Assembly: GCA_943788755.1 (NCBI GenBank) | Contig: CALSRM010000004.1 | Span: forward strand, 1 to 64,000 | Source of the DNA: an uncultured Flavobacteriales bacterium | GTDB taxonomy: Bacteria; Bacteroidota; Bacteroidia; Flavobacteriales_D; Parvicellaceae | Reading direction: 5' to 3' | Length of the DNA stretch: 64,000 nt | Made by a program: the position numbers and the translations under genes | Part shown: positions 1 to 64,000 of the stretch, one piece after another | Layout of the letters: every line of letters starts with the position of its first letter | How positions within the stretch are numbered: the first letter of the stretch is position 1 | Notes under the pieces: model-generated | The model's database searches: none | What the model was told of the DNA's origin: nothing | What the model saw: only the letters and a program-made list of their open reading frames with translations

Positions 1-455
1 AACTTTAATTCTATTTAACCGCTTGATTTTCTAAGCGGGGTGCAAATGTAAATCTAATTTTAACAAGTGCAAATTTTATGTCAATTTATTTGAAAATAAT
101 TTTGATTTGTTTTAAAGACTTGGCTCGTTTGCCTGTTCTAAATTTAACTCCTCATTTTCAAAGCGGGTGCAAATGTAAATCTAATTTTTATACCTGCAAC
201 TTTTTTTATAATTATTTCAAACCTTTTTTTTTGATTGGTTTTACTTAAGCTCATTTGCTATATGTAAATATCACCTCTCATTTTCAAAGCGGGTGCAAAT
301 TTAAATCTAATTTTTATATCTGCAACCTTTTTAAAAATTATTTCAAAACTTTTTTTTTAATTGGTCTTACTTGAGCTCGTTTGCTTCAGGTAATTAACGA
401 CTTCTCATTTTCAAAGCGGATGCAAATGTAGATTCTTTTCCTTTCTTAACAAGGA
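1..455 (-). promoter_or_regulatory. Tandem array of four promoter-like units (~127 bp period) directed leftward out of the window
   Basis: gcaaat(g/t)ta core (reverse complement TAnnTTTGC) begins at 42, 169, 295 and 422 (spacing 127/126/127). The proximal copy has CAAA at 70-73, i.e. TTTG-N19-TAcaTTTG on the minus strand. Other copies have GTTG/CTTG at the same position. Flank tcattttcaaagcggg is repeated in copies 2-4. Confidence 0.7.
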
Positions 456-506
456 AAAATCAATAAATTTTAAAACTAATTCTAACCTCCCTTGAATATC
501 AATATT

Positions 507-1193
507 TTAGGGAGTAGAATTTGACACTGAAATTACTTTTCCGTTTATAAATCGCGGTCCATTCAATGCAAAACCATAAATATACTGAGCCATTTCTTTT
601 GCGGAAACTGAAGCTTCATATCCAGGAAAGGCCTCATTTAGCATTTCTGTTTGAACTGCACCAAGCGCTAAACAATTAAATTTAATGTTTGATTCTTTAT
701 ATTCTTCAGCTAAACACTCCGTTAAGATAGACATTCCGCCTTTTGAAGAACTATAAGCAGATAATCCTGGAAATTTGACAGAGCCTTGAACACCGCCCAT
801 ACTACCTATACTTATTACATGTGAATTATCCTCTCTAAGTAATGGTAGAACTATTTGCATTAATCGAAAAGGACCTAATACATTCACTTCATACATCCTT
901 CGTAAATTACTTTCTGAAATCTGACCAAATGTCTCATTTACCAAATAACCGGCATTATTAATTAAAACATCTATACCATTGTCAATAGTAAGAAACGAAT
1001 TTAATTCGATATTGTTTAACGATTCAAAATCAAATTGAAGGAATTTAATCCTATTTGAATCACCAACTTCATTTTTGTATTTTTCAATTGGATCTATGTT
1101 TCTGCTCAAACAATATACATTATGTTGCTGTGAAAACAACTTCACTAGCTCTAACCCTATTCCTCTTGAGCAACCTGTAATAACAATATTCAT
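507..1193 (-). CDS. SDR family oxidoreductase
   Basis: N-terminal TGCSRGIG nucleotide-binding motif, NNAG, YSSSK active-site motif. Confidence 0.85.
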   Translation of the reverse strand: MNIVITGCSRGIGLELVKLFSQQHNVYCLSRNIDPIEKYKNEVGDSNRIKFLQFDFESLNNIELNSFLTIDNGIDVLINNAGYLVNETFGQISESNLRRMYEVNVLGPFRLMQIVLPLLREDNSHVISIGSMGGVQGSVKFPGLSAYSSSKGGMSILTECLAEEYKESNIKFNCLALGAVQTEMLNEAFPGYEASVSAKEMAQYIYGFALNGPRFINGKVISVSNSTP

Positions 1194-1202
1194 TTATATA
1201 GT

Positions 1203-1239
1203 ATAAAAAAAGCCACTCCTTTATTTAGGAAGTGACTTC
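1203..1239 (-). terminator. Intrinsic terminator-like hairpin downstream of the protease gene
   Basis: Minus strand AAGTCACTTCC-taaataaa-GGAGTGGCTTTTTTT. Confidence 0.5.
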
Positions 1240-1257
1240 ATGTTTCGTTTGTCAATC

Positions 1258-2901
1258 TTATTCTACTATCAACTTTTTCGTTTGAATCGCTCCTTCAGAA
1301 CTTACTTTAATAAAATACACTCCGTTTGAAACTGAGCTTAAATCTACTTTCATTGAAGCTCCTGTTACATCCTTGTAAGATGACATTAATCTTCCTTGTA
1401 TATCAACTAATTCAATCGACACATTATTCAAACCATTAACAGAGATTAACTGTTACGCTACTAGATGCTGGATTTGGATACATTTCAAAGAATACATGAT
1501 TATCAATTTCTTTTACACTTGTTAAACAAAAAGCTGGTGTCTCAACTCCTCCATTTGGATCATAACCATCTAATGATGTAACTCCAGACCCTGAAGGATC
1601 TAACCAATCGCTTAATCTAGACGAAGAAGAGCTAGAACCATTTCCAGTCCAAGACATTGAAAATTTACCATAGTAATCATTAACACTATTAAAACAATTT
1701 GCTTGCCCACCATGCAACTGTCCCAACTAAATGATGATTCTCATCCCATAATCCAGAACCAGAAGAACCTCCTTCTGTTGTTGTATTTCTTTCCCAAGCT
1801 TCTATTCTCCATGAAGAGTTAGAGATAGACAACCCTGCTGCACTTGTTAAGGGGTCATCATCAAATGCTAATTTCTTAACATCTCCTGCAGGATGATGAA
1901 TACCTGCACCTGTTTGGGGTGCTGCTCCACCGTTATCCCATCCTGCATAAAAGACTTCATAACTTGCAGGTGGGGTTGTATTCAATTCTATTAAACCAAA
2001 ATCAGATGCTGAATTACTCGCTTTAAAAGTAGATCCATTAACGCTATTCCCATTAGTTGCACCAGCTGCATTAGCATTTGAACTTGAACAGTTAGTGCTA
2101 TTATAATTAAACTTAAAAACAGCACTCCCCATAGATGATGGACCACAGTGATTTGCAGTTAAGAAATAAGGAGTACCATCCTCACTTGTATTATTTACTA
2201 ATGTTCCAGTACAAAGACCTCCTCCAATAGCTATTCTTGCTACTGACCTTATTTCATCTAACCAACCACAAGCATCCCAACAAACAACATCTTTATTGCA
2301 AGTTCCAGATTCACCTATTTTAGCTGGATACCAGTTATTAATATCTACATAACCGTGCACAACCATTCCTATAAGCAACCTACCTTGACCTGTAACTTCG
2401 CTCGGTTCAAAATATTCAATAACTACAGTTTCTCCTTTAATTAAGTCAGAGCCTAACATGTTATTTGCATTATTATTACTTGCTGTATAAGCGCCTACAA
2501 CCATGTCCGTTTCTTTATTATATAAATGAACAGAAGCTCCGTTAGGAATAAAGAAATCATTAAATATTACATTCATCGACAATGCTCCAGGAGATGAAAA
2601 TTTAATTTTCCAAACCTTATCTCCTTCATCCGTCGTTTGCCAAGTTCCAGAATTTTGTAAACTATAATTAGTGATATGCTCATATCCAAATCGAAAAGGA
2701 CCTACCTTATTTGCACGGTTAATCAAATCTTCCTCTAATTGTTTTTCTAGATTAAAGACTGGCATTACATGTTCATTCATCTTACTATCGTCAGACAACA
2801 GGTTAGAATTAAAAGACACGGGGCCTCCAACATTGTAGGTTTGTGCTATTGTTGCAAAACTTATAGGTTAACCCTAACAATAAAGTAGTTGCTTTTTTCA
2901 T
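1258..2901 (-). pseudogene. Trypsin-like/lysyl-endopeptidase-type secreted serine peptidase with T9SS C-terminal sorting domain, broken by three frameshifts
   Basis: Pieces: MKKATTLLLGLT signal peptide; ISFATIAQTYNVGGPVSFNSN... into ORF 1689-2819 (LTANHCG, GGSSGSGLWD); ORF 1436-1726 (GQLHGGQANCFN ... YPNPASSSVTVN); then VNGLNNVSIELVDIQGRLMSSYKDV...KKLIVE in a third frame. Confidence 0.75.
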
Positions 2902-3052
2902 GGTTGTTTTTTAATTTGGTGCGTCAAGATACAAAACAAATTGATGTCTGCCACTATTACCAATATCTGTACCTATTGGTAGATACAGATAAGAACTGCA
3001 CCAGACCTTAAACATGAAGCCTTTCATAGCTTAAAAAAGTAGCTTAGCTAAA

Positions 3053-4114
3053 TTATGCTTCATCGAAGTCTACCACCACACTTTCGGATGCAGGATGGGC
3101 CTGACACGCCAACACAAAACCTTCGGCAACCTCTTCATCACTTAATGCATAATTAGCATCCATTATCATTTTTCCTTCAGTAACCTTTGCCTTGCAAGTA
3201 CAGCAAACAGCTCCTTTGCAAGAAAATGGAGCATCTACATCGTTTCTCATTGCAGCTTCTAATACGTTCTCTCCCACTGAGGCCAACTCAAACTCTGTTT
3301 CCTCTTCGTCATATATCACTTTAACCTTGGCAGTTCCTGTAAAGTTAGAAACCTCAACTTCTTTTTCTGCAGCTAATAAGACAGGAGTTGTAAATAATTC
3401 AAATTTAATTTTATCCTCTGAAACTCCTAGAGTTTGCAGTACATCTTTAACATTAAAAATCATCTCTTCCGGACCACACATGAAAAATGCTTTTGATTTT
3501 AATAAATCAAGATTAGATTTTAAAAGTTCAGTTGCTTTATTTTTATCAATCCTTCCATTTGTTATTGAATTACCTGTCTCTTCTCTCGATAAAATATGGT
3601 AAACCGATAATCTGTCTCCAGTCAAAGAATCAATTTCATTTTTAAAAATAGTACTATCACTAGTTTTGTTTCCATAGAAAAGAACGAATTTACTTCCAGG
3701 CTCATTATCCAATACAGATTTTATCATTGACCATATAGGTGTAATACCACTTCCTGCCGCAAATGCCACGTAAGTTTTTTGTTCCAAGCTTGTTTCTAAA
3801 GTGAAGTTTCCTTGAGGAGACATAACTTCAATTTGATCACCTACCTTTATTACATCATTAATATGATTGGATACTAATCCTTTATCAACCCGTTTAACAG
3901 CAATTCTAATTGGCTCTCCCGAAAATGGTGACGAACACATTGAATAAGACCTTCTTTCTTCGGTTCCGTTAATATCAAATTTTAATGTTAGATACTGACC
4001 TGAAGTATAGTCAAACGTATTTTTACCTCCTTCCGGGATTTCAAATGCAACAGATACTGTATCCGAAGTTTCATTCTTTATATCAATTACTTTAAGGCTA
4101 TGGAACATACTCAT
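3053..4114 (-). CDS. paaE: Phenylacetyl-CoA epoxidase reductase subunit PaaE-like (FAD/NAD oxidoreductase + 2Fe-2S ferredoxin domain)
   Basis: RRSYSMCSSP FAD motif, AAGSGITPIWSMI, C-terminal FSCKGAVCCTCKAKVTEG. Confidence 0.75.
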   Translation of the reverse strand: MSMFHSLKVIDIKNETSDTVSVAFEIPEGGKNTFDYTSGQYLTLKFDINGTEERRSYSMCSSPFSGEPIRIAVKRVDKGLVSNHINDVIKVGDQIEVMSPQGNFTLETSLEQKTYVAFAAGSGITPIWSMIKSVLDNEPGSKFVLFYGNKTSDSTIFKNEIDSLTGDRLSVYHILSREETGNSITNGRIDKNKATELLKSNLDLLKSKAFFMCGPEEMIFNVKDVLQTLGVSEDKIKFELFTTPVLLAAEKEVEVSNFTGTAKVKVIYDEEETEFELASVGENVLEAAMRNDVDAPFSCKGAVCCTCKAKVTEGKMIMDANYALSDEEVAEGFVLACQAHPASESVVVDFDEA

Positions 4115-4268
4115 GATAATATTTTGTAATAATTAAAGTGCAAAGTTAAAATTGCTATTCAAATTACCTTAACATAATATCAGGTATTTTTCATTAAGTA
4201 ATTATTGAAAAGATTATCAACTATATAGCAGAATACTTTTACTTTTATGGAAATAATTTTTCCAAACA

Positions 4269-5054
4269 ATGAAAACATACAAGAATATTGAATTTGAAAT
4301 TAATGAAGGTGTTGCTATAATCACCTTAAATAGAACTGATGTATTAAACAGCTTTAATTTTGAAATGGCAGATGACACAATAGATGCATTGACTTATTCA
4401 AGAGACGAAAAAATTATTAGAGCAATTGTCTTAACTGCTAATGGGAAAGGATTTTGCGCTGGTCAAGATTTAGCAGAGGCCACTCGAGAAAACGGACCAA
4501 ATATTGAAGAAATTGTTGAGCATACTTACAACCCTATTATAGGATTAATAAGAAATATTGAAAAACCCGTCATTTGTGCTGTCAATGGGGTAGCTGCTGG
4601 TGCAGGAGCAAATATCGCAATTGCATGTGACATAACTTTTGCGGCCGAATCAGCAAATTTTATTCAGTCATTTAGTAATATTGGTTTAGTTCCGGATAGC
4701 GGTGGGACTTTTTTCCTTCCTCGATTAATTGGACTTCAAAGAGCCACAGCTATGATGTTTTCAGGAAACAAAACATCTGCTATTGAAGCAAAAGAAATGG
4801 GAATGATTTATGAAACGGTTGCTGACGAACAATTAATGCAAGTTGTACTTGATTTTGCAAAGAAGCTTTCAAAAAGGCCAACAAAAGGTTTTGGCTTAAC
4901 AAAGAAGGCGCTAAACAAATCTTTTACTAATTCTTTGCAAGAACAATTAGGTATGGAAAAGGAATTACAAGCTATTGCAGCTAAAACGCATGATCACCAA
5001 GAAGGAATAAAAGCTTTCTTTGAGAAAAGAAGACCGAACTACACAGGAGAATAA
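4269..5054 (+). CDS. paaG: Enoyl-CoA hydratase/isomerase, PaaG-like
   Basis: Crotonase fold motifs GFCAGQDL, NGVAAGAGANIA; divergent from paaE-like gene. Confidence 0.7.
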   Translation: MKTYKNIEFEINEGVAIITLNRTDVLNSFNFEMADDTIDALTYSRDEKIIRAIVLTANGKGFCAGQDLAEATRENGPNIEEIVEHTYNPIIGLIRNIEKPVICAVNGVAAGAGANIAIACDITFAAESANFIQSFSNIGLVPDSGGTFFLPRLIGLQRATAMMFSGNKTSAIEAKEMGMIYETVADEQLMQVVLDFAKKLSKRPTKGFGLTKKALNKSFTNSLQEQLGMEKELQAIAAKTHDHQEGIKAFFEKRRPNYTGE

Positions 5055-7301
5055 TTATTTTTTCAGGAAACGCTTATTATAAATAAGGTAACCAAAATTA
5101 AATAGAAAACTCCATTGGTTTTCTCTCGCTTCATAATAGTTCGCCGATAGCGAAATTGGGCCAAGAGGACTTCTGTAAACTAAACTTCCTGAACCACTGT
5201 AATACCTAGTTGACCATGTGTTATTAATATCATAAGATGGCAAATTAAATTCATTTGCTAATATCTTAGTGTAAGGTTGAAACACAAAACCCTCAACCCT
5301 TAAGTCCAAAGAAGGCCTAACTGAAAAAATTGCTTTCATCCCTCCTGCAATATAATCATGTGAGGCATGCTCTGGAATGAAAAAAGTTTTACTTTCTAAA
5401 GTAGGATAATAAGAAGGCGCTTGTATCATAGTTGCCGTGTAATTATCCAAAAAATTATCAATCACCAATAACACACCTTCCATTTCCCCTCCTAATTTTA
5501 TATGTTTCGAAATTTTAAAATACTGTTCTAGCCTCCCCTTAAAGAAATACCAGACATGATCAATGTTATCAGCTGGAGAAACCAACGGAGATGTGCTCCC
5601 AAGTATGCTATTTTCTTTCCCTAAAATATAATTCGCTTGTAAATGCACCAGGCCTCCTTCAGTAGCGTACATTTTACGATTAAGTGTTGATTGCGTATAA
5701 TTCACCCCTATTGATTGAGCTTCAAAATTTGTTGCATCTGCAGTATCTGATGCTGAAAATTGTTCCGTCTGATAATAATTATTCTCAGTCAATCCAATGT
5801 CATACGACATTGATAGCTTGCCAAAGTTAGAAACAGGAATCTGTAAATCAATACCCCCATATCTTTCGTTTTCCACTATATACGATGGTTTTACATCTTC
5901 AAAAAAAGTTGCAAAACTTTTAAAGAAGTCCCATCTACTTATATAACCATACACTCCTAATTTAATTGGTAATCTGTAATTCGCTTCTACATCTACTCTA
6001 CCTCCAACCGAACCATAGAACTTCCCAAAATAGGAATTTGCGGAAAATTTGAACGCAAATTTATTTAACCTCAAATAATCCATACCAAGGTATGCTGTAT
6101 TAATCGGTCTAGATGAAAACAAACCTCCAAATTGAATATTGAACGGTTTTTCAGGTTTAACTCGAATTATCAACACATAGTTTCCTGTTACTTCATTGTA
6201 CTGTGCTAGAGGGTATATGTTCTTTACTTTTTCATCCTCAGCCAATCGAAAAAATCTTTTTTGCAATTCTTCGAGACTTACTATTTCCTTTTTCCGGATT
6301 AAAGCTGACTTTATATACTTTGCTTGGTTTTCTGTAACCCCCTCAACTAAAACTTCTTCAAAATATATTGGCTGCAATTTTTTTCTAAATTCGATACGTT
6401 TTTGCGACAAAGCGGAATCACTAACCCTTAACTGAATTGCGCCTTTGATGCTATCCATTAATGCCATAGTTGCATCATAGCCATCTTGAACAATTTCCTC
6501 TGCTTTTCCAAAATCAAAAACTCCTATGCTTGCTGCAGGTTCTATTAAAATTCCATTTTCACAAATTATGGATGTTTCAGCTCTATTCAATATCATCGTT
6601 TTTAGTTGAGATATTGGATCATCTTGATCAGGAGGAGCCGCAGTATCGCTAAAATTTACTCCAATAATTATGTCTGGCATAAATTCATCATACATAATAT
6701 CGGATGGAAAATTATTATACAACCCCCCATCAAACAAAAGCTTCCCTTCCACCATTATTGGCCTAATATAGCCAGGGTAAGTCATAGAAGCTCTAACAGC
6801 TTGATTCAAATGACCTGTTCCAAAAACAACTTGACTTTTTGTACTTATATCTGAAGCAACACATCTAAAGGGGACAAACAAACTATCAAAATTGTAATTC
6901 GCCTGTGCTGAAATATTTGAATACTGTTTCATATATTCAAAATCCAGTGAAATCGGATTTGTTAAGTTTGTCGGTAATGATTTAGCAACATTAAAATCAT
7001 TAGAAAATCTAACATTTACTAATGATGCATCACTTTCTGTTTTCCTGAAAAAATATTTATATTGGGTTTCAATGCCACCATTAGACATTAACTCAAACTT
7101 ATCATCGAAAAACAAATACTCCATTTGCTCAGGCGATATTCCTGCAGAATACATGCTTCCAATCATAGCACCTGCACTTGTTCCTGTTATATAATCAACA
7201 GGAATGTTATTTTCTTCTAAAGCTTTTAATACTCCGACATGTGCCAAACCCAAGGCTCCACCACCACTCAATACTAATCCAACTTTTTGCGGTGTATCCA
7301 A
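5055..7301 (-). CDS. Patatin-like phospholipase with POTRA/outer-membrane beta-barrel C-terminus
   Basis: GGGALGLAHVGVL, GTSAG, DGGLYNNFP patatin motifs; barrel-like C-terminal half. Probable signal peptide lies in another frame at 7302-7350. Confidence 0.8.
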   Translation of the reverse strand: MDTPQKVGLVLSGGGALGLAHVGVLKALEENNIPVDYITGTSAGAMIGSMYSAGISPEQMEYLFFDDKFELMSNGGIETQYKYFFRKTESDASLVNVRFSNDFNVAKSLPTNLTNPISLDFEYMKQYSNISAQANYNFDSLFVPFRCVASDISTKSQVVFGTGHLNQAVRASMTYPGYIRPIMVEGKLLFDGGLYNNFPSDIMYDEFMPDIIIGVNFSDTAAPPDQDDPISQLKTMILNRAETSIICENGILIEPAASIGVFDFGKAEEIVQDGYDATMALMDSIKGAIQLRVSDSALSQKRIEFRKKLQPIYFEEVLVEGVTENQAKYIKSALIRKKEIVSLEELQKRFFRLAEDEKVKNIYPLAQYNEVTGNYVLIIRVKPEKPFNIQFGGLFSSRPINTAYLGMDYLRLNKFAFKFSANSYFGKFYGSVGGRVDVEANYRLPIKLGVYGYISRWDFFKSFATFFEDVKPSYIVENERYGGIDLQIPVSNFGKLSMSYDIGLTENNYYQTEQFSASDTADATNFEAQSIGVNYTQSTLNRKMYATEGGLVHLQANYILGKENSILGSTSPLVSPADNIDHVWYFFKGRLEQYFKISKHIKLGGEMEGVLLVIDNFLDNYTATMIQAPSYYPTLESKTFFIPEHASHDYIAGGMKAIFSVRPSLDLRVEGFVFQPYTKILANEFNLPSYDINNTWSTRYYSGSGSLVYRSPLGPISLSANYYEARENQWSFLFNFGYLIYNKRFLKK

Positions 7302-7539
7302 AAAAGCTGCATAATAATAATAGGAATAATATGAATTTTTTGCTTATCAAATTTAGAGTTATTGTCTTTACAAATATTACGAATTAATTACATCTATTAA
7401 AACATTTAATAAACCTAATTATTATATAAGAGACAATAGCGTCTAATTTGGTCGTATCTTTTCAACCTAAAGATATTGCAACAACGCAACTCTTCATACT
7501 TGCCTGAATGCACTATTTAAGGAGGATCTTTGATTAACC

Positions 7540-8976
7540 CTATTTAACCGGAATATCTTTCAATACATCTTTTAGTAATGTCCAAAACTTAACAACCGTG
7601 TCAATTTTCACTTTTTCATCCGGAGAATGTGGATTTCGAATTGTCGGACCAAATGAAATCATATCCCAATTTGGATAAATTTCACCTAAAATACCACACT
7701 CCAAACCTGCATGACATGCCATCACTTTTGGATCTTCATTATAAAGGGCTTTGTATTTTCCTTTCATTAAATCCAATATTTCAGAATTTGAATTTGGGTC
7801 CCAGCCAGGATAAGATCCTGTATGTTCAACATCACACCCCATTAATTGAAAACTTGCTCCAACTGTATTAGCAATATCCATTTTAGCTGTCTCTAATGAA
7901 CTTCTTTGTAAACTCTGGGTATTAAATTCTCCATCTTTCACAATAACTCTTGCCAAAGAAGAGGAAGTCTCAACCAAGCCTTCAATTGTCATACTCATTC
8001 TATACACACCATTGTGCAAAGCATATATTGCATTCGTAAGATTCAAAACATCCCTTTTGGACATTACTTTTTTTGGTAAGTCAACAGCAGTAATCTCAAT
8101 TATCAATCCTCCATCTGAAACAGAAAATTCATCCTTAATTTCTTGCACCCTACTTTCAAATTCTTGTAAATATGATTCATCTTTTACTGTAATGGTAGCA
8201 AAAGATTCTCTTGGAATAGCATTTCGCAAACTACCTCCATTTATTTCTGCAATTCGAAGTTCGTATGCTCCGCAATTCCAAAGTAAACGGTTCATTATTT
8301 TATTTGCATTTCCGCGTTGTAAATGAATATCCATTCCAGAGTGACCACCTTTTAAACCTTTTACTGTAATCGTATAGGCAATTCCAGATGAAGGTTCTTC
8401 TGTGTAGTTGTATTTCGTATTTGTATCAATACCACCTGCACAACCGATAGAGAATTCATCATCATCTTCTGTATCTAAATTCAACAAAATGTCTGCTTTC
8501 AAAACTCCAGCCTCCAGCCCAAAAGCTCCAGTCATTCCCGTTTCTTCATCAATTGTAAACAAGGCTTCTAATGCAGGATGAGCAATATCAGTAGATTCTA
8601 ATAAAGACATTATTGCTGCCACTCCCATTCCATTATCCGCTCCTAAAGTAGTTCCATTAGCAGTAACCCAATCGCCATCAATTAACATCTCAATACCTTG
8701 CGTGTCAAAATCAAACTCTGTATCTGAATTTTTTTGATGAACCATATCAAGGTGCGATTGTAAAACAACCATTTTCCTATTTTCCATACCCACGGTAGCC
8801 GGTTTTGAAATTATCACGTTACCTACTCCGTCTACATAAGTATGTAAGCCTAAGTCCTCTCCAAAATCTTTTGCGAAAGCGATTACTCTCTCTTCCTTTT
8901 TGGAAGGGCGAGGAACGCTATTTAACTTTGCAAAATTATTCCAAACTGTTTGTGGTTCTAAGTCTCTAATTTCCAT
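7540..8976 (-). CDS. pepD: Aminoacyl-histidine dipeptidase (Xaa-His dipeptidase)
   Basis: VLQSHLDMVHQK, GADNGMGVAA, LLNLDTEDDDEFSIGCAGG; likely start MEIRDLEPQ at 8976. Confidence 0.85.
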   Translation of the reverse strand: MEIRDLEPQTVWNNFAKLNSVPRPSKKEERVIAFAKDFGEDLGLHTYVDGVGNVIISKPATVGMENRKMVVLQSHLDMVHQKNSDTEFDFDTQGIEMLIDGDWVTANGTTLGADNGMGVAAIMSLLESTDIAHPALEALFTIDEETGMTGAFGLEAGVLKADILLNLDTEDDDEFSIGCAGGIDTNTKYNYTEEPSSGIAYTITVKGLKGGHSGMDIHLQRGNANKIMNRLLWNCGAYELRIAEINGGSLRNAIPRESFATITVKDESYLQEFESRVQEIKDEFSVSDGGLIIEITAVDLPKKVMSKRDVLNLTNAIYALHNGVYRMSMTIEGLVETSSSLARVIVKDGEFNTQSLQRSSLETAKMDIANTVGASFQLMGCDVEHTGSYPGWDPNSNSEILDLMKGKYKALYNEDPKVMACHAGLECGILGEIYPNWDMISFGPTIRNPHSPDEKVKIDTVVKFWTLLKDVLKDIPVK

Positions 8977-9015
8977 GAAAAATATATTTGAGGCAAATAT
9001 AATAAGTATGAATGA

Positions 9016-9255
<240 letters not shown>

Positions 9256-10476
9256 TTAATAACTAGTAACCAATATCTCTACTCGCCTATTCAGTGACTG
9301 TTCTTCCTCTGTGCCGGTTGTTGGAAATAACATTTGCGTGCAATTAAATCCTTTAACAGTAATGCGCTCAGAATCGATTCCTTTTTTTATTAAAAATGTT
9401 TTCACAGTGCTTGCTCTAGCCAAGGAAAGATCTTGACTTGATGCTATTCCACCAGGACAACCGTTTGTATGTCCATCAATTCTTATGATAAGAGATTTAT
9501 TCCTTTTCATTAATTTTAATATTCTTTTAAAAGAAGGTATTGAAGTGGTCAAAGCTCTAGGAGAACCACCATGAAAATTTATATTATTTAAAACTATGTT
9601 CTTACCTTTCTTTAATGCAGGTAAAATGACATTTATAGGGTCAGGAAAAGTTTCAGAAGTAATTTTAATCATTTTCTCGAAGAAAAAATGATTATTACTC
9701 TCAACAGATAACGTATAATCTCCAGAACGTGATGTTTTCAATATAGGTGCATACAACTTAAATTTCCCTGTAGTTTTATCTGCTATTGTTTGTGCTAAGA
9801 GCTCTCCTGTTTTACTTTCCCACATAACTTTTACTTCCTCATTTATCAAATTATTCTCGTCATTTTTTATAACGCCAGTGACCTCAACTGTTTTGTAATA
9901 GTCAAACACCAATGAAAAACCAGCCTTATTTCCATAGACGTTATCCAAAACTAAATAATATTGGTCTCCTTGCTCGACATCTATTGCTTTACTAAGATGG
10001 TTTCCTGGTCCAGAATGTACTCTTTCTTCACCAGCACCAAGCCAAAGACCTGTAACACTATTTTCCTCAGGACTATATCGAGATATATTGGTTCGAAGCG
10101 GTTTGATTTTCTTTTTAACCACATCTGAACAAAAATTTTCATCCGTATACTTAAACAAAAGAAAATCAAAATCGGTAGCTGTATCTTTAGGAATGATTTT
10201 AAAAATCAGAATCCCATCAGTAACTGCGTCAAACTGAAACCAAGCGCTGTTATGCTCCTTTTTAAAATACTGCAATGAATTGCTTGAGTTCCCCGAAAAC
10301 TCAACCTTCTCTCCTATTCCTTGGGGCGATTCTTCAAACCTATATTTTCCTTCTGCTTTAATTATAGGAGCATTGAAACAATCTTGGACCAATGGAGCTG
10401 TTTTTTGACAATAACCTATTACTAGAAAAAAACAGGAAAACGTGAATGACAATAAATATTTATTTGTACTTCTCAT
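9256..10476 (-). CDS. OmpA family outer membrane protein
   Basis: C-terminal IRIDGHTNGCPGG...LSLARASTVKTFLIKKGI...NRRVEI. Confidence 0.8.
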   Translation of the reverse strand: MRSTNKYLLSFTFSCFFLVIGYCQKTAPLVQDCFNAPIIKAEGKYRFEESPQGIGEKVEFSGNSSNSLQYFKKEHNSAWFQFDAVTDGILIFKIIPKDTATDFDFLLFKYTDENFCSDVVKKKIKPLRTNISRYSPEENSVTGLWLGAGEERVHSGPGNHLSKAIDVEQGDQYYLVLDNVYGNKAGFSLVFDYYKTVEVTGVIKNDENNLINEEVKVMWESKTGELLAQTIADKTTGKFKLYAPILKTSRSGDYTLSVESNNHFFFEKMIKITSETFPDPINVILPALKKGKNIVLNNINFHGGSPRALTTSIPSFKRILKLMKRNKSLIIRIDGHTNGCPGGIASSQDLSLARASTVKTFLIKKGIDSERITVKGFNCTQMLFPTTGTEEEQSLNRRVEILVTSY

Positions 10477-10613
10477 AAAATAACTTATAAATGTTTATGA
10501 TATAACGACACCTTAATCAATTGGTACATTAATAATTAGTAAGGTTGTAAATCATTTAATATTTGAATGATTCTCCAAGCCTTCCAGTTTTTGACAAATA
10601 TAACGAAACTGTA

Positions 10614-10645
10614 TTTGCTTCCAACCTCAGGGTTGTCTACATTTG
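10614..10645 (+). promoter_or_regulatory. Bacteroidota-type promoter upstream of hutU
   Basis: TTTG (10614-10617)-N20-TAcaTTTG (10638-10645). Confidence 0.5.
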
Positions 10646-10699
10646 TGCTAATACAAACACTACAACATTGTCAGTAGAATATTTAACATATCATATTAG

Positions 10700-12718
10700 A
10701 TGCAATCAACCACCATGTTAAGTTTTAAGGAACAAATTATTCAAGGAATTCCGCGCGAATTGCCTCCAAAAAGAGAATATGATAACTCTGTTAGTCATGC
10801 TCCAAAGAGAAAAGATATTTTATCGGAGGAAGAAAAAAAGTTAGCACTCAAAAATGCACTGCGTTATTTCGATAAAAAGGACCATGCAGAACTAATTTCC
10901 GAATTTAAAGAAGAACTAGAAACTTACGGACGTATTTATATGTATCGTTTTCGTCCTGAATACACTATTTATGCGCGTCCAATAAACGAATACCCAGGAA
11001 AATCTGTCCAGGCCAAATCAATAATGCTAATGATTCAAAACAATTTGGATTATGCAATTGCGCAGCATCCCCATGAACTAATTACTTATGGAGGTAATGG
11101 TGCTGTTTTTCAAAACTGGGCACAATATCTTCTCGTAATGCAATATCTGTCTGAGATGACGGATGAACAAACATTGGTTATTTATTCCGGACATCCAATG
11201 GGGCTATTCCCCTCTCATAAAGATGCTCCTAGAGTTGTTGTGACGAATGGAATGATGATTCCAAATTATTCGAAACCGGATGATTGGGAAAGGTTTAACG
11301 CTTTGGGAGTATCTCAATATGGACAAATGACCGCTGGATCTTATATGTATATAGGACCTCAAGGGATTGTTCATGGTACAACAATAACCGTTTTAAATGG
11401 ATGTAGAAAAATTGACACTTCGACTTCGCTCAGTGCAGGAACAGCAGGCAAATTATTTGTTACTTCTGGATTAGGGGGAATGAGTGGAGCGCAGCCAAAA
11501 GCTGGGAATATTGCTGGTGTTGTCTCAGTAACTGCCGAAATCAATCCGGAAGCTACTTACAAAAGACATGAACAAGGTTGGGTGGATGAAGTCATTAAAG
11601 ATTTAGATGAGCTATGTTCTCGCGTTCAATCCGCAAAAGACAATAAAGAAGTGGTTTCAATTGCATACGATGGTAACATTGTAGATGTATGGGAAAAATT
11701 TGACAAAGAAAATATTTACATTGACTTGGGATCGGATCAAACATCGTTACATAACCCATGGGCTGGGGGATATTATCCTGCTGGGATTAGCTTTGAAGAA
11801 AGCAATGAAATGATGGCAAACAATCCTGCTCTTTTTAAAGAAAAAGTTCAAGAGACTTTGTGTCGTCATGCAACCGCTGTTAATAAACACACAGCAAAGG
11901 GAACTTATTTCTTCGATTATGGAAATGCATTTTTACTAGAAGCATCTAGAGCTGGTGCAGACATCATGGCTGAAAACGGAATTGACTTTAAATACAATTC
12001 TTATGTCCAAGACATTATGGGCCCTATGTGTTTCGATTATGGTTTTGGTCCGTTTAGATGGGTTTGTACTTCAGGGAAACCTGAAGACTTAAAAATAACA
12101 GATGACATTGCTTGTGAAATTTTGGAAGAGTTAATGAAAACTTCTCCGAAAGAAATACAGCAGCAAATGGCGGATAATATCCAATGGATAAAAGGAGCGC
12201 AAGAAAATAAAATGGTTGTTGGTTCGCAAGCCAGAATACTGTATGCGGATGCTGAAGGGCGATCTAGAATTGCTGAAGCATTTAACCATGCTGTTGCTAG
12301 TGAAAAATTATCTGCTCCAATAAATTTAGGGCGTGATCATCATGATGTTTCTGGAACAGATTCTCCTTACAGAGAAACGAGTAATATTTATGATGGCTCT
12401 CGATTTACTGCAGATATGGCAATTCAAAATGTAATTGGTGATTCGTTTAGAGGAGCTACCTGGGTGAGTATCCACAATGGTGGTGGAGTTGGCTGGGGAG
12501 AAGTCATTAACGGAGGTTTCGGAATGACACTAGACGGATCGGCTGACGCAGATAGAAGATTAAAATCTATGTTGTTTTGGGACGTTAATAATGGTATAGC
12601 CAGGAGAAGTTGGGCAAGAAATGATGAAGCTATTTTTGCTATAAAAAGGGAAATGGAAAGAACACCTAATTTGAAAGTGACCTTACCAAACATTGTAGAT
12701 GAGGATCTACTAAATTAA
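10700..12718 (+). CDS. hutU: Urocanate hydratase (long form)
   Basis: YGGNGAVFQNWAQYLLVMQYLSEMTDEQTLVIYSGHPMGLFPSH; GPQGIVHGTTITVLN; GGVGWGEVINGGFGM. Confidence 0.9.
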   Translation: MQSTTMLSFKEQIIQGIPRELPPKREYDNSVSHAPKRKDILSEEEKKLALKNALRYFDKKDHAELISEFKEELETYGRIYMYRFRPEYTIYARPINEYPGKSVQAKSIMLMIQNNLDYAIAQHPHELITYGGNGAVFQNWAQYLLVMQYLSEMTDEQTLVIYSGHPMGLFPSHKDAPRVVVTNGMMIPNYSKPDDWERFNALGVSQYGQMTAGSYMYIGPQGIVHGTTITVLNGCRKIDTSTSLSAGTAGKLFVTSGLGGMSGAQPKAGNIAGVVSVTAEINPEATYKRHEQGWVDEVIKDLDELCSRVQSAKDNKEVVSIAYDGNIVDVWEKFDKENIYIDLGSDQTSLHNPWAGGYYPAGISFEESNEMMANNPALFKEKVQETLCRHATAVNKHTAKGTYFFDYGNAFLLEASRAGADIMAENGIDFKYNSYVQDIMGPMCFDYGFGPFRWVCTSGKPEDLKITDDIACEILEELMKTSPKEIQQQMADNIQWIKGAQENKMVVGSQARILYADAEGRSRIAEAFNHAVASEKLSAPINLGRDHHDVSGTDSPYRETSNIYDGSRFTADMAIQNVIGDSFRGATWVSIHNGGGVGWGEVINGGFGMTLDGSADADRRLKSMLFWDVNNGIARRSWARNDEAIFAIKREMERTPNLKVTLPNIVDEDLLN

Positions 12719-12724
12719 ACGGGA

Positions 12725-13642
12725 TTAATCAATTAACAACATCTTCAGTTGATTGGATATTACCTCTGTTTTTAAAGGGGTAGTTCCTACATATTCGCCA
12801 TCCATATCAATCGGACATGGATTATCCATTGCTGTTATTTCACATTTTTCCGCAAATGAGTATTCTATCTCTTTATGAACAACCTTATGCCCTTTTTTAA
12901 TTTTAGGAATATTCTTTAGGTAATCATATAAACTAACTTCCCCAATGATAACCAACTGCATTTTACCATCAGACAATTTAGCATCGGGAGCAATACACAT
13001 TCCACTACCGAAATATTTGCCATTTGCCATACAAATACTCAACATTTTACCCGTCCAATTATAGTCTTTGCTCGTCAATTGAACTCTTTGCTTTTTATAT
13101 GTAAAGAAAGCTTGAATTAGTGCTTTTGTATAAGTGAATTCACCACCTAATCTTTTTTTACTATCACTAATTTTATTGGCGACATAACCTCCTATTCCAA
13201 TATCCGCAATATTGATAAAATATCTTTTACCTGGGGTATTATCAACATTATTAAAATGCATTAACCCCACATCAATCTTTTTGAACGAATCATTCTTTAC
13301 TAAAAAAAGTAATTGTTCTAAATCATTCCCAACACCTAAAGATTTTGAAAAATCATTTCCACTTCCAGCAGGATAGACTCCTAATATTACCTTTTCCCTA
13401 AGTTCTGAGTTGGCATCAAAATACCCATTCACTCCTTCATTTACACTTCCATCACCTCCAACTAAAATCAAATAGTCTACACCTTTATTGATAGCATTCG
13501 TAGTTAAATCTTGGAAACTATTCTCTAAGGTGGATTTTCTGATCTCAACCTGAAACTCACTTCTAAAACAATGAATAATGGATTCTCGCAAAACTTTCAT
13601 TTTACGAATCTTTCCATTTACTATAAAGGTTATTTTTTTCAA
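12725..13642 (-). CDS. Diacylglycerol/lipid kinase family protein
   Basis: VGGDGSVNEGVNG, GVYPAGSGNDFSKSLG. Confidence 0.85.
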   Translation of the reverse strand: MKKITFIVNGKIRKMKVLRESIIHCFRSEFQVEIRKSTLENSFQDLTTNAINKGVDYLILVGGDGSVNEGVNGYFDANSELREKVILGVYPAGSGNDFSKSLGVGNDLEQLLFLVKNDSFKKIDVGLMHFNNVDNTPGKRYFINIADIGIGGYVANKISDSKKRLGGEFTYTKALIQAFFTYKKQRVQLTSKDYNWTGKMLSICMANGKYFGSGMCIAPDAKLSDGKMQLVIIGEVSLYDYLKNIPKIKKGHKVVHKEIEYSFAEKCEITAMDNPCPIDMDGEYVGTTPLKTEVISNQLKMLLID

Positions 13643-13768
13643 CTGATAATTCGTTTATAACGAAGATACTAAAAACAGCTGCCAATGTATCTCAAATTAT
13701 AACCCAAGCACAAATCCTTTTTATTTATACAAAAGATTAGAGTACATTTGACACCTGAAAAAGGTCAT

Positions 13769-14536
13769 ATGAAAAAACTATTACTTGTCTTAACACTAGC
13801 CATCTCTGCATCAATTTCTTTTTCGCAGTCCTTTATTGACTTCGGACCTAAGCTCTTTTTTGGCCCTAATGTTTTAATGAATTCAGAAATCATGAATTCT
13901 GGAGGGAAATACTCTATGAATCCAGCTTCTTTTGGTTTTGGAGCCGGATTTAAATTAGCGTTTGACATTAACGAAAACATTGCTATTGTTGGAGAAATCA
14001 ACTATTTTAGTCACAATCAAAAATACGATATGGAAGTAGCTGGCTTGGACAGTATAAATGTTAAATACGGTAAAGAAATTTCTTATACGGCAATCGAAAT
14101 TCCACTAATGTTTAGATTTAATACAAAAACAATGAGTTATTTTGAAGCTGGATATGTTATCTCCATGAATTCAAAAGCAACAGAAACATTGGAAGGACCT
14201 TATGCAGCTAATGGTTCTGAAGACATTAGTAACCAATTGGCACCTAAAATGGGAGGTCTTGTATTCGGCTTTGGAAGTTATGTTTGGGGGAAAAACAATT
14301 TTGGAATCTCAGCTGGATTAAGAGTGCGCTATGACTTAGATGATGCGTTTGCAAATGATATAACCAAATATGCGAATTCGCCAAATTACGGAACAGACGT
14401 AGCAGTTACTGGCCCTACAAACCCCTTTTCAGTAATGTTAAACATTGAGTTCAATTATGACCTTGGGTTTTATATGGCTAAGAGCCCTTGTACTGGAAGA
14501 AGATCATTAATAATAGGAAATGGCGGTGGAAGATAA
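13769..14536 (+). CDS. Outer membrane beta-barrel (PorT-like) protein
   Basis: Signal peptide MKKLLLVLTLAISASISFSQ, alternating barrel pattern; TAcaTTTG at 13743-13750 upstream. Confidence 0.6.
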   Translation: MKKLLLVLTLAISASISFSQSFIDFGPKLFFGPNVLMNSEIMNSGGKYSMNPASFGFGAGFKLAFDINENIAIVGEINYFSHNQKYDMEVAGLDSINVKYGKEISYTAIEIPLMFRFNTKTMSYFEAGYVISMNSKATETLEGPYAANGSEDISNQLAPKMGGLVFGFGSYVWGKNNFGISAGLRVRYDLDDAFANDITKYANSPNYGTDVAVTGPTNPFSVMLNIEFNYDLGFYMAKSPCTGRRSLIIGNGGGR

Positions 14537-15326
14537 AACGATTGCCATTATAGGCGCAGGAAACCTTGGAACATCATTGGTTAACGGATTAATCAATTCC
14601 AATAAATTTTTAGCAACTAACTTTATTTTAAGTAAGAGAAAAATAACTTCTCTCTCTACTTTTAGTGAAAAAGGCTGTGTTGTCACTAACAACAACCGCG
14701 ATGCTGTAAAAAATGCAGACATAGTTGTAATAGCAGTATTGCCGCAAAAAATAGATGAAGTTCTTGAAGAAATAACTAATTCTCTAAACGAAAAACAGTT
14801 AATAATCTCCTTGGTTACAGGTGTTAAAGTTCAAGAAATCCAAACCCAAATTGTCTCAAACACTCCTATTGTGCGAGCGATGCCAAATACGGCTATTGCC
14901 ATTCGAGAATCGATGACTTGTATTTCTACGAGTCCACAATGGAAAGAACACATTCCAATCGTTCAAGATATTTTCGAACATGTTGGAGAAACGGTTATTA
15001 TTAACGAAGACCAAATGACTTCTGCTACCGCGCTTTGTGCTTGCGGAATTGCATTTTTCTTAAGAGCAATTAGAGCTGCAACTCAAGGAGGCACCGAGAT
15101 TGACTTCCATGCTTCAATTGCGCTAAAAATGGCGGCACAAACTGCAAAGGGGGCTGCATCATTATTACTAGAAAACAATTCTCATCCAGAAGACGAGATT
15201 GACAAAGTGACTTCTCCAAAAGGCTGTACAATTGCAGGTTTAAACGAAATGGAACACACTGGTTTTAGTTCATCCTTTATTAAGGGTATTACAACCTCTG
15301 CGGATAAAGCAAAGGGATTGTATTGA
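14520..15326 (+). CDS. proC: Pyrroline-5-carboxylate reductase
   Basis: IAIIGAGNLGTSLVNGL, VRAMPNTAIAI, VTSPKGCTIAGLNEME. Confidence 0.9.
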   Translation: MAVEDKTIAIIGAGNLGTSLVNGLINSNKFLATNFILSKRKITSLSTFSEKGCVVTNNNRDAVKNADIVVIAVLPQKIDEVLEEITNSLNEKQLIISLVTGVKVQEIQTQIVSNTPIVRAMPNTAIAIRESMTCISTSPQWKEHIPIVQDIFEHVGETVIINEDQMTSATALCACGIAFFLRAIRAATQGGTEIDFHASIALKMAAQTAKGAASLLLENNSHPEDEIDKVTSPKGCTIAGLNEMEHTGFSSSFIKGITTSADKAKGLY

Positions 15327-15475
15327 TCTTTTTTGTTCCTTGTTCCTTACCCCCTATTCTATTGAATCGCACTTGACATTGTCGAAAAAAACGGTAATTT
15401 AGTTTCTCACTTCATAACGAAACATTAAAACGTTTTTTACGATTAGGAGAAACAAGTGTTAAAAACCAATTTTAG

Positions 15476-16210
15476 ATGTACGGAAAAATTAAAAGACTAA
15501 TTCCAAATGTAATAATTAAACGCAATGAGAAATTATTGCGCACTCTTATATCGATAGTTTATATAGGTAACAAATATCAATGCAACATTTGTCATTTTAA
15601 AATGTCTAATTTCATCAAATTGGAAAACAATAATAAATTATGTCCAAAGTGTGGAAGCCTCGGAAGAACAAGAAGATTATGGAGTTTATTAGAAAATGAA
15701 ATTCAAGGAAAAAAAATACTCCACTTTTCACCTTCTAAAAGCATAAAAACAAAAATAGAATCATATAGTAACTCTAAATATATAACTTCTGATTATGCCG
15801 GAGAGTTTGATGCGATGAAAAAATTAAATATCGAATCAATAGATGAGCCTAAAGATGAATTCGATTTAGTCATTTGCTATCATATACTTGAGCACGTTGA
15901 AAATGATATCAAAGCAATGAAAGAACTCCAAAGAATAATTAAACCTAAAGGTATGTGTATTATTCAAACACCTTTTAAAACTGGCGACATTTATGAAAAC
16001 AATGCAGTAAAAACGGATGAAGAAAGACTAATACACTTTGGACAAAAGGATCATTTACGTATATACTCTGCAGAAGGACTAATGAAAAGAATGGAAAGTG
16101 TTGGTTTTCAAACAAGATTAAAAGAATATAACGAAGTTGAAAATAATCTTAATGGATATAATATTGATGAGAAATTAATAATCGCAGAAAAATCTGTAAC
16201 TAACAATTAA
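15476..16210 (+). CDS. Class I SAM-dependent methyltransferase with N-terminal Cys4 zinc-ribbon-like motif
   Basis: CNICHF...CPKCGS; DLVICYHILEHVENDIKAMKELQRIIKPKG. Confidence 0.75.
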   Translation: MYGKIKRLIPNVIIKRNEKLLRTLISIVYIGNKYQCNICHFKMSNFIKLENNNKLCPKCGSLGRTRRLWSLLENEIQGKKILHFSPSKSIKTKIESYSNSKYITSDYAGEFDAMKKLNIESIDEPKDEFDLVICYHILEHVENDIKAMKELQRIIKPKGMCIIQTPFKTGDIYENNAVKTDEERLIHFGQKDHLRIYSAEGLMKRMESVGFQTRLKEYNEVENNLNGYNIDEKLIIAEKSVTNN

Positions 16211-16216
16211 GGATCA

Positions 16217-16723
16217 ATGAACAGCTTTTTACTCTTCATTTTTGTAATCTATTCTTGTCAAGAAGCAAAAAACAATAAACTATTTGAAAATGCTTTTGAA
16301 GAAATTTCAGATATTGCTATTGATTGTATCAAGCCTTCCGAGGCTATAATCAAAGTGGATACTTTAAATCGCCAAATTTCAATAATTACTGAGATAGACT
16401 CAATACTACCAAACCCACATTCTACATTTTTTATTGATTTAGATTCATCAGATGTGAAAGCTATTCTTACAAAGTATGTTAATTCCTACAATATCAGAAA
16501 CACATTTACAGACAACAATGATGGGTCGTATGAAATTGAGTTGAGAAATTACAGTTTTAAAGAAGTAAATAGAGTTTTGAAAATTTTGCTTCCTAAAGAG
16601 AATGAAGCTAATACTGACTTGGATGGATGGAGTAAAGGCATTTATCATTATTATGGCGTGTGCAATTTGGAGGTAATAAAAGGAAACAACACAATAATAT
16701 TAGACTTTGGTTGTAGTTGCTAA
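16217..16723 (+). CDS. Hypothetical protein (possible lipoprotein)
   Basis: 168-aa ORF, N-terminal hydrophobic segment ending IYSCQEA. Confidence 0.5.
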   Translation: MNSFLLFIFVIYSCQEAKNNKLFENAFEEISDIAIDCIKPSEAIIKVDTLNRQISIITEIDSILPNPHSTFFIDLDSSDVKAILTKYVNSYNIRNTFTDNNDGSYEIELRNYSFKEVNRVLKILLPKENEANTDLDGWSKGIYHYYGVCNLEVIKGNNTIILDFGCSC

Positions 16724-17027
16724 AAACATTACTACCAACAAAAAATAAAGCTAATACAAAAATGCACTGTATTTATTCAAAACTTTATAAAAAACTTCCA
16801 TAAGCCAATTAAAGAAAAGATAAAATAGAAGTTTCTTGCGCTCCATTTTAATTTTTGAATTATATACAATGAAAATAGATTATGATTTCTCAAGATAATT
16901 TTAGTTGATTTTAAAGGTTTGCATTGATTATTTAACTATCATTAAAGTGTGAACGATACTGAAATTTTATCCTAATGACGATTAATTCAACTTTGAAAAA
17001 AAATAAAATAGGAAAACATTAAAAATT

Positions 17028-17894
17028 ATGAAACAATTATTACTAGCAATATCAATTTTAATAGGAACATCAATTTATGCACAACAAATTCCAAATGGAG
17101 GTTTTGAGAATTGGGTGCAAGAGCCCTACGGAGAAGAGCCTGCTAACTGGGGTGAGCTCAGCCTACAACTGCTAAATTCGTTAATTCCTGGAATATTGGA
17201 TAGCACAATTGTTAAATCTCAAGATGCTTATTCTGGAAATTACGCAATGGAATTAAGATCCAAAGCAGTATCTGATACAATAACGGATACAATTATCCCC
17301 CTCGTAATGCTAAATTTAAAAAATGACAATCTTGATTCTGCGAGCATGAAAATTACTAATACTTTGCTATCATTATCGGGATATATTAAACAAGATCTAG
17401 TAGCCGTAGATAGTAATTCTACTTCTATATCTGTGTTTGTTTATTCAGAGGGCAGCTTCACTGGCATCGGAGCTATTGAGTTTAATGTGGATATTGTCGA
17501 TTACTCCAGTTTTGATATCCCAATATTCTATTTTGACACGATAGCTAGCGATTCCATTGAAATCTGGATTACTGGCGGAAATAGTGTTGCGCCTGTTCCC
17601 GGAAACATAATGTTATTGGATGAATTTGAATTACATTATCAGACAGCAACAGGTTTAGAAGAAACTATTAGTTCGGAAATAAGTGTGTATCCAAACCCTT
17701 TTAATGACCAACTGATTATTGAATTACAACCCGCAAACACTATGGAGTTTAAATTATATTCCATACTTGGCGAAATGGTGCTAAAAGGAAATGTAAATTC
17801 TGATATTAACACAATCGATTTATCAAATTTACCTCCGAATATCTATTTCTTAAAAATGGAAAATGAATCTTTTAAGCTGATAAAAGAAAAGTAA
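17028..17894 (+). CDS. T9SS type A sorting domain-containing secreted protein
   Basis: Signal peptide, GGFENW, C-terminal VYPNPFNDQLIIEL...LPPNIYFLKMENESFKLIKEK. Confidence 0.8.
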   Translation: MKQLLLAISILIGTSIYAQQIPNGGFENWVQEPYGEEPANWGELSLQLLNSLIPGILDSTIVKSQDAYSGNYAMELRSKAVSDTITDTIIPLVMLNLKNDNLDSASMKITNTLLSLSGYIKQDLVAVDSNSTSISVFVYSEGSFTGIGAIEFNVDIVDYSSFDIPIFYFDTIASDSIEIWITGGNSVAPVPGNIMLLDEFELHYQTATGLEETISSEISVYPNPFNDQLIIELQPANTMEFKLYSILGEMVLKGNVNSDINTIDLSNLPPNIYFLKMENESFKLIKEK

Positions 17895-17981
17895 ATAGTA
17901 ATTAAACTTTGTCTAAATACTGAATAAGCTTTACCAATATATAAAATATGATTCAATTAGTTTTGTTTAGCTTTACCACCA

Positions 17982-18770
17982 ATGAGTCAGTTTACAAATA
18001 AAATAATTTGGATCACAGGTGCTACCTCAGGCATAGGAGAAGCATTAGCATATGCTCTTTCTGAGAAAGGAGTAAAACTTGTTCTATCTGCAAGAAGGGT
18101 TGAAGAACTCGAAAGAGTTAAATCCAATTGTAAAGGTGAAGCATTGGTCTTACCGCTTGACTTGTCTAAAATTGAGGAATTCGAGTCATTAACGCAAAAA
18201 GTAATTGCGCATTATGGTAGAATTGACTACCTCATCAATAACGGCGGAATTAGCCAGCGATCTGAAGCTTTTGAGACTCCTCTGGAAATCGACAGAAAAA
18301 TAATGGAAGTCAACTATTTTGGAAATATTGCTTTGACTAAAGCTGTTCTCCCACAAATGCAAAAACAAAAAAGTGGGACTATTGTTCCAATTAGTAGCTT
18401 GAGTGGAAAGTTTGGTTTCTTTTTACGTTCAGCCTATTCTGCATCCAAATTTGCTTTGGTTGGTTTTTATGAATCATTGCGTTTAGAGGAAGAGAAAAAC
18501 AATATTAAAGTATCTATTGTTTTTCCTGGATTTATTAAAACTGCCATTTCTGAAAATGCCCTATCTAAAGACGGCAAAAGCACGGGTGAAATGGACAACA
18601 ACCAAAACCAAGGAGTAACGGCTGAAAAATGTGCTCAACAAATCATTCGCGGTTTAGAGAAAAATAAATTGGAGATTAAAGCAGGAGCTGGGGAGTTAAA
18701 AGCGATTACGATTAAAAGGTTATTTCCAAAGTTGTTTCATAAGATAATTAGGAAGAAAAGTGCTAAGTAA
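17982..18770 (+). CDS. SDR family oxidoreductase
   Basis: ITGATSGIGEALAY, NNGGIS, YSASK. Confidence 0.85.
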   Translation: MSQFTNKIIWITGATSGIGEALAYALSEKGVKLVLSARRVEELERVKSNCKGEALVLPLDLSKIEEFESLTQKVIAHYGRIDYLINNGGISQRSEAFETPLEIDRKIMEVNYFGNIALTKAVLPQMQKQKSGTIVPISSLSGKFGFFLRSAYSASKFALVGFYESLRLEEEKNNIKVSIVFPGFIKTAISENALSKDGKSTGEMDNNQNQGVTAEKCAQQIIRGLEKNKLEIKAGAGELKAITIKRLFPKLFHKIIRKKSAK

Positions 18771-18813
18771 ACTGTACTGTGTTTAATAGTCCTTATGCCG
18801 GAAGGGCACATCA

Positions 18814-18835
18814 TTTTTTGTCTTGACACAAAAAA
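18814..18835. repeat. Intergenic inverted repeat (TTTTTTGT-cttgac-ACAAAAAA), dispersed-element-like
   Basis: Perfect 8-bp inverted repeat, 6-nt loop; followed by cgaagcaaaaaaagtcaagg (second CTTGAC/GTCAAG pairing). Confidence 0.5.
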
Positions 18836-18969
18836 CGAAGCAAAAAAAGTCAAGGCTATCAAAATAACCCGTAAAACTATAATCCTCAACGCTAAAGTGG
18901 AAAAACTCGCTGCGCTCAAACAACTTGCACTTTTTTACGCTTATTGCGGTTTAGTTTATCGGAACATTT

Positions 18970-19699
18970 TTAAGGCTGACTACCTGCTTTGACCATTAAT
19001 GACTCTTTAAACAAATTAAACTCTGCAAAAAGTTGATCAAAACTTTCTAGTTCGAAGTAAAGTGTTTGAACAACATCCGTTTCAAACTCTGTACTTATAA
19101 CTCGATTCTAAATTAAATGGAATGACCTCCACATTTTCACTTAGGCTATGAATTGTTTCACCAAAAGAGGAGCAAATTCCAGCTCCATAAACTTTTCGAC
19201 CGTTTTCATAAATTAAACCAAACTCAATGGTGAACCAGTACAATCTTTGTAATTGAATAACAACTTCTTCATCATCAATAAACTCGACACCTAAATCTCC
19301 AAAGTCTTTCATAAACTGAGCAAACTTTGGCTCCGCTAATAATGGTGTATGGCCAAAAACATCGTGAAACATGTCTGGTTCTTCCAAATAATCCAATTGA
19401 TCCATTTTTCGAACCCAAGTAGAGGCACTAAATTTTCTTTGTGCTAAAAGCCGGAAAAAATCCTCTACTGGAATTAATCCAGGCACCACTTCTATAGACC
19501 AACCCGTTGACTCTGTTAACTTGGCATTCATTAGCTTAAAATCAGGAATTTGCTTTGCATTTAGAACCCCTTTCATCATCTCCAAACAAGACAAATACGC
19601 TGTACAACTTTTACCTTGTAAATTCTCTACCTGTCTTTCAAATAGTGTTTTCCACACTAATTGATCTTCTTCTTTGTATAGTTTGTATTCTTGTTTCAT
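18970..19699 (-). pseudogene. phhA: Phenylalanine 4-monooxygenase with a C-terminal frameshift (called ORF 19082-19699)
   Basis: EPDMFHDVFGHTPLL, LYWFTIEFGL, GICSSFGE; after the stop another frame continues VISTEFETDVVQTLYFELESFDQLFAEFNLFKESL. Confidence 0.75.
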
Positions 19700-19799
19700 A
19701 TAATCAATTCTTTCTTCATTATGTCCTTCACTTCCACTTCGCTCAGAGCAAGCTCGCTCAGGATGACGATAAAAAAGCAGGTAAAAGCCTAATGCAATA

Positions 19800-20810
19800 T
19801 TACATTGTTTCAGCTAATACTTTTAATTGTTTTAGTTGCTCAAACAATAAACCACCTTCTATATGACTTAGGGTTTGTTGACCATCAGAAAAAGCGTCTT
19901 CTGGTGTTTGATGTGCTTCAATAATAACACCATCTGCACCAGCAATAATTCCAGCCATAGCAATTTTCCCAACATGCTTACGTATGCCTATTCCGTGAGA
20001 AGGATCAATAACAACGGGTAAATGCGACTTCTCTTTTAAAATAGGAATTGCATTTATATCCAATGTATTTCGATAGGCTGTTTCAAAAGTTCTAATTCCT
20101 CGTTCGCAAAGAATAATTTTTTCATTGCCATTCGAAAAAACATATTCAGCACTTTGCAATAACTCATCAATAGAACCAGATATTCCCCGTTTTAACATTA
20201 CCGCTTTATCTACTTTCCCCAATTCATCCAACAAATTGAAATTTTGTGAATTCCGCGCACCTACTTGAAATATATCTATATAATCAAGCATAGGTTCAAT
20301 TTGAGAAACCTGCATGACTTCTGTGATAATTTTAATCCCATTCTCTTTGCAGTGCTTGTAGAATATTTTTAGACCTTCTATTCCTAAACCTCTGAAAGAA
20401 TAAGGAGAACTTCGTGGTTTATAAACACCACCTCGCATTATTTTAATCCCATTTTCAACCAAAAACTGAACGGTAGTTTCGATTTGCTCTTCACTTTCTA
20501 TGGAACACGGACCAGCCATAATAGCTAGCTCACTCCCCCCTATTTTAACACCATCTCCCAAGTCAACTATAGAAGGATTTAATTTCCATTTTTTAGAAAC
20601 CAATTTATAATCATCGGTCACTCGATGAATATCTTTGATGCCCTCTAGCGAACCTATATTGCGAATATCAAAATCTGCTTTTCCCGTTGCAACCAAATAA
20701 TCTTGAAATTGTGTTTTAACCAGTGCTGTTTTGTAGCCAATTTCTTGAATAATTATATCCAACTTTGTTCGACTCTCTGCTGTTATGTTTTTCTCTAACT
20801 GTATAATCAT
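19800..20810 (-). CDS. 3-deoxy-7-phosphoheptulonate (DAHP) synthase
   Basis: AGPCSIESEEQI, RGGVYKPRSSPYSFRG, DPSHGIGIRKHV; N-terminal small domain. Confidence 0.9.
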   Translation of the reverse strand: MIIQLEKNITAESRTKLDIIIQEIGYKTALVKTQFQDYLVATGKADFDIRNIGSLEGIKDIHRVTDDYKLVSKKWKLNPSIVDLGDGVKIGGSELAIMAGPCSIESEEQIETTVQFLVENGIKIMRGGVYKPRSSPYSFRGLGIEGLKIFYKHCKENGIKIITEVMQVSQIEPMLDYIDIFQVGARNSQNFNLLDELGKVDKAVMLKRGISGSIDELLQSAEYVFSNGNEKIILCERGIRTFETAYRNTLDINAIPILKEKSHLPVVIDPSHGIGIRKHVGKIAMAGIIAGADGVIIEAHQTPEDAFSDGQQTLSHIEGGLLFEQLKQLKVLAETM

Positions 20811-20822
20811 TGTAGTATGTTT

Positions 20823-21596
20823 TTATTCTTTTGATCTAATAGATTGAATAAATGAGCAAATATTATTATCCAATTCTCCTTCTTCAGATATTGCTTTAAT
20901 AAAAGCACTACCTATTATTCCGCCGTTTGCAATTGCTGTAGCTTCTTGAAAAGATGTTGCATCATGAATTCCAAAACCAACTTGAATGGGGTTTTTTAAA
21001 TCCAATGCTGCCAAACGACTTCCGTATTCTGAAAGGTTATTTGCAGAATTTCCGCCTGTAATGGAGTGACTAGAAACTGCATAAAGAAACCCAGATGAAG
21101 CTGCATCAATTTCTCTAATTCGCTCATCCGTAGAAGAAGGTGTTACCAAAAAAGTACACGTCAAGCCATATCGTTTAAAAATAGGCGCACATAGTTCATT
21201 AAATTCATCCACTGGTAAATCTGGAAGAATTAGCCCATCTACTCCAACTTCGCTTGCCATTTTACAAAATGGCTCTAAACCATATTGAAGAACTTGGTTA
21301 TAATAACCCATTAGCACCAAAGGGACTTGTGTTTTGCTTCGAATATCTTTTAACTGCTCAAAAAGAAGATCGAGATTCATTCCATTTTTAAGAGATTCAG
21401 TACTGCTAGCTTGAATGACTGGTCCATCCGCCAAAGGATCAGAATAAGGCATTCCGATTTCTATTAAATCTACACCAGCTTTATCCAAGTCTAAAATAAT
21501 ATCTTCCGTATCATTCAAATTTGGATAACCTGCAGTAAAGTAGATAGTCAGTACATCCGATGGTTTATTTTTAAATAAGTTCTCTATCCGATTCAT
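20823..21596 (-). CDS. trpA: Tryptophan synthase alpha subunit
   Basis: [34 protein letters not shown]. Confidence 0.95.
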
Positions 21597-22771
21597 AATT
21601 CAAAGTGTTTCATGTAGGTGGATAAATCTTTATCTCCTCTTCCCGAAAGATTAATAACTACAACGTCTTCCTTTTTAAATTCCAATTGTTTTAAGGATGC
21701 TAGTGCGTGAGCAGATTCTAATGCTGGAATAATACCTTCTAATCTTGTCAATTCCAATGCTGCGTCCAATGCTTCTTTATCTGTCACAGCCATAAAAGAA
21801 GCACGCTTCGTTTCAAATAAGTTTGCGTGCATCGGTCCGATTCCAGGATAATCCAAACCTGCAGAAATAGAATAAGGTTCTACAACTTGCCCATCTTTCG
21901 TTTGCATTAATAATGATTTACTCCCGTGCAACACTCCCTCTTTACCAACAAAAGAGGTTGCGGCAGTTTGCCCACTATCGATTCCCATACCAGAAGCTTC
22001 ACAAGCGATTAAACGGACATTTTCATCAGCTAAAAAATGATAAAATGCACCTGCAGCATTACTTCCACCACCAACACAAGCGATAATTGCAGTTGGCGTT
22101 TCAGAGCCTGTTTTTTCTTTTAATTGAATTCGCATTTCTTGGCTAATTACTGACTGTAATCTCGCCACCATATCTGGATATGGATGTGGGCCTACAACCG
22201 AACCAATAATATAATGTGTGTCATGTGGATGATTAATCCAGTCTCTGATTGCTTCATTAGTGGCGTCTTTTAACGTTTTACTTCCTGAAATTGCTGAAAT
22301 AACTGTAGCGCCTAACATTTTCATTCGGGCAACATTTGGAGCTTGGCGCTGAATATCAATCTCTCCCATATAAACAATGCACTCCAACCCCATTAATGCA
22401 CAAACTGTTGCAGTAGCAACACCATGTTGCCCAGCTCCTGTTTCAGCAATAATTCTTTTTTTACCCAACTTCTTTGCTACTAATATTTGACCAATTGTAT
22501 TGTTTATTTTGTGTGCTCCAGTATGGGTCAAATCTTCCCGTTTCAGATAAATATTTGTCTGATATTGTTCTGAAAGATTTTGCGCTAAATACAATGGTGT
22601 TGGGCGTCCTACGTAATCTTTTAACAAAGCATCAAAGTCTGTTTTAAATTCTTCAGAACCTAAAATATCAAGATACGCCAATCGAAGCTCCTCTACATTA
22701 TTGTGCAGTAATTCGGGAATGTACGCGCCACCAAATTTTCCGTAAAACCCTTTTTCATTTGCGTTATACAT
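21593..22771 (-). CDS. trpB: Tryptophan synthase beta subunit
   Basis: [38 protein letters not shown]. Confidence 0.95.
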
Positions 22772-23399
22772 GCTTATTCATATTAATTCCATTTATAAAT
22801 TCTCCAACTAAATCAATATTCTTCAGACCTGGTTTAATTTCAAACTTGCTGTTGATGTCCAAGACTGACAATAGCGGATAACTTTGACTGATTTCTTGTA
22901 AGGAGCTCAAGTGCTTCAACTCTAATCCTCCACTTAAAATAAAAGGAACAGCTCCTTTATACTTATTAAGAACCTCCCAGTTAAATTGTTTTCCATTTCC
23001 TCCAGGCTTTTTTCCTTTGGTATCGAACAATAAGTAATCGCAGAATTGGAATGCATTCGTATCATTCATATCGAAAGAATTATCGACTGAAAACACCTTG
23101 ATTATTCTTAATCCTGCAGTCTTTAGCGCTCTACAATAATCTACTGATTCACCCCCGTGTAACTGAACATAATCCAATCCAAAATCATTTACTGTTCGCA
23201 GTAGCTTATCTTTTGGTTCGCTGACAAAAACTCCGACTTTTTTAGTCGTATCAACCTTCAGATCTCTAACAAAGTTGCTAGCGACAGAGCAATTACGAGA
23301 AGATTTATCATAAAAAATGAAACCAATAAAACCAGGTTGAAGTTGTACTACTTCTTTGACATTAGCAACATTATTTAATCCACAGACTTTTATTTTCAT
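22764..23399 (-). CDS. trpF: Phosphoribosylanthranilate isomerase
   Basis: [40 protein letters not shown]. Confidence 0.9.
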
Positions 23400-24199
23400 G
23401 CTTCAACTTTTTCTTGCGTTTGAATCGCTTCAATAAATGTTCGGCATGCATTAGATGGATTTGGAGTTTTCATAAATTGCTCACCAATCAGAAAGCCATT
23501 ATATCCAACGCTTTTTAACAATGCAATATCTTCTGGAGTCTTAATACCACTTTCAGCAACTTTAACAACTGAATTCGGTAGTTTAGGAAAAAGGTCAATT
23601 GAATTCTGAAGAGAAACTTCAAACGTTTCAAGATTCCTATTATTAACACCAATTAACACCTCATCATTTGGCATTTTCTCCAATTCCTTTTCATTATGAA
23701 TTTCCAAAAGAACTTCTAATGAAAGCTTTTTTGCTAAATCCGAAAATCGAATAATTTCTTCTTTTGATAATACACTTGCAATTAATAATATCGCATCAGC
23801 GCCAATCGAACGAGCTTCTATTATTTGGTATTCATCAATAATAAAATCTTTTCTCAAAATTGGACAATAGTTCAACTTCCTTGCTTGTTTTAAATCATTA
23901 TCAGAACCACCAAAAAACTGTTCATCTGTTAAAACCGATAAAGCAGAAGCCCCTGATTGCATGTAGCCCAATGTTACCTCATCCACTTTTGCGTACTGAT
24001 TTATATTCCCTTTGCTAGGTGACTTTCGTTTGAATTCAGCAATTATCCCTGATTTATCTTCACGTAATAAATAGCTTTTTAAGCTAATTGTGGGAGAGTT
24101 GAAATAGATACTCTTTTCAAGAAGAGCTGTTGGAATCAATGATTTGCGTTCACCTACTTCGATTCTTTTTTGTGCTACTATTTTTTCTAATATGTTCAT
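23396..24199 (-). CDS. trpC: Indole-3-glycerol phosphate synthase
   Basis: IAEFKRKSPSKG, LRKDFIIDEYQI, GVNNRNLETF, VAESGI. Confidence 0.95.
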   Translation of the reverse strand: MNILEKIVAQKRIEVGERKSLIPTALLEKSIYFNSPTISLKSYLLREDKSGIIAEFKRKSPSKGNINQYAKVDEVTLGYMQSGASALSVLTDEQFFGGSDNDLKQARKLNYCPILRKDFIIDEYQIIEARSIGADAILLIASVLSKEEIIRFSDLAKKLSLEVLLEIHNEKELEKMPNDEVLIGVNNRNLETFEVSLQNSIDLFPKLPNSVVKVAESGIKTPEDIALLKSVGYNGFLIGEQFMKTPNPSNACRTFIEAIQTQEKVEA

Positions 24200-24217
24200 A
24201 CTATAATTCGTTACCTA

Positions 24218-25216
24218 TTAATTCAATACTAATTTCAATTTATTAATCGCCTTTTGAGAAACGATTGACTCTCTTGCTTTTTCCATTGCAGCTTCTAAAC
24301 TCATTGTTGGTTCAAAACACTGCATCGCTAATGCTGCATTTGCTACAATTACATTGGTTTGTGCCTCTGTCCCTTCACCACTTAATATTCTCGTAAACAA
24401 AGACGCTGCTTCTTTAATGGAGTTTCCTCCAAATAATTCTTCAGGTCTCAAAACTTCAGAATTAAAATCAGATGGAAACAATTGTAATTCTTTGTTTGTC
24501 CCTAACACTCTTAATGGGGCTGTCAATGTTGCTTCATCATAACCATCTACATTGTGTAAAACAGCGAACTGCTTCTGTTCTTCCTCCAGTAAATACTTAT
24601 ATTTTCTTGCAATTTTCAAATTATACACCCCAACTAATTGATGAGATGGTTGAGCTGGATTTACCAACGGTCCTAATAAGTTAAAGAATGTTTTAACGCC
24701 TAATTGTTTTCGTATTGGCGCAACATGTTTCATTGCAGAATGAAACAATGGAGCATGTAAAAAACAGATTCCTGCTTTATCTAGTTTGGAGTTTAGGTCA
24801 TCTGAATCTGTAGTAAATTTAAATCCTAATTCTTCCAAAACATTGGATGAGCCACAAAGAGAAGAAACACCATAATTACCGTGCTTTACAACCCGATAGC
24901 CGGCACCTGCAACAACAAAAGAAGAAATAGTAGAAACATTAAAAGTATTCTTTCCATCACCGCCTGTTCCGCACATATCAATTGCATTTGATGCGTCGAT
25001 TTCTACTTTAGAACACAAACTCAATAAAGCATCTCTAAAACCCTTCAACTCATCAAGCGTTATCTCTTTCATATTAAAAGCCGAGATAAACGACGTCATT
25101 TCAATTTCAGAAATTCCTCCATTTCCCATCTCTACCAATACATTAAATGCTTCTTGGTAAGAAAGTGGTATCTGATTGTATATTTTTTCTAAAATGTTTT
25201 TCATTTTACTTTTCAT
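24218..25216 (-). CDS. trpD: Anthranilate phosphoribosyltransferase
   Basis: DMCGTGGDGKNTFNVST, KHGNYGVSS, FNLLGPLVNPA. Confidence 0.95.
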   Translation of the reverse strand: MKSKMKNILEKIYNQIPLSYQEAFNVLVEMGNGGISEIEMTSFISAFNMKEITLDELKGFRDALLSLCSKVEIDASNAIDMCGTGGDGKNTFNVSTISSFVVAGAGYRVVKHGNYGVSSLCGSSNVLEELGFKFTTDSDDLNSKLDKAGICFLHAPLFHSAMKHVAPIRKQLGVKTFFNLLGPLVNPAQPSHQLVGVYNLKIARKYKYLLEEEQKQFAVLHNVDGYDEATLTAPLRVLGTNKELQLFPSDFNSEVLRPEELFGGNSIKEAASLFTRILSGEGTEAQTNVIVANAALAMQCFEPTMSLEAAMEKARESIVSQKAINKLKLVLN

Positions 25217-25772
25217 TTAACCAATTTTCAATCATCTTTTTCCCTTCAGGAGTCAGAACTGATTCTGGGTGAAATTGAACTCCTGTTACAGCAAACTCTT
25301 TATGACGAATAGCCATAATGCAATCGTCTTTTGACCTCGCTACAACTTCTAAATCAGCTACATTTTCATCTTTCATTGCCCAAGAGTGATACCTTCCAAC
25401 TTCAGTTGGATTAGATACATTATTAAAAAGAGCGTCCTGTTTCTCAATACGCATAGAACTAGCAACTCCATGATAAACTTCATCCAAATTAATAAGATTA
25501 CCTCCATATACTTCTGCAATTGCCTGCATTCCTAGACAAACTCCTAAAATAGGTTTCGAGCTACCGTAGTGTTTAATTACGGCTTTTATTATACCTGCAT
25601 TTTTTGGTAATCCTGGTCCTGGAGAAATTAAAATTTTATCGAATGCTTCAATTTCATCTAATTCAATTTCATCGTTACGTCTTACCACAACTTCGCCCGC
25701 AGAAAAATCTTTAAGATACTGTACTAAATTGTACGTGAATGAATCATAATTATCTATTACCAATATTTTCAT
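25206..25772 (-). CDS. trpG: Anthranilate synthase component II (glutamine amidotransferase)
   Basis: DNYDSFTYNLVQYL, LGVCLGMQAIAE, VQFHPES. Confidence 0.93.
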   Translation of the reverse strand: MKILVIDNYDSFTYNLVQYLKDFSAGEVVVRRNDEIELDEIEAFDKILISPGPGLPKNAGIIKAVIKHYGSSKPILGVCLGMQAIAEVYGGNLINLDEVYHGVASSMRIEKQDALFNNVSNPTEVGRYHSWAMKDENVADLEVVARSKDDCIMAIRHKEFAVTGVQFHPESVLTPEGKKMIENWLNEK

Positions 25773-27154
25773 TTAATGTCCTCCGCTTTTTTAATGGCCA
25801 TCCTCAATGCCCCTATTTTATTATCTACTTCTTTTAATTCTGATTCTGGAACTGAATTAACCACCACTCCAGCTCCTGCCTGATAGTGTAACTCATTATT
25901 TTGACTTAAAAAGGAACGAATCATTATTGCATGGTTTAAATTTCCGTTCAATTCAATGAAGCCAATCCCACCTCCGTAATAATTTCGAGAAACAGGTTCG
26001 TATTTATCTATTAGCTGCATAGCCTTATATTTTGGTGCACCTGACAAAGTTCCTGCTGGAAAGGTTTTACCAAAAACTTCCAATGGATTGTAATCTAAAG
26101 GTAAAGTTGCTTCTACTTCAGATACCATATGAATGACATGACTAAAAAACTGAATTTCTTTAAAGGCTTTTACCTCAATATTCCCACCTACTCTTCCCAA
26201 ATCATTTCGAGCCAAATCAACTAACATTACATGCTCTGCATTTTCTTTTTCGTCTGCTTTTAACTCTTCTGCGGATTTCAAATCTTGCTTGAAGTTACCC
26301 GTTCGTTTGTACGTTCCTGCAATCGGATTTATTAAGGCTATTCCCTTATCTATCTTAATTTGTGCTTCAGGAGAAGATCCGAATATTTTATAATTACCCA
26401 TATCAAAGTAGTACAAATATGGAGATGGGTTGATAGACCTTAGAGCTCTGTAAACCTGAAAGTCATCTCCTTTGAATTTTTGTTTAAACCTTCTAGATAA
26501 CACCAATTGAAAAACATCTCCTAATTGACAATGCTCCTGACCCTTTTCTATTTGAGAAAGAAACTTTTCTGGACTCGTAAAACAATCCTCATCTTCCACT
26601 TTGGAAAAAGGGTAAGCGCTGAATCGTAAGGATTGAACACGCTCTATTAGTTGCTCTTGTTCAGGTTCCTGTTGCTCTTGAACAAACTCTGTAAATGTCA
26701 ATTCATTGGTGAAATGATCAATTGCGATGACGTGTCGATAAAAAGAGTAACTCATTAATGGAATACTGTCGTCCAATTGTTTTTCATCTAGCTCGAGTGT
26801 TTCAAAAACCGAAATTGCATTGTAGTTGGTATGTCCAAAAACTGCTTGAAAAGAATCTCCTTCAATTTTGAAAGATTTTACATATGCAGAAAAAAAAGAA
26901 GGTGCCTTTTGAACATCCTTGCTTACAATTCTTTTAGCCCCATTGTCTGTTATTGCAACTTCATTATGAGTTGCTGTAAAAGTCGAAATTGGACCAAGAC
27001 AAATAAAAGAGTGAGACTTTTCTCGCTTTTCATTCAAATTACTCTCCAGCAGAACGGCATTCGGATAAAGATCCCGAAGCTTTAAATATATACTAACCGG
27101 AGTTAGTGTATCAGCTATAATTGTATTTTGTATTGTTAGTAGTTTCATTTTCAA
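25769..27154 (-). CDS. trpE: Anthranilate synthase component I
   Basis: PSPYLYYFDMG, GSSPE, NPIAGTYKRTG, LVDLARNDLGRV, AGTLSGAPK. Confidence 0.95.
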   Translation of the reverse strand: MKMKLLTIQNTIIADTLTPVSIYLKLRDLYPNAVLLESNLNEKREKSHSFICLGPISTFTATHNEVAITDNGAKRIVSKDVQKAPSFFSAYVKSFKIEGDSFQAVFGHTNYNAISVFETLELDEKQLDDSIPLMSYSFYRHVIAIDHFTNELTFTEFVQEQQEPEQEQLIERVQSLRFSAYPFSKVEDEDCFTSPEKFLSQIEKGQEHCQLGDVFQLVLSRRFKQKFKGDDFQVYRALRSINPSPYLYYFDMGNYKIFGSSPEAQIKIDKGIALINPIAGTYKRTGNFKQDLKSAEELKADEKENAEHVMLVDLARNDLGRVGGNIEVKAFKEIQFFSHVIHMVSEVEATLPLDYNPLEVFGKTFPAGTLSGAPKYKAMQLIDKYEPVSRNYYGGGIGFIELNGNLNHAIMIRSFLSQNNELHYQAGAGVVVNSVPESELKEVDNKIGALRMAIKKAEDIK

Positions 27155-27173
27155 ATTTCAAATTTTCGAACAC

Positions 27174-27207
27174 AAAAAAAGGCTTGTCGCAATCGACAAG
27201 CCTTTTT
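27174..27207 (-). terminator. trp attenuator: intrinsic terminator between trpL and trpE
   Basis: Perfect 9-bp stem 27181-27189/27194-27202 (GGCTTGTCG-ATTG-CGACAAGCC on the minus strand) followed by TTTTTTT. Confidence 0.88.
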
Positions 27208-27230
27208 AAATATTTAATATAATTAATAGC

Positions 27231-27296
27231 TTAGCCTATCTGCGACACATTGTGTTTTGCAGACCACCAATAATTATTCGATTTCAAGTTTTTCAT
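27231..27296 (-). CDS. trpL: trp operon leader peptide MKNLKSNNYWWSAKHNVSQIG (unannotated small ORF)
   Basis: ATG at 27296, tandem TGG TGG at 27269-27264, TAA at 27233-27231; overlaps hairpin TCTGC...GCAGA (27263-27239) and lies upstream of the terminator and trpE. Confidence 0.88.
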   Translation of the reverse strand: MKNLKSNNYWWSAKHNVSQIG

Positions 27297-27304
27297 TATG
27301 AGCA

Positions 27305-27312
27305 CAAAGTTA
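27305..27312 (-). promoter_or_regulatory. Candidate -7 element of the trp operon promoter
   Basis: TAacTTTG on the minus strand, 8 nt upstream of the trpL ATG; no clear -33 TTTG at N19. Confidence 0.45.
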
Positions 27313-27384
27313 ACGTACTTAATAACCTTTTTCCTAATTAAACCTTAAAAAAAATTCATTTATGTTAATGAATACCTAAGATCA

Positions 27385-28443
27385 CTACTTTACCCTGCTA
27401 AATTTCAATGCTTTAAGCATTATATTAGGCAAAGGCTTTGAAGGGTGTCTTTTTTCTACATTCAAATTTATTCCTAGCTTTTCAATAATCGGAATTTTGT
27501 ATACTTCAATCAATTCAATCAGGGTTCCATCAGGATCTTCAATATAGGTACAATGCACTTTTGTTGAATCTCCCATACTTAAAACATTTTTGGTGTCGCA
27601 TGTAAAACCAAAACCAACTTTATCTAACTCCTCTCCCAATTCTTTCATCCCCCTTACGTCAAACCCTAAGTGAACAAAACCTATATCTCCCCAAAGTCTA
27701 CCTTCGTAAATCTTGATGGGTTTCCTTTCTGATAAATCTTGAACTAATTCTATATAAGTCTCTCCTGATAATTTTGTAAAACCTCCTCCAGATGGATTGG
27801 ATTGCGTTAAAAGGACTCTTCTAAACTTTCCTTCACCTCCCGGTAATTTTGACCAATCTGCAAAAACTTCAGAAGTATCATAAACTACCTTATCATACCC
27901 CAAAACATTAGCATACAATTTCATAGCAGCAGCAATGTCAGAAACGCCAATACTACAACCAGCAATTCCATTGGTCACTCTTCCCGCATTTGTAAAAGAG
28001 TGCTTTGTCGGAATTACTTGAAAATACTGTCCTTGAATATCTTTTACATAAAAAGTATCCCAACCATTTGGTGTTTTTATCAAATCCGTAACTAGATCTG
28101 CATTATTTTCTTTAAAAAAAGCATATGCCTTTTTGACATCTAGTGATTTAATAAAACCTGTATAGATTCCTAAATCGCCTATTTGAAAAGCCTGTTCTGC
28201 ATGTGCAGCTTGAAATGTAGTGGGACAAACTACCTCCATAGCACAACCCCCTTGGAGGTTTAGAATCATTGCAGCTCTTTTCGTAATTGTTTTGTTTTCT
28301 GTGTAGATATCCATCAATGGAGCTCCGGCTTCATCATTAAAAAATGGAATATCCATTCCAAAAAACTTTCTATACCAGGCCCATGCATCTGCATGCTGAG
28401 GTACACCAACTCCTAAATGTTGAATTCCTTGTACTGTATACAT
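27385..28443 (-). CDS. hppD: 4-hydroxyphenylpyruvate dioxygenase
   Basis: Two VOC halves; FVHLGFDVRGMKEL, GTLIELIEVYKIP. Confidence 0.85.
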   Translation of the reverse strand: MYTVQGIQHLGVGVPQHADAWAWYRKFFGMDIPFFNDEAGAPLMDIYTENKTITKRAAMILNLQGGCAMEVVCPTTFQAAHAEQAFQIGDLGIYTGFIKSLDVKKAYAFFKENNADLVTDLIKTPNGWDTFYVKDIQGQYFQVIPTKHSFTNAGRVTNGIAGCSIGVSDIAAAMKLYANVLGYDKVVYDTSEVFADWSKLPGGEGKFRRVLLTQSNPSGGGFTKLSGETYIELVQDLSERKPIKIYEGRLWGDIGFVHLGFDVRGMKELGEELDKVGFGFTCDTKNVLSMGDSTKVHCTYIEDPDGTLIELIEVYKIPIIEKLGINLNVEKRHPSKPLPNIMLKALKFSRVK

Positions 28444-28451
28444 AGTTTGCT

Positions 28452-29015
28452 TTATTTTAGTCTCTCAGCGTACATACCTTTTTCCGTATCCACCTTAATT
28501 CTGTCTCCGATATTAATAAATAATGGAACACGTATTTCTGCTCCTGTATCAATAGTAGCAGGTTTCATTGTATTTGTTGCAGTATCTCCTTTAACTCCTG
28601 GTTCTGTGTAAGTAACTTCTGCTTCAATATATAAAGGTAAATTAACAATTAAAGGAGTTTCTTCATCGGCATTAAAAACGATTTGAACATTTGATCCTTC
28701 CACTAAGAATTCTGGATTAGCAACTAAATGTTTTTCGATAAAAGTTTGCTCGTACGTTGATGTATTCATAACATGAAACCCATCATCTTCTTTATATAAA
28801 TACTGATAAGTTCTATTTTCTACCCTAATCACATCAATTTTATGGCCAGACGGGAAAGTATGATCTACCACTCTACCTGTTTCAATATTTTTCAATTTCG
28901 TTCTAACAAATGCCGGGCCTTTACCTGGTTTTACGTGTTGAAATTCGATTACAGTGACTGGTTTTCCCTTGTGAATCATACATAATCCGTTTTTTATATC
29001 TCCTGAAGATGCCAT
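28452..29015 (-). CDS. efp: Elongation factor P
   Basis: EFQHVKPGKGPAFVRTKLKN; EVTYTEPGVKGDTATN. Confidence 0.95.
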   Translation of the reverse strand: MASSGDIKNGLCMIHKGKPVTVIEFQHVKPGKGPAFVRTKLKNIETGRVVDHTFPSGHKIDVIRVENRTYQYLYKEDDGFHVMNTSTYEQTFIEKHLVANPEFLVEGSNVQIVFNADEETPLIVNLPLYIEAEVTYTEPGVKGDTATNTMKPATIDTGAEIRVPLFINIGDRIKVDTEKGMYAERLK

Positions 29016-29145
29016 ATTGTTTTTTTAAGTTTCACAAAAATAAGGTAATATTTGACAAAACGACAAGAATCTATAAATGCTTGGGAACGCATCATTAAAT
29101 GCTTAAAACTTCTTTTAAGAGCACTTCCTTTAGTATCTTTGCACT

Positions 29146-31077
29146 GTGATTGAATTACAACCAATAACAGACTGGCTTCCAATTACTAAAAAGGAAGTGG
29201 AAAAAAGAGGATGGGAACAATTAGATGTTATTCTAATCTCTGGAGACGCTTATGTTGACCACCCTGCTTTTGGGGCTGCGGTAATTGGAAGAATTATAGA
29301 AAGTGAAGGGTTAAAAATTGCTATTATTCCACAGCCGAATTGGACAGACGATTTACGTGATTTTAAAAAACTAGGTACCCCTAAATACTTTTTTGGCGTA
29401 ACTGCTGGATGTATGGATTCCATGGTAAATCATTATACTGCTGGGAAAAGAAAAAGATCAACAGATGCTTATACACCTGGGGGATTAGCAAATTTCCGAC
29501 CCGATTATGCAACTACTGTTTATACTAAAATTTTAAAAGAGCTATATCCAGACACACCTGTTTTGATTGGCGGAATAGAAGCGTCTTTGCGAAGAGTTAC
29601 GCATTACGATTACTGGTCAGATAAATTAATGCCAACCATATTAGAAACAAGTGGAGCTGATTTATTGGTTTATGGAATGGGGGAACAAGCGCTGCGAGAG
29701 ATATTACAGCTTTTACAAAAAGGAGTACCTTTTCATCAGCTTACAATGGTAAAGCAAACAGCCTATTTAAGTTCTGAGAAAGATACTATTCCTAAAAACA
29801 AACATTGGAAGGATAAAGAATTAGTGCCGCATGAAACTTGTCTCAACGATAAAAAAATGTTTGCCTCCAACTTTAAAATTGTAGAACAAGAATCGAATAA
29901 AACTTTCGCTAATCGATTAACGCAGAGCATTGGGAACAGTAGTTTAGTAATAAACCCACCTTTTCCAACAATGACTGAAGATGAAATTGACACTTCATTC
30001 GATTTACCCTATACAAGATTACCTCACCCAAAGTACAAAAAGAGAGGGGACATTCCTGCTTATGAAATGATTAAGTTTTCAATCAATATGCATAGAGGGT
30101 GTTTTGGTGGATGCAGTTTTTGTACAATTTCGGCTCACCAAGGAAAATTTATTGCAAGTCGTTCGGAAAAATCCATTTTAGCGGAAGTTGATAAGGTAAC
30201 CGAAATGAAAGATTTTAAAGGATATATATCGGATTTAGGAGGTCCTTCTGCCAACATGTACAACCTAAAAGGAAAAGATTTATCTATTTGCGATAAATGT
30301 GTTGCACCATCATGTATACATCCTGTAGTTTGTGACAATTTGGACACCAATCATTCTGCAATGACTAATTTATACAGAAAGGTTGACAGCAACCCTAAAG
30401 TAAAAAAAGCATTTGTAGGCAGTGGAATTCGTTATGATTTACTGACAAAATCGTACAATAAAAAAGGGGATAAATCATTAAAAGAATACATGATTCAAGT
30501 TCAAACGAGACATGTATCTGGAAGGTTAAAAGTTGCTCCAGAACATACCGCGGATGACACTTTAAAGATTATGCGAAAGCCGAAGTTTGAGCACTTTAAA
30601 GAATTCAAAAAAGCCTACGATGAAATAGACAAGGAATACAATCTAAATCAAAAGTTGATTCCTTACTTTATTTCTAGTCACCCTGGCTGTAAAGAAGAAG
30701 ACATGGCTAACCTCGCTGCTGAAACAAAAGAATTAGGATTTGAATTGGAGCAGGTACAAGATTTCACACCAACTCCGATGACAGTTGCTACGGTAATGTA
30801 TTATTCTGGATATCATCCTTATACTTTAAACAAATATTACACTCCGAAAACCAAACAAGAAAGACAAAATCAACATCGTTTTTTCTTTTGGTACAAAAAG
30901 GAAAATAAACAGTGGATAAGTGATTATTTAATCAAAGTCAAACGCCCTGACCTTTTAAAACGATTAGTTGACCCACCCAAAATAAAATCGAAGAATGCTC
31001 CAAAATGGTTAGCAGAACAGCGAAAAAAAAGACCTATTAACTCCAAAAGAAACTTTAATAAAAACAAGAGAAAATGA
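29146..31077 (+). CDS. YgiQ family radical SAM protein
   Basis: CFGGCSFCTISAHQGK; GYISDLGGPSANMY; TPTPMTVATVMYYSG; GTG start. Confidence 0.9.
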   Translation: MIELQPITDWLPITKKEVEKRGWEQLDVILISGDAYVDHPAFGAAVIGRIIESEGLKIAIIPQPNWTDDLRDFKKLGTPKYFFGVTAGCMDSMVNHYTAGKRKRSTDAYTPGGLANFRPDYATTVYTKILKELYPDTPVLIGGIEASLRRVTHYDYWSDKLMPTILETSGADLLVYGMGEQALREILQLLQKGVPFHQLTMVKQTAYLSSEKDTIPKNKHWKDKELVPHETCLNDKKMFASNFKIVEQESNKTFANRLTQSIGNSSLVINPPFPTMTEDEIDTSFDLPYTRLPHPKYKKRGDIPAYEMIKFSINMHRGCFGGCSFCTISAHQGKFIASRSEKSILAEVDKVTEMKDFKGYISDLGGPSANMYNLKGKDLSICDKCVAPSCIHPVVCDNLDTNHSAMTNLYRKVDSNPKVKKAFVGSGIRYDLLTKSYNKKGDKSLKEYMIQVQTRHVSGRLKVAPEHTADDTLKIMRKPKFEHFKEFKKAYDEIDKEYNLNQKLIPYFISSHPGCKEEDMANLAAETKELGFELEQVQDFTPTPMTVATVMYYSGYHPYTLNKYYTPKTKQERQNQHRFFFWYKKENKQWISDYLIKVKRPDLLKRLVDPPKIKSKNAPKWLAEQRKKRPINSKRNFNKNKRK

Positions 31078-31904
31078 GAAATCTAATTGTATTTATCGGC
31101 CTCGTTTTCTCAATAGCAGTAGTTGGACAAGAAGACATCCTAGTTCCCAAAACCAACAAAGGAAAAATATTCGTTTACTGGGGATGGAACAGAGGTTACT
31201 ATTCCAATTCTGACATTCATTTCACTGGAGATAATTACGATTTTATTTTAAAGGATGTCGTTGCTAAAGACAGGCAAACTAAATTTAACGTGGACCCTTA
31301 TTTTAATCCATCAAGGATTACGATCCCACAAACAAATTTTAAAGCGGGATATTTCATCAGCGAAAAATATAACATTTCATTTGGTGTAGATCACATGAAA
31401 TATGTTATGAAACAGAATCAAGATGCAATAATAAATGGATCTATAGGTATTGAGGGAAATGATTTTAATGGAATGTACCAAGATGAAATAATAAAACTTA
31501 CGACTGACTTTTTAATATTTGAGCATACCGATGGGTTAAACTATGTCAATATTGAAATTAATCGATTCGATAATTTAGCCCAGCTCTTCCCAAATAAATT
31601 CCCATTAGAAATCAATATAACTGAAGGATTTGGCATTGGGGGGTTGTACCCAAAGACCAATGCCCGTTTATTATCTTTTGAACAACATGATGACTATAAT
31701 ATTGCGGGATTTGGAACAAGTGCAAAAGTAGGAATCGATATCGCCTTTCTTAAACATTTCTTTTTGCGTTTTGAAGGGAAGGCTGGGTATATCAATTTAC
31801 CTAATATAAAAACTACCTTTGTTTCTGCTGATAAAGCAAATCAGCAATTTTTCTTTTTACAGCGAAATTTCTTATTTGGAGGAATTTTTAGAATCGGGAA
31901 GTAA
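31074..31904 (+). CDS. Conserved outer-membrane-like hypothetical protein
   Basis: Signal peptide MRNLIVFIGLVFSIAVVGQ, barrel-like composition, C-terminal FGGIFRIGK. Confidence 0.55.
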   Translation: MRNLIVFIGLVFSIAVVGQEDILVPKTNKGKIFVYWGWNRGYYSNSDIHFTGDNYDFILKDVVAKDRQTKFNVDPYFNPSRITIPQTNFKAGYFISEKYNISFGVDHMKYVMKQNQDAIINGSIGIEGNDFNGMYQDEIIKLTTDFLIFEHTDGLNYVNIEINRFDNLAQLFPNKFPLEINITEGFGIGGLYPKTNARLLSFEQHDDYNIAGFGTSAKVGIDIAFLKHFFLRFEGKAGYINLPNIKTTFVSADKANQQFFFLQRNFLFGGIFRIGK

Positions 31905-31907
31905 GCA

Positions 31908-33998
31908 CTAGCTTATTCTGCTCCAATCCGGTCTATTTTTAATTTGGCGAAACAATTGCATTCTCATTTCATAATTCTTTTTGTGTATTAAGTCAGGATC
32001 TTCTTCAAGAACTTTCACAGCAGCATCTCTTGCTAATTGCACTATCTGTCCATCTCTAGCAAGGTCTGCTATTTTCAAATCTAAAAGACCACTTTGTTGC
32101 GTTCCCATTATATCGCCGGGCCCACGCATTTTTAAATCTACTTCAGCTATTTCAAAACCATCATTCGTTCTGACTAATGTTCCAATACGTTTTTTTGCTT
32201 CTTCAGACAATTTAAAACTTGTCATCAGTAGACAATAAGATTGCTCTGCCCCTCTTCCTACTCTACCTCTTAACTGATGCAATTGCGATAAACCAAATTT
32301 CTCTGCACTTTCAACGATCATTACGGATGCATTCGGGACATTAACTCCAACTTCAATTACCGTTGTCGCAACCATAATCTGTGTTTTTCCAGCTGCGAAC
32401 TGACTCATTTCATATTCTTTATCTGCAGCTTTCATTCTACCATGAACAATGCTTACCTGATATTTGGGAATCGGAAATCGACGCGTTATACTTTCATGAC
32501 CATCCATCAAATCTTTGTAGTCCATCTTTTCAGATTCTTCAATCAAAGGATACACAATGTAAATTTGCCTCCCTTTGGCTATTTCATCTTCAATAAATTG
32601 AAAAACTTTCAATCTATTTTGGTCAAAATAATGACGCGTTTCAATTGATTTTCTGCCAGGAGGTAACTCATCAATAACCGAAACATCCAAATCACCATAA
32701 AAAGTCATTGCCAATGTTCTTGGAATTGGAGTAGCAGTCATTACAAGCACATGAGGTGGTTGTAAATTCTTTCTCCAAAGTCTAGCTCGTTGCGCTACGC
32801 CAAAGCGATGTTGCTCATCAATTACCGCTAAACCAATATTTTTAAACTTTACTTTATCTTCTATTAGCGCATGCGTTCCAATTAAAATATCCAAAGAGCC
32901 ATCTTCTAATTTACTATGAATAATCTTTCGTTGGGCAGTTTTTACTGATCCGGTCAGCAACGCAACTTCAACACCCATTTCCCCAACAAATTCTTTTATT
33001 GAGTTATAATGTTGCGTAGCTAATATTTCTGTTGGAGCCATTAAACAGGTTTGAAAACCATTATCTAATGCGATTAAAATACTTAATAAAGCAACTAAGG
33101 TCTTTCCACTTCCAACATCTCCCTGCAACATTCTATTCATGTGCAAACCCGAACCCATATCCTTTCGAATTTCTTTCATTACGCGTTTCTGAGCGCCTGT
33201 TAATTCAAAAGGAAGGTAATTATTGAAAAAGGTATTAAAGTGGACACTTACTTTGCTAAAAACAAACCCTTGTGTTTTCTTTTGTGCGACTTGTTTTTGT
33301 TTGATCATTTGAAGTTGAAGAAAAAATAATTCTTCAAACTTTAAACGAAAGCTTGCTTTATTTGCTTCCTCCAATGAATTTGGAAAATGAATCTGTTTTA
33401 GCGCTTCTTCTTTCCCAATTAAATTATAATTTGCTAATATCTCCTTTGATAAAACCTCTACAATAATTCCGTTCAGCTGAGCGATTAAATTATGTAAAAT
33501 CTTTTCAAACCCTCTACTATTTAATCCTCTTGCCGATAGTTTATCTCCAGAATGATAAATTGGCTGCAGATATCCTTCTATTTGTTTAGCATTTTTAATC
33601 TCTTCAATTTCTGGATGTGGAATACTGAACTTACTTCCGTATCTATTTACTCTTCCATACACTAAATATTCTTTTCCTATGGCTAAAGATGACTTGATCC
33701 AAGTCGCTCCTTTAAACCAAATAAGTTCAATTGTTCCGGTGTCATCTTTAAAAACAGCTACCAACCGCTTTTTCCTTGCAGCACCAACTTCTGAAATACT
33801 TAATAATGTTCCCTGCAATTGTACTTCTTGAGCACCTTCAAACACATCTCTAATTCGGTGAATTTTAGATCGATCTACATATCGAAAAGGATAATATTGC
33901 AATAAATCATCGAACGTAAAAATCCTTACCTCCTTTTGCAATAGTTCTGCCCTTTTAGGGCCTACTCCCTTTAAGTAGGAAATTTCGGTATTTAACAG
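31908..33998 (-). CDS. recG: ATP-dependent DNA helicase RecG (true start uncertain; open at least to 33998)
   Basis: RMLQGDVGSGKT, DEQHRFGVAQRA, MTATPIPRTLA, QLRGRVGRG. In-frame LLNTEISYLKGVGPKRAELL precedes the called TTG start at 33941. Confidence 0.9.
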   Translation of the reverse strand: MLNTEISYLKGVGPKRAELLQKEVRIFTFDDLLQYYPFRYVDRSKIHRIRDVFEGAQEVQLQGTLLSISEVGAARKKRLVAVFKDDTGTIELIWFKGATWIKSSLAIGKEYLVYGRVNRYGSKFSIPHPEIEEIKNAKQIEGYLQPIYHSGDKLSARGLNSRGFEKILHNLIAQLNGIIVEVLSKEILANYNLIGKEEALKQIHFPNSLEEANKASFRLKFEELFFLQLQMIKQKQVAQKKTQGFVFSKVSVHFNTFFNNYLPFELTGAQKRVMKEIRKDMGSGLHMNRMLQGDVGSGKTLVALLSILIALDNGFQTCLMAPTEILATQHYNSIKEFVGEMGVEVALLTGSVKTAQRKIIHSKLEDGSLDILIGTHALIEDKVKFKNIGLAVIDEQHRFGVAQRARLWRKNLQPPHVLVMTATPIPRTLAMTFYGDLDVSVIDELPPGRKSIETRHYFDQNRLKVFQFIEDEIAKGRQIYIVYPLIEESEKMDYKDLMDGHESITRRFPIPKYQVSIVHGRMKAADKEYEMSQFAAGKTQIMVATTVIEVGVNVPNASVMIVESAEKFGLSQLHQLRGRVGRGAEQSYCLLMTSFKLSEEAKKRIGTLVRTNDGFEIAEVDLKMRGPGDIMGTQQSGLLDLKIADLARDGQIVQLARDAAVKVLEEDPDLIHKKNYEMRMQLFRQIKNRPDWSRIS

Positions 33999-34124
33999 TT
34001 TGTTGATATAAATTAAAATTTAGTTCTATAACTCATAAATTTCTATACTTATTTCACTCTTCTTTTTCCTTTATACGTCGTTAAAATTTTAAACCGTAAC
34101 TATAGCTAGTTATGAGTTACAACA

Positions 34125-35036
34125 CTAGTAAGCTTCTTTCAAAGTAATGGTAATGTTTTGAAATTCATTTGAAATTATTAACTCCTCGTTAAATCCTTGT
34201 AAAAACCATTTTATTTCTTTGTATCTATATAAATTCTCGATTGGCACATCTTTCGCATTATATGGAGTTCCATACTCCTTGATTAATCCTTCAATCATAT
34301 ATTGATAGACTCCGGAAATTCTCTGCGACTCAACATCCAATAACACTACATCAAACTCAGATAAAAGATTTTCACCTTCAAAATGAAATGTAGTACTTGC
34401 TTCAATTTCGTCGAGGTAAGTTCTTTTTATATAAAAATCATCATTAGATGACTCCTTTGAAGCTTCAACACATACCTTATGAACATCATAGCCGGAAAAG
34501 AAACCCACAACGAATTCATTATTATTCATTATTCGAGATGACTCTTTTAATATGAAATCCAAATCATCTATTATTTGGCCTGTAAGTTCAGACGAAACAT
34601 GTTCGTAAACTTCAAACTGTTCCAGACGAGTACTATATAATCTAGATTCACCTAGAGTCATTGTATCCGCATCATAGTGAACCTTCCATAATTGGTCGAA
34701 ATTTCGAACTAATAGCTTATGTGTATTTTCGGTGCTATCTTCTTTTTTGTAACGGCAATAGCAATATGCATGATCTTCAAATTCATCACAACTATCTACC
34801 TTAACAAAGGTGATTTTTGGCATATTAAATAGGAAAAAATAATCGTTTTCCAATTTACGCTTGGAGGATTTATCACAATATTCCATTGCATCGTAATAAG
34901 CTTCATCTGCTAATGCTAAATAAAATTGTTTCGAAACCCAAGCTGGAGTATTTGGAACATCTGTATCATCTCTATCACACGAACATAAACTAAAAAACAA
35001 TGGAAGAATTATCAATATTTTATTTAGAGACTTCAT
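34125..35036 (-). CDS. Hypothetical lipoprotein
   Basis: Likely start MKSLNKILIILPLFFSLCSCDRDD with lipobox-like Cys. Confidence 0.55.
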   Translation of the reverse strand: MKSLNKILIILPLFFSLCSCDRDDTDVPNTPAWVSKQFYLALADEAYYDAMEYCDKSSKRKLENDYFFLFNMPKITFVKVDSCDEFEDHAYCYCRYKKEDSTENTHKLLVRNFDQLWKVHYDADTMTLGESRLYSTRLEQFEVYEHVSSELTGQIIDDLDFILKESSRIMNNNEFVVGFFSGYDVHKVCVEASKESSNDDFYIKRTYLDEIEASTTFHFEGENLLSEFDVVLLDVESQRISGVYQYMIEGLIKEYGTPYNAKDVPIENLYRYKEIKWFLQGFNEELIISNEFQNITITLKEAY

Positions 35037-35052
35037 TGGGTTAAAAATAAGA

Positions 35053-35080
35053 AAAGCCATACAAAGTATTGCATGGCTTT
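35053..35080 (-). terminator. Hairpin downstream of frr
   Basis: aaagccat (35053-35060) / atggcttt (35073-35080), 12-nt loop. Confidence 0.5.
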
Positions 35081-35102
35081 AAATAATCTTGCTTGAATAT
35101 CC

Positions 35103-35666
35103 CTATACTTTCATAATGTCTGCCTCTTTCATACCTAATAAAGCATCCACTTTCGTAATATATTCATCTGTTATTTTCTGAATAGAATCCTCAGTATCTT
35201 TAACCTGGTCTTCACTTAACCCGTCATTTTTTAAGCTTTTTATAAAATCATTAGCATCTTTCCTTTTCTGACGAACACCAACTTTTGCATGCTCACCTTC
35301 AGCCTTTGCTTTTTTTACTAAATCTCTTCTTCGTTCCTCAGTGAGCATTGGCACTGCGATAATTATCATCTCACCATTACTTTGGGGGTTTAAGCCTAAA
35401 TTTGCATTGGTAATACCTCTTGAAACTTCATCAAGAATAGATTTTTCCCAAGGTTGAACTGTTATCGTTCTAGCATCTATTGTATTTACATTTGCAACTT
35501 GAGCAAGAGGTGTGGGAGTATCATAATAATCTACCATAACTCCATCTAACATAGAAGGATTAGCGCGACCAGCTCTAATTTTAGCTAATTGCTTTTCAAG
35601 GTGATCTAAGGAATCTTTCATTCCATCTTTAGCATCATCAATTGCCATTTCAACTTCTTCATTCAT
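35103..35666 (-). CDS. frr: Ribosome recycling factor
   Basis: LAKIRAGRANPSMLDGVMVDYYDTPTPLAQVANV; RRDLVKKAK. Confidence 0.95.
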   Translation of the reverse strand: MNEEVEMAIDDAKDGMKDSLDHLEKQLAKIRAGRANPSMLDGVMVDYYDTPTPLAQVANVNTIDARTITVQPWEKSILDEVSRGITNANLGLNPQSNGEMIIIAVPMLTEERRRDLVKKAKAEGEHAKVGVRQKRKDANDFIKSLKNDGLSEDQVKDTEDSIQKITDEYITKVDALLGMKEADIMKV

Positions 35667-35703
35667 TGCTTTACGTTTTTAAGTAATCCAAATATAACTA
35701 AAA

Positions 35704-36414
<711 letters not shown>

Positions 36415-36450
36415 TTAATTCTTATTTAGGGGTAAAATGTAAGCAAAAAA

Positions 36451-36472
36451 AAGAGAGCTAAAAAGCTCTCTT
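36451..36472 (-). terminator. Hairpin between tsf and pyrH
   Basis: agagagct (36452-36459) / agctctct (36464-36471), followed on the minus strand by TTTTTTT. Confidence 0.7.
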
Positions 36473-36482
36473 TAAAAAATCG

Positions 36483-37304
36483 TTATATTGATAAGGATAT
36501 TCTTTTAAAATCCGTAACGGTCAAATCAGGGTTCGTGTCAGTTAAGAATTGTTTAACTGTCTTTTTGTTATCTCTAACAAACATTTGATTTAACAAAGTA
36601 GTTTCTTTATAAAACTTCTTTAATCTTCCTTGGGCAATTTTATCAGCCATTTCTTCAGGCTTCCCTTCTTGAATAGCTAACTCTCTACCAACAGATAATT
36701 CTCTATCTATTATATCTTGAGGAACAGAACTCTCATCTACAGAAATAGGATTCATTGCTGCAATTTGCATTGCTACTTGTTTTCCTTCATCTTCGTTATC
36801 AGCTGTTAAACCAACAATCGTAGCTATTTGATTTCCTGGGTGGTTATATGCTACAACTTTAGCAGCTTCAACAGTTTCTAATCCAGAAATATCAATTTTC
36901 TCTCCAATAACTCCTGATTGCTCAGTAATTTTTTCTCCAACAGTCATTCCATTACCACTGTAAGACAAACTTTTCAATTCATCAACAGTAGAAGGTCCGT
37001 TTGCAATAACTATATCAACTATAGAATTAGCAAATTCACCAAACGCTTCATTCTTAGCAACGAAATCAGTTTCACAGTTTACACAAACTAAAACTCCTTT
37101 AGCTCCAGTTGATTTAGCAATAACTAATCCTTCTGTTGCGTCTCTGTCTCCACGTTTAGCCGCAATTTTCTGTCCTTGTTTTCTTAACAAATCCACTGCT
37201 TCGTTCATATCTCCATCAGCTTCTACAAGAGCTTTCTTGCAGTCCATCATTCCTGCACCTGTCTTTTTTCTTAATTCGTTTACTTCTTTAGCTGTAATTG
37301 CCAT
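36483..37304 (-). CDS. tsf: Elongation factor Ts
   Basis: VNELRKKTGAGMMDCKKAL; CVNCETDFVAKN. Confidence 0.95.
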   Translation of the reverse strand: MAITAKEVNELRKKTGAGMMDCKKALVEADGDMNEAVDLLRKQGQKIAAKRGDRDATEGLVIAKSTGAKGVLVCVNCETDFVAKNEAFGEFANSIVDIVIANGPSTVDELKSLSYSGNGMTVGEKITEQSGVIGEKIDISGLETVEAAKVVAYNHPGNQIATIVGLTADNEDEGKQVAMQIAAMNPISVDESSVPQDIIDRELSVGRELAIQEGKPEEMADKIAQGRLKKFYKETTLLNQMFVRDNKKTVKQFLTDTNPDLTVTDFKRISLSI

Positions 37305-37340
37305 GATAATATATTTTAATTAATTAAGATACTTAATTTA

Positions 37341-38138
37341 TTATTTCTTTTCAACCGCTTTTTCTGCAACAACTGCTTCAGCTTTAGCTTCTACAACAGG
37401 AGCTTCAGCAACTTTTTCAGCAGTTTTTTCAGCAGCTTTTTCTTTTCCTGCTTTTCTTTCGCTTAAACCTTCTTTAATTGCATCACACATAAGACCAACA
37501 ATTAAATCAATAGATTTAGTTGCGTCATCATTTGCTGGAATTACAAAATCAATAGGTTTTGGATCAGAATTCGTATCAACCATTGCAAATACTGGAATTC
37601 CTAGTTTTCTAGATTCAGCAACAGCAATGTGCTCTTTTCTAACATCGACAACGAATACAGCAGCAGGAAGACGAGTCATATCAGCAATACTACCGATTAC
37701 CTTCTGCATCTTATCTTTTTGACGCGTCATCTGAAGACGTTCTCTTTTAGACATTGTTTTTGCAGTACCATCTTCCATCATTTTATCGATAGAAGTCATT
37801 TTACGAATCGTTTTACGTGTAGTCTTGAAGTTCGTCAACATTCCACCAGGCCAACGTTCTGTGATATAAGGCATGTTTACTTCTTTAACATGAGAAGTAA
37901 CAATTTCTTGTGCTTGCTTTTTTGTAGCAACAAATAAAACTTTACGACCTGATTTTGCAATTTGTTTAATCGCTGCAGCAGCTTCGTCAATTTTTACGAC
38001 TGTTTTGTTTAAGTCAATTACGTGGATTCCTTTTTTCTCATCGAAAACATAAGGAGCCATTGCTGGGTTCCACTTTCTTTTTAGGTGCCCAAAATGCGCT
38101 CCGGCATCTAATAGGGTTTTAAAATTTGTTATTGCCAT
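37341..38138 (-). CDS. rpsB: 30S ribosomal protein S2 with Ala/Glu/Lys-rich tail
   Basis: LLDAGAHFGHLKRKWNP, ERWPGGMLTNF; start MAITNFK at 38138. Confidence 0.95.
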   Translation of the reverse strand: MAITNFKTLLDAGAHFGHLKRKWNPAMAPYVFDEKKGIHVIDLNKTVVKIDEAAAAIKQIAKSGRKVLFVATKKQAQEIVTSHVKEVNMPYITERWPGGMLTNFKTTRKTIRKMTSIDKMMEDGTAKTMSKRERLQMTRQKDKMQKVIGSIADMTRLPAAVFVVDVRKEHIAVAESRKLGIPVFAMVDTNSDPKPIDFVIPANDDATKSIDLIVGLMCDAIKEGLSERKAGKEKAAEKTAEKVAEAPVVEAKAEAVVAEKAVEKK

Positions 38139-38285
38139 TTTGTTTACTTTCTTTTTACTGATTAACAATAGTTTCTTTAACTATTTTATTTACAGCAGAT
38201 ATGCAGTAGCGTTCTATACGATCTGCAACACTTAGATACTAAACAAGCACTCAAAATATGAATGCTTCTTTAAGTAAAATACTGA

Positions 38286-38672
38286 TTAACGTTTACTAAA
38301 TTGGAATTTCTTACGTGCTTTCGGTTGTCCTGGTTTTTTACGTTCAACCATTCTTGGATCACGCGTCATTAAGCTTTCAGCTTTTAACTTAGGCTTATTT
38401 TCTGCATCAACCTCAACCAAAGCTCTTGCAATTGCTAAACGAACTGCTTCAACTTGTCCATTAACTCCTCCACCTTTAACATTAACTTTAACGTCATACT
38501 GACCTTCTGTTTCTGTTAATTGGAAAGGTTGGTTAACTTTATATTGAAGAACTCCTGTTGGAAAATATTGTTTGTAGTCTCTGTTATTCACAGTTACATT
38601 TCCTTTTCCTTCAGAAAGATAAATTCTAGCAACTGAAGATTTACGTCTTCCGATTGTATTTATTACTTCCAT
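38286..38672 (-). CDS. rpsI: 30S ribosomal protein S9
   Basis: GRRKSSVARIYL; DPRMVERKKPGQPKARKKFQFSKR. Confidence 0.95.
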   Translation of the reverse strand: MEVINTIGRRKSSVARIYLSEGKGNVTVNNRDYKQYFPTGVLQYKVNQPFQLTETEGQYDVKVNVKGGGVNGQVEAVRLAIARALVEVDAENKPKLKAESLMTRDPRMVERKKPGQPKARKKFQFSKR

Positions 38673-38682
38673 TCTTTATTTA

Positions 38683-39138
38683 TTACTTAATTGAATCTAA
38701 TTCGATTTTTTTAGGCTTTTGCGCTTCTTTATCATGCTCAGCACCTATATATACATATAAGTTTGAGTATAAAGTTCTTCCTAATCTGTTTTTAGGCAAC
38801 ATCCCTTTAACTGCTTTCTCAACCAATCTCTCTGGGTGTTTATCTAAAATCTCCTGAGCTGTTAATGATCTTTGACCACCTGGATAACCAGTGTGACGTA
38901 TATAGGTCTTATTTTGCCATTTATTCCCTGACAAAGTAACTTTTTCAGCATTAATAACGACTACATTATCTCCACAATCAACATGCGGTGTAAAGTTCGT
39001 TTTATGCTTCCCTCTAATCAATTTTGCTATTTTACTTGCTAATCTACCAAGTGTTTCGCCTTCTGCGTCAACTAACAACCAGTCTTTTTTGACTGTTGCT
39101 CTGTTCGCTGAAACTGTTTTGTAACTAAGTGTATCCAC
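38683..39138 (-). CDS. rplM: 50S ribosomal protein L13
   Basis: [19 protein letters not shown]; likely GTG start at [15 protein letters not shown]. Confidence 0.95.
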
Positions 39139-39184
39139 GTTTTCTGTCTTTTTCAGATGCTTACTATTCCCCAAAAATGGGCTG

Positions 39185-39215
39185 CAAATGTAAAATTATT
39201 TTTTCATCTGTCAAA
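39185..39215 (-). promoter_or_regulatory. Promoter of the rplM-rpsI operon
   Basis: Exact TTTG-N19-TAcaTTTG on the minus strand (CAAA 39212-39215; caaatgta 39185-39192). Confidence 0.8.
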
Positions 39216-39322
39216 ATAAGAAACCTATTTATTTCCATAAAACTCAAGGAAACTTGCTTTTATACTAAATAACGAGTCATCTAACAACACGTAATACAGA
39301 TAAACAAAAGGCTTAAGCAACA

Positions 39323-40510
39323 TTAAATTACTTTTAATTCCTTTCCAACTTTTATAAACGCCGCCACAGCTTTGTCTAAATGATGTTTTTCATGCGCTGC
39401 TGAAATCTGCGTTCGAATTCTTGCAGCTCCTTTTGCTACAACCGGATAAAAGAATCCAATAGCATATACCCTTCTTTTAATAAGTCCATCTGCAAACTTT
39501 TGTGATAATGCGGCATCGTACAGCATAATGGGAACAATTGGAGAGTTACCTTCTTTCACATCAAAGCCAGCTGCCAATATTTTATCTTTGAAATATTTAG
39601 TATTCTCCTCTAGCTTATCTCTCAGCTCCGTAGAACCACTTAATAAGTCAAAAACCTTAATGGATGCTCCAACAATTGACGGTGCCAAAGAATTGGAAAA
39701 TAAATAAGGACGAGAGCGCTGACGTAACATGTCTATAACTTCTTTTTTTCCTGTTGTATAACCTCCCATTGCACCGCCTAATGCCTTACCGAGCGTTCCT
39801 GTTATTATATCTACACGGTCTAAGCAATTATGAAACTCTGGAGCACCTCTACCTGTTTTACCTATAAATCCAGCAGAGTGACATTCGTCAGTCATGACCA
39901 AAGCATCGTATTTATCCGCTAAATCGCATATCTCATTCATCTTAGCGATATCGCCGTCCATAGAAAAAACACCATCAGTTACAATTATTCTAAACCTTTG
40001 CGCTTGAGCTGCTTTTAACTGATCTTCCAAATCAGCCATATCACTATGCTTGTACCTATATCTAGCAGCTTTACATAAACGAACTCCATCAATAATAGAA
40101 GCATGATTCAATGAATCAGAAATAATAGCATCCTCTTTTCCAAATAAAGGCTCAAACAAACCTCCATTGGCATCAAAAGCCGCAGCATACAATATTGTAT
40201 CTTCAAACCCGTAAAAATCAGCTATTTTTTGCTCTAATTCTTTATGAATATCTTGCGTTCCACAAATAAAACGCACAGAAGACATTCCGAAACCATGTGT
40301 ATCTAAGGCCTCTTTTGATGCCTGAATTACTTCTGGATGTGAAGACAATCCTAAATAGTTATTTGCACACATAATCACTACATCTTCTCCTGTCGAAACC
40401 TGAACTTCAGCTCCTTGTGGAGTAGTAATAATTCTTTCACTTTTATAAATACCATCGTCTTTTATTTGCGACAATTCTTTTTGCAATTCTTCTTTTATTT
40501 TTCCGTACAT
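39323..40510 (-). CDS. kbl: Glycine C-acetyltransferase (2-amino-3-ketobutyrate CoA ligase)
   Basis: [42 protein letters not shown]. Confidence 0.9.
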
Positions 40511-40779
40511 AGCTTTGCGATTTTAACCCATTTATTATAGCCGACGAATATAAAGAAAAAATAAAACCCTTATACATCTTAGAAAAAGGATTCCATCTGC
40601 CACAGAGTTTGGATATATAAGATTATGGAAATAGAATTAATAAGCAAGCCTTAGAACAGATTGATGATGTTTGTGTTATTGGCGTTACAGTTAAGAAGTA
40701 GAAGCCATTAATAGTGGATTATTTACACTAATGCTAACTAAATACAGTCTCGCAAATTCTGAAAAAAATATACTAATTA

Positions 40780-41781
40780 TTAAAACTTATATGCAAAACC
40801 AACTGACCAAGCTTCTTTGAATTGCATTACTGGCCCTTTAACTTGAACCAAACTTCCGTCCGGACCTAAGAGATTATCCCCATTAGCATCTTGATAGTAA
40901 CGTGCAGAACCATCCGAATTATACCTTGCAATATCAATATCGTGATCATAAATAAGATAGGTCGACAAGCTTATATTCATATATTTATTCAGCTTAACAT
41001 TTGTTAATGTTTCCCATGTTACATCTATATTTCCAGGCTCATTTGAATAATTCGAAAAGAGGGTTAGGTTCGTTTTAAAAGTTACACCTTCCATTTTGAA
41101 AGGCTTTTCCTTAAAAACCGCTAACTTAATATAACCGCCAACTTCTGAACGAAAAACATTACCAGAATCCACTCCAAAGGCCCCTATTCCAGAAAGGTAA
41201 TCATCCGTAACAAAAGTCATTTTACTTGTTAACGGAGCTACAAAAAACGTAAAATATTTGCTTGGCTTATAGTCCATTCCCAAAGCAACAATACTATACG
41301 CTGGTGCCATAAAATTTGAGATATGCACCGTATCTCCAACCTTACTATATCCATAATTAAATTGAGTCCTAAAGTTAAACAGACCCGAATAATACCATTT
41401 TTCAGATGCTTTTTGACCAACCTTAGAATTTACCTCTATTCTATCGTCATTTTTAAACCATGGCGTCGATTTCGCTTCGCCTTGTTTAATTACCCCATAT
41501 GCCAAATCAATAGAGTTATCCCAAGAATTATTACCCTTAGCGTAGTTTGCAAAGAGACTTAAAATTCCTTGTGTTGATATAGCATTTTGACCACCCCCAG
41601 CCCAATTTGATAAATACACTTGAGAAAAGTTAACATTCGCCAAGCCACCAATTTTCCACAAGGTATCACTGCTTGAATTGCCATTTCTCTGGTCTTTTAA
41701 TAATTTCTCAGTTTCTGCACTCATCTGAGAAAATGAAGAAAAAGTTATACAAGACAACACTATTCCAAAAATAATTTTCAT
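40780..41781 (-). CDS. DUF3078-type outer membrane protein
   Basis: WKIGGLANVNFSQVYLSNWAGGGQNAISTQG. Confidence 0.75.
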   Translation of the reverse strand: MKIIFGIVLSCITFSSFSQMSAETEKLLKDQRNGNSSSDTLWKIGGLANVNFSQVYLSNWAGGGQNAISTQGILSLFANYAKGNNSWDNSIDLAYGVIKQGEAKSTPWFKNDDRIEVNSKVGQKASEKWYYSGLFNFRTQFNYGYSKVGDTVHISNFMAPAYSIVALGMDYKPSKYFTFFVAPLTSKMTFVTDDYLSGIGAFGVDSGNVFRSEVGGYIKLAVFKEKPFKMEGVTFKTNLTLFSNYSNEPGNIDVTWETLTNVKLNKYMNISLSTYLIYDHDIDIARYNSDGSARYYQDANGDNLLGPDGSLVQVKGPVMQFKEAWSVGFAYKF

Positions 41782-41826
41782 ACTAGTTTTTTTTTTACAA
41801 ACAGGTAGAGATTTCACATTTGATTC

Positions 41827-44149
41827 TCAACCCTTATTCCTTTTTTTTCTAATCAATAACATACCCATTAACAACAATCCAAACAAGACCACTACTCCTA
41901 CAATATAAAAAACTGAATTCCCTTGTTTTTCTATTTTTTTAGTCTTGATTGGCTCATATAAAACATTCTCCATTCCAGGAGAAGGTTTAACCGAGGCTTC
42001 CCAATTATCTAATAATGGATTAACTCTTTCAATATTCTTGTTTCCAGAATCTAATAAAGTTGGAAAGTCAATTTCAATATCATAACGCAACGAATCCACT
42101 ATGTTATTCTCGGCATCTATTAAGAGTAACTTTTCTTTTTTCGATGATAATCCAAACCCAAGCGAAACATTAAATACCTGCCCACCCTTACTCATCAAAA
42201 CCATCTCTTGCGGATTGGCTGACAAAAGTAAATACCCTTTAGGTTGGATCTTTGAAGAATCAGGAAAAACAAATTCATTATCATTTGAAACAACCTTCCA
42301 ACCTGATAAATCCACTGTATCTTTAGAGGTATTATAAAATTCAATCCAATCTCCTTGAGAAAGCATTGAATCTTGCTTTGCACTCAACTCATTAATTACT
42401 ACAATTGAAGAATAATGACTTAGCTCTCTTTCTTGAAATATAGGCTTAAGAACAGCATTCTCATTTAAAAGAAACTTCTCAGTGGTAACTGAGTCTAATT
42501 CGTCCCATTTCACAAATTCATATCCATATTTAGCCTTAGCCTCTAAAGAAGGAGAGGCATCTTTAAAATACACTCCACTAAACGATTTGTCTACTCGGAT
42601 TGAATTTATTTGAACATACCCCATTTCAGGGTCTTGATTTTGAATTGCAACAGCGATTGTATCTGATAAGTCAAACCGATCCATTAAATGCAAGCGCACA
42701 TAGTAAGGGCGATTAGAAGCATAATCTTTCATCCTTTGAACATATCCTTTCCCATCTTTCAATGTTTGAACTTCTCCATTTCTTAAAGTGATATGGCATC
42801 TCTTCTTTCAACATATTTTGAATAGAGTCAATTTTAAAATTGACGGTTTTAGCTGAAAAAATGGTGTTTAAATGATCTGCAAATCGGTTGACATATAGGT
42901 TTTTTATACTGTCATTTTCCAATAAATTTCGAATAATTAAAGTAGACCAAGCAGGATCTGGCCAAGCTTCATTATGCTTAACTGTCATTTTATCAAGCGT
43001 ATTCTTTTTGTAGGCAGTTCTACTTGAAATTCCAAAACTAATATCCGTATCAAATAAAACCCAGCGCCACCTTCCTTCGGGTGTTTGTGGTCGCCAAAAT
43101 CGAATATTTCCACCCGCATCTCTATTATCTACATATACTTCTGTGATATTATAATTAATGAAATTATCTATCTCCATCAAAGTATTAAGATGCAGTATTT
43201 CGGCGGTATCCTTAAAATCCGTTTTATTAATATACTTTTTCATCTTCAGATAATGGTCCCTTTTCCCCGCCAACAAATCATTGCGATGTTTCATTATATC
43301 CACACTATCAGGATTTGCTCCTGCATTACTTTTTAGGTAATATTCATTTATCTTTTCACGCACATTATGAATCCCCCAGTAAACACCATTTATAAAAACT
43401 ACAGAAGGACGATATGCTTGTATATCGACATCCAAAGGCTCGATCAGGTTCGTTAATAATGCATCTCTGAATTGTGTATTATTAAAGTCACTTCCAGAGT
43501 TTCTTAACACAATGGACTTATATTTTTTAATATTCTTATTTGGGAATATTGGGTATTTAATTGTTTTCTTCTCGTACTTTTTTCGAGAGATTATAGCCAA
43601 AGACTTCATCGGTAAACCTTTGCTAAAACCTCCAAATATTCTAACTCCTACTTGCTGATTAAACCCTAATTCTCCCGTAGGCTCATAAAATTCAATATTG
43701 ATTCTTCGCTCCCAGCCTTTCCAAAAATTTGCTCTTTTATATGGAGGAAGTGAATCTGCACAGCAACCCTTAACGTATATGCCGCGATCAAAACTGAAAA
43801 AATCGTCTGGATTTCCAGTAATCGAAATTACTGCCATATTATATTCTCTGCCTATTAAATAAGTTTGCGTAACGATTTTTCCAGGAGTTCCATCTTTATA
43901 AGCAACTGCTCTTATGGGTGTAGTTTTATCTAAATTTATGGTGTCTGAATATCTTTTCGAACTACTTGAGGGTTTTTTTCCATTGGTTGTATAATATATC
44001 TTTTCTCCCAAAGTAGATAATTCCAATTGAATTGTTTCTTGATAAATACCACCAGGAACTGAAAAAACAACGGTGTTAGAATCTACGTCCTGAGAATAAA
44101 AATTCCCCGTTAACAACCCAATAAACAATATTATTAAAACAGCTCTCAT
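41827..44149 (-). pseudogene. CotH kinase family / lamin-tail-domain protein, split by one frameshift near 42738
   Basis: ORF 42713-44149 (CotH core, chitobiase-like N-terminal repeat) ends ...HFKKWRSSNIERW; the overlapping ORF 41827-42762 continues GYVQRMKDYASNRPYYVRLHLMDRF then a lamin-tail-like domain. Confidence 0.75.
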
Positions 44150-44600
44150 TAATTACCAGTAAAGGTGATTTTTTTATTCATTAAAAATCTACGGTCAAAC
44201 CCTAGTTTTTCAATGCCAAATGTTAATACGTTGGAAAATTACCAACTCTCTTAGAAATGACTTACCTGTTTTTATTATCTGTAATTGTTTATCCTTTTTT
44301 CGTTAAATCAAGAGTTAATTAAAATCCATTAATTAATTGTTGATATCTCTATTTTGATTTAAAACTATAAATATGTACATTTATATAAGTATTCAACAAG
44401 ACAAGCTCTTGCTTGAAGCAGGTAGCAATACCGACCCGTATAGCACAGTTTTTAAACTTAACAAATTAAAAATTGGGGATTAATTGTTTTGCCTATGGCG
44501 TGCCACTATCAGTTTACTGATCAGGTGGATTACAGAATCGAAATTGCGTCCTCAACCATGTTGAACTTGAAGTTTAACAACACAAAGACTATACGGGTTT

Positions 44601-44801
44601 TTATTTATCTTTCCGGATACTTCTGTAATAGGTATGGACCCGATAAACTCCAAGCAATATCAATAAGGGAGCACCAATTAAAATTTCTTTATCCTTTACC
44701 GGATGATCATAAGTGGATTCCGCAGTTACTGCGTAAATAATCAAAATAACACCCGCTACAATTGTAAATATACCTATATATAATCTAGATTTTTGATCCA
44801 T
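44601..44801 (-). CDS. Small two-TM membrane protein
   Basis: 66 aa with two hydrophobic segments; abuts the E1 dehydrogenase gene. Confidence 0.5.
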   Translation of the reverse strand: MDQKSRLYIGIFTIVAGVILIIYAVTAESTYDHPVKDKEILIGAPLLILLGVYRVHTYYRSIRKDK

Positions 44802-44802
44802 T

Positions 44803-46902
44803 CTAGTAATCTAATAAATTTCCAATTGCAGTAGCAACTTTTTCTCCACTGGGCAACAATGTAAACTCTAATGTGGAGTTTAATGGAATTGCAGGAGTAT
44901 CAACAGACCCAACTATTTCAACGGGCGCATCTAAACTCTTAAAACAATTCTTTTGAATACGAGCCATTAATCCTAAAGAAAAACCACACTCCACGGATTC
45001 CTCTGTTACGACCATTATTTTACCGTGTTTACGAGCTGCACGATACATTGCATCTTCATCCAATGGATTTAACGTTCGTAAATCAATAATTTCGACCTGC
45101 CCTTGGAATTGTTTTTCAGCCTCTAACGACCAATACACACCCCTACCATAAGTAATAATAGCAAGAGATTCACCGTTGCTAATCTTTTCAGGATTAGCTT
45201 CTAAAACTGTTCGTGCTTTCCCAAATGGAATTATATAATCCGCATCAGGTTCAACTGTCATTGCACCTTCTGTTCCTTTAATTTTGCTCCAATACAAACC
45301 TTTATGTTCTAATATAACAATTGGATTTGGATCGTAATATGCTGATTTCAACAAACCTTTTAAATCTGCACCAGTAGACGGATACGCGACTTTTACACCT
45401 CTTATTTGTGTGACAACAGACTCTACACTTGAAGAATGATAAGGACCACCTGAACCATATGCTCCTATCGGAACCCGCAAAATCATACTAACAGGCCATT
45501 TGCCATTAGACAAATAATAAGAACGGCTTACTTCTGTAAAAAGTTGATTAAGTCCAGGCCAAATATAATCTGCAAATTGTACCTCAACAATTGGTTTTAG
45601 TCCAGCAACCGACATTCCGACAGTACTTCCAATAATAAAAGCTTCTTGAATGGGTGTATTAAACACTCTATAATCACCAAAAGTTTCAGCTAGCGTTGCA
45701 GCTTCTCTAAAAACACCGCCTAACCTTCCCCCAACGTCTTGCCCATATAACAAACACTCTGGATGCTTCGTCATTAGCTCTCGAATAGCAAACAAAGCAG
45801 AATCCACCATTACGGTTTTCTCTTTTCCTGCTGGTTCTCTAATCCCTTTCTCCTCTGTAACAGAAGTAGGAGCAAAAATATGATCAGTCAAATCTTCTGG
45901 AAGAGGATTTTCTTCAGCCAAAGATCTTTGATAATCTTCTTCAACTAATTGTTGTGCTTCTACTAAAATTGCATCCAATTCTTTTTGTGCAACTCCTGCT
46001 TCCAGTAACTCTTTTTGCAATTTTGGAAATGGATCTTGTTTATTAGCTTCCTCTAAATCATCGCGATACCATTCCATACGAACACCGGAAGTATGGTGAT
46101 TTAACAAAGGAACTTTTGCATGAATAATGAATGGACGTCGTTCTTTACGAACAATTGCTATAACATCTTTTAACGCGTTATAACATTCTGAAAAATTCGT
46201 TCCATCTAATGACCGGACTTCAATTCCTTTGAACCCTTTTGCATATTCTGAAATATCTTGTGCACGAATTTCATCAGCCTTAGCAGAAATATCCCATTCA
46301 TTATCTTGAACGAAATATATAATTGGCATTTGCTTCAAAGCAGCCATTTGAAACGCTTCCGCTACTTCACCTTCTGTGCAAGAAGCATCTCCTAATGAAC
46401 AAACAACCACCGGCTTTTCATCATCTGATTTGTAATCTACAAGCCCTGTCAATTCCTTATATTGAACCCCCATAGCAATACCAGTAGTAGGAATTGCTTG
46501 CATTCCTGTAGCAGAACTTTGATGTGGTATTTTAGGCATATCCTTACGGTTCAAACTAGGGTGAGAATAATAGGTCCTTCCACCGGAAAAAATGTCTGAC
46601 CGTTTTGCTAAAACCTGTAGCATTAATTCAAAAGGAGTAATTCCTATTCCTAAAAGGATTGAATCATCTCTATAATAGGGAGAAACATAATCCTGTGGCT
46701 TCAACTGTAAGCCTAAAGCCAGCTGAACAGCCTCGTGCCCTCTTGATGTTGCATGGACGTATTTTGCTGTGATGGCTTTATTATCTTCGTATAATTCTGT
46801 CAAAGATTTAGCAACACACATCTTTTGATAAGCCACTAATAAAATAGCTTTATCTACTTTCCCTTTAAGGGTTATTTTATTCTCTTTCGACACAGTTACC
46901 AT
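44803..46902 (-). CDS. Fused alpha/beta 2-oxoacid (branched-chain type) dehydrogenase E1
   Basis: Thiamine-binding GDASCTEGEVAEAFQMAALKQMPIIYFVQDN plus C-terminal transketolase-like half (GQDVGGRLGGVFR, VEVQFADYIWPGLNQL). Confidence 0.85.
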   Translation of the reverse strand: MVTVSKENKITLKGKVDKAILLVAYQKMCVAKSLTELYEDNKAITAKYVHATSRGHEAVQLALGLQLKPQDYVSPYYRDDSILLGIGITPFELMLQVLAKRSDIFSGGRTYYSHPSLNRKDMPKIPHQSSATGMQAIPTTGIAMGVQYKELTGLVDYKSDDEKPVVVCSLGDASCTEGEVAEAFQMAALKQMPIIYFVQDNEWDISAKADEIRAQDISEYAKGFKGIEVRSLDGTNFSECYNALKDVIAIVRKERRPFIIHAKVPLLNHHTSGVRMEWYRDDLEEANKQDPFPKLQKELLEAGVAQKELDAILVEAQQLVEEDYQRSLAEENPLPEDLTDHIFAPTSVTEEKGIREPAGKEKTVMVDSALFAIRELMTKHPECLLYGQDVGGRLGGVFREAATLAETFGDYRVFNTPIQEAFIIGSTVGMSVAGLKPIVEVQFADYIWPGLNQLFTEVSRSYYLSNGKWPVSMILRVPIGAYGSGGPYHSSSVESVVTQIRGVKVAYPSTGADLKGLLKSAYYDPNPIVILEHKGLYWSKIKGTEGAMTVEPDADYIIPFGKARTVLEANPEKISNGESLAIITYGRGVYWSLEAEKQFQGQVEIIDLRTLNPLDEDAMYRAARKHGKIMVVTEESVECGFSLGLMARIQKNCFKSLDAPVEIVGSVDTPAIPLNSTLEFTLLPSGEKVATAIGNLLDY

Positions 46903-47021
46903 ACTTTATTTCAATAAATATTATTCATGCTTATTGTATATACTGCAATATAGTAAAAATTACAATTTAACTTTTGACTTTTCGACGAAATACGAAATAT
47001 TATACCCAAAAACCAAGAAGA

Positions 47022-48407
47022 TTAAACAACTTCTTCGCCTGCATAAAACATTTTATTAAAATTGACAAAGTACAATTTATCGGTAGCTCTTGTTACAGCC
47101 GTATAAAGCCACCTCATATATTCCTTATCTAACATTTTTTCAGTTAAATATCCTTGATCTATGAATACGGCTGGCCATTGGCCCCCTTGCGACTTATGAC
47201 ATGTAACAGCATACGAGAACTTAACTTGTAAAGCATTCATATGAGGAGATTTCATAATTAAGTCATAGCGCTTTTTTCTGCTTCTTACGTCCATAAAATC
47301 TTCCTCTATAGCAAAGAACAATTCTTTCATTCGTTCTCGCGGTAAATTAGGCCCTTCTGCATCAATTGCTTCTAATAATATTTTACATTCCAATTCACTT
47401 TCCTCTTTTGCATCCAAAAACCTAATTGTAACATCTGCAAATCGAAATCCATACAACTCTTCGTAACGAGTTACACGCAGTATCCTTACAATATCTCCAT
47501 TTGCTATAAACCCCATTTTTGAATTTGCGTCTAACCAATGATAGTTGTTTTTCACAACCATCATTAAATCGCCAGACGTTAGTTCATCTTCCATCCATAA
47601 AATCCTATTCCTGACTTGTTGGTTGAATAAATTTGCTCTTTTATTAGAACGACAAATAACCATTGTCCCTTCTATTCCATATTTACTTACACAGCTTTCT
47701 AGTTCATCTTGCAATTCCATTCCTGAAATACGGAAAGTGTCGGGAAAATCTGGATTTATCTTTAATTCGTAATTATTTTCTTTCTCTATCTGCGTCCTTA
47801 AATTGGTTGCATTAAATAATATCCCTGATTCTTTTTCTTGTCTCACAACTTCTTTTAATTCTGACAATATAAATGGAATATGGAATCTATCTTCCAAATA
47901 AATTGCATCTAATGCTGGACTTATTGCTAACCCAACGGGAGGTAATTGTGCATAATCACCAACAAAAATAAGTTTACAGTTTTTCCCATTGTATACGTAT
48001 CTAAAGAGGTCTGTTAATAAATTTCGCTGTTCAAACATTCCATTTGAAATACCTGCATCTGAGCTAACCATCGAAGCTTCATCTACAATAAAGACTGTAT
48101 TTGTATGTAAGTTCTTACCAAGGGTAAAGCGCATCGTACCATCAAAATCTTCCTGGAAATATATTTTTTTATGAATGGTTAATGCCTCTTTTTGGGCGTA
48201 AGTAGCCATTACTTTTGCGGCCCTGCCTGTTGGCGCAATTAAAACAGATTTCAATTTGACACTTCCTAAAGCTTTTACCAAAGCACCTATCAAGCTCGTT
48301 TTGCCGGTTCCTGCATATCCTTGAAAGACGAAACCTTCTTGAGAATTTGGATTCAAAACAAACTCAGACAATTTTTTAATCGCCCTTTTTTGATCTTTTG
48401 TTGGCAC
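47022..48407 (-). CDS. ATP-dependent RecD-like DNA helicase/AAA family ATPase
   Basis: GYAGTGKTSL Walker A, VDEASMVS, VTCHKSQGGQWPAVF, YTAVTRATDKLYFVN. Confidence 0.85.
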   Translation of the reverse strand: MPTKDQKRAIKKLSEFVLNPNSQEGFVFQGYAGTGKTSLIGALVKALGSVKLKSVLIAPTGRAAKVMATYAQKEALTIHKKIYFQEDFDGTMRFTLGKNLHTNTVFIVDEASMVSSDAGISNGMFEQRNLLTDLFRYVYNGKNCKLIFVGDYAQLPPVGLAISPALDAIYLEDRFHIPFILSELKEVVRQEKESGILFNATNLRTQIEKENNYELKINPDFPDTFRISGMELQDELESCVSKYGIEGTMVICRSNKRANLFNQQVRNRILWMEDELTSGDLMMVVKNNYHWLDANSKMGFIANGDIVRILRVTRYEELYGFRFADVTIRFLDAKEESELECKILLEAIDAEGPNLPRERMKELFFAIEEDFMDVRSRKKRYDLIMKSPHMNALQVKFSYAVTCHKSQGGQWPAVFIDQGYLTEKMLDKEYMRWLYTAVTRATDKLYFVNFNKMFYAGEEVV

Positions 48408-48643
48408 ATGAACCAGTTCTCTCTCAAATATGTGTACTATTTCTTTCGTCTCAAGAAGTTTTATTTACCTATATCTGTAAAGGTATAGAATCTTACGTTG
48501 TTTGTTCATAAACACACACCGTTCTCGTTATTTTTCGTCCACTTAATAGAATAACCCGCTCCAGGCTATTAACTTTTGAAAAAAATATTAGCTTTGTATC
48601 GCAAGTAGATTTATTAGACTTAAACGAATAAAAGAAATATCAC

Positions 48644-49522
48644 ATGTTAGAAAAATTTGGGCTAATCGCAAAAAAATTCTTATTTCCAGTTATAATTATC
48701 ATTGCCGGCCTGCTCGTGGTTATTAAAGGTGTGTCAGCTGATGCTGAAACTAACATCATGCAAACCAACGGCTTTCTCTTTGGTGGCTTGGCTATCTTAC
48801 TAATGGGAATAATTATTTTACTTTATATTTTAGAAATCATCAACAGAACAGTTCACTTGGTGCTAATGGCTGTTCTTTTTTGCTCCACCCTGGGATTGGG
48901 AATTATGACAATCAACTCGGTAAATGATACGATTGCAGAAATGGACCTGAAAGAGAAAACAGATAACTTCATAAAACAAGGCCTCTCAGACATTAGAGAC
49001 ATTCAAGTAGAATACAAAAAGAAATATGGTATTTATACATCCTCCTTTTCTGTTTTGAAAAACTTTTTATTAAAAGATTCTATAATGGATATTTTAAGAA
49101 GTAACGGAGACGACTATCCAAATGGCATGCCGGACGGAAGGGTTTCTATGGAACACGGAGTTTTATTAGGCTATGACCCTATTAGAGATGATGCGCTTTA
49201 TGAAAGTTATGATGAATCAGAGGCGCTTAAAGTCGGAATCTTTATCAACGACACAATCTGGAGGGGTGTTATGGGAGTTATTTTTGATAATGAAACGGCT
49301 CTTAAAAAGGAAAGAAGGTTTATGTTTGAAGTAAACAACTTAAGTAACGTTCCATTAAGCGATTCAAGTAAATTTTTGATGTTTGCGGATACTTTGGATG
49401 GAGGAACTCCCGTATTCTTGGTAAAAAACCCATATCCTTATGACCCATTCAACACGAAAGATACGTTAATGATGGGATCGATGACAGAGTCAAAAAACAC
49501 CGGAAACTGGGGAGAAAACTAG
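48644..49522 (+). CDS. Conserved membrane hypothetical protein
   Basis: 292 aa; three N-terminal TM segments then a soluble domain. Confidence 0.55.
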   Translation: MLEKFGLIAKKFLFPVIIIIAGLLVVIKGVSADAETNIMQTNGFLFGGLAILLMGIIILLYILEIINRTVHLVLMAVLFCSTLGLGIMTINSVNDTIAEMDLKEKTDNFIKQGLSDIRDIQVEYKKKYGIYTSSFSVLKNFLLKDSIMDILRSNGDDYPNGMPDGRVSMEHGVLLGYDPIRDDALYESYDESEALKVGIFINDTIWRGVMGVIFDNETALKKERRFMFEVNNLSNVPLSDSSKFLMFADTLDGGTPVFLVKNPYPYDPFNTKDTLMMGSMTESKNTGNWGEN

Positions 49523-49552
49523 ACAGCACTCTCTTCTAGTTTCTCATTTATC

Positions 49553-50332
49553 TTGACGAAAAATCGAAAAGGAATTTTCCTACTTTTTATGCTATTAACT
49601 ACTGAAAATTTCAAAAACAACAACAAATCAGAATTTGCACTGAAAATTATTGTTCTTGATACAGAAATAGTAGCTTTCGCAATAAACTCCAAATCCAAAG
49701 AAATAGAAGCTTTTGATAAGGTTGGATCCATTGCAGATATCGGATTCAAGCAATTTACATTTTCCGATGTCCAAGTAATTGTTCTGGATAATCAATTTAC
49801 GTTGATTCCAGAAAGCATTTTTAAGGAAGAAAAAGCAGCTTCTTATTTAAATTTTAGCACCGAAACCCTAGAGGATTGCTCGATTGTTATTTCGAAAAAC
49901 CACCAATTTTCATTGAACACAATTTGGTATTTGAAAAACGCGTTAAAAAACAACATTATTCAATATTGGCCAGGTAGTAAGTTTACCCATTTAATTGCAA
50001 GTAAGTTGGAAAACACGAACGAAAATGAGGAAAACAACACTTTATTTGTTGATTCGCTAAAAGGAAGTCTTACTATCCTATTATTCACTAACCAAGAACT
50101 CCAAATTGCGAATCACTTTGACACAAACGGAGATGAAGATGCGCTTTACTATTTGCTACTGACCCTGGAACAATCAAAAGTAAAAGTGGAAACCCTGCAA
50201 GTAATTTTATCCAGCACTGCTTCTTTTAAAACAAAGCTGGATAAATACTTTAATAAAATAACAATAACTTCTTCGAATAAATGTGCATTAAACATCACCG
50301 AAGGGGACAAAGTAATTTGCTCAATTATATGA
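49553..50332 (+). CDS. DUF3822-like protein
   Basis: Position directly upstream of rsmD-coaD and overall sequence character; stop overlaps rsmD ATG. Confidence 0.6.
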   Translation: MTKNRKGIFLLFMLLTTENFKNNNKSEFALKIIVLDTEIVAFAINSKSKEIEAFDKVGSIADIGFKQFTFSDVQVIVLDNQFTLIPESIFKEEKAASYLNFSTETLEDCSIVISKNHQFSLNTIWYLKNALKNNIIQYWPGSKFTHLIASKLENTNENEENNTLFVDSLKGSLTILLFTNQELQIANHFDTNGDEDALYYLLLTLEQSKVKVETLQVILSSTASFKTKLDKYFNKITITSSNKCALNITEGDKVICSII

Positions 50333-50868
50333 GAATTATCAGGGGAACATATAAAGGGCAAAGATTAACCGCTCCAAAAGCGATTAAAGCTAGACCAACA
50401 ACAGACTTTGCAAAAGAAGGTCTTTTCAATATTCTTGAAAACAAAATAGATATTATTGACGCTGCAGTTTTAGATTTATTTACAGGAACAGGGAATCTGT
50501 CATTTGAATTTACATCACGGGGAGCAAAGTCTTCGATAGCAGTAGATATTTCGCATATTTCGGTAAGGTTTGTAAACGAACAAGCTAAGAAATGGAACCT
50601 TCCGATAAAAGCATTTAAGAACAATGTCTTTAAATTTTTAGCAAAACCAGTTGGAACGTTCGATATTATTTTTGCTGACCCTCCATACGCACTAGATGGT
50701 ATTGATACAATTCCAGATTTAATATTACAAAGCACACTTCTGTCTAGCGAAGGTTTATTAATCGTTGAACACGGAAAAGAAACCAACTTTAAGGACCACC
50801 CTAATCTAGTGGACTTTCGAAACTACAGCAAAGTCAATTTTTCTTTTTTCAAGCACCTTGTTGAATAA
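50329..50868 (+). CDS. rsmD: 16S rRNA (guanine966-N2)-methyltransferase RsmD
   Basis: MRIIRGTYKGQRL; LDLFTGTGNLSFE; IFADPPY. Confidence 0.9.
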   Translation: MRIIRGTYKGQRLTAPKAIKARPTTDFAKEGLFNILENKIDIIDAAVLDLFTGTGNLSFEFTSRGAKSSIAVDISHISVRFVNEQAKKWNLPIKAFKNNVFKFLAKPVGTFDIIFADPPYALDGIDTIPDLILQSTLLSSEGLLIVEHGKETNFKDHPNLVDFRNYSKVNFSFFKHLVE

Positions 50869-50895
50869 TTTAGTAACTTCATAAAAAATTAAGTT

Positions 50896-51354
50896 ATGGA
50901 ACGTATCGCTGTATTTCCTGGTTCATTCGACCCAATAACAAAGGGACATGAATCTATTGTAAAACGAGCAATTCCATTGTTTGATAAAATAATAATTGCC
51001 ATAGGAATAAACGCTGGAAAAAATTCAATGTTCGACTTAGAACAGCGAAAATTATGGATTAAAAGTACCTTCAAAAACAATCCAACAATAGAGGTTACAA
51101 CTTATGCCGGACTTACCGTTGACTATTGCAAAGCTCAAAATGCCAATTTTATACTAAGAGGACTTCGTTCCTATTCTGACTTTGATTATGAATATGGTAT
51201 TGCTCAAATGAATAAGTCATTAATCAGTAACGTAGAAACAATTTTCTTACTTACCGAGCCAGAATTCAGTCACATTTCTTCAACTATTGTTCGAGATATT
51301 ATCCGAAACAAGGGAAAAGTGGAGCAATTTTTGCCAAATGCAGTAACCTTATAA
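50896..51354 (+). CDS. coaD: Pantetheine-phosphate adenylyltransferase
   Basis: AVFPGSFDPITKGHESIV; LRGLRSYSDFDYE; FSHISSTIVR. Confidence 0.95.
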   Translation: MERIAVFPGSFDPITKGHESIVKRAIPLFDKIIIAIGINAGKNSMFDLEQRKLWIKSTFKNNPTIEVTTYAGLTVDYCKAQNANFILRGLRSYSDFDYEYGIAQMNKSLISNVETIFLLTEPEFSHISSTIVRDIIRNKGKVEQFLPNAVTL

Positions 51355-51397
51355 GCCCACTTTGGTTATACAACTACAAAAATTGCAATTCGAATTT

Positions 51398-52846
51398 ATG
51401 AAATACTTCGTGTTTTCTATACTATTCTGTATCAACCTCTTTTTTTATGGGCAAGTATCTATAGATGGAAATGCTCCTTCCCTCAAAGGAAAGTATGTCT
51501 CCATTTTACAAGTAGAAGATTATGTTACCAATACCTACAAAAACCTTGGAAGACAAAAAGTTGACAGCACAGGAAAGTTTTCATTTAAATTAGTTGTAGA
51601 AAAAGCTTTTAAGGCAATTATAGAAATTGAAGAAAAGAGCAGTATCTTATATATTGACCCAAATACTAAATTGTATAAAATAAATATCCCTAATGGCAAA
51701 AACACAGCTGGAAGTAACGTAAAACTTGTATTTGAAGACCTCCCTGACAACGATTTAAACGCGCTAGTTTTAGAATATAATCTGAGAGCAGATCACTTTA
51801 TGTTTGGTGATTCCATGTATGTCTTAAAGTGCATAAAATCGAACAACTTTAAAGAATACAGTACACAACTAGACAAGTTCAAAGACTCGTTAATCCAATA
51901 CTATAAGCCCATTAAAAATAAATATTTCCATAATTACATTCGTTATTCAATTGCTTCTCTAGAACAAATTTCTACCGGTAAAGAAATTGTAACAAATAGA
52001 ATAAATGTTTTCAATAACTACATCAACAACAAACCTTTACTTTATAATAACGATGCCTACATGGAGTTTATAAATCAGTTCTATGAAAACACGCTGAAAC
52101 TGCCCGTAAAAGGAGGCAAAGACAAGTTATATCTAGCAATTAACAACCATGCTAGTCTATCCATGTTAAATGAGATATTTATTAATGATATATTCTTAAA
52201 AGATGCTAAATTGAGAGAGCTAATCATGATAAAAGGACTTGGTGAAGAATATTATTACGAGAATTTCATTAAAGAAAACATTCTAAACCTCATCAAAGAA
52301 ATAGGCAATACTTCTTTATTTCCAGAAAACAGAATTATTGCCAAAAACACGTTTACCCTTTTAACCCATTTACAAATTGGATATAAAGCACCTGACTTTT
52401 CAATCGTAACAAGCAAGGGGGACTCAATATCACTTGATTCGTTAAAAGGAAAATATATTTACCTAGGTTTTTGGGCTTCTTGGAACGAGTCGAGCTTACT
52501 AGAAATGGAAATAGCAGAAAAACTCTTCAAAGATTATGGAAAGTATATTGAGTTTATTAGTGTTTCGATGGATAAAGATGAAAATGCGTATTTACAGTAC
52601 ATAAAGGAGCACCCTGAATTTAAGTGGCATATTGCCCATTACAGCGGCGATGTTGGATTAATTACAGATTACAGATTAAAAAATATCCCTGAATATTTCC
52701 TCATTGATCCGGATGGAATAATATTGCAAGCTCCTGCATTTAAGCCAAGTCCAAATGGTGATTATCAATCCATTGATTTAACCTTCTTCGAAATTAAAAA
52801 GAAGTTAGAGCCAAAGAAAGTACGCGTAATTGGTGTTCGTGACTAA
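51398..52846 (+). CDS. TlpA-like thioredoxin-fold protein (AhpC/TSA type)
   Basis: Signal peptide; YLGFWASWNESSLLEME in place of a CxxC; KDENAYLQYIKEHPEFKW. Confidence 0.75.
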   Translation: MKYFVFSILFCINLFFYGQVSIDGNAPSLKGKYVSILQVEDYVTNTYKNLGRQKVDSTGKFSFKLVVEKAFKAIIEIEEKSSILYIDPNTKLYKINIPNGKNTAGSNVKLVFEDLPDNDLNALVLEYNLRADHFMFGDSMYVLKCIKSNNFKEYSTQLDKFKDSLIQYYKPIKNKYFHNYIRYSIASLEQISTGKEIVTNRINVFNNYINNKPLLYNNDAYMEFINQFYENTLKLPVKGGKDKLYLAINNHASLSMLNEIFINDIFLKDAKLRELIMIKGLGEEYYYENFIKENILNLIKEIGNTSLFPENRIIAKNTFTLLTHLQIGYKAPDFSIVTSKGDSISLDSLKGKYIYLGFWASWNESSLLEMEIAEKLFKDYGKYIEFISVSMDKDENAYLQYIKEHPEFKWHIAHYSGDVGLITDYRLKNIPEYFLIDPDGIILQAPAFKPSPNGDYQSIDLTFFEIKKKLEPKKVRVIGVRD

Positions 52847-52868
52847 TTCAAAACCGTATCTTTACCCC

Positions 52869-53867
52869 ATGGATTTAGTAACAGGTGGAACAGGAATAGT
52901 AGGTTCGCATATTTTAGAAGAACTCACCCAAAATGGAAAGACTGTTCGAGCTATAAAAAGAGCATCAAGCGACATACAGCTAGTCCAAAGCATCTTTGAA
53001 CATTACAACAACCCCAACTTTAATTGCATCGAATGGGTATTAGGAGATATAACTGACATCTCCAGTATAGAGGAGGCAATGATTGGGATTGAAAATGTTT
53101 ATCATGCAGCCGCCATTGTAAGCTTCAATAAAAAAGACCGCCAACAGATGTATAAAATCAATGTTGAAGGAACTGCCAATATTGTTAATTTATCTCTTGC
53201 AAATAATATAAAAAAACTAGGGTATATCAGTTCAATTGCTTCGTTAGGAAGAACAGCCGGACAAGAATGGTATAGTGAGAAAGACACTTGGAAAACATCA
53301 AAGCAAAACTCTTATTATGCAATAACTAAATATACCGCTGAGCATGAAGTTTGGCGTGGCACTGAAGAAGGACTAGAGAGTGTAATGGTAAATCCCGGGG
53401 TAATTTTAGGCCCGGGAGAGATGCACAAAAGTAGCGGGACTCTATTTGGAACAATTTACAAAGGACTTAAATATTATACGAAAGGAACCAACGGTTTTGT
53501 GGATGCTCGAGATGTTTCCAGATCCATCATACAACTTGTCCAATCAGATATTAGTAAAGAACGGTATTTATGCGTTGGTGAAAATCTTCCATTTAAAACT
53601 TTTTTTGAGCTAGTTGCAGACAGCTTAAATAAAAAGGCCCCATCGAAATTAGCAAAACCATGGCTAACTGGAATTGTTTGGAGGTTAGCAGGATTTATTT
53701 CCTTTATCAGCGGTAAAAAACCTGCAATCACCAAAGAAAGTGTGAGCACGAGTCACTTTGTTAATCAGTATAATAGTGATAAGTTAAAACAAGCAATTGA
53801 TTTTAAATTTACCCCTATAAAAGAAGCATGTGAAAATACGGGAGCATTTTTCCTAAAGAGAAAGTAG
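52869..53867 (+). CDS. NAD-dependent epimerase/dehydratase family protein
   Basis: MDLVTGGTGIVGSHILEEL; YYAITKYTAE; VNPGVILGPG. Confidence 0.85.
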   Translation: MDLVTGGTGIVGSHILEELTQNGKTVRAIKRASSDIQLVQSIFEHYNNPNFNCIEWVLGDITDISSIEEAMIGIENVYHAAAIVSFNKKDRQQMYKINVEGTANIVNLSLANNIKKLGYISSIASLGRTAGQEWYSEKDTWKTSKQNSYYAITKYTAEHEVWRGTEEGLESVMVNPGVILGPGEMHKSSGTLFGTIYKGLKYYTKGTNGFVDARDVSRSIIQLVQSDISKERYLCVGENLPFKTFFELVADSLNKKAPSKLAKPWLTGIVWRLAGFISFISGKKPAITKESVSTSHFVNQYNSDKLKQAIDFKFTPIKEACENTGAFFLKRK

Positions 53868-54866
53868 TATTTCACAAATTGTAATTACATCTGCTTCAGA
53901 AACATCCAAATGCATTGTCAATCGAACTCGCTGCGGCCCAAAGCCTACAGCCAAAATTCCTTTCTTCTTTAATTTCTCAAGAAACTCTGTATTTGTGATT
54001 TCATTTTTTAGCAAAAGAACAACAATATTGGTTTCTACGGGTAACGCTCCCTTAACCCATTGATTACTTAATCCAGCTTTTAATACTTTTTGCGCATTAT
54101 CGTGATCAATAGCCAAACGTTCAACATGATTATCCAAAGCATAAGATGCGGCAGCGGCTAACATTCCGGCTTGTCGCATACCGCCACCAAAAGCTTTACG
54201 AACGCGTCTTGCTTTTTTTATAAAATCATTACTACCCAGTAAAACAGATCCCACTGGAGCTCCTAAACCTTTTGACAAACAAACAGAAATTGAATCGAAA
54301 ACGGCACCATATTTTTTTGGATCTTCCTTATTTTTTACAATTGCATTGTAAACTCTTGCACCATCCAAATGAAGCGCTAAACCGTATTTTTGACAAACAT
54401 CTTTAATCTTATAAAACTCCTCAAATGCATAACATACTCCACCTCCTCTATTGGAGGTGTTTTCTAAACTTACTAAGCTTGTATTTGGTAAATGAACATC
54501 GTCACTATTGATATTTGCTTCGATTTGTGCAGCTGTTAATAATCCGGAAGCCCCTTCGATAAGCCGAACAGAAGCCCCTGAGTTTGATGCAATACCACCT
54601 CCTTCGTAACAATACACATGCGATTCTCTGCTACAAATAACCTCATCACCAGGCACAACATGTACTTTAATTGCAATTTGATTGGTCATCGTTCCGGAAG
54701 GGCAAAAAAGTGCTTTTTCCATTCCGAATATTGCTGCAACCTTTTCCTCTAAGGCATTAATTGAAGGATCTTCAACAAATACATCGTCTCCCAAAGGAGC
54801 TGCTTGCATTGCATTTTTCATCTCTTTAGTGGGCAGCGTTACAGTATCGCTTCTAAGGTCTATCAT
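53853..54866 (-). CDS. ltaE: Low-specificity L-threonine aldolase
   Basis: MIDLRSDTVTLPT; LHLDGARVYNA; CLSKGLGAPVGSVLLG. Confidence 0.9.
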   Translation of the reverse strand: MIDLRSDTVTLPTKEMKNAMQAAPLGDDVFVEDPSINALEEKVAAIFGMEKALFCPSGTMTNQIAIKVHVVPGDEVICSRESHVYCYEGGGIASNSGASVRLIEGASGLLTAAQIEANINSDDVHLPNTSLVSLENTSNRGGGVCYAFEEFYKIKDVCQKYGLALHLDGARVYNAIVKNKEDPKKYGAVFDSISVCLSKGLGAPVGSVLLGSNDFIKKARRVRKAFGGGMRQAGMLAAAASYALDNHVERLAIDHDNAQKVLKAGLSNQWVKGALPVETNIVVLLLKNEITNTEFLEKLKKKGILAVGFGPQRVRLTMHLDVSEADVITICEILLSL

Positions 54867-54921
54867 ATTTAATCCTGTTTATTGAACGAATTTAATTAAT
54901 TTCACAGCATAATATTCAATA

Positions 54922-56592
54922 ATGCGGATAGTTTTAGTACTCTTTTCCTTTCTTTTATTCAATGCTTACTTCTCTCAAGAAAAGTATTGGGTTTATCTAA
55001 CTGACAAAGATGGTGTAGAATTTAATCCGCATAATTATTTTGATCAAAAAGCTATTAATAGAAGAATAAAAAACAACGTTCCATTAAATCATTTTACGGA
55101 CAGACCTTTACGAACTGACTACCAAGACAAAATTTCCCATATTGCAGAATTCATTTGCGGACATACAAGATGGTTTAATGCCATTGCATGTAAATTAACT
55201 CCTCAACAACTTATTGAAATACAAAACCTCGCTTTCGTAAAAGAGGTTTTAGCTATGAGCACCAGGACAGTATTTGCTGAAGGAAATGATTACAAAGAAC
55301 TGCATAAAGGTGAACAAGGTCTTTTGGAAGGTCAAATTGCATCGATGCAAGGGAAAGAGTTTACAAAAAAAGGATTGACTGGAAAAGGGATTCGAATTTG
55401 TATTATTGATGCTGGCTTTCCAGATGTAAACACTTCTTCAATTTACCAGCACATTAGAGATAATAACCGAATTATAAAAACATGGGATTTTAAAAAAAAC
55501 AAACCCGATATATATAAATACAGTTCTCATGGTTCAACTGTGCTTTCCTGTATAGCTGGAAAAACAGATGGCGTTTTTATCGGCCTTGCTATTGATTCAG
55601 AATTCTTACTGGCAAGAACAGAAAGAATACTATACGAAGGAGACGCTGAAGAAGAGGATTGGTTGATGGCTATTGAATGGGCTGATAAGAACGGAGCTGA
55701 CATTGTAAACAGCTCTCTTGGATACACTTCGGCAAGACATTTCGTTGAAGATATGGATGGGAAAACGTGTATTATTTCGAAGGCTGGAAATCTCGCAGCT
55801 CGAAAGGGGATCCTAGTTATTAATGCTGCGGGAAATGAAGGAGCAGGAAACTGGAAGTACATCGGAGCACCAGCCGATGCTGACAGCGTTTTATCTGTTG
55901 GAGGAATAAATCCTTGGACCGGCTTGCACACCTCTTTTAGTTCTTATGGACCAACAGCTGACCACAGGTTAAAACCAAATCTTTCGGCCTTTGGTCATGT
56001 TATGGGATATAGCCCAGGTACCGGTGTGCATGAAACACAAGGAACGTCTTTTTCTAGTCCTTTGGTAGCTGGATTTGCTGCTTGTGTATGGCAAAGCGAT
56101 ACTACCCTAACAAATATGGAGTTGTTCAAGAAACTAGAAGAATCTGCAAATCTGCATCCTTACTTTGATTATGCACATGGCTATGGAGTTCCGCAGGCAA
56201 CGTATTTTACTGACCCATTAAATGGGACCGAGGAAAGCGAAACTTTTACACTAGATGAAAGTGAATCCTTTATCCAAATAACGATTAAAGATGAACATTT
56301 CACTATAGAAGATAAAATCGTTTTCGATTATTTTCCCTATACATTTAACAAGCTAAATAGAATTCCATGGCTTCACTTTCAAGATACATATAGCACTTTA
56401 GATAGTAATATTAAAAAAAGCGGTGCTGGTTATTTCTATTACCATATTGAAAATGATGCAGGTTATTTAGATGAATACCTTGTTTTATCTGTTTACGAAA
56501 AAAATATTTTAAGAATAAGAAAAAGCGAAAACATCGGAAAAACGTATCGATTTCATTACAAAGGAACTTCAAAAAAAATAACTCTAGAATGA
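54922..56592 (+). CDS. S8 subtilisin-like secreted serine peptidase
   Basis: Signal peptide; catalytic IIDAGFP, SSHGSTV, GTSFSSPLVAG. Confidence 0.85.
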   Translation: MRIVLVLFSFLLFNAYFSQEKYWVYLTDKDGVEFNPHNYFDQKAINRRIKNNVPLNHFTDRPLRTDYQDKISHIAEFICGHTRWFNAIACKLTPQQLIEIQNLAFVKEVLAMSTRTVFAEGNDYKELHKGEQGLLEGQIASMQGKEFTKKGLTGKGIRICIIDAGFPDVNTSSIYQHIRDNNRIIKTWDFKKNKPDIYKYSSHGSTVLSCIAGKTDGVFIGLAIDSEFLLARTERILYEGDAEEEDWLMAIEWADKNGADIVNSSLGYTSARHFVEDMDGKTCIISKAGNLAARKGILVINAAGNEGAGNWKYIGAPADADSVLSVGGINPWTGLHTSFSSYGPTADHRLKPNLSAFGHVMGYSPGTGVHETQGTSFSSPLVAGFAACVWQSDTTLTNMELFKKLEESANLHPYFDYAHGYGVPQATYFTDPLNGTEESETFTLDESESFIQITIKDEHFTIEDKIVFDYFPYTFNKLNRIPWLHFQDTYSTLDSNIKKSGAGYFYYHIENDAGYLDEYLVLSVYEKNILRIRKSENIGKTYRFHYKGTSKKITLE

Positions 56593-57326
56593 GGATAGTG
56601 CCAAAACATAGTATTCTTTTCATCCTAATTATAAGCTGTACTTCGCTAGCTGCACAAACCGTACTAATAAAACAAACGGTACCTGAAAATTTTGAAGACA
56701 AAGACGAAGGACACGGACCAAACAGAGCGCATTTCTCCTACCCATACTTTGCATTAGGGGTGCATACAGATGGATATAGCCATGAAAACGACACCATTAT
56801 TTCACCTGTATATGGGAGATCCATGGAGATGCGGTTTGGATCGCGCACTCGGCTTAAATTAAACCGGTTTCTTGGATTTGGAATAGACTATGAATTGGGA
56901 TATTCGGCACACTTTATAAACCTGAAAGACGCTTATGCTTTAGCCAACTTCTCCCCTGATGTGAAAAAAGCTAGGTATCAAATCTATACGATAGGTGGAG
57001 CTAGTTACTTTCAATTTAACTTCGAACCTAAAAGAGGAAACCAACTAGGATCGTATTTAGATATAGGAGTTTTTGGTGGTTATAATTTTGGAAGAAAATA
57101 CAGCCAAACGTTGAAAATAGGGAAAGAAAAGTCGGTTTACAAGCTTAAAAAATTACAGGATTTTGAAAAACTAAATTACGGAGCAATTATTCGTTTTGGG
57201 CAGAGAGTATGGGCAATATATGCTAAGTATAGGTACTCCAATAGCTTCAAAAACAAAACAACCACAGGTAATTACGAGCTACCTCGTTTGACCTTTGGAT
57301 TTGAATATTTCTTTGGAAAAACATAA
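56589..57326 (+). CDS. Outer-membrane-like hypothetical protein
   Basis: Signal peptide, barrel-like, C-terminal LTFGFEYFFGKT. Confidence 0.55.
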   Translation: MRIVPKHSILFILIISCTSLAAQTVLIKQTVPENFEDKDEGHGPNRAHFSYPYFALGVHTDGYSHENDTIISPVYGRSMEMRFGSRTRLKLNRFLGFGIDYELGYSAHFINLKDAYALANFSPDVKKARYQIYTIGGASYFQFNFEPKRGNQLGSYLDIGVFGGYNFGRKYSQTLKIGKEKSVYKLKKLQDFEKLNYGAIIRFGQRVWAIYAKYRYSNSFKNKTTTGNYELPRLTFGFEYFFGKT

Positions 57327-57426
57327 CGACCAGCCAGAGTGGGCTCACGTTTTATTGATGAGATTGCCGCACTTAGAGTCACTCTATAGAAGATTTTAAT
57401 CGGGTAGTTTGTAAAGAGTACTTCTT

Positions 57427-57458
57427 CCTACTTTTTTTCCTGCGTCAAAAAAAGTAGG
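57427..57458. repeat. Perfect 12-bp inverted repeat CCTACTTTTTTT-cctgcgtc-AAAAAAAGTAGG
   Basis: 57427-57438 pairs with 57447-57458. Confidence 0.6.
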
Positions 57459-57731
57459 CAAAAAAGGACGCTTACAATGCGGCTACTTTTGATATTCAAT
57501 CACCATCAGCGCAAAGCTTAAGTGCGCTCGAATGATCTTCTCGTTCCTCGAAGCTATTCGGTCTTACTAAACCTTTTGCTCGATGCTTCAATCCATCAAA
57601 AAAGGCCGAAAATACTAGTCGTTTGTGCATCCATAAAAACTGTAAATAATTTGGGAACTTAATGATTCACTCAAAAGATAAAGAGTAGCACAAATTAACC
57701 CCTCGTTTATTGATGAAGGTCTATTAAAATT

Positions 57732-57810
57732 ACATTCCTTGCGCAGACAAGGAATCTTAGACACAGACGTACTAAGATTCCCTGCCTCCGTTGCACTTCG
57801 CATGGAATGT
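57732..57810. repeat. 79-nt nested inverted repeat (REP-like element or structured RNA)
   Basis: Outer arm acattccttgcg (57732-57743)/cgcatggaatgt (57799-57810), 11 of 12 pairs; inner perfect 10-bp stem ggaatcttag (57751-57760)/ctaagattcc (57772-57781). Confidence 0.75.
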
Positions 57811-57896
57811 TTGACTTAAAATGATTATATTTAAAACAAAAACTTTTAGTTCAACTTCAAAAAAATACTATCCTTATAAACTCTAACACAAATACT

Positions 57897-58595
57897 ATGA
57901 TAAAAAATATTCTATTCTTAACCCTATTCATAATGATTGGCTACTGCTCTTTTGGGCAAAGTGGTCAGTATCTTGTTATTCTAAAAGAGGGTTACTGCAA
58001 TACAACAGGCATATTTGCACCAAACCCTTCAATTATCACTATTGATCCTTCAGGGATTATTAATGAAACACCATTGCAGCAGTCAAATACCTTTCAAGAT
58101 GTTCTTGAACACACGGCACAATTCAATGTCACTGTCTCAAATATTATTAATCAAGGATATACTATAGCACCTGGAGATCCACAGACAACAATATTATATG
58201 CAGGGACTTATTCTGGAATTATGAATTGGTCTGATGCAACTTGTCCTGGTACATCTGCAACAGGTATACAAATTGTAACTCTAATCCCTTGTTGCGCTCC
58301 TTGAACTAATGGTGTGGATGATCAATCAGAGAACGTCCCCTTACATATTTCAAAAGTATATCCCAATCCAAGTAATGATCTGCTCTATTTGGAAATTAAT
58401 TATGCTGTAGGTAATGCGCCTGAATATATCTTGGTGTATGATATTATGGGACATCAATTACTCTCAGCACCATACTCATCTTCTTTTGAGAAAACTGTTG
58501 AGTTGAACATCTCAAACCTTAGCGCTGGGCTTTATTTTGTGAAGCTATCAGGCACTAATACTGACAGTGCACCATTGACTTTTAGTAAATATTAA
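57897..58595 (+). pseudogene. Secreted protein with T9SS C-terminal domain, interrupted by in-frame TGA at 58302-58304
   Basis: ORF 57897-58304 has a signal peptide; the same frame continues TNGVDDQSENVPLHISKVYPNPSNDLLYLEI...LSAGLYFVKLSG. Confidence 0.7.
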
Positions 58596-58660
58596 TTGAG
58601 ATCGTTAAAAAGAACTTTTCTTTAAAGCAGTAATACGCATGCCCACGAACCCCAACTAAA

Positions 58661-60057
58661 CTATTTATTCCCCTCAATCAAATACCAATCTACCCAAGCA
58701 TCCATTTGATTCACAGAATTTGGTCTGAGTAGAATTTCTCTATTGTTGTCTAACAGGTACATTGTTGGGGTACCAAATACATAATAATCTTTCACGATTT
58801 TGCTGTTCCACTTTTGATAATCGCAAGTGGAGATGAACGGAAAGTTTTTTACGAAATCTTTGTAAGCGATTTTATCTTCATCTAACGAAACAAACACTAC
58901 ATCTACTCCTTGCGCTTTCCATTTTTGATACAAGTTTACAATTTTGGGTAGTTCTTCGGTACATTTTGGACACCAGCTAGCACCAAATACCACAACAGTA
59001 TAACTGCTGTTAATGTCAGATAATTTTTTAGGAATAGTATTAGCAGCATAGCCTGGAGTGTTATTATCTCCTTCAAATAGAATCTCAGGAGCAGTATTCC
59101 CCTTTTTCATGGCGCGGTAAGTTTCTAATTGCTTGGCAAGGTCATTATCTATGGTACAACTTACTTCATTGAGCACTTTTAAGGCGAGATACTCAGATGC
59201 CTGAAACAAGCTATGGCGTTCGAGTAAATCAAAAAGGAAATCGGTAACTTCATTGAGTATTTTTTCCTCTTTAATAAGATTTTCCATCATTGCATCAATG
59301 GAGACTTTCATTTCGATAAATACGGAATCCAATGAACGACCACTGTTTTCCAACAACCAAAAATGACTTTCGATGGCATCTTTGAACAAACCACTTTTAT
59401 AAAGGCGATTATCCGTGTAATCTATTTCTCTAAAAGCTTTAATAGTTGCCGGAATCTCTTCTGGGCGGTATTGTGCAATGGTGGAAGCACCACTTACCAA
59501 TTTACGCATGGGTAAAAACCAACTTACATAACTGTCTTTTGGTAGTTCTGCCAAAAATGTTGAATCTTCAGCTTTGATGCGTTGTTTTTCCTGTGCTATG
59601 GCTTGCTGAGGAGTTAATTGTAAGGCAAATAAGGTATCTGCGGTGTACATTTTTTCCAAATAGATCCAGGCGCTCAATGCTTGGTCTCTTTTTGGGTGTT
59701 CTTTTGCATACTGCTCAAACCACTGGTTTTCTTTTCCTTTTGTTATTTTAATTGATTCAGCATAGCTCAAAGCTGCTCCAGCTATCTCTATATTTTCTCC
59801 ACTTAGTATTACAAAAAGTGGTTTTTTATCGGATGATAGTAAATAACCTACTCCATAATCTGCTTTAGAGTAAATAAGTTCAAAATTTCCTTTCTCATCA
59901 ATTTTAGAAGATGAAATGGGATAGGATTCTAATCCGTTAAAACCTTCGAGTTTATGGTCTGATTAGTAAGCAGGGATAAGTTTCCTGTGATGGTTTGCGA
60001 AAAAAGACCTAAACAGAAGGTTATTCCTATAATTAACAAACTTAATTCTCTTTTCAT
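58661..60057 (-). pseudogene. TlpA-family thioredoxin with N-terminal frameshift near 59957
   Basis: FGASWCPKCTEELPKIVNLY in ORF 58661-59770; upstream MKRELSLLIIGITFCLGLFSQTITGNLSLLTNQTI in another frame joins LEGFNGLESYPISSSKIDEKGNFELIYSKADYGVGYLLSSDKKPLFVILSGENIEIAGAAL. Confidence 0.75.
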
Positions 60058-60063
60058 AAAACT

Positions 60064-60088
60064 AAAAAAACCGACCCGCTGCGCGGGT
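60064..60088 (-). terminator. Terminator-like hairpin downstream of the FISUMP gene
   Basis: acccgc (60074-60079)/gcgggt (60083-60088), then on the minus strand CGG TTTTTTT. Confidence 0.5.
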
Positions 60089-60199
60089 TATTTAGTAAAC
60101 TCTATGCCCTACGGGACAAAGAGTTAAAGTGTCAAATTATCAAATCGCTTCGCTAATCAAAGTGGCAACCCTTCAACTACGCTAACGCTGCGTTTAGTG

Positions 60200-61575
60200 T
60201 CAATCCTTGAGGCAACGCACAGAGAATCCGCCCGACTCGGTGTAGCCGTTCATGACGGCATTGCTGCCATCGAAGTGAGGTAGCGCGAGCTAGCGCAAGT
60301 AACCGTACTGCTCCAATAGTAGCCTTTGTCACCGACATGGCTGAGCGAACCACTGCTGTCGATGCGGCTGCCCGCCATGGGCAATTTAAGCGGGTGAGGC
60401 AATAGCCCCAGCCGATGTATCTGACTCCAACTTAAACGCTCTGCCTCTAACTCTGCTTCGGTTGGGATACGGTAGCCACTTGGACATGGATTGTTTATAC
60501 CATTTACGCCTTGCCATAAATTAGTCATTTTGTGGGCTGCGCCAATCGTAATGGTAACTAAACTTACGTATAAAATCACCATGTGCAGGTTGGTCAACGC
60601 TGCTTAATGTAGCAGTAGTATTTGAAGTACGACACTGGTGGCCATCACTAAATCTACCCCATTGGTACAAATCGCCATAAGCATCCGACATCGGTGCTGC
60701 TTGTGGCTGCTTGCGTAGCTCCCAAATTACGGTCCATCCATATTGCTCCAGTTGTAGGGTTGGTTACATCTACTATGGCAGTTGGAGAACCCGATTACAA
60801 AATACTGAGCCGGTTGGATAGGTTCCGCCTCCTCCACCTGATGCATTTGCCGCACTAATTCCTGGAATGATTACAAAACCTCCGTTTTGTAGGTACAAAG
60901 TATCGCCTGTTGCAGAAACGGATAAAGTTTGCAGCTCATTGGTAGCATCTGCATCGGTAAGCGTTACGGAACCACCACCATTACTTAAAGACAAAACACC
61001 GTTAGCCTCAGATATTGTCTTGCAGTTCATTGACAGGGTCGGCATCGGCATCATCCACATCATCTATATTCCATCCGATAAATCAGCAGGTATATTCTGG
61101 TAGATTTGACCAATCTTGTAACTCATTGGTCTGGGTCCGCATCCGCATCATCTACTAGGTCATTCGTTACATTTTCTGCAGTTTTTGAATGCAATGCATA
61201 AGGAACGCTCATTAACTGACTTGTTCCCATTACAACCCAAGTCATTCCTCCTAAGAAATCTACCGCAGTCTCCATAAAATAAGGACCGTTTGCCCAATCT
61301 ATAGTGGTAAAATCATCTGTTGTAGTACCTGTTCCTATTTCAAGATTCACCAAACCATAAGCATTTGTGGTAGTTGAAAACGTTTCGGTATAAACCCAGT
61401 TCCTCCAATACGATCCTTGTTGAACTGTTAAACGCATTCCAACTGCTTGGTTATTTAATATTAACCCACCAGCATCTCTTACCACTGCTTGGTATTTAAA
61501 ACCTTCGGGTGCTTGTCCAAAAGAGCTTAGTGAGAGTGTTGCTATAGCAACGAGTGAGAGTAGTATTTTTTTCAT
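60200..61575 (-). pseudogene. FISUMP (Fibrobacter succinogenes major paralogous) domain protein, broken by many frameshifts
   Basis: MKKILLSLVAIATLSLSSFGQAPEGFKYQAVVRDAGG ... DADATNELQTLSVSATGDTLYLQNGG ... NPCPSGYRIPTEAELEAE ... GDKGYYWSSTV ... GGFSVRCLKD* spread over several frames. Confidence 0.75.
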
Positions 61576-61576
61576 C

Positions 61577-62041
61577 TTATTGTTGTTTAATTAATTGAAA
61601 AGTCTTTAAATTTTGTGTGTCGTTATTTAAGATCAAAGAATAAGCGCCTGGTGCTAATTGACTTACTTGAATAGGTGTTTGTATCGAAGAAAGCTTATCC
61701 TGTATTACCAATTTTCCACGCGCATCATATAGTGTGTAAGTAACATTTTCAAACGTGCTTGTTCTAATATTTAACACCTCTGAAGTTGGATTGGGAAAAA
61801 TGATAGCTTCATAACTAGGAACATGATCTTCTATGCTCACAAAGTTCCAGTTCGTTTGATGAAAACCTTGTGTTAGGTCGTTGCTTCCATCGGTTCCTGT
61901 ATTGATTACAACTTCACCTATTGTAAAGTCTATACTTCCACTTGAATTGGTATAGGAATCTCCTTGGGTGGCTACTACTTCTTGTGCCGAAACACACACG
62001 CTAGTAAGTAGTAAAAAGAATAATAATGTGTTTTTAAGCAT
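61577..62041 (-). CDS. Short secreted protein with T9SS type A sorting domain
   Basis: Signal peptide; IIFPNPTSEVLNIRTS...LAPGAYSLILNNDTQNLKTFQLIKQQ. Confidence 0.8.
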   Translation of the reverse strand: MLKNTLLFFLLLTSVCVSAQEVVATQGDSYTNSSGSIDFTIGEVVINTGTDGSNDLTQGFHQTNWNFVSIEDHVPSYEAIIFPNPTSEVLNIRTSTFENVTYTLYDARGKLVIQDKLSSIQTPIQVSQLAPGAYSLILNNDTQNLKTFQLIKQQ

Positions 62042-62088
62042 AGGTTAACCTTTTATATTGGCTAAGTTAACAAATAATATTAAAAATT

Positions 62089-62107
62089 TGTGTGTGTGTG
62101 TGTGTGT
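62089..62107. repeat. (TG)9 dinucleotide microsatellite upstream of the T9SS gene
   Basis: Direct reading: tgtgtgtgtgtgtgtgtgt, 48 bp from the ATG at 62041. Confidence 0.9.
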
Positions 62108-62129
62108 AAAAGAAAGAAAATATATACAC

Positions 62130-63135
62130 CTAGTGCAATATTTTAAACACCAACTCTTTCAATAGTTCTCCATCCGAGATGGAAACATTCCCAACCCCTT
62201 TGGAGCGAAGGTCATAATCTTTTAGGTATCCAAATATTCTGGCCAACTTTGCTTTGGTATAGTTTTGAGCTGCTACCCGGTAATCTTTTAAAAAATATGG
62301 ATGAACTCCTAATATAACAGCTAGTTCTTTTTCGGATGATTTAGGTGCATAGAAATGATACTTCATTAACTTGGTAAAATAATTATACAAGCGTTCCCAA
62401 CGTTGCGGGAAATGGATAATTCTTCGGGTTTTGTGCAAAATGATTTACTATAAAATTCGATTTATAAACGTTTTTTTCTGCCAATGCATTGCTTAATTCA
62501 AACATGTTAAAATCCTTTGAAATACCCACATTTTTCTGAATTACATCTTCATCGATAACCGTTTCGCCCTCGAGTATAACTTTTAATTTTTCAATTGTAT
62601 TAGCAATCTTACTTAAATCATTTCCTAAATACTCTCCCATTAAATGAGAAGCTTTTGGCTTTATTTGCAGCCCTTGGCTTTTGCAAAAACCAACTATCCA
62701 ATCTGCTAATTTGTAATCTTTTATTTTTTCAGCCGTGTAGAATACGGTATTCTTAGCAAGTAGCTTTCCGATTTTTTTTCGTTTATCAATGGTTTTATAC
62801 TTGTAATTAAAAACAAGAATAGTAGAAGCTAACGGATTGGTAACATAAGCCTCCAGTTGATCGATTGTTCTCGATAAATGTTGCGCCTCTTTTACAATTA
62901 CTACCTGGTATTGAGACATCATCGGATACCGCTTCGCTGCACTAATTATATCTTGGATAGAAACATCCTTACCATAAAGAATTGTTTGGTTAAAATCTCT
63001 TTCAGAAGCTTCCAAAACATTTTCAGCGATGAAGTCAGATATCTTGTCTAAAAAGTATCCTTCATCCCCTTGTAAAAAGTAAACAGGTTTGTAAACCCCA
63101 CTCTTCAATTCCTTTATGATTTCTTCGTATTTCAT
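62130..63135 (-). pseudogene. holA: DNA polymerase III subunit delta, split by an apparent 1-nt insertion near 62398
   Basis: ORF 62383-63135 (PVYFLQGDEGYFLDKISDFI...) ends ...NPKNYPFPATL; ORF 62130-62438 resumes ERLYNYFTKLMKYHFYAPK. Removing one G from TTGGGAACGC restores the frame. Confidence 0.8.
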
Positions 63136-63138
63136 TGC

Positions 63139-63911
63139 TTAATCGAATCGCATGTGACGCACAGATTTTCCATCATTGATTAACTCGTTCAGCGAGTCTA
63201 TTCCTATCTGAATGTGTTTGTTTACAAAATCTCCTGTAATTTTTTTATCACTTTCATCTGTTTTAACTCCTTCGGGAACCATTGGTTGATCAGACACCAA
63301 TAGCAAAGCACCTGTAGGAATAGCGTTCGAAAAACCACCTGTAAAAATGGCTGAAGTTTCCATATCAATTGCCATAACACGGATTTTTCTTAAATAACTT
63401 TTAAACTCCTCATCGTGTTCCCAAACTCTGCGGCTTGTTGTATAAACTGTACCTGTCCAATAATCCAAATCCATTTCTCTTACGGAGTGTGAAACCGCTC
63501 TTTGTAAATTAAATGCAGGCAGTGCAGGTACTTCTGGAGGAAAATAATTATCAGAAGCCCCTTCTCCTTTTATGGCTGCAATTGGCAACACCATATCGCC
63601 AATTTTATTTTTCTTTTTAAGACCTCCACATTTCCCTAAAAACAAACTGCCTTTGGCGAAATTGCAGACAACAAATCCATAATAGTTGCTGCATTGGCAG
63701 CCCCCATTCCAAAATTGATAATCGTAATTTTATTCGCTGTTGCACTCGGCATAGCTTTACCGGCACCATCTACCTTTACACCATTTAATTCCGCAAAAAT
63801 ATCTACGTAATTATTAAAGTTCGTTAGTAAAATATACTTCCCAAAATCTTCCAACTTCACTCCAGTATAACGCGGCAACCAATTCTCTACTATCTCTTTT
63901 TTCGTTTTCAT
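63139..63911 (-). pseudogene. amn: AMP nucleosidase, split by an apparent 1-nt deletion near 63642
   Basis: ORF 63636-63911 (...SAISPKAV) plus ORF 63139-63645 (FLGKCGGLKKKNKIGDMVLPIAAIKGEGASDNYFPPEVPALP). Adding one T to GTTTG restores AVLFLGKCGG. Confidence 0.8.
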
Positions 63912-64000
63912 CTATTTGCTTCTATATTGTGCGAAAGGTACGAACTCCTTTTGAATGGAGAAACTCCTATTTCAAAAATTCAAATAACTTTGTAGTTAGA

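Follow-up and report, generated by a model that had tools for sequence, protein, structure and literature searches.

The tryptophan attenuator of E. coli (trpL) combines tandem Trp codons with alternative pairings of RNA strands 1:2, 2:3, and 3:4 and a terminator with a U tract. T-box leaders sense uncharged tRNA and switch a terminator. For Bacteroidota, a leader RNA termed Bacteroid-trp (Rfam RF01692, described as "Bacteroidete tryptophan peptide leader RNA") was published in 2010 by Weinberg et al. as a probable cis-regulatory RNA of Bacteroidetes (Table 1 in PMC2864571), and it has been placed upstream of the Flavobacterium psychrophilum trp operon, where the analogy to E. coli was drawn (PMC6414381). 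Our literature search found no experimental work on trp attenuation in Bacteroidota. The window analyzed here, a stretch of 64,000 nucleotides from an uncultured Flavobacteriales bacterium (GCA_943788755.1, contig CALSRM010000004.1), carries an element of this kind on its minus strand ahead of trpE. From its sequence and that of its relatives, we consider it highly probable that this element is the leader attenuator of the trp operon, a Bacteroid-trp member acting as a stalling switch with a 2:3 antiterminator.

At the gathering threshold, Rfam returned nothing in the window. Below it, RF01692 matched positions 27195-27316 of the minus strand across the full model (1-131) with 47.6 bits (E 1.2e-4), which is 1.4 bits under the gathering score of 49, a curators' annotation threshold rather than a biological feature. 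Orthologous leaders ahead of trpE in all three congeners (G001, G002, and G003) scored 49.8, 53.1, and 59.6 bits, all above the cut-off, and the location upstream of Bacteroidota trp genes also agreed with the family: trpE comes next in the window, and the relatives are Flavobacteriales MAGs, one of them titled Crocinitomicaceae. A sub-threshold Rfam score was not accepted as sole evidence, since coding genes can yield weak scores as well (L020, 36.8 bits); the identity of the attenuator was settled by the congeners and the trpE context. The idea of a novel element was rejected in view of the full-length match, and, judged by match and location, the element is a further member of the published Bacteroid-trp family and not new. 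The earlier note had remarked on proteobacterial-type trp logic in a Bacteroidota operon, but this is no unexpected transfer: a Bacteroidota family of this type was already described (RF01692, PMC2864571; PMC6414381). The window element shares with RF01692 its position before trp genes, a leader ORF with Trp codons, a leader hairpin, and the start of the terminator arm (GGCUUGUC); unlike the element seen here, the model ends in the terminator 5' arm and thus contains neither the 3:4 terminator nor the 2:3 antiterminator. The proteobacterial Trp_leader (RF00513) had no match in the window at E ≤ 10, and T-box models had none there either at the gathering threshold or at E ≤ 10. With the E. coli attenuator (RF00513), the element has in common the tandem Trp codons, the 1:2/2:3/3:4 strands, and the terminator with its U tract, whereas it differs in its Bacteroidota promoter and, probably, in having almost no 5' leader. 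The likeness to a T-box lies in the sensing of uncharged tRNA and the switching of a terminator, but sensing in the window would proceed via a translated ORF.

Table 1. Features of the trp leader region and operon in the window
Feature	Position	Strand	Basis
Bacteroidota -7 promoter element TAACTTTG, with its end 8 nt from the leader ATG	27305-27312	minus	TAnnTTTG consensus match (PMC6847099, PMC7366714)
Leader peptide ORF trpL, MKNLKSNNYWWSAKHNVSQIG, 21 codons	27296-27231	minus	sequence; WW/WWW leader kept in order-wide trpE loci
trpL start ATG	27296-27294	minus	sequence
Tandem Trp control codons TGG TGG	27269-27264	minus	sequence; conserved in relatives
Pause hairpin (strands 1:2), TCTGC/ACAC...GTGT/GCAGA, just 3' of the Trp codons	27263-27239	minus	-7.6 kcal/mol
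Strand 2, 5' half of the antiterminator: TGTCGCA (27247-27241) and GATAGGCT (27240-27233)	27247-27233	minus	duplex energies, folding
trpL stop TAA	27233-27231	minus	sequence
Intrinsic terminator: 14-bp stem (9 GC-rich and 5 A-U), ATTG loop, T7	27207-27174	minus	-19.7 kcal/mol
Strand 3, terminator 5' arm GGCTTGTC, partner of GATAGGCT	27202-27195	minus	duplex energies, folding
TGCGACA, loop end and start of 3' arm, partner of TGTCGCA	27191-27185	minus	sequence, duplex energy; not conserved as a rule
trpE, first regulated gene	25769-27148	minus	NCBIfam trpE_most, E 2e-119
trpG, trpD, trpC, trpF, trpB, trpA, and DAHP synthase (aroF-type), tightly packed	19800-25772	minus	NCBIfam

The features of the locus are collected in Table 1. 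On the same strand, trpA is followed by a DAHP synthase and by a homologue of phenylalanine 4-monooxygenase (19082-20810), and the latter may lie on the shared trp transcript. Upstream of the leader lies a gene of the same orientation (27385-28443; 352 aa) that had no NCBIfam match at E 1e-10. The window contains four short ATG ORFs with a WW pair, and a terminator lies 3' of one of them, trpL. That a WW ORF came by chance to lie next to a common intergenic terminator belonging to the upstream gene has a negligible probability: although short WW ORFs arise about twice per shuffled window when no terminator is demanded, none with a terminator appeared in 20 shuffled windows, and conservation across the order already refutes this account. 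That conservation was read from the DNA upstream of trpE after a TrpE search in 249 genomes of the order, which gave 47 loci, 46 of them evaluable (L057, whose trpE match lacked the first 99 residues, was left out); a search of public genomes by TrpE words yielded four close relatives only. A leader ORF with an abundance of codons for Trp, the regulated amino acid, was conserved, with a WW or WWW short ORF ahead of trpE in 43/46 loci and WQW or WRW at the same place in the remaining three (L071, L079, and L085); the earlier note had proposed to look for conserved WW codons, along with covarying stems, in related Flavobacteriales. The terminator in relatives starts 34-65 nt 3' of the Trp codons; that of L030/L090 escaped the script owing to a mismatch but is visible when the sequence is read. 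Since the RF01692 gathering level was reached in only 6/311 genomes of the order, against 46/46 evaluable trpE loci, the Rfam cut-off under-reports the element in Flavobacteriales. The element is real, conserved, and most likely functional, its kind being ordinary, like the classical trp attenuator, and it is an almost universal control region of the trp operon in Flavobacteriales.

The 21-codon ORF with tandem Trp codons and the pause hairpin immediately 3' of them, both pointed out previously, were found with all their elements in place, and the pause-hairpin region folded better than shuffled sequences in the relatives (mean z -1.32) and in the window (z -1.66). The perfect 9-bp terminator with T7 of the earlier note is likewise present ahead of the first structural gene, with its core GGCTTGTCG-ATTG-CGACAAGCC at 27202-27181 and its T7 tract at 27180-27174, but the stem is longer than had been drawn, as an A5:T5 segment extends the nine GC-rich base pairs to 14 bp. 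The proposed complementarity of TGTCGCA to TGCGACA also proved perfect (7 bp, -11.3 kcal/mol) but forms only the outer half of the antiterminator; the inner GATAGGCT:GGCTTGTC helix (8 bp, -10.5 kcal/mol) had been missed. On strand 2 the two helices adjoin directly, and on the opposite side three bases (GAT) lie between them. When folding began at 27254, as if a stalled ribosome masked everything before, the GATAGGCT helix formed while the 3' arm was not yet made, and with the 3' arm just complete the best fold was the combined antiterminator (-19.5 kcal/mol), its inner part re-registered so that GGC and AAGCT paired with the terminator 5' arm. With strand 1 still masked and the A5:T5 stem base included, the equilibrium fold was the terminator (-24.2 kcal/mol); antitermination must therefore be kinetic. 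Taken as a single sequence, the window supported the 5'-arm pairing (p 0.035) no better than the 3'-arm pairing (p 0.055).

Comparison across relatives separated the two pairings. For 49 distinct Flavobacteriales leaders, the best duplex of the sequence 3' of the Trp codons with either the 5' arm plus loop or the loop plus 3' arm was computed, each mode with 200 dinucleotide shuffles per leader as controls. Strand 2 paired with the 5' arm plus loop at a mean of -11.06 kcal/mol (mean z -1.90; p ≤ 0.05 in 27/49) and with the loop plus 3' arm at a mean of -8.78 kcal/mol (mean z -0.57; p ≤ 0.05 in 4/49). Swapping terminators between species weakened the 5' arm plus loop pairing from -11.06 to -8.62, and 0/5000 permutations reached the own-pair value, with the caveat for both shuffles and swaps that kinship among the leaders was not fully removed. 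This own-versus-swapped effect persisted when each distinct terminator was represented by a single leader (n=39), and the effect for the loop plus 3' arm was about half as large. For the 5' arm alone, the signal was weaker (P 0.014 by permutation, and 0.003 on the reduced set of one leader per terminator), meaning that much of the pairing signal comes from the loop, and the predicted strand 3 of the conserved antiterminator is thus one that reaches into the terminator loop. Because pairing with the 5' arm plus loop is far commoner, the conserved logic is that of a classical 2:3 antiterminator, mutually exclusive with the 3:4 terminator; the covariation is clear in the set and modest in the window alone. 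Neither the antiterminator nor the terminator is covered by the Rfam model; both are now given with covariation support. The earlier note had drawn the attenuator with TGTCGCA pairing only with the loop and 3' arm, so that antitermination would amount to capture of the 3' arm. That design, which we consider unlikely, draws on the 7 bp formed without a mismatch in the window (-11.3 kcal/mol, p 0.055), on a counterpart with one G-U in G001 (-9.3 kcal/mol), and on the presence of the helix in the best fold after transcription of the 3' arm. The helix is perfect in G003 as well, but G002 keeps just 5 bp of it and in G016 it was not found; across the set, 3'-arm pairing rarely beat the shuffles, and the 3' arm is the partner transcribed last, leaving little time before the U tract. 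Sole 3'-arm capture as a general rule was accordingly rejected (4/49 against 27/49), and the conserved design is not one in which the loop and 3' arm replace the 5' arm as partner of strand 2. The TGTCGCA:TGCGACA helix most likely extends the classical 2:3 antiterminator. Extra Trp codons near the end of the leader peptide (SWCAWR, RWCEWR) are frequent in the larger family f4 (e.g., L029, L030, and L033); they fall in the stretch that forms strand 2 and may be either sensing codons or a by-product of RNA pairing.

Trp attenuation by ribosome stalling, as the earlier note had proposed, is well supported by this conservation, apart from its choice of the 3' arm as the usual partner of strand 2. 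A shortage of tryptophan very probably switches the operon on through the leader peptide and two competing folds. We infer the ribosome positions, the coupling of transcription to translation, and the response to Trp as follows. Transcription would begin a few bases upstream of the leader ATG. When Trp-tRNA is sufficient, the ribosome would run to the leader stop and cover strand 2, the terminator would form, and RNA polymerase would halt before trpE. With scarce Trp-tRNA, the ribosome would stall on UGG UGG and mask the 5' arm of the pause hairpin, and the freed strand 2 would pair with the terminator 5' arm (GATAGGCU:GGCUUGUC) and then with the loop and 3' arm (UGUCGCA:UGCGACA), so that the terminator would fail and the operon would be transcribed. 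It is quite improbable that the leader ORF acts otherwise, through Rho or through control of trpE translation, with the hairpin serving as a constitutive terminator only; the sequence is compatible with such a route, but the strong intrinsic terminator at a conserved spacing and the covarying 2:3 pairing speak against it, and no pairing that involves the trpE start was noticed.

The promoter bears on how the ribosome would enter this stalling switch. TTTG was located 4-10 nt before an in-frame leader start in 39/51 distinct Flavobacteriales leaders, compared with 22/238 ATGs taken from the same DNA as controls; the binomial P for this spacing (2e-30) is overstated, given that the leaders share ancestry and that each could contribute several in-frame starts. 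Transcripts of F. johnsoniae start 4-5 nt after the -7 element (PMC6847099). Given an element 4-10 nt before the start in most species, the RNA 5' end is predicted to lie 0-6 nt from the AUG. Among F. johnsoniae transcripts with a probable promoter, 87% have leaders of >10 nt and at most about 13% have leaders of ≤10 nt (PMC6847099), and 3.7% of 5' UTRs in B. thetaiotaomicron are <10 nt (PMC7366714). On balance, we favor the view that the transcript from which Flavobacteriales translate the trp leader peptide is nearly leaderless. If true, the ribosome would load directly on the RNA 5' end, with coupling to RNA polymerase achieved without a Shine-Dalgarno site. As a family-wide rule, this layout was rejected: class-wide, TTTG was mostly 16-23 nt before the start and 3-10 nt before it in 8/29.

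The same genome holds a His attenuator-like leader, MNLKKLHHHHFYNCSQASGK ending in a stop, followed by the terminator AACCCGTCTGAGTAAATCAGGCGGGTTTTTT and then hisG (G000:C1:517.7-518.7 kb; L130, L146), the latter named from its own sequence and from the hisD-like ORF after it. No Rfam match was obtained for this leader at E ≤ 0.1. A His-rich leader was present at 25/26 of the order-wide hisG loci read. Together, the near-leaderless layout and the His counterpart suggest that leader-peptide attenuation is a general device of Flavobacteriales. A conserved stretch, commonly GTTTACTCAGAC, lies between the his terminator and hisG (L146-L175) and is complementary, generally across 8-12 bp, to the terminator 5' arm and loop at all loci with a script-found terminator except L174. 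This stretch changes together with the terminator, for example to TAATCCAAGC in L170 and CTACCAAGC in L175. It could pair with the hisG start ATGAGTAAA, perhaps as a second, translational layer.
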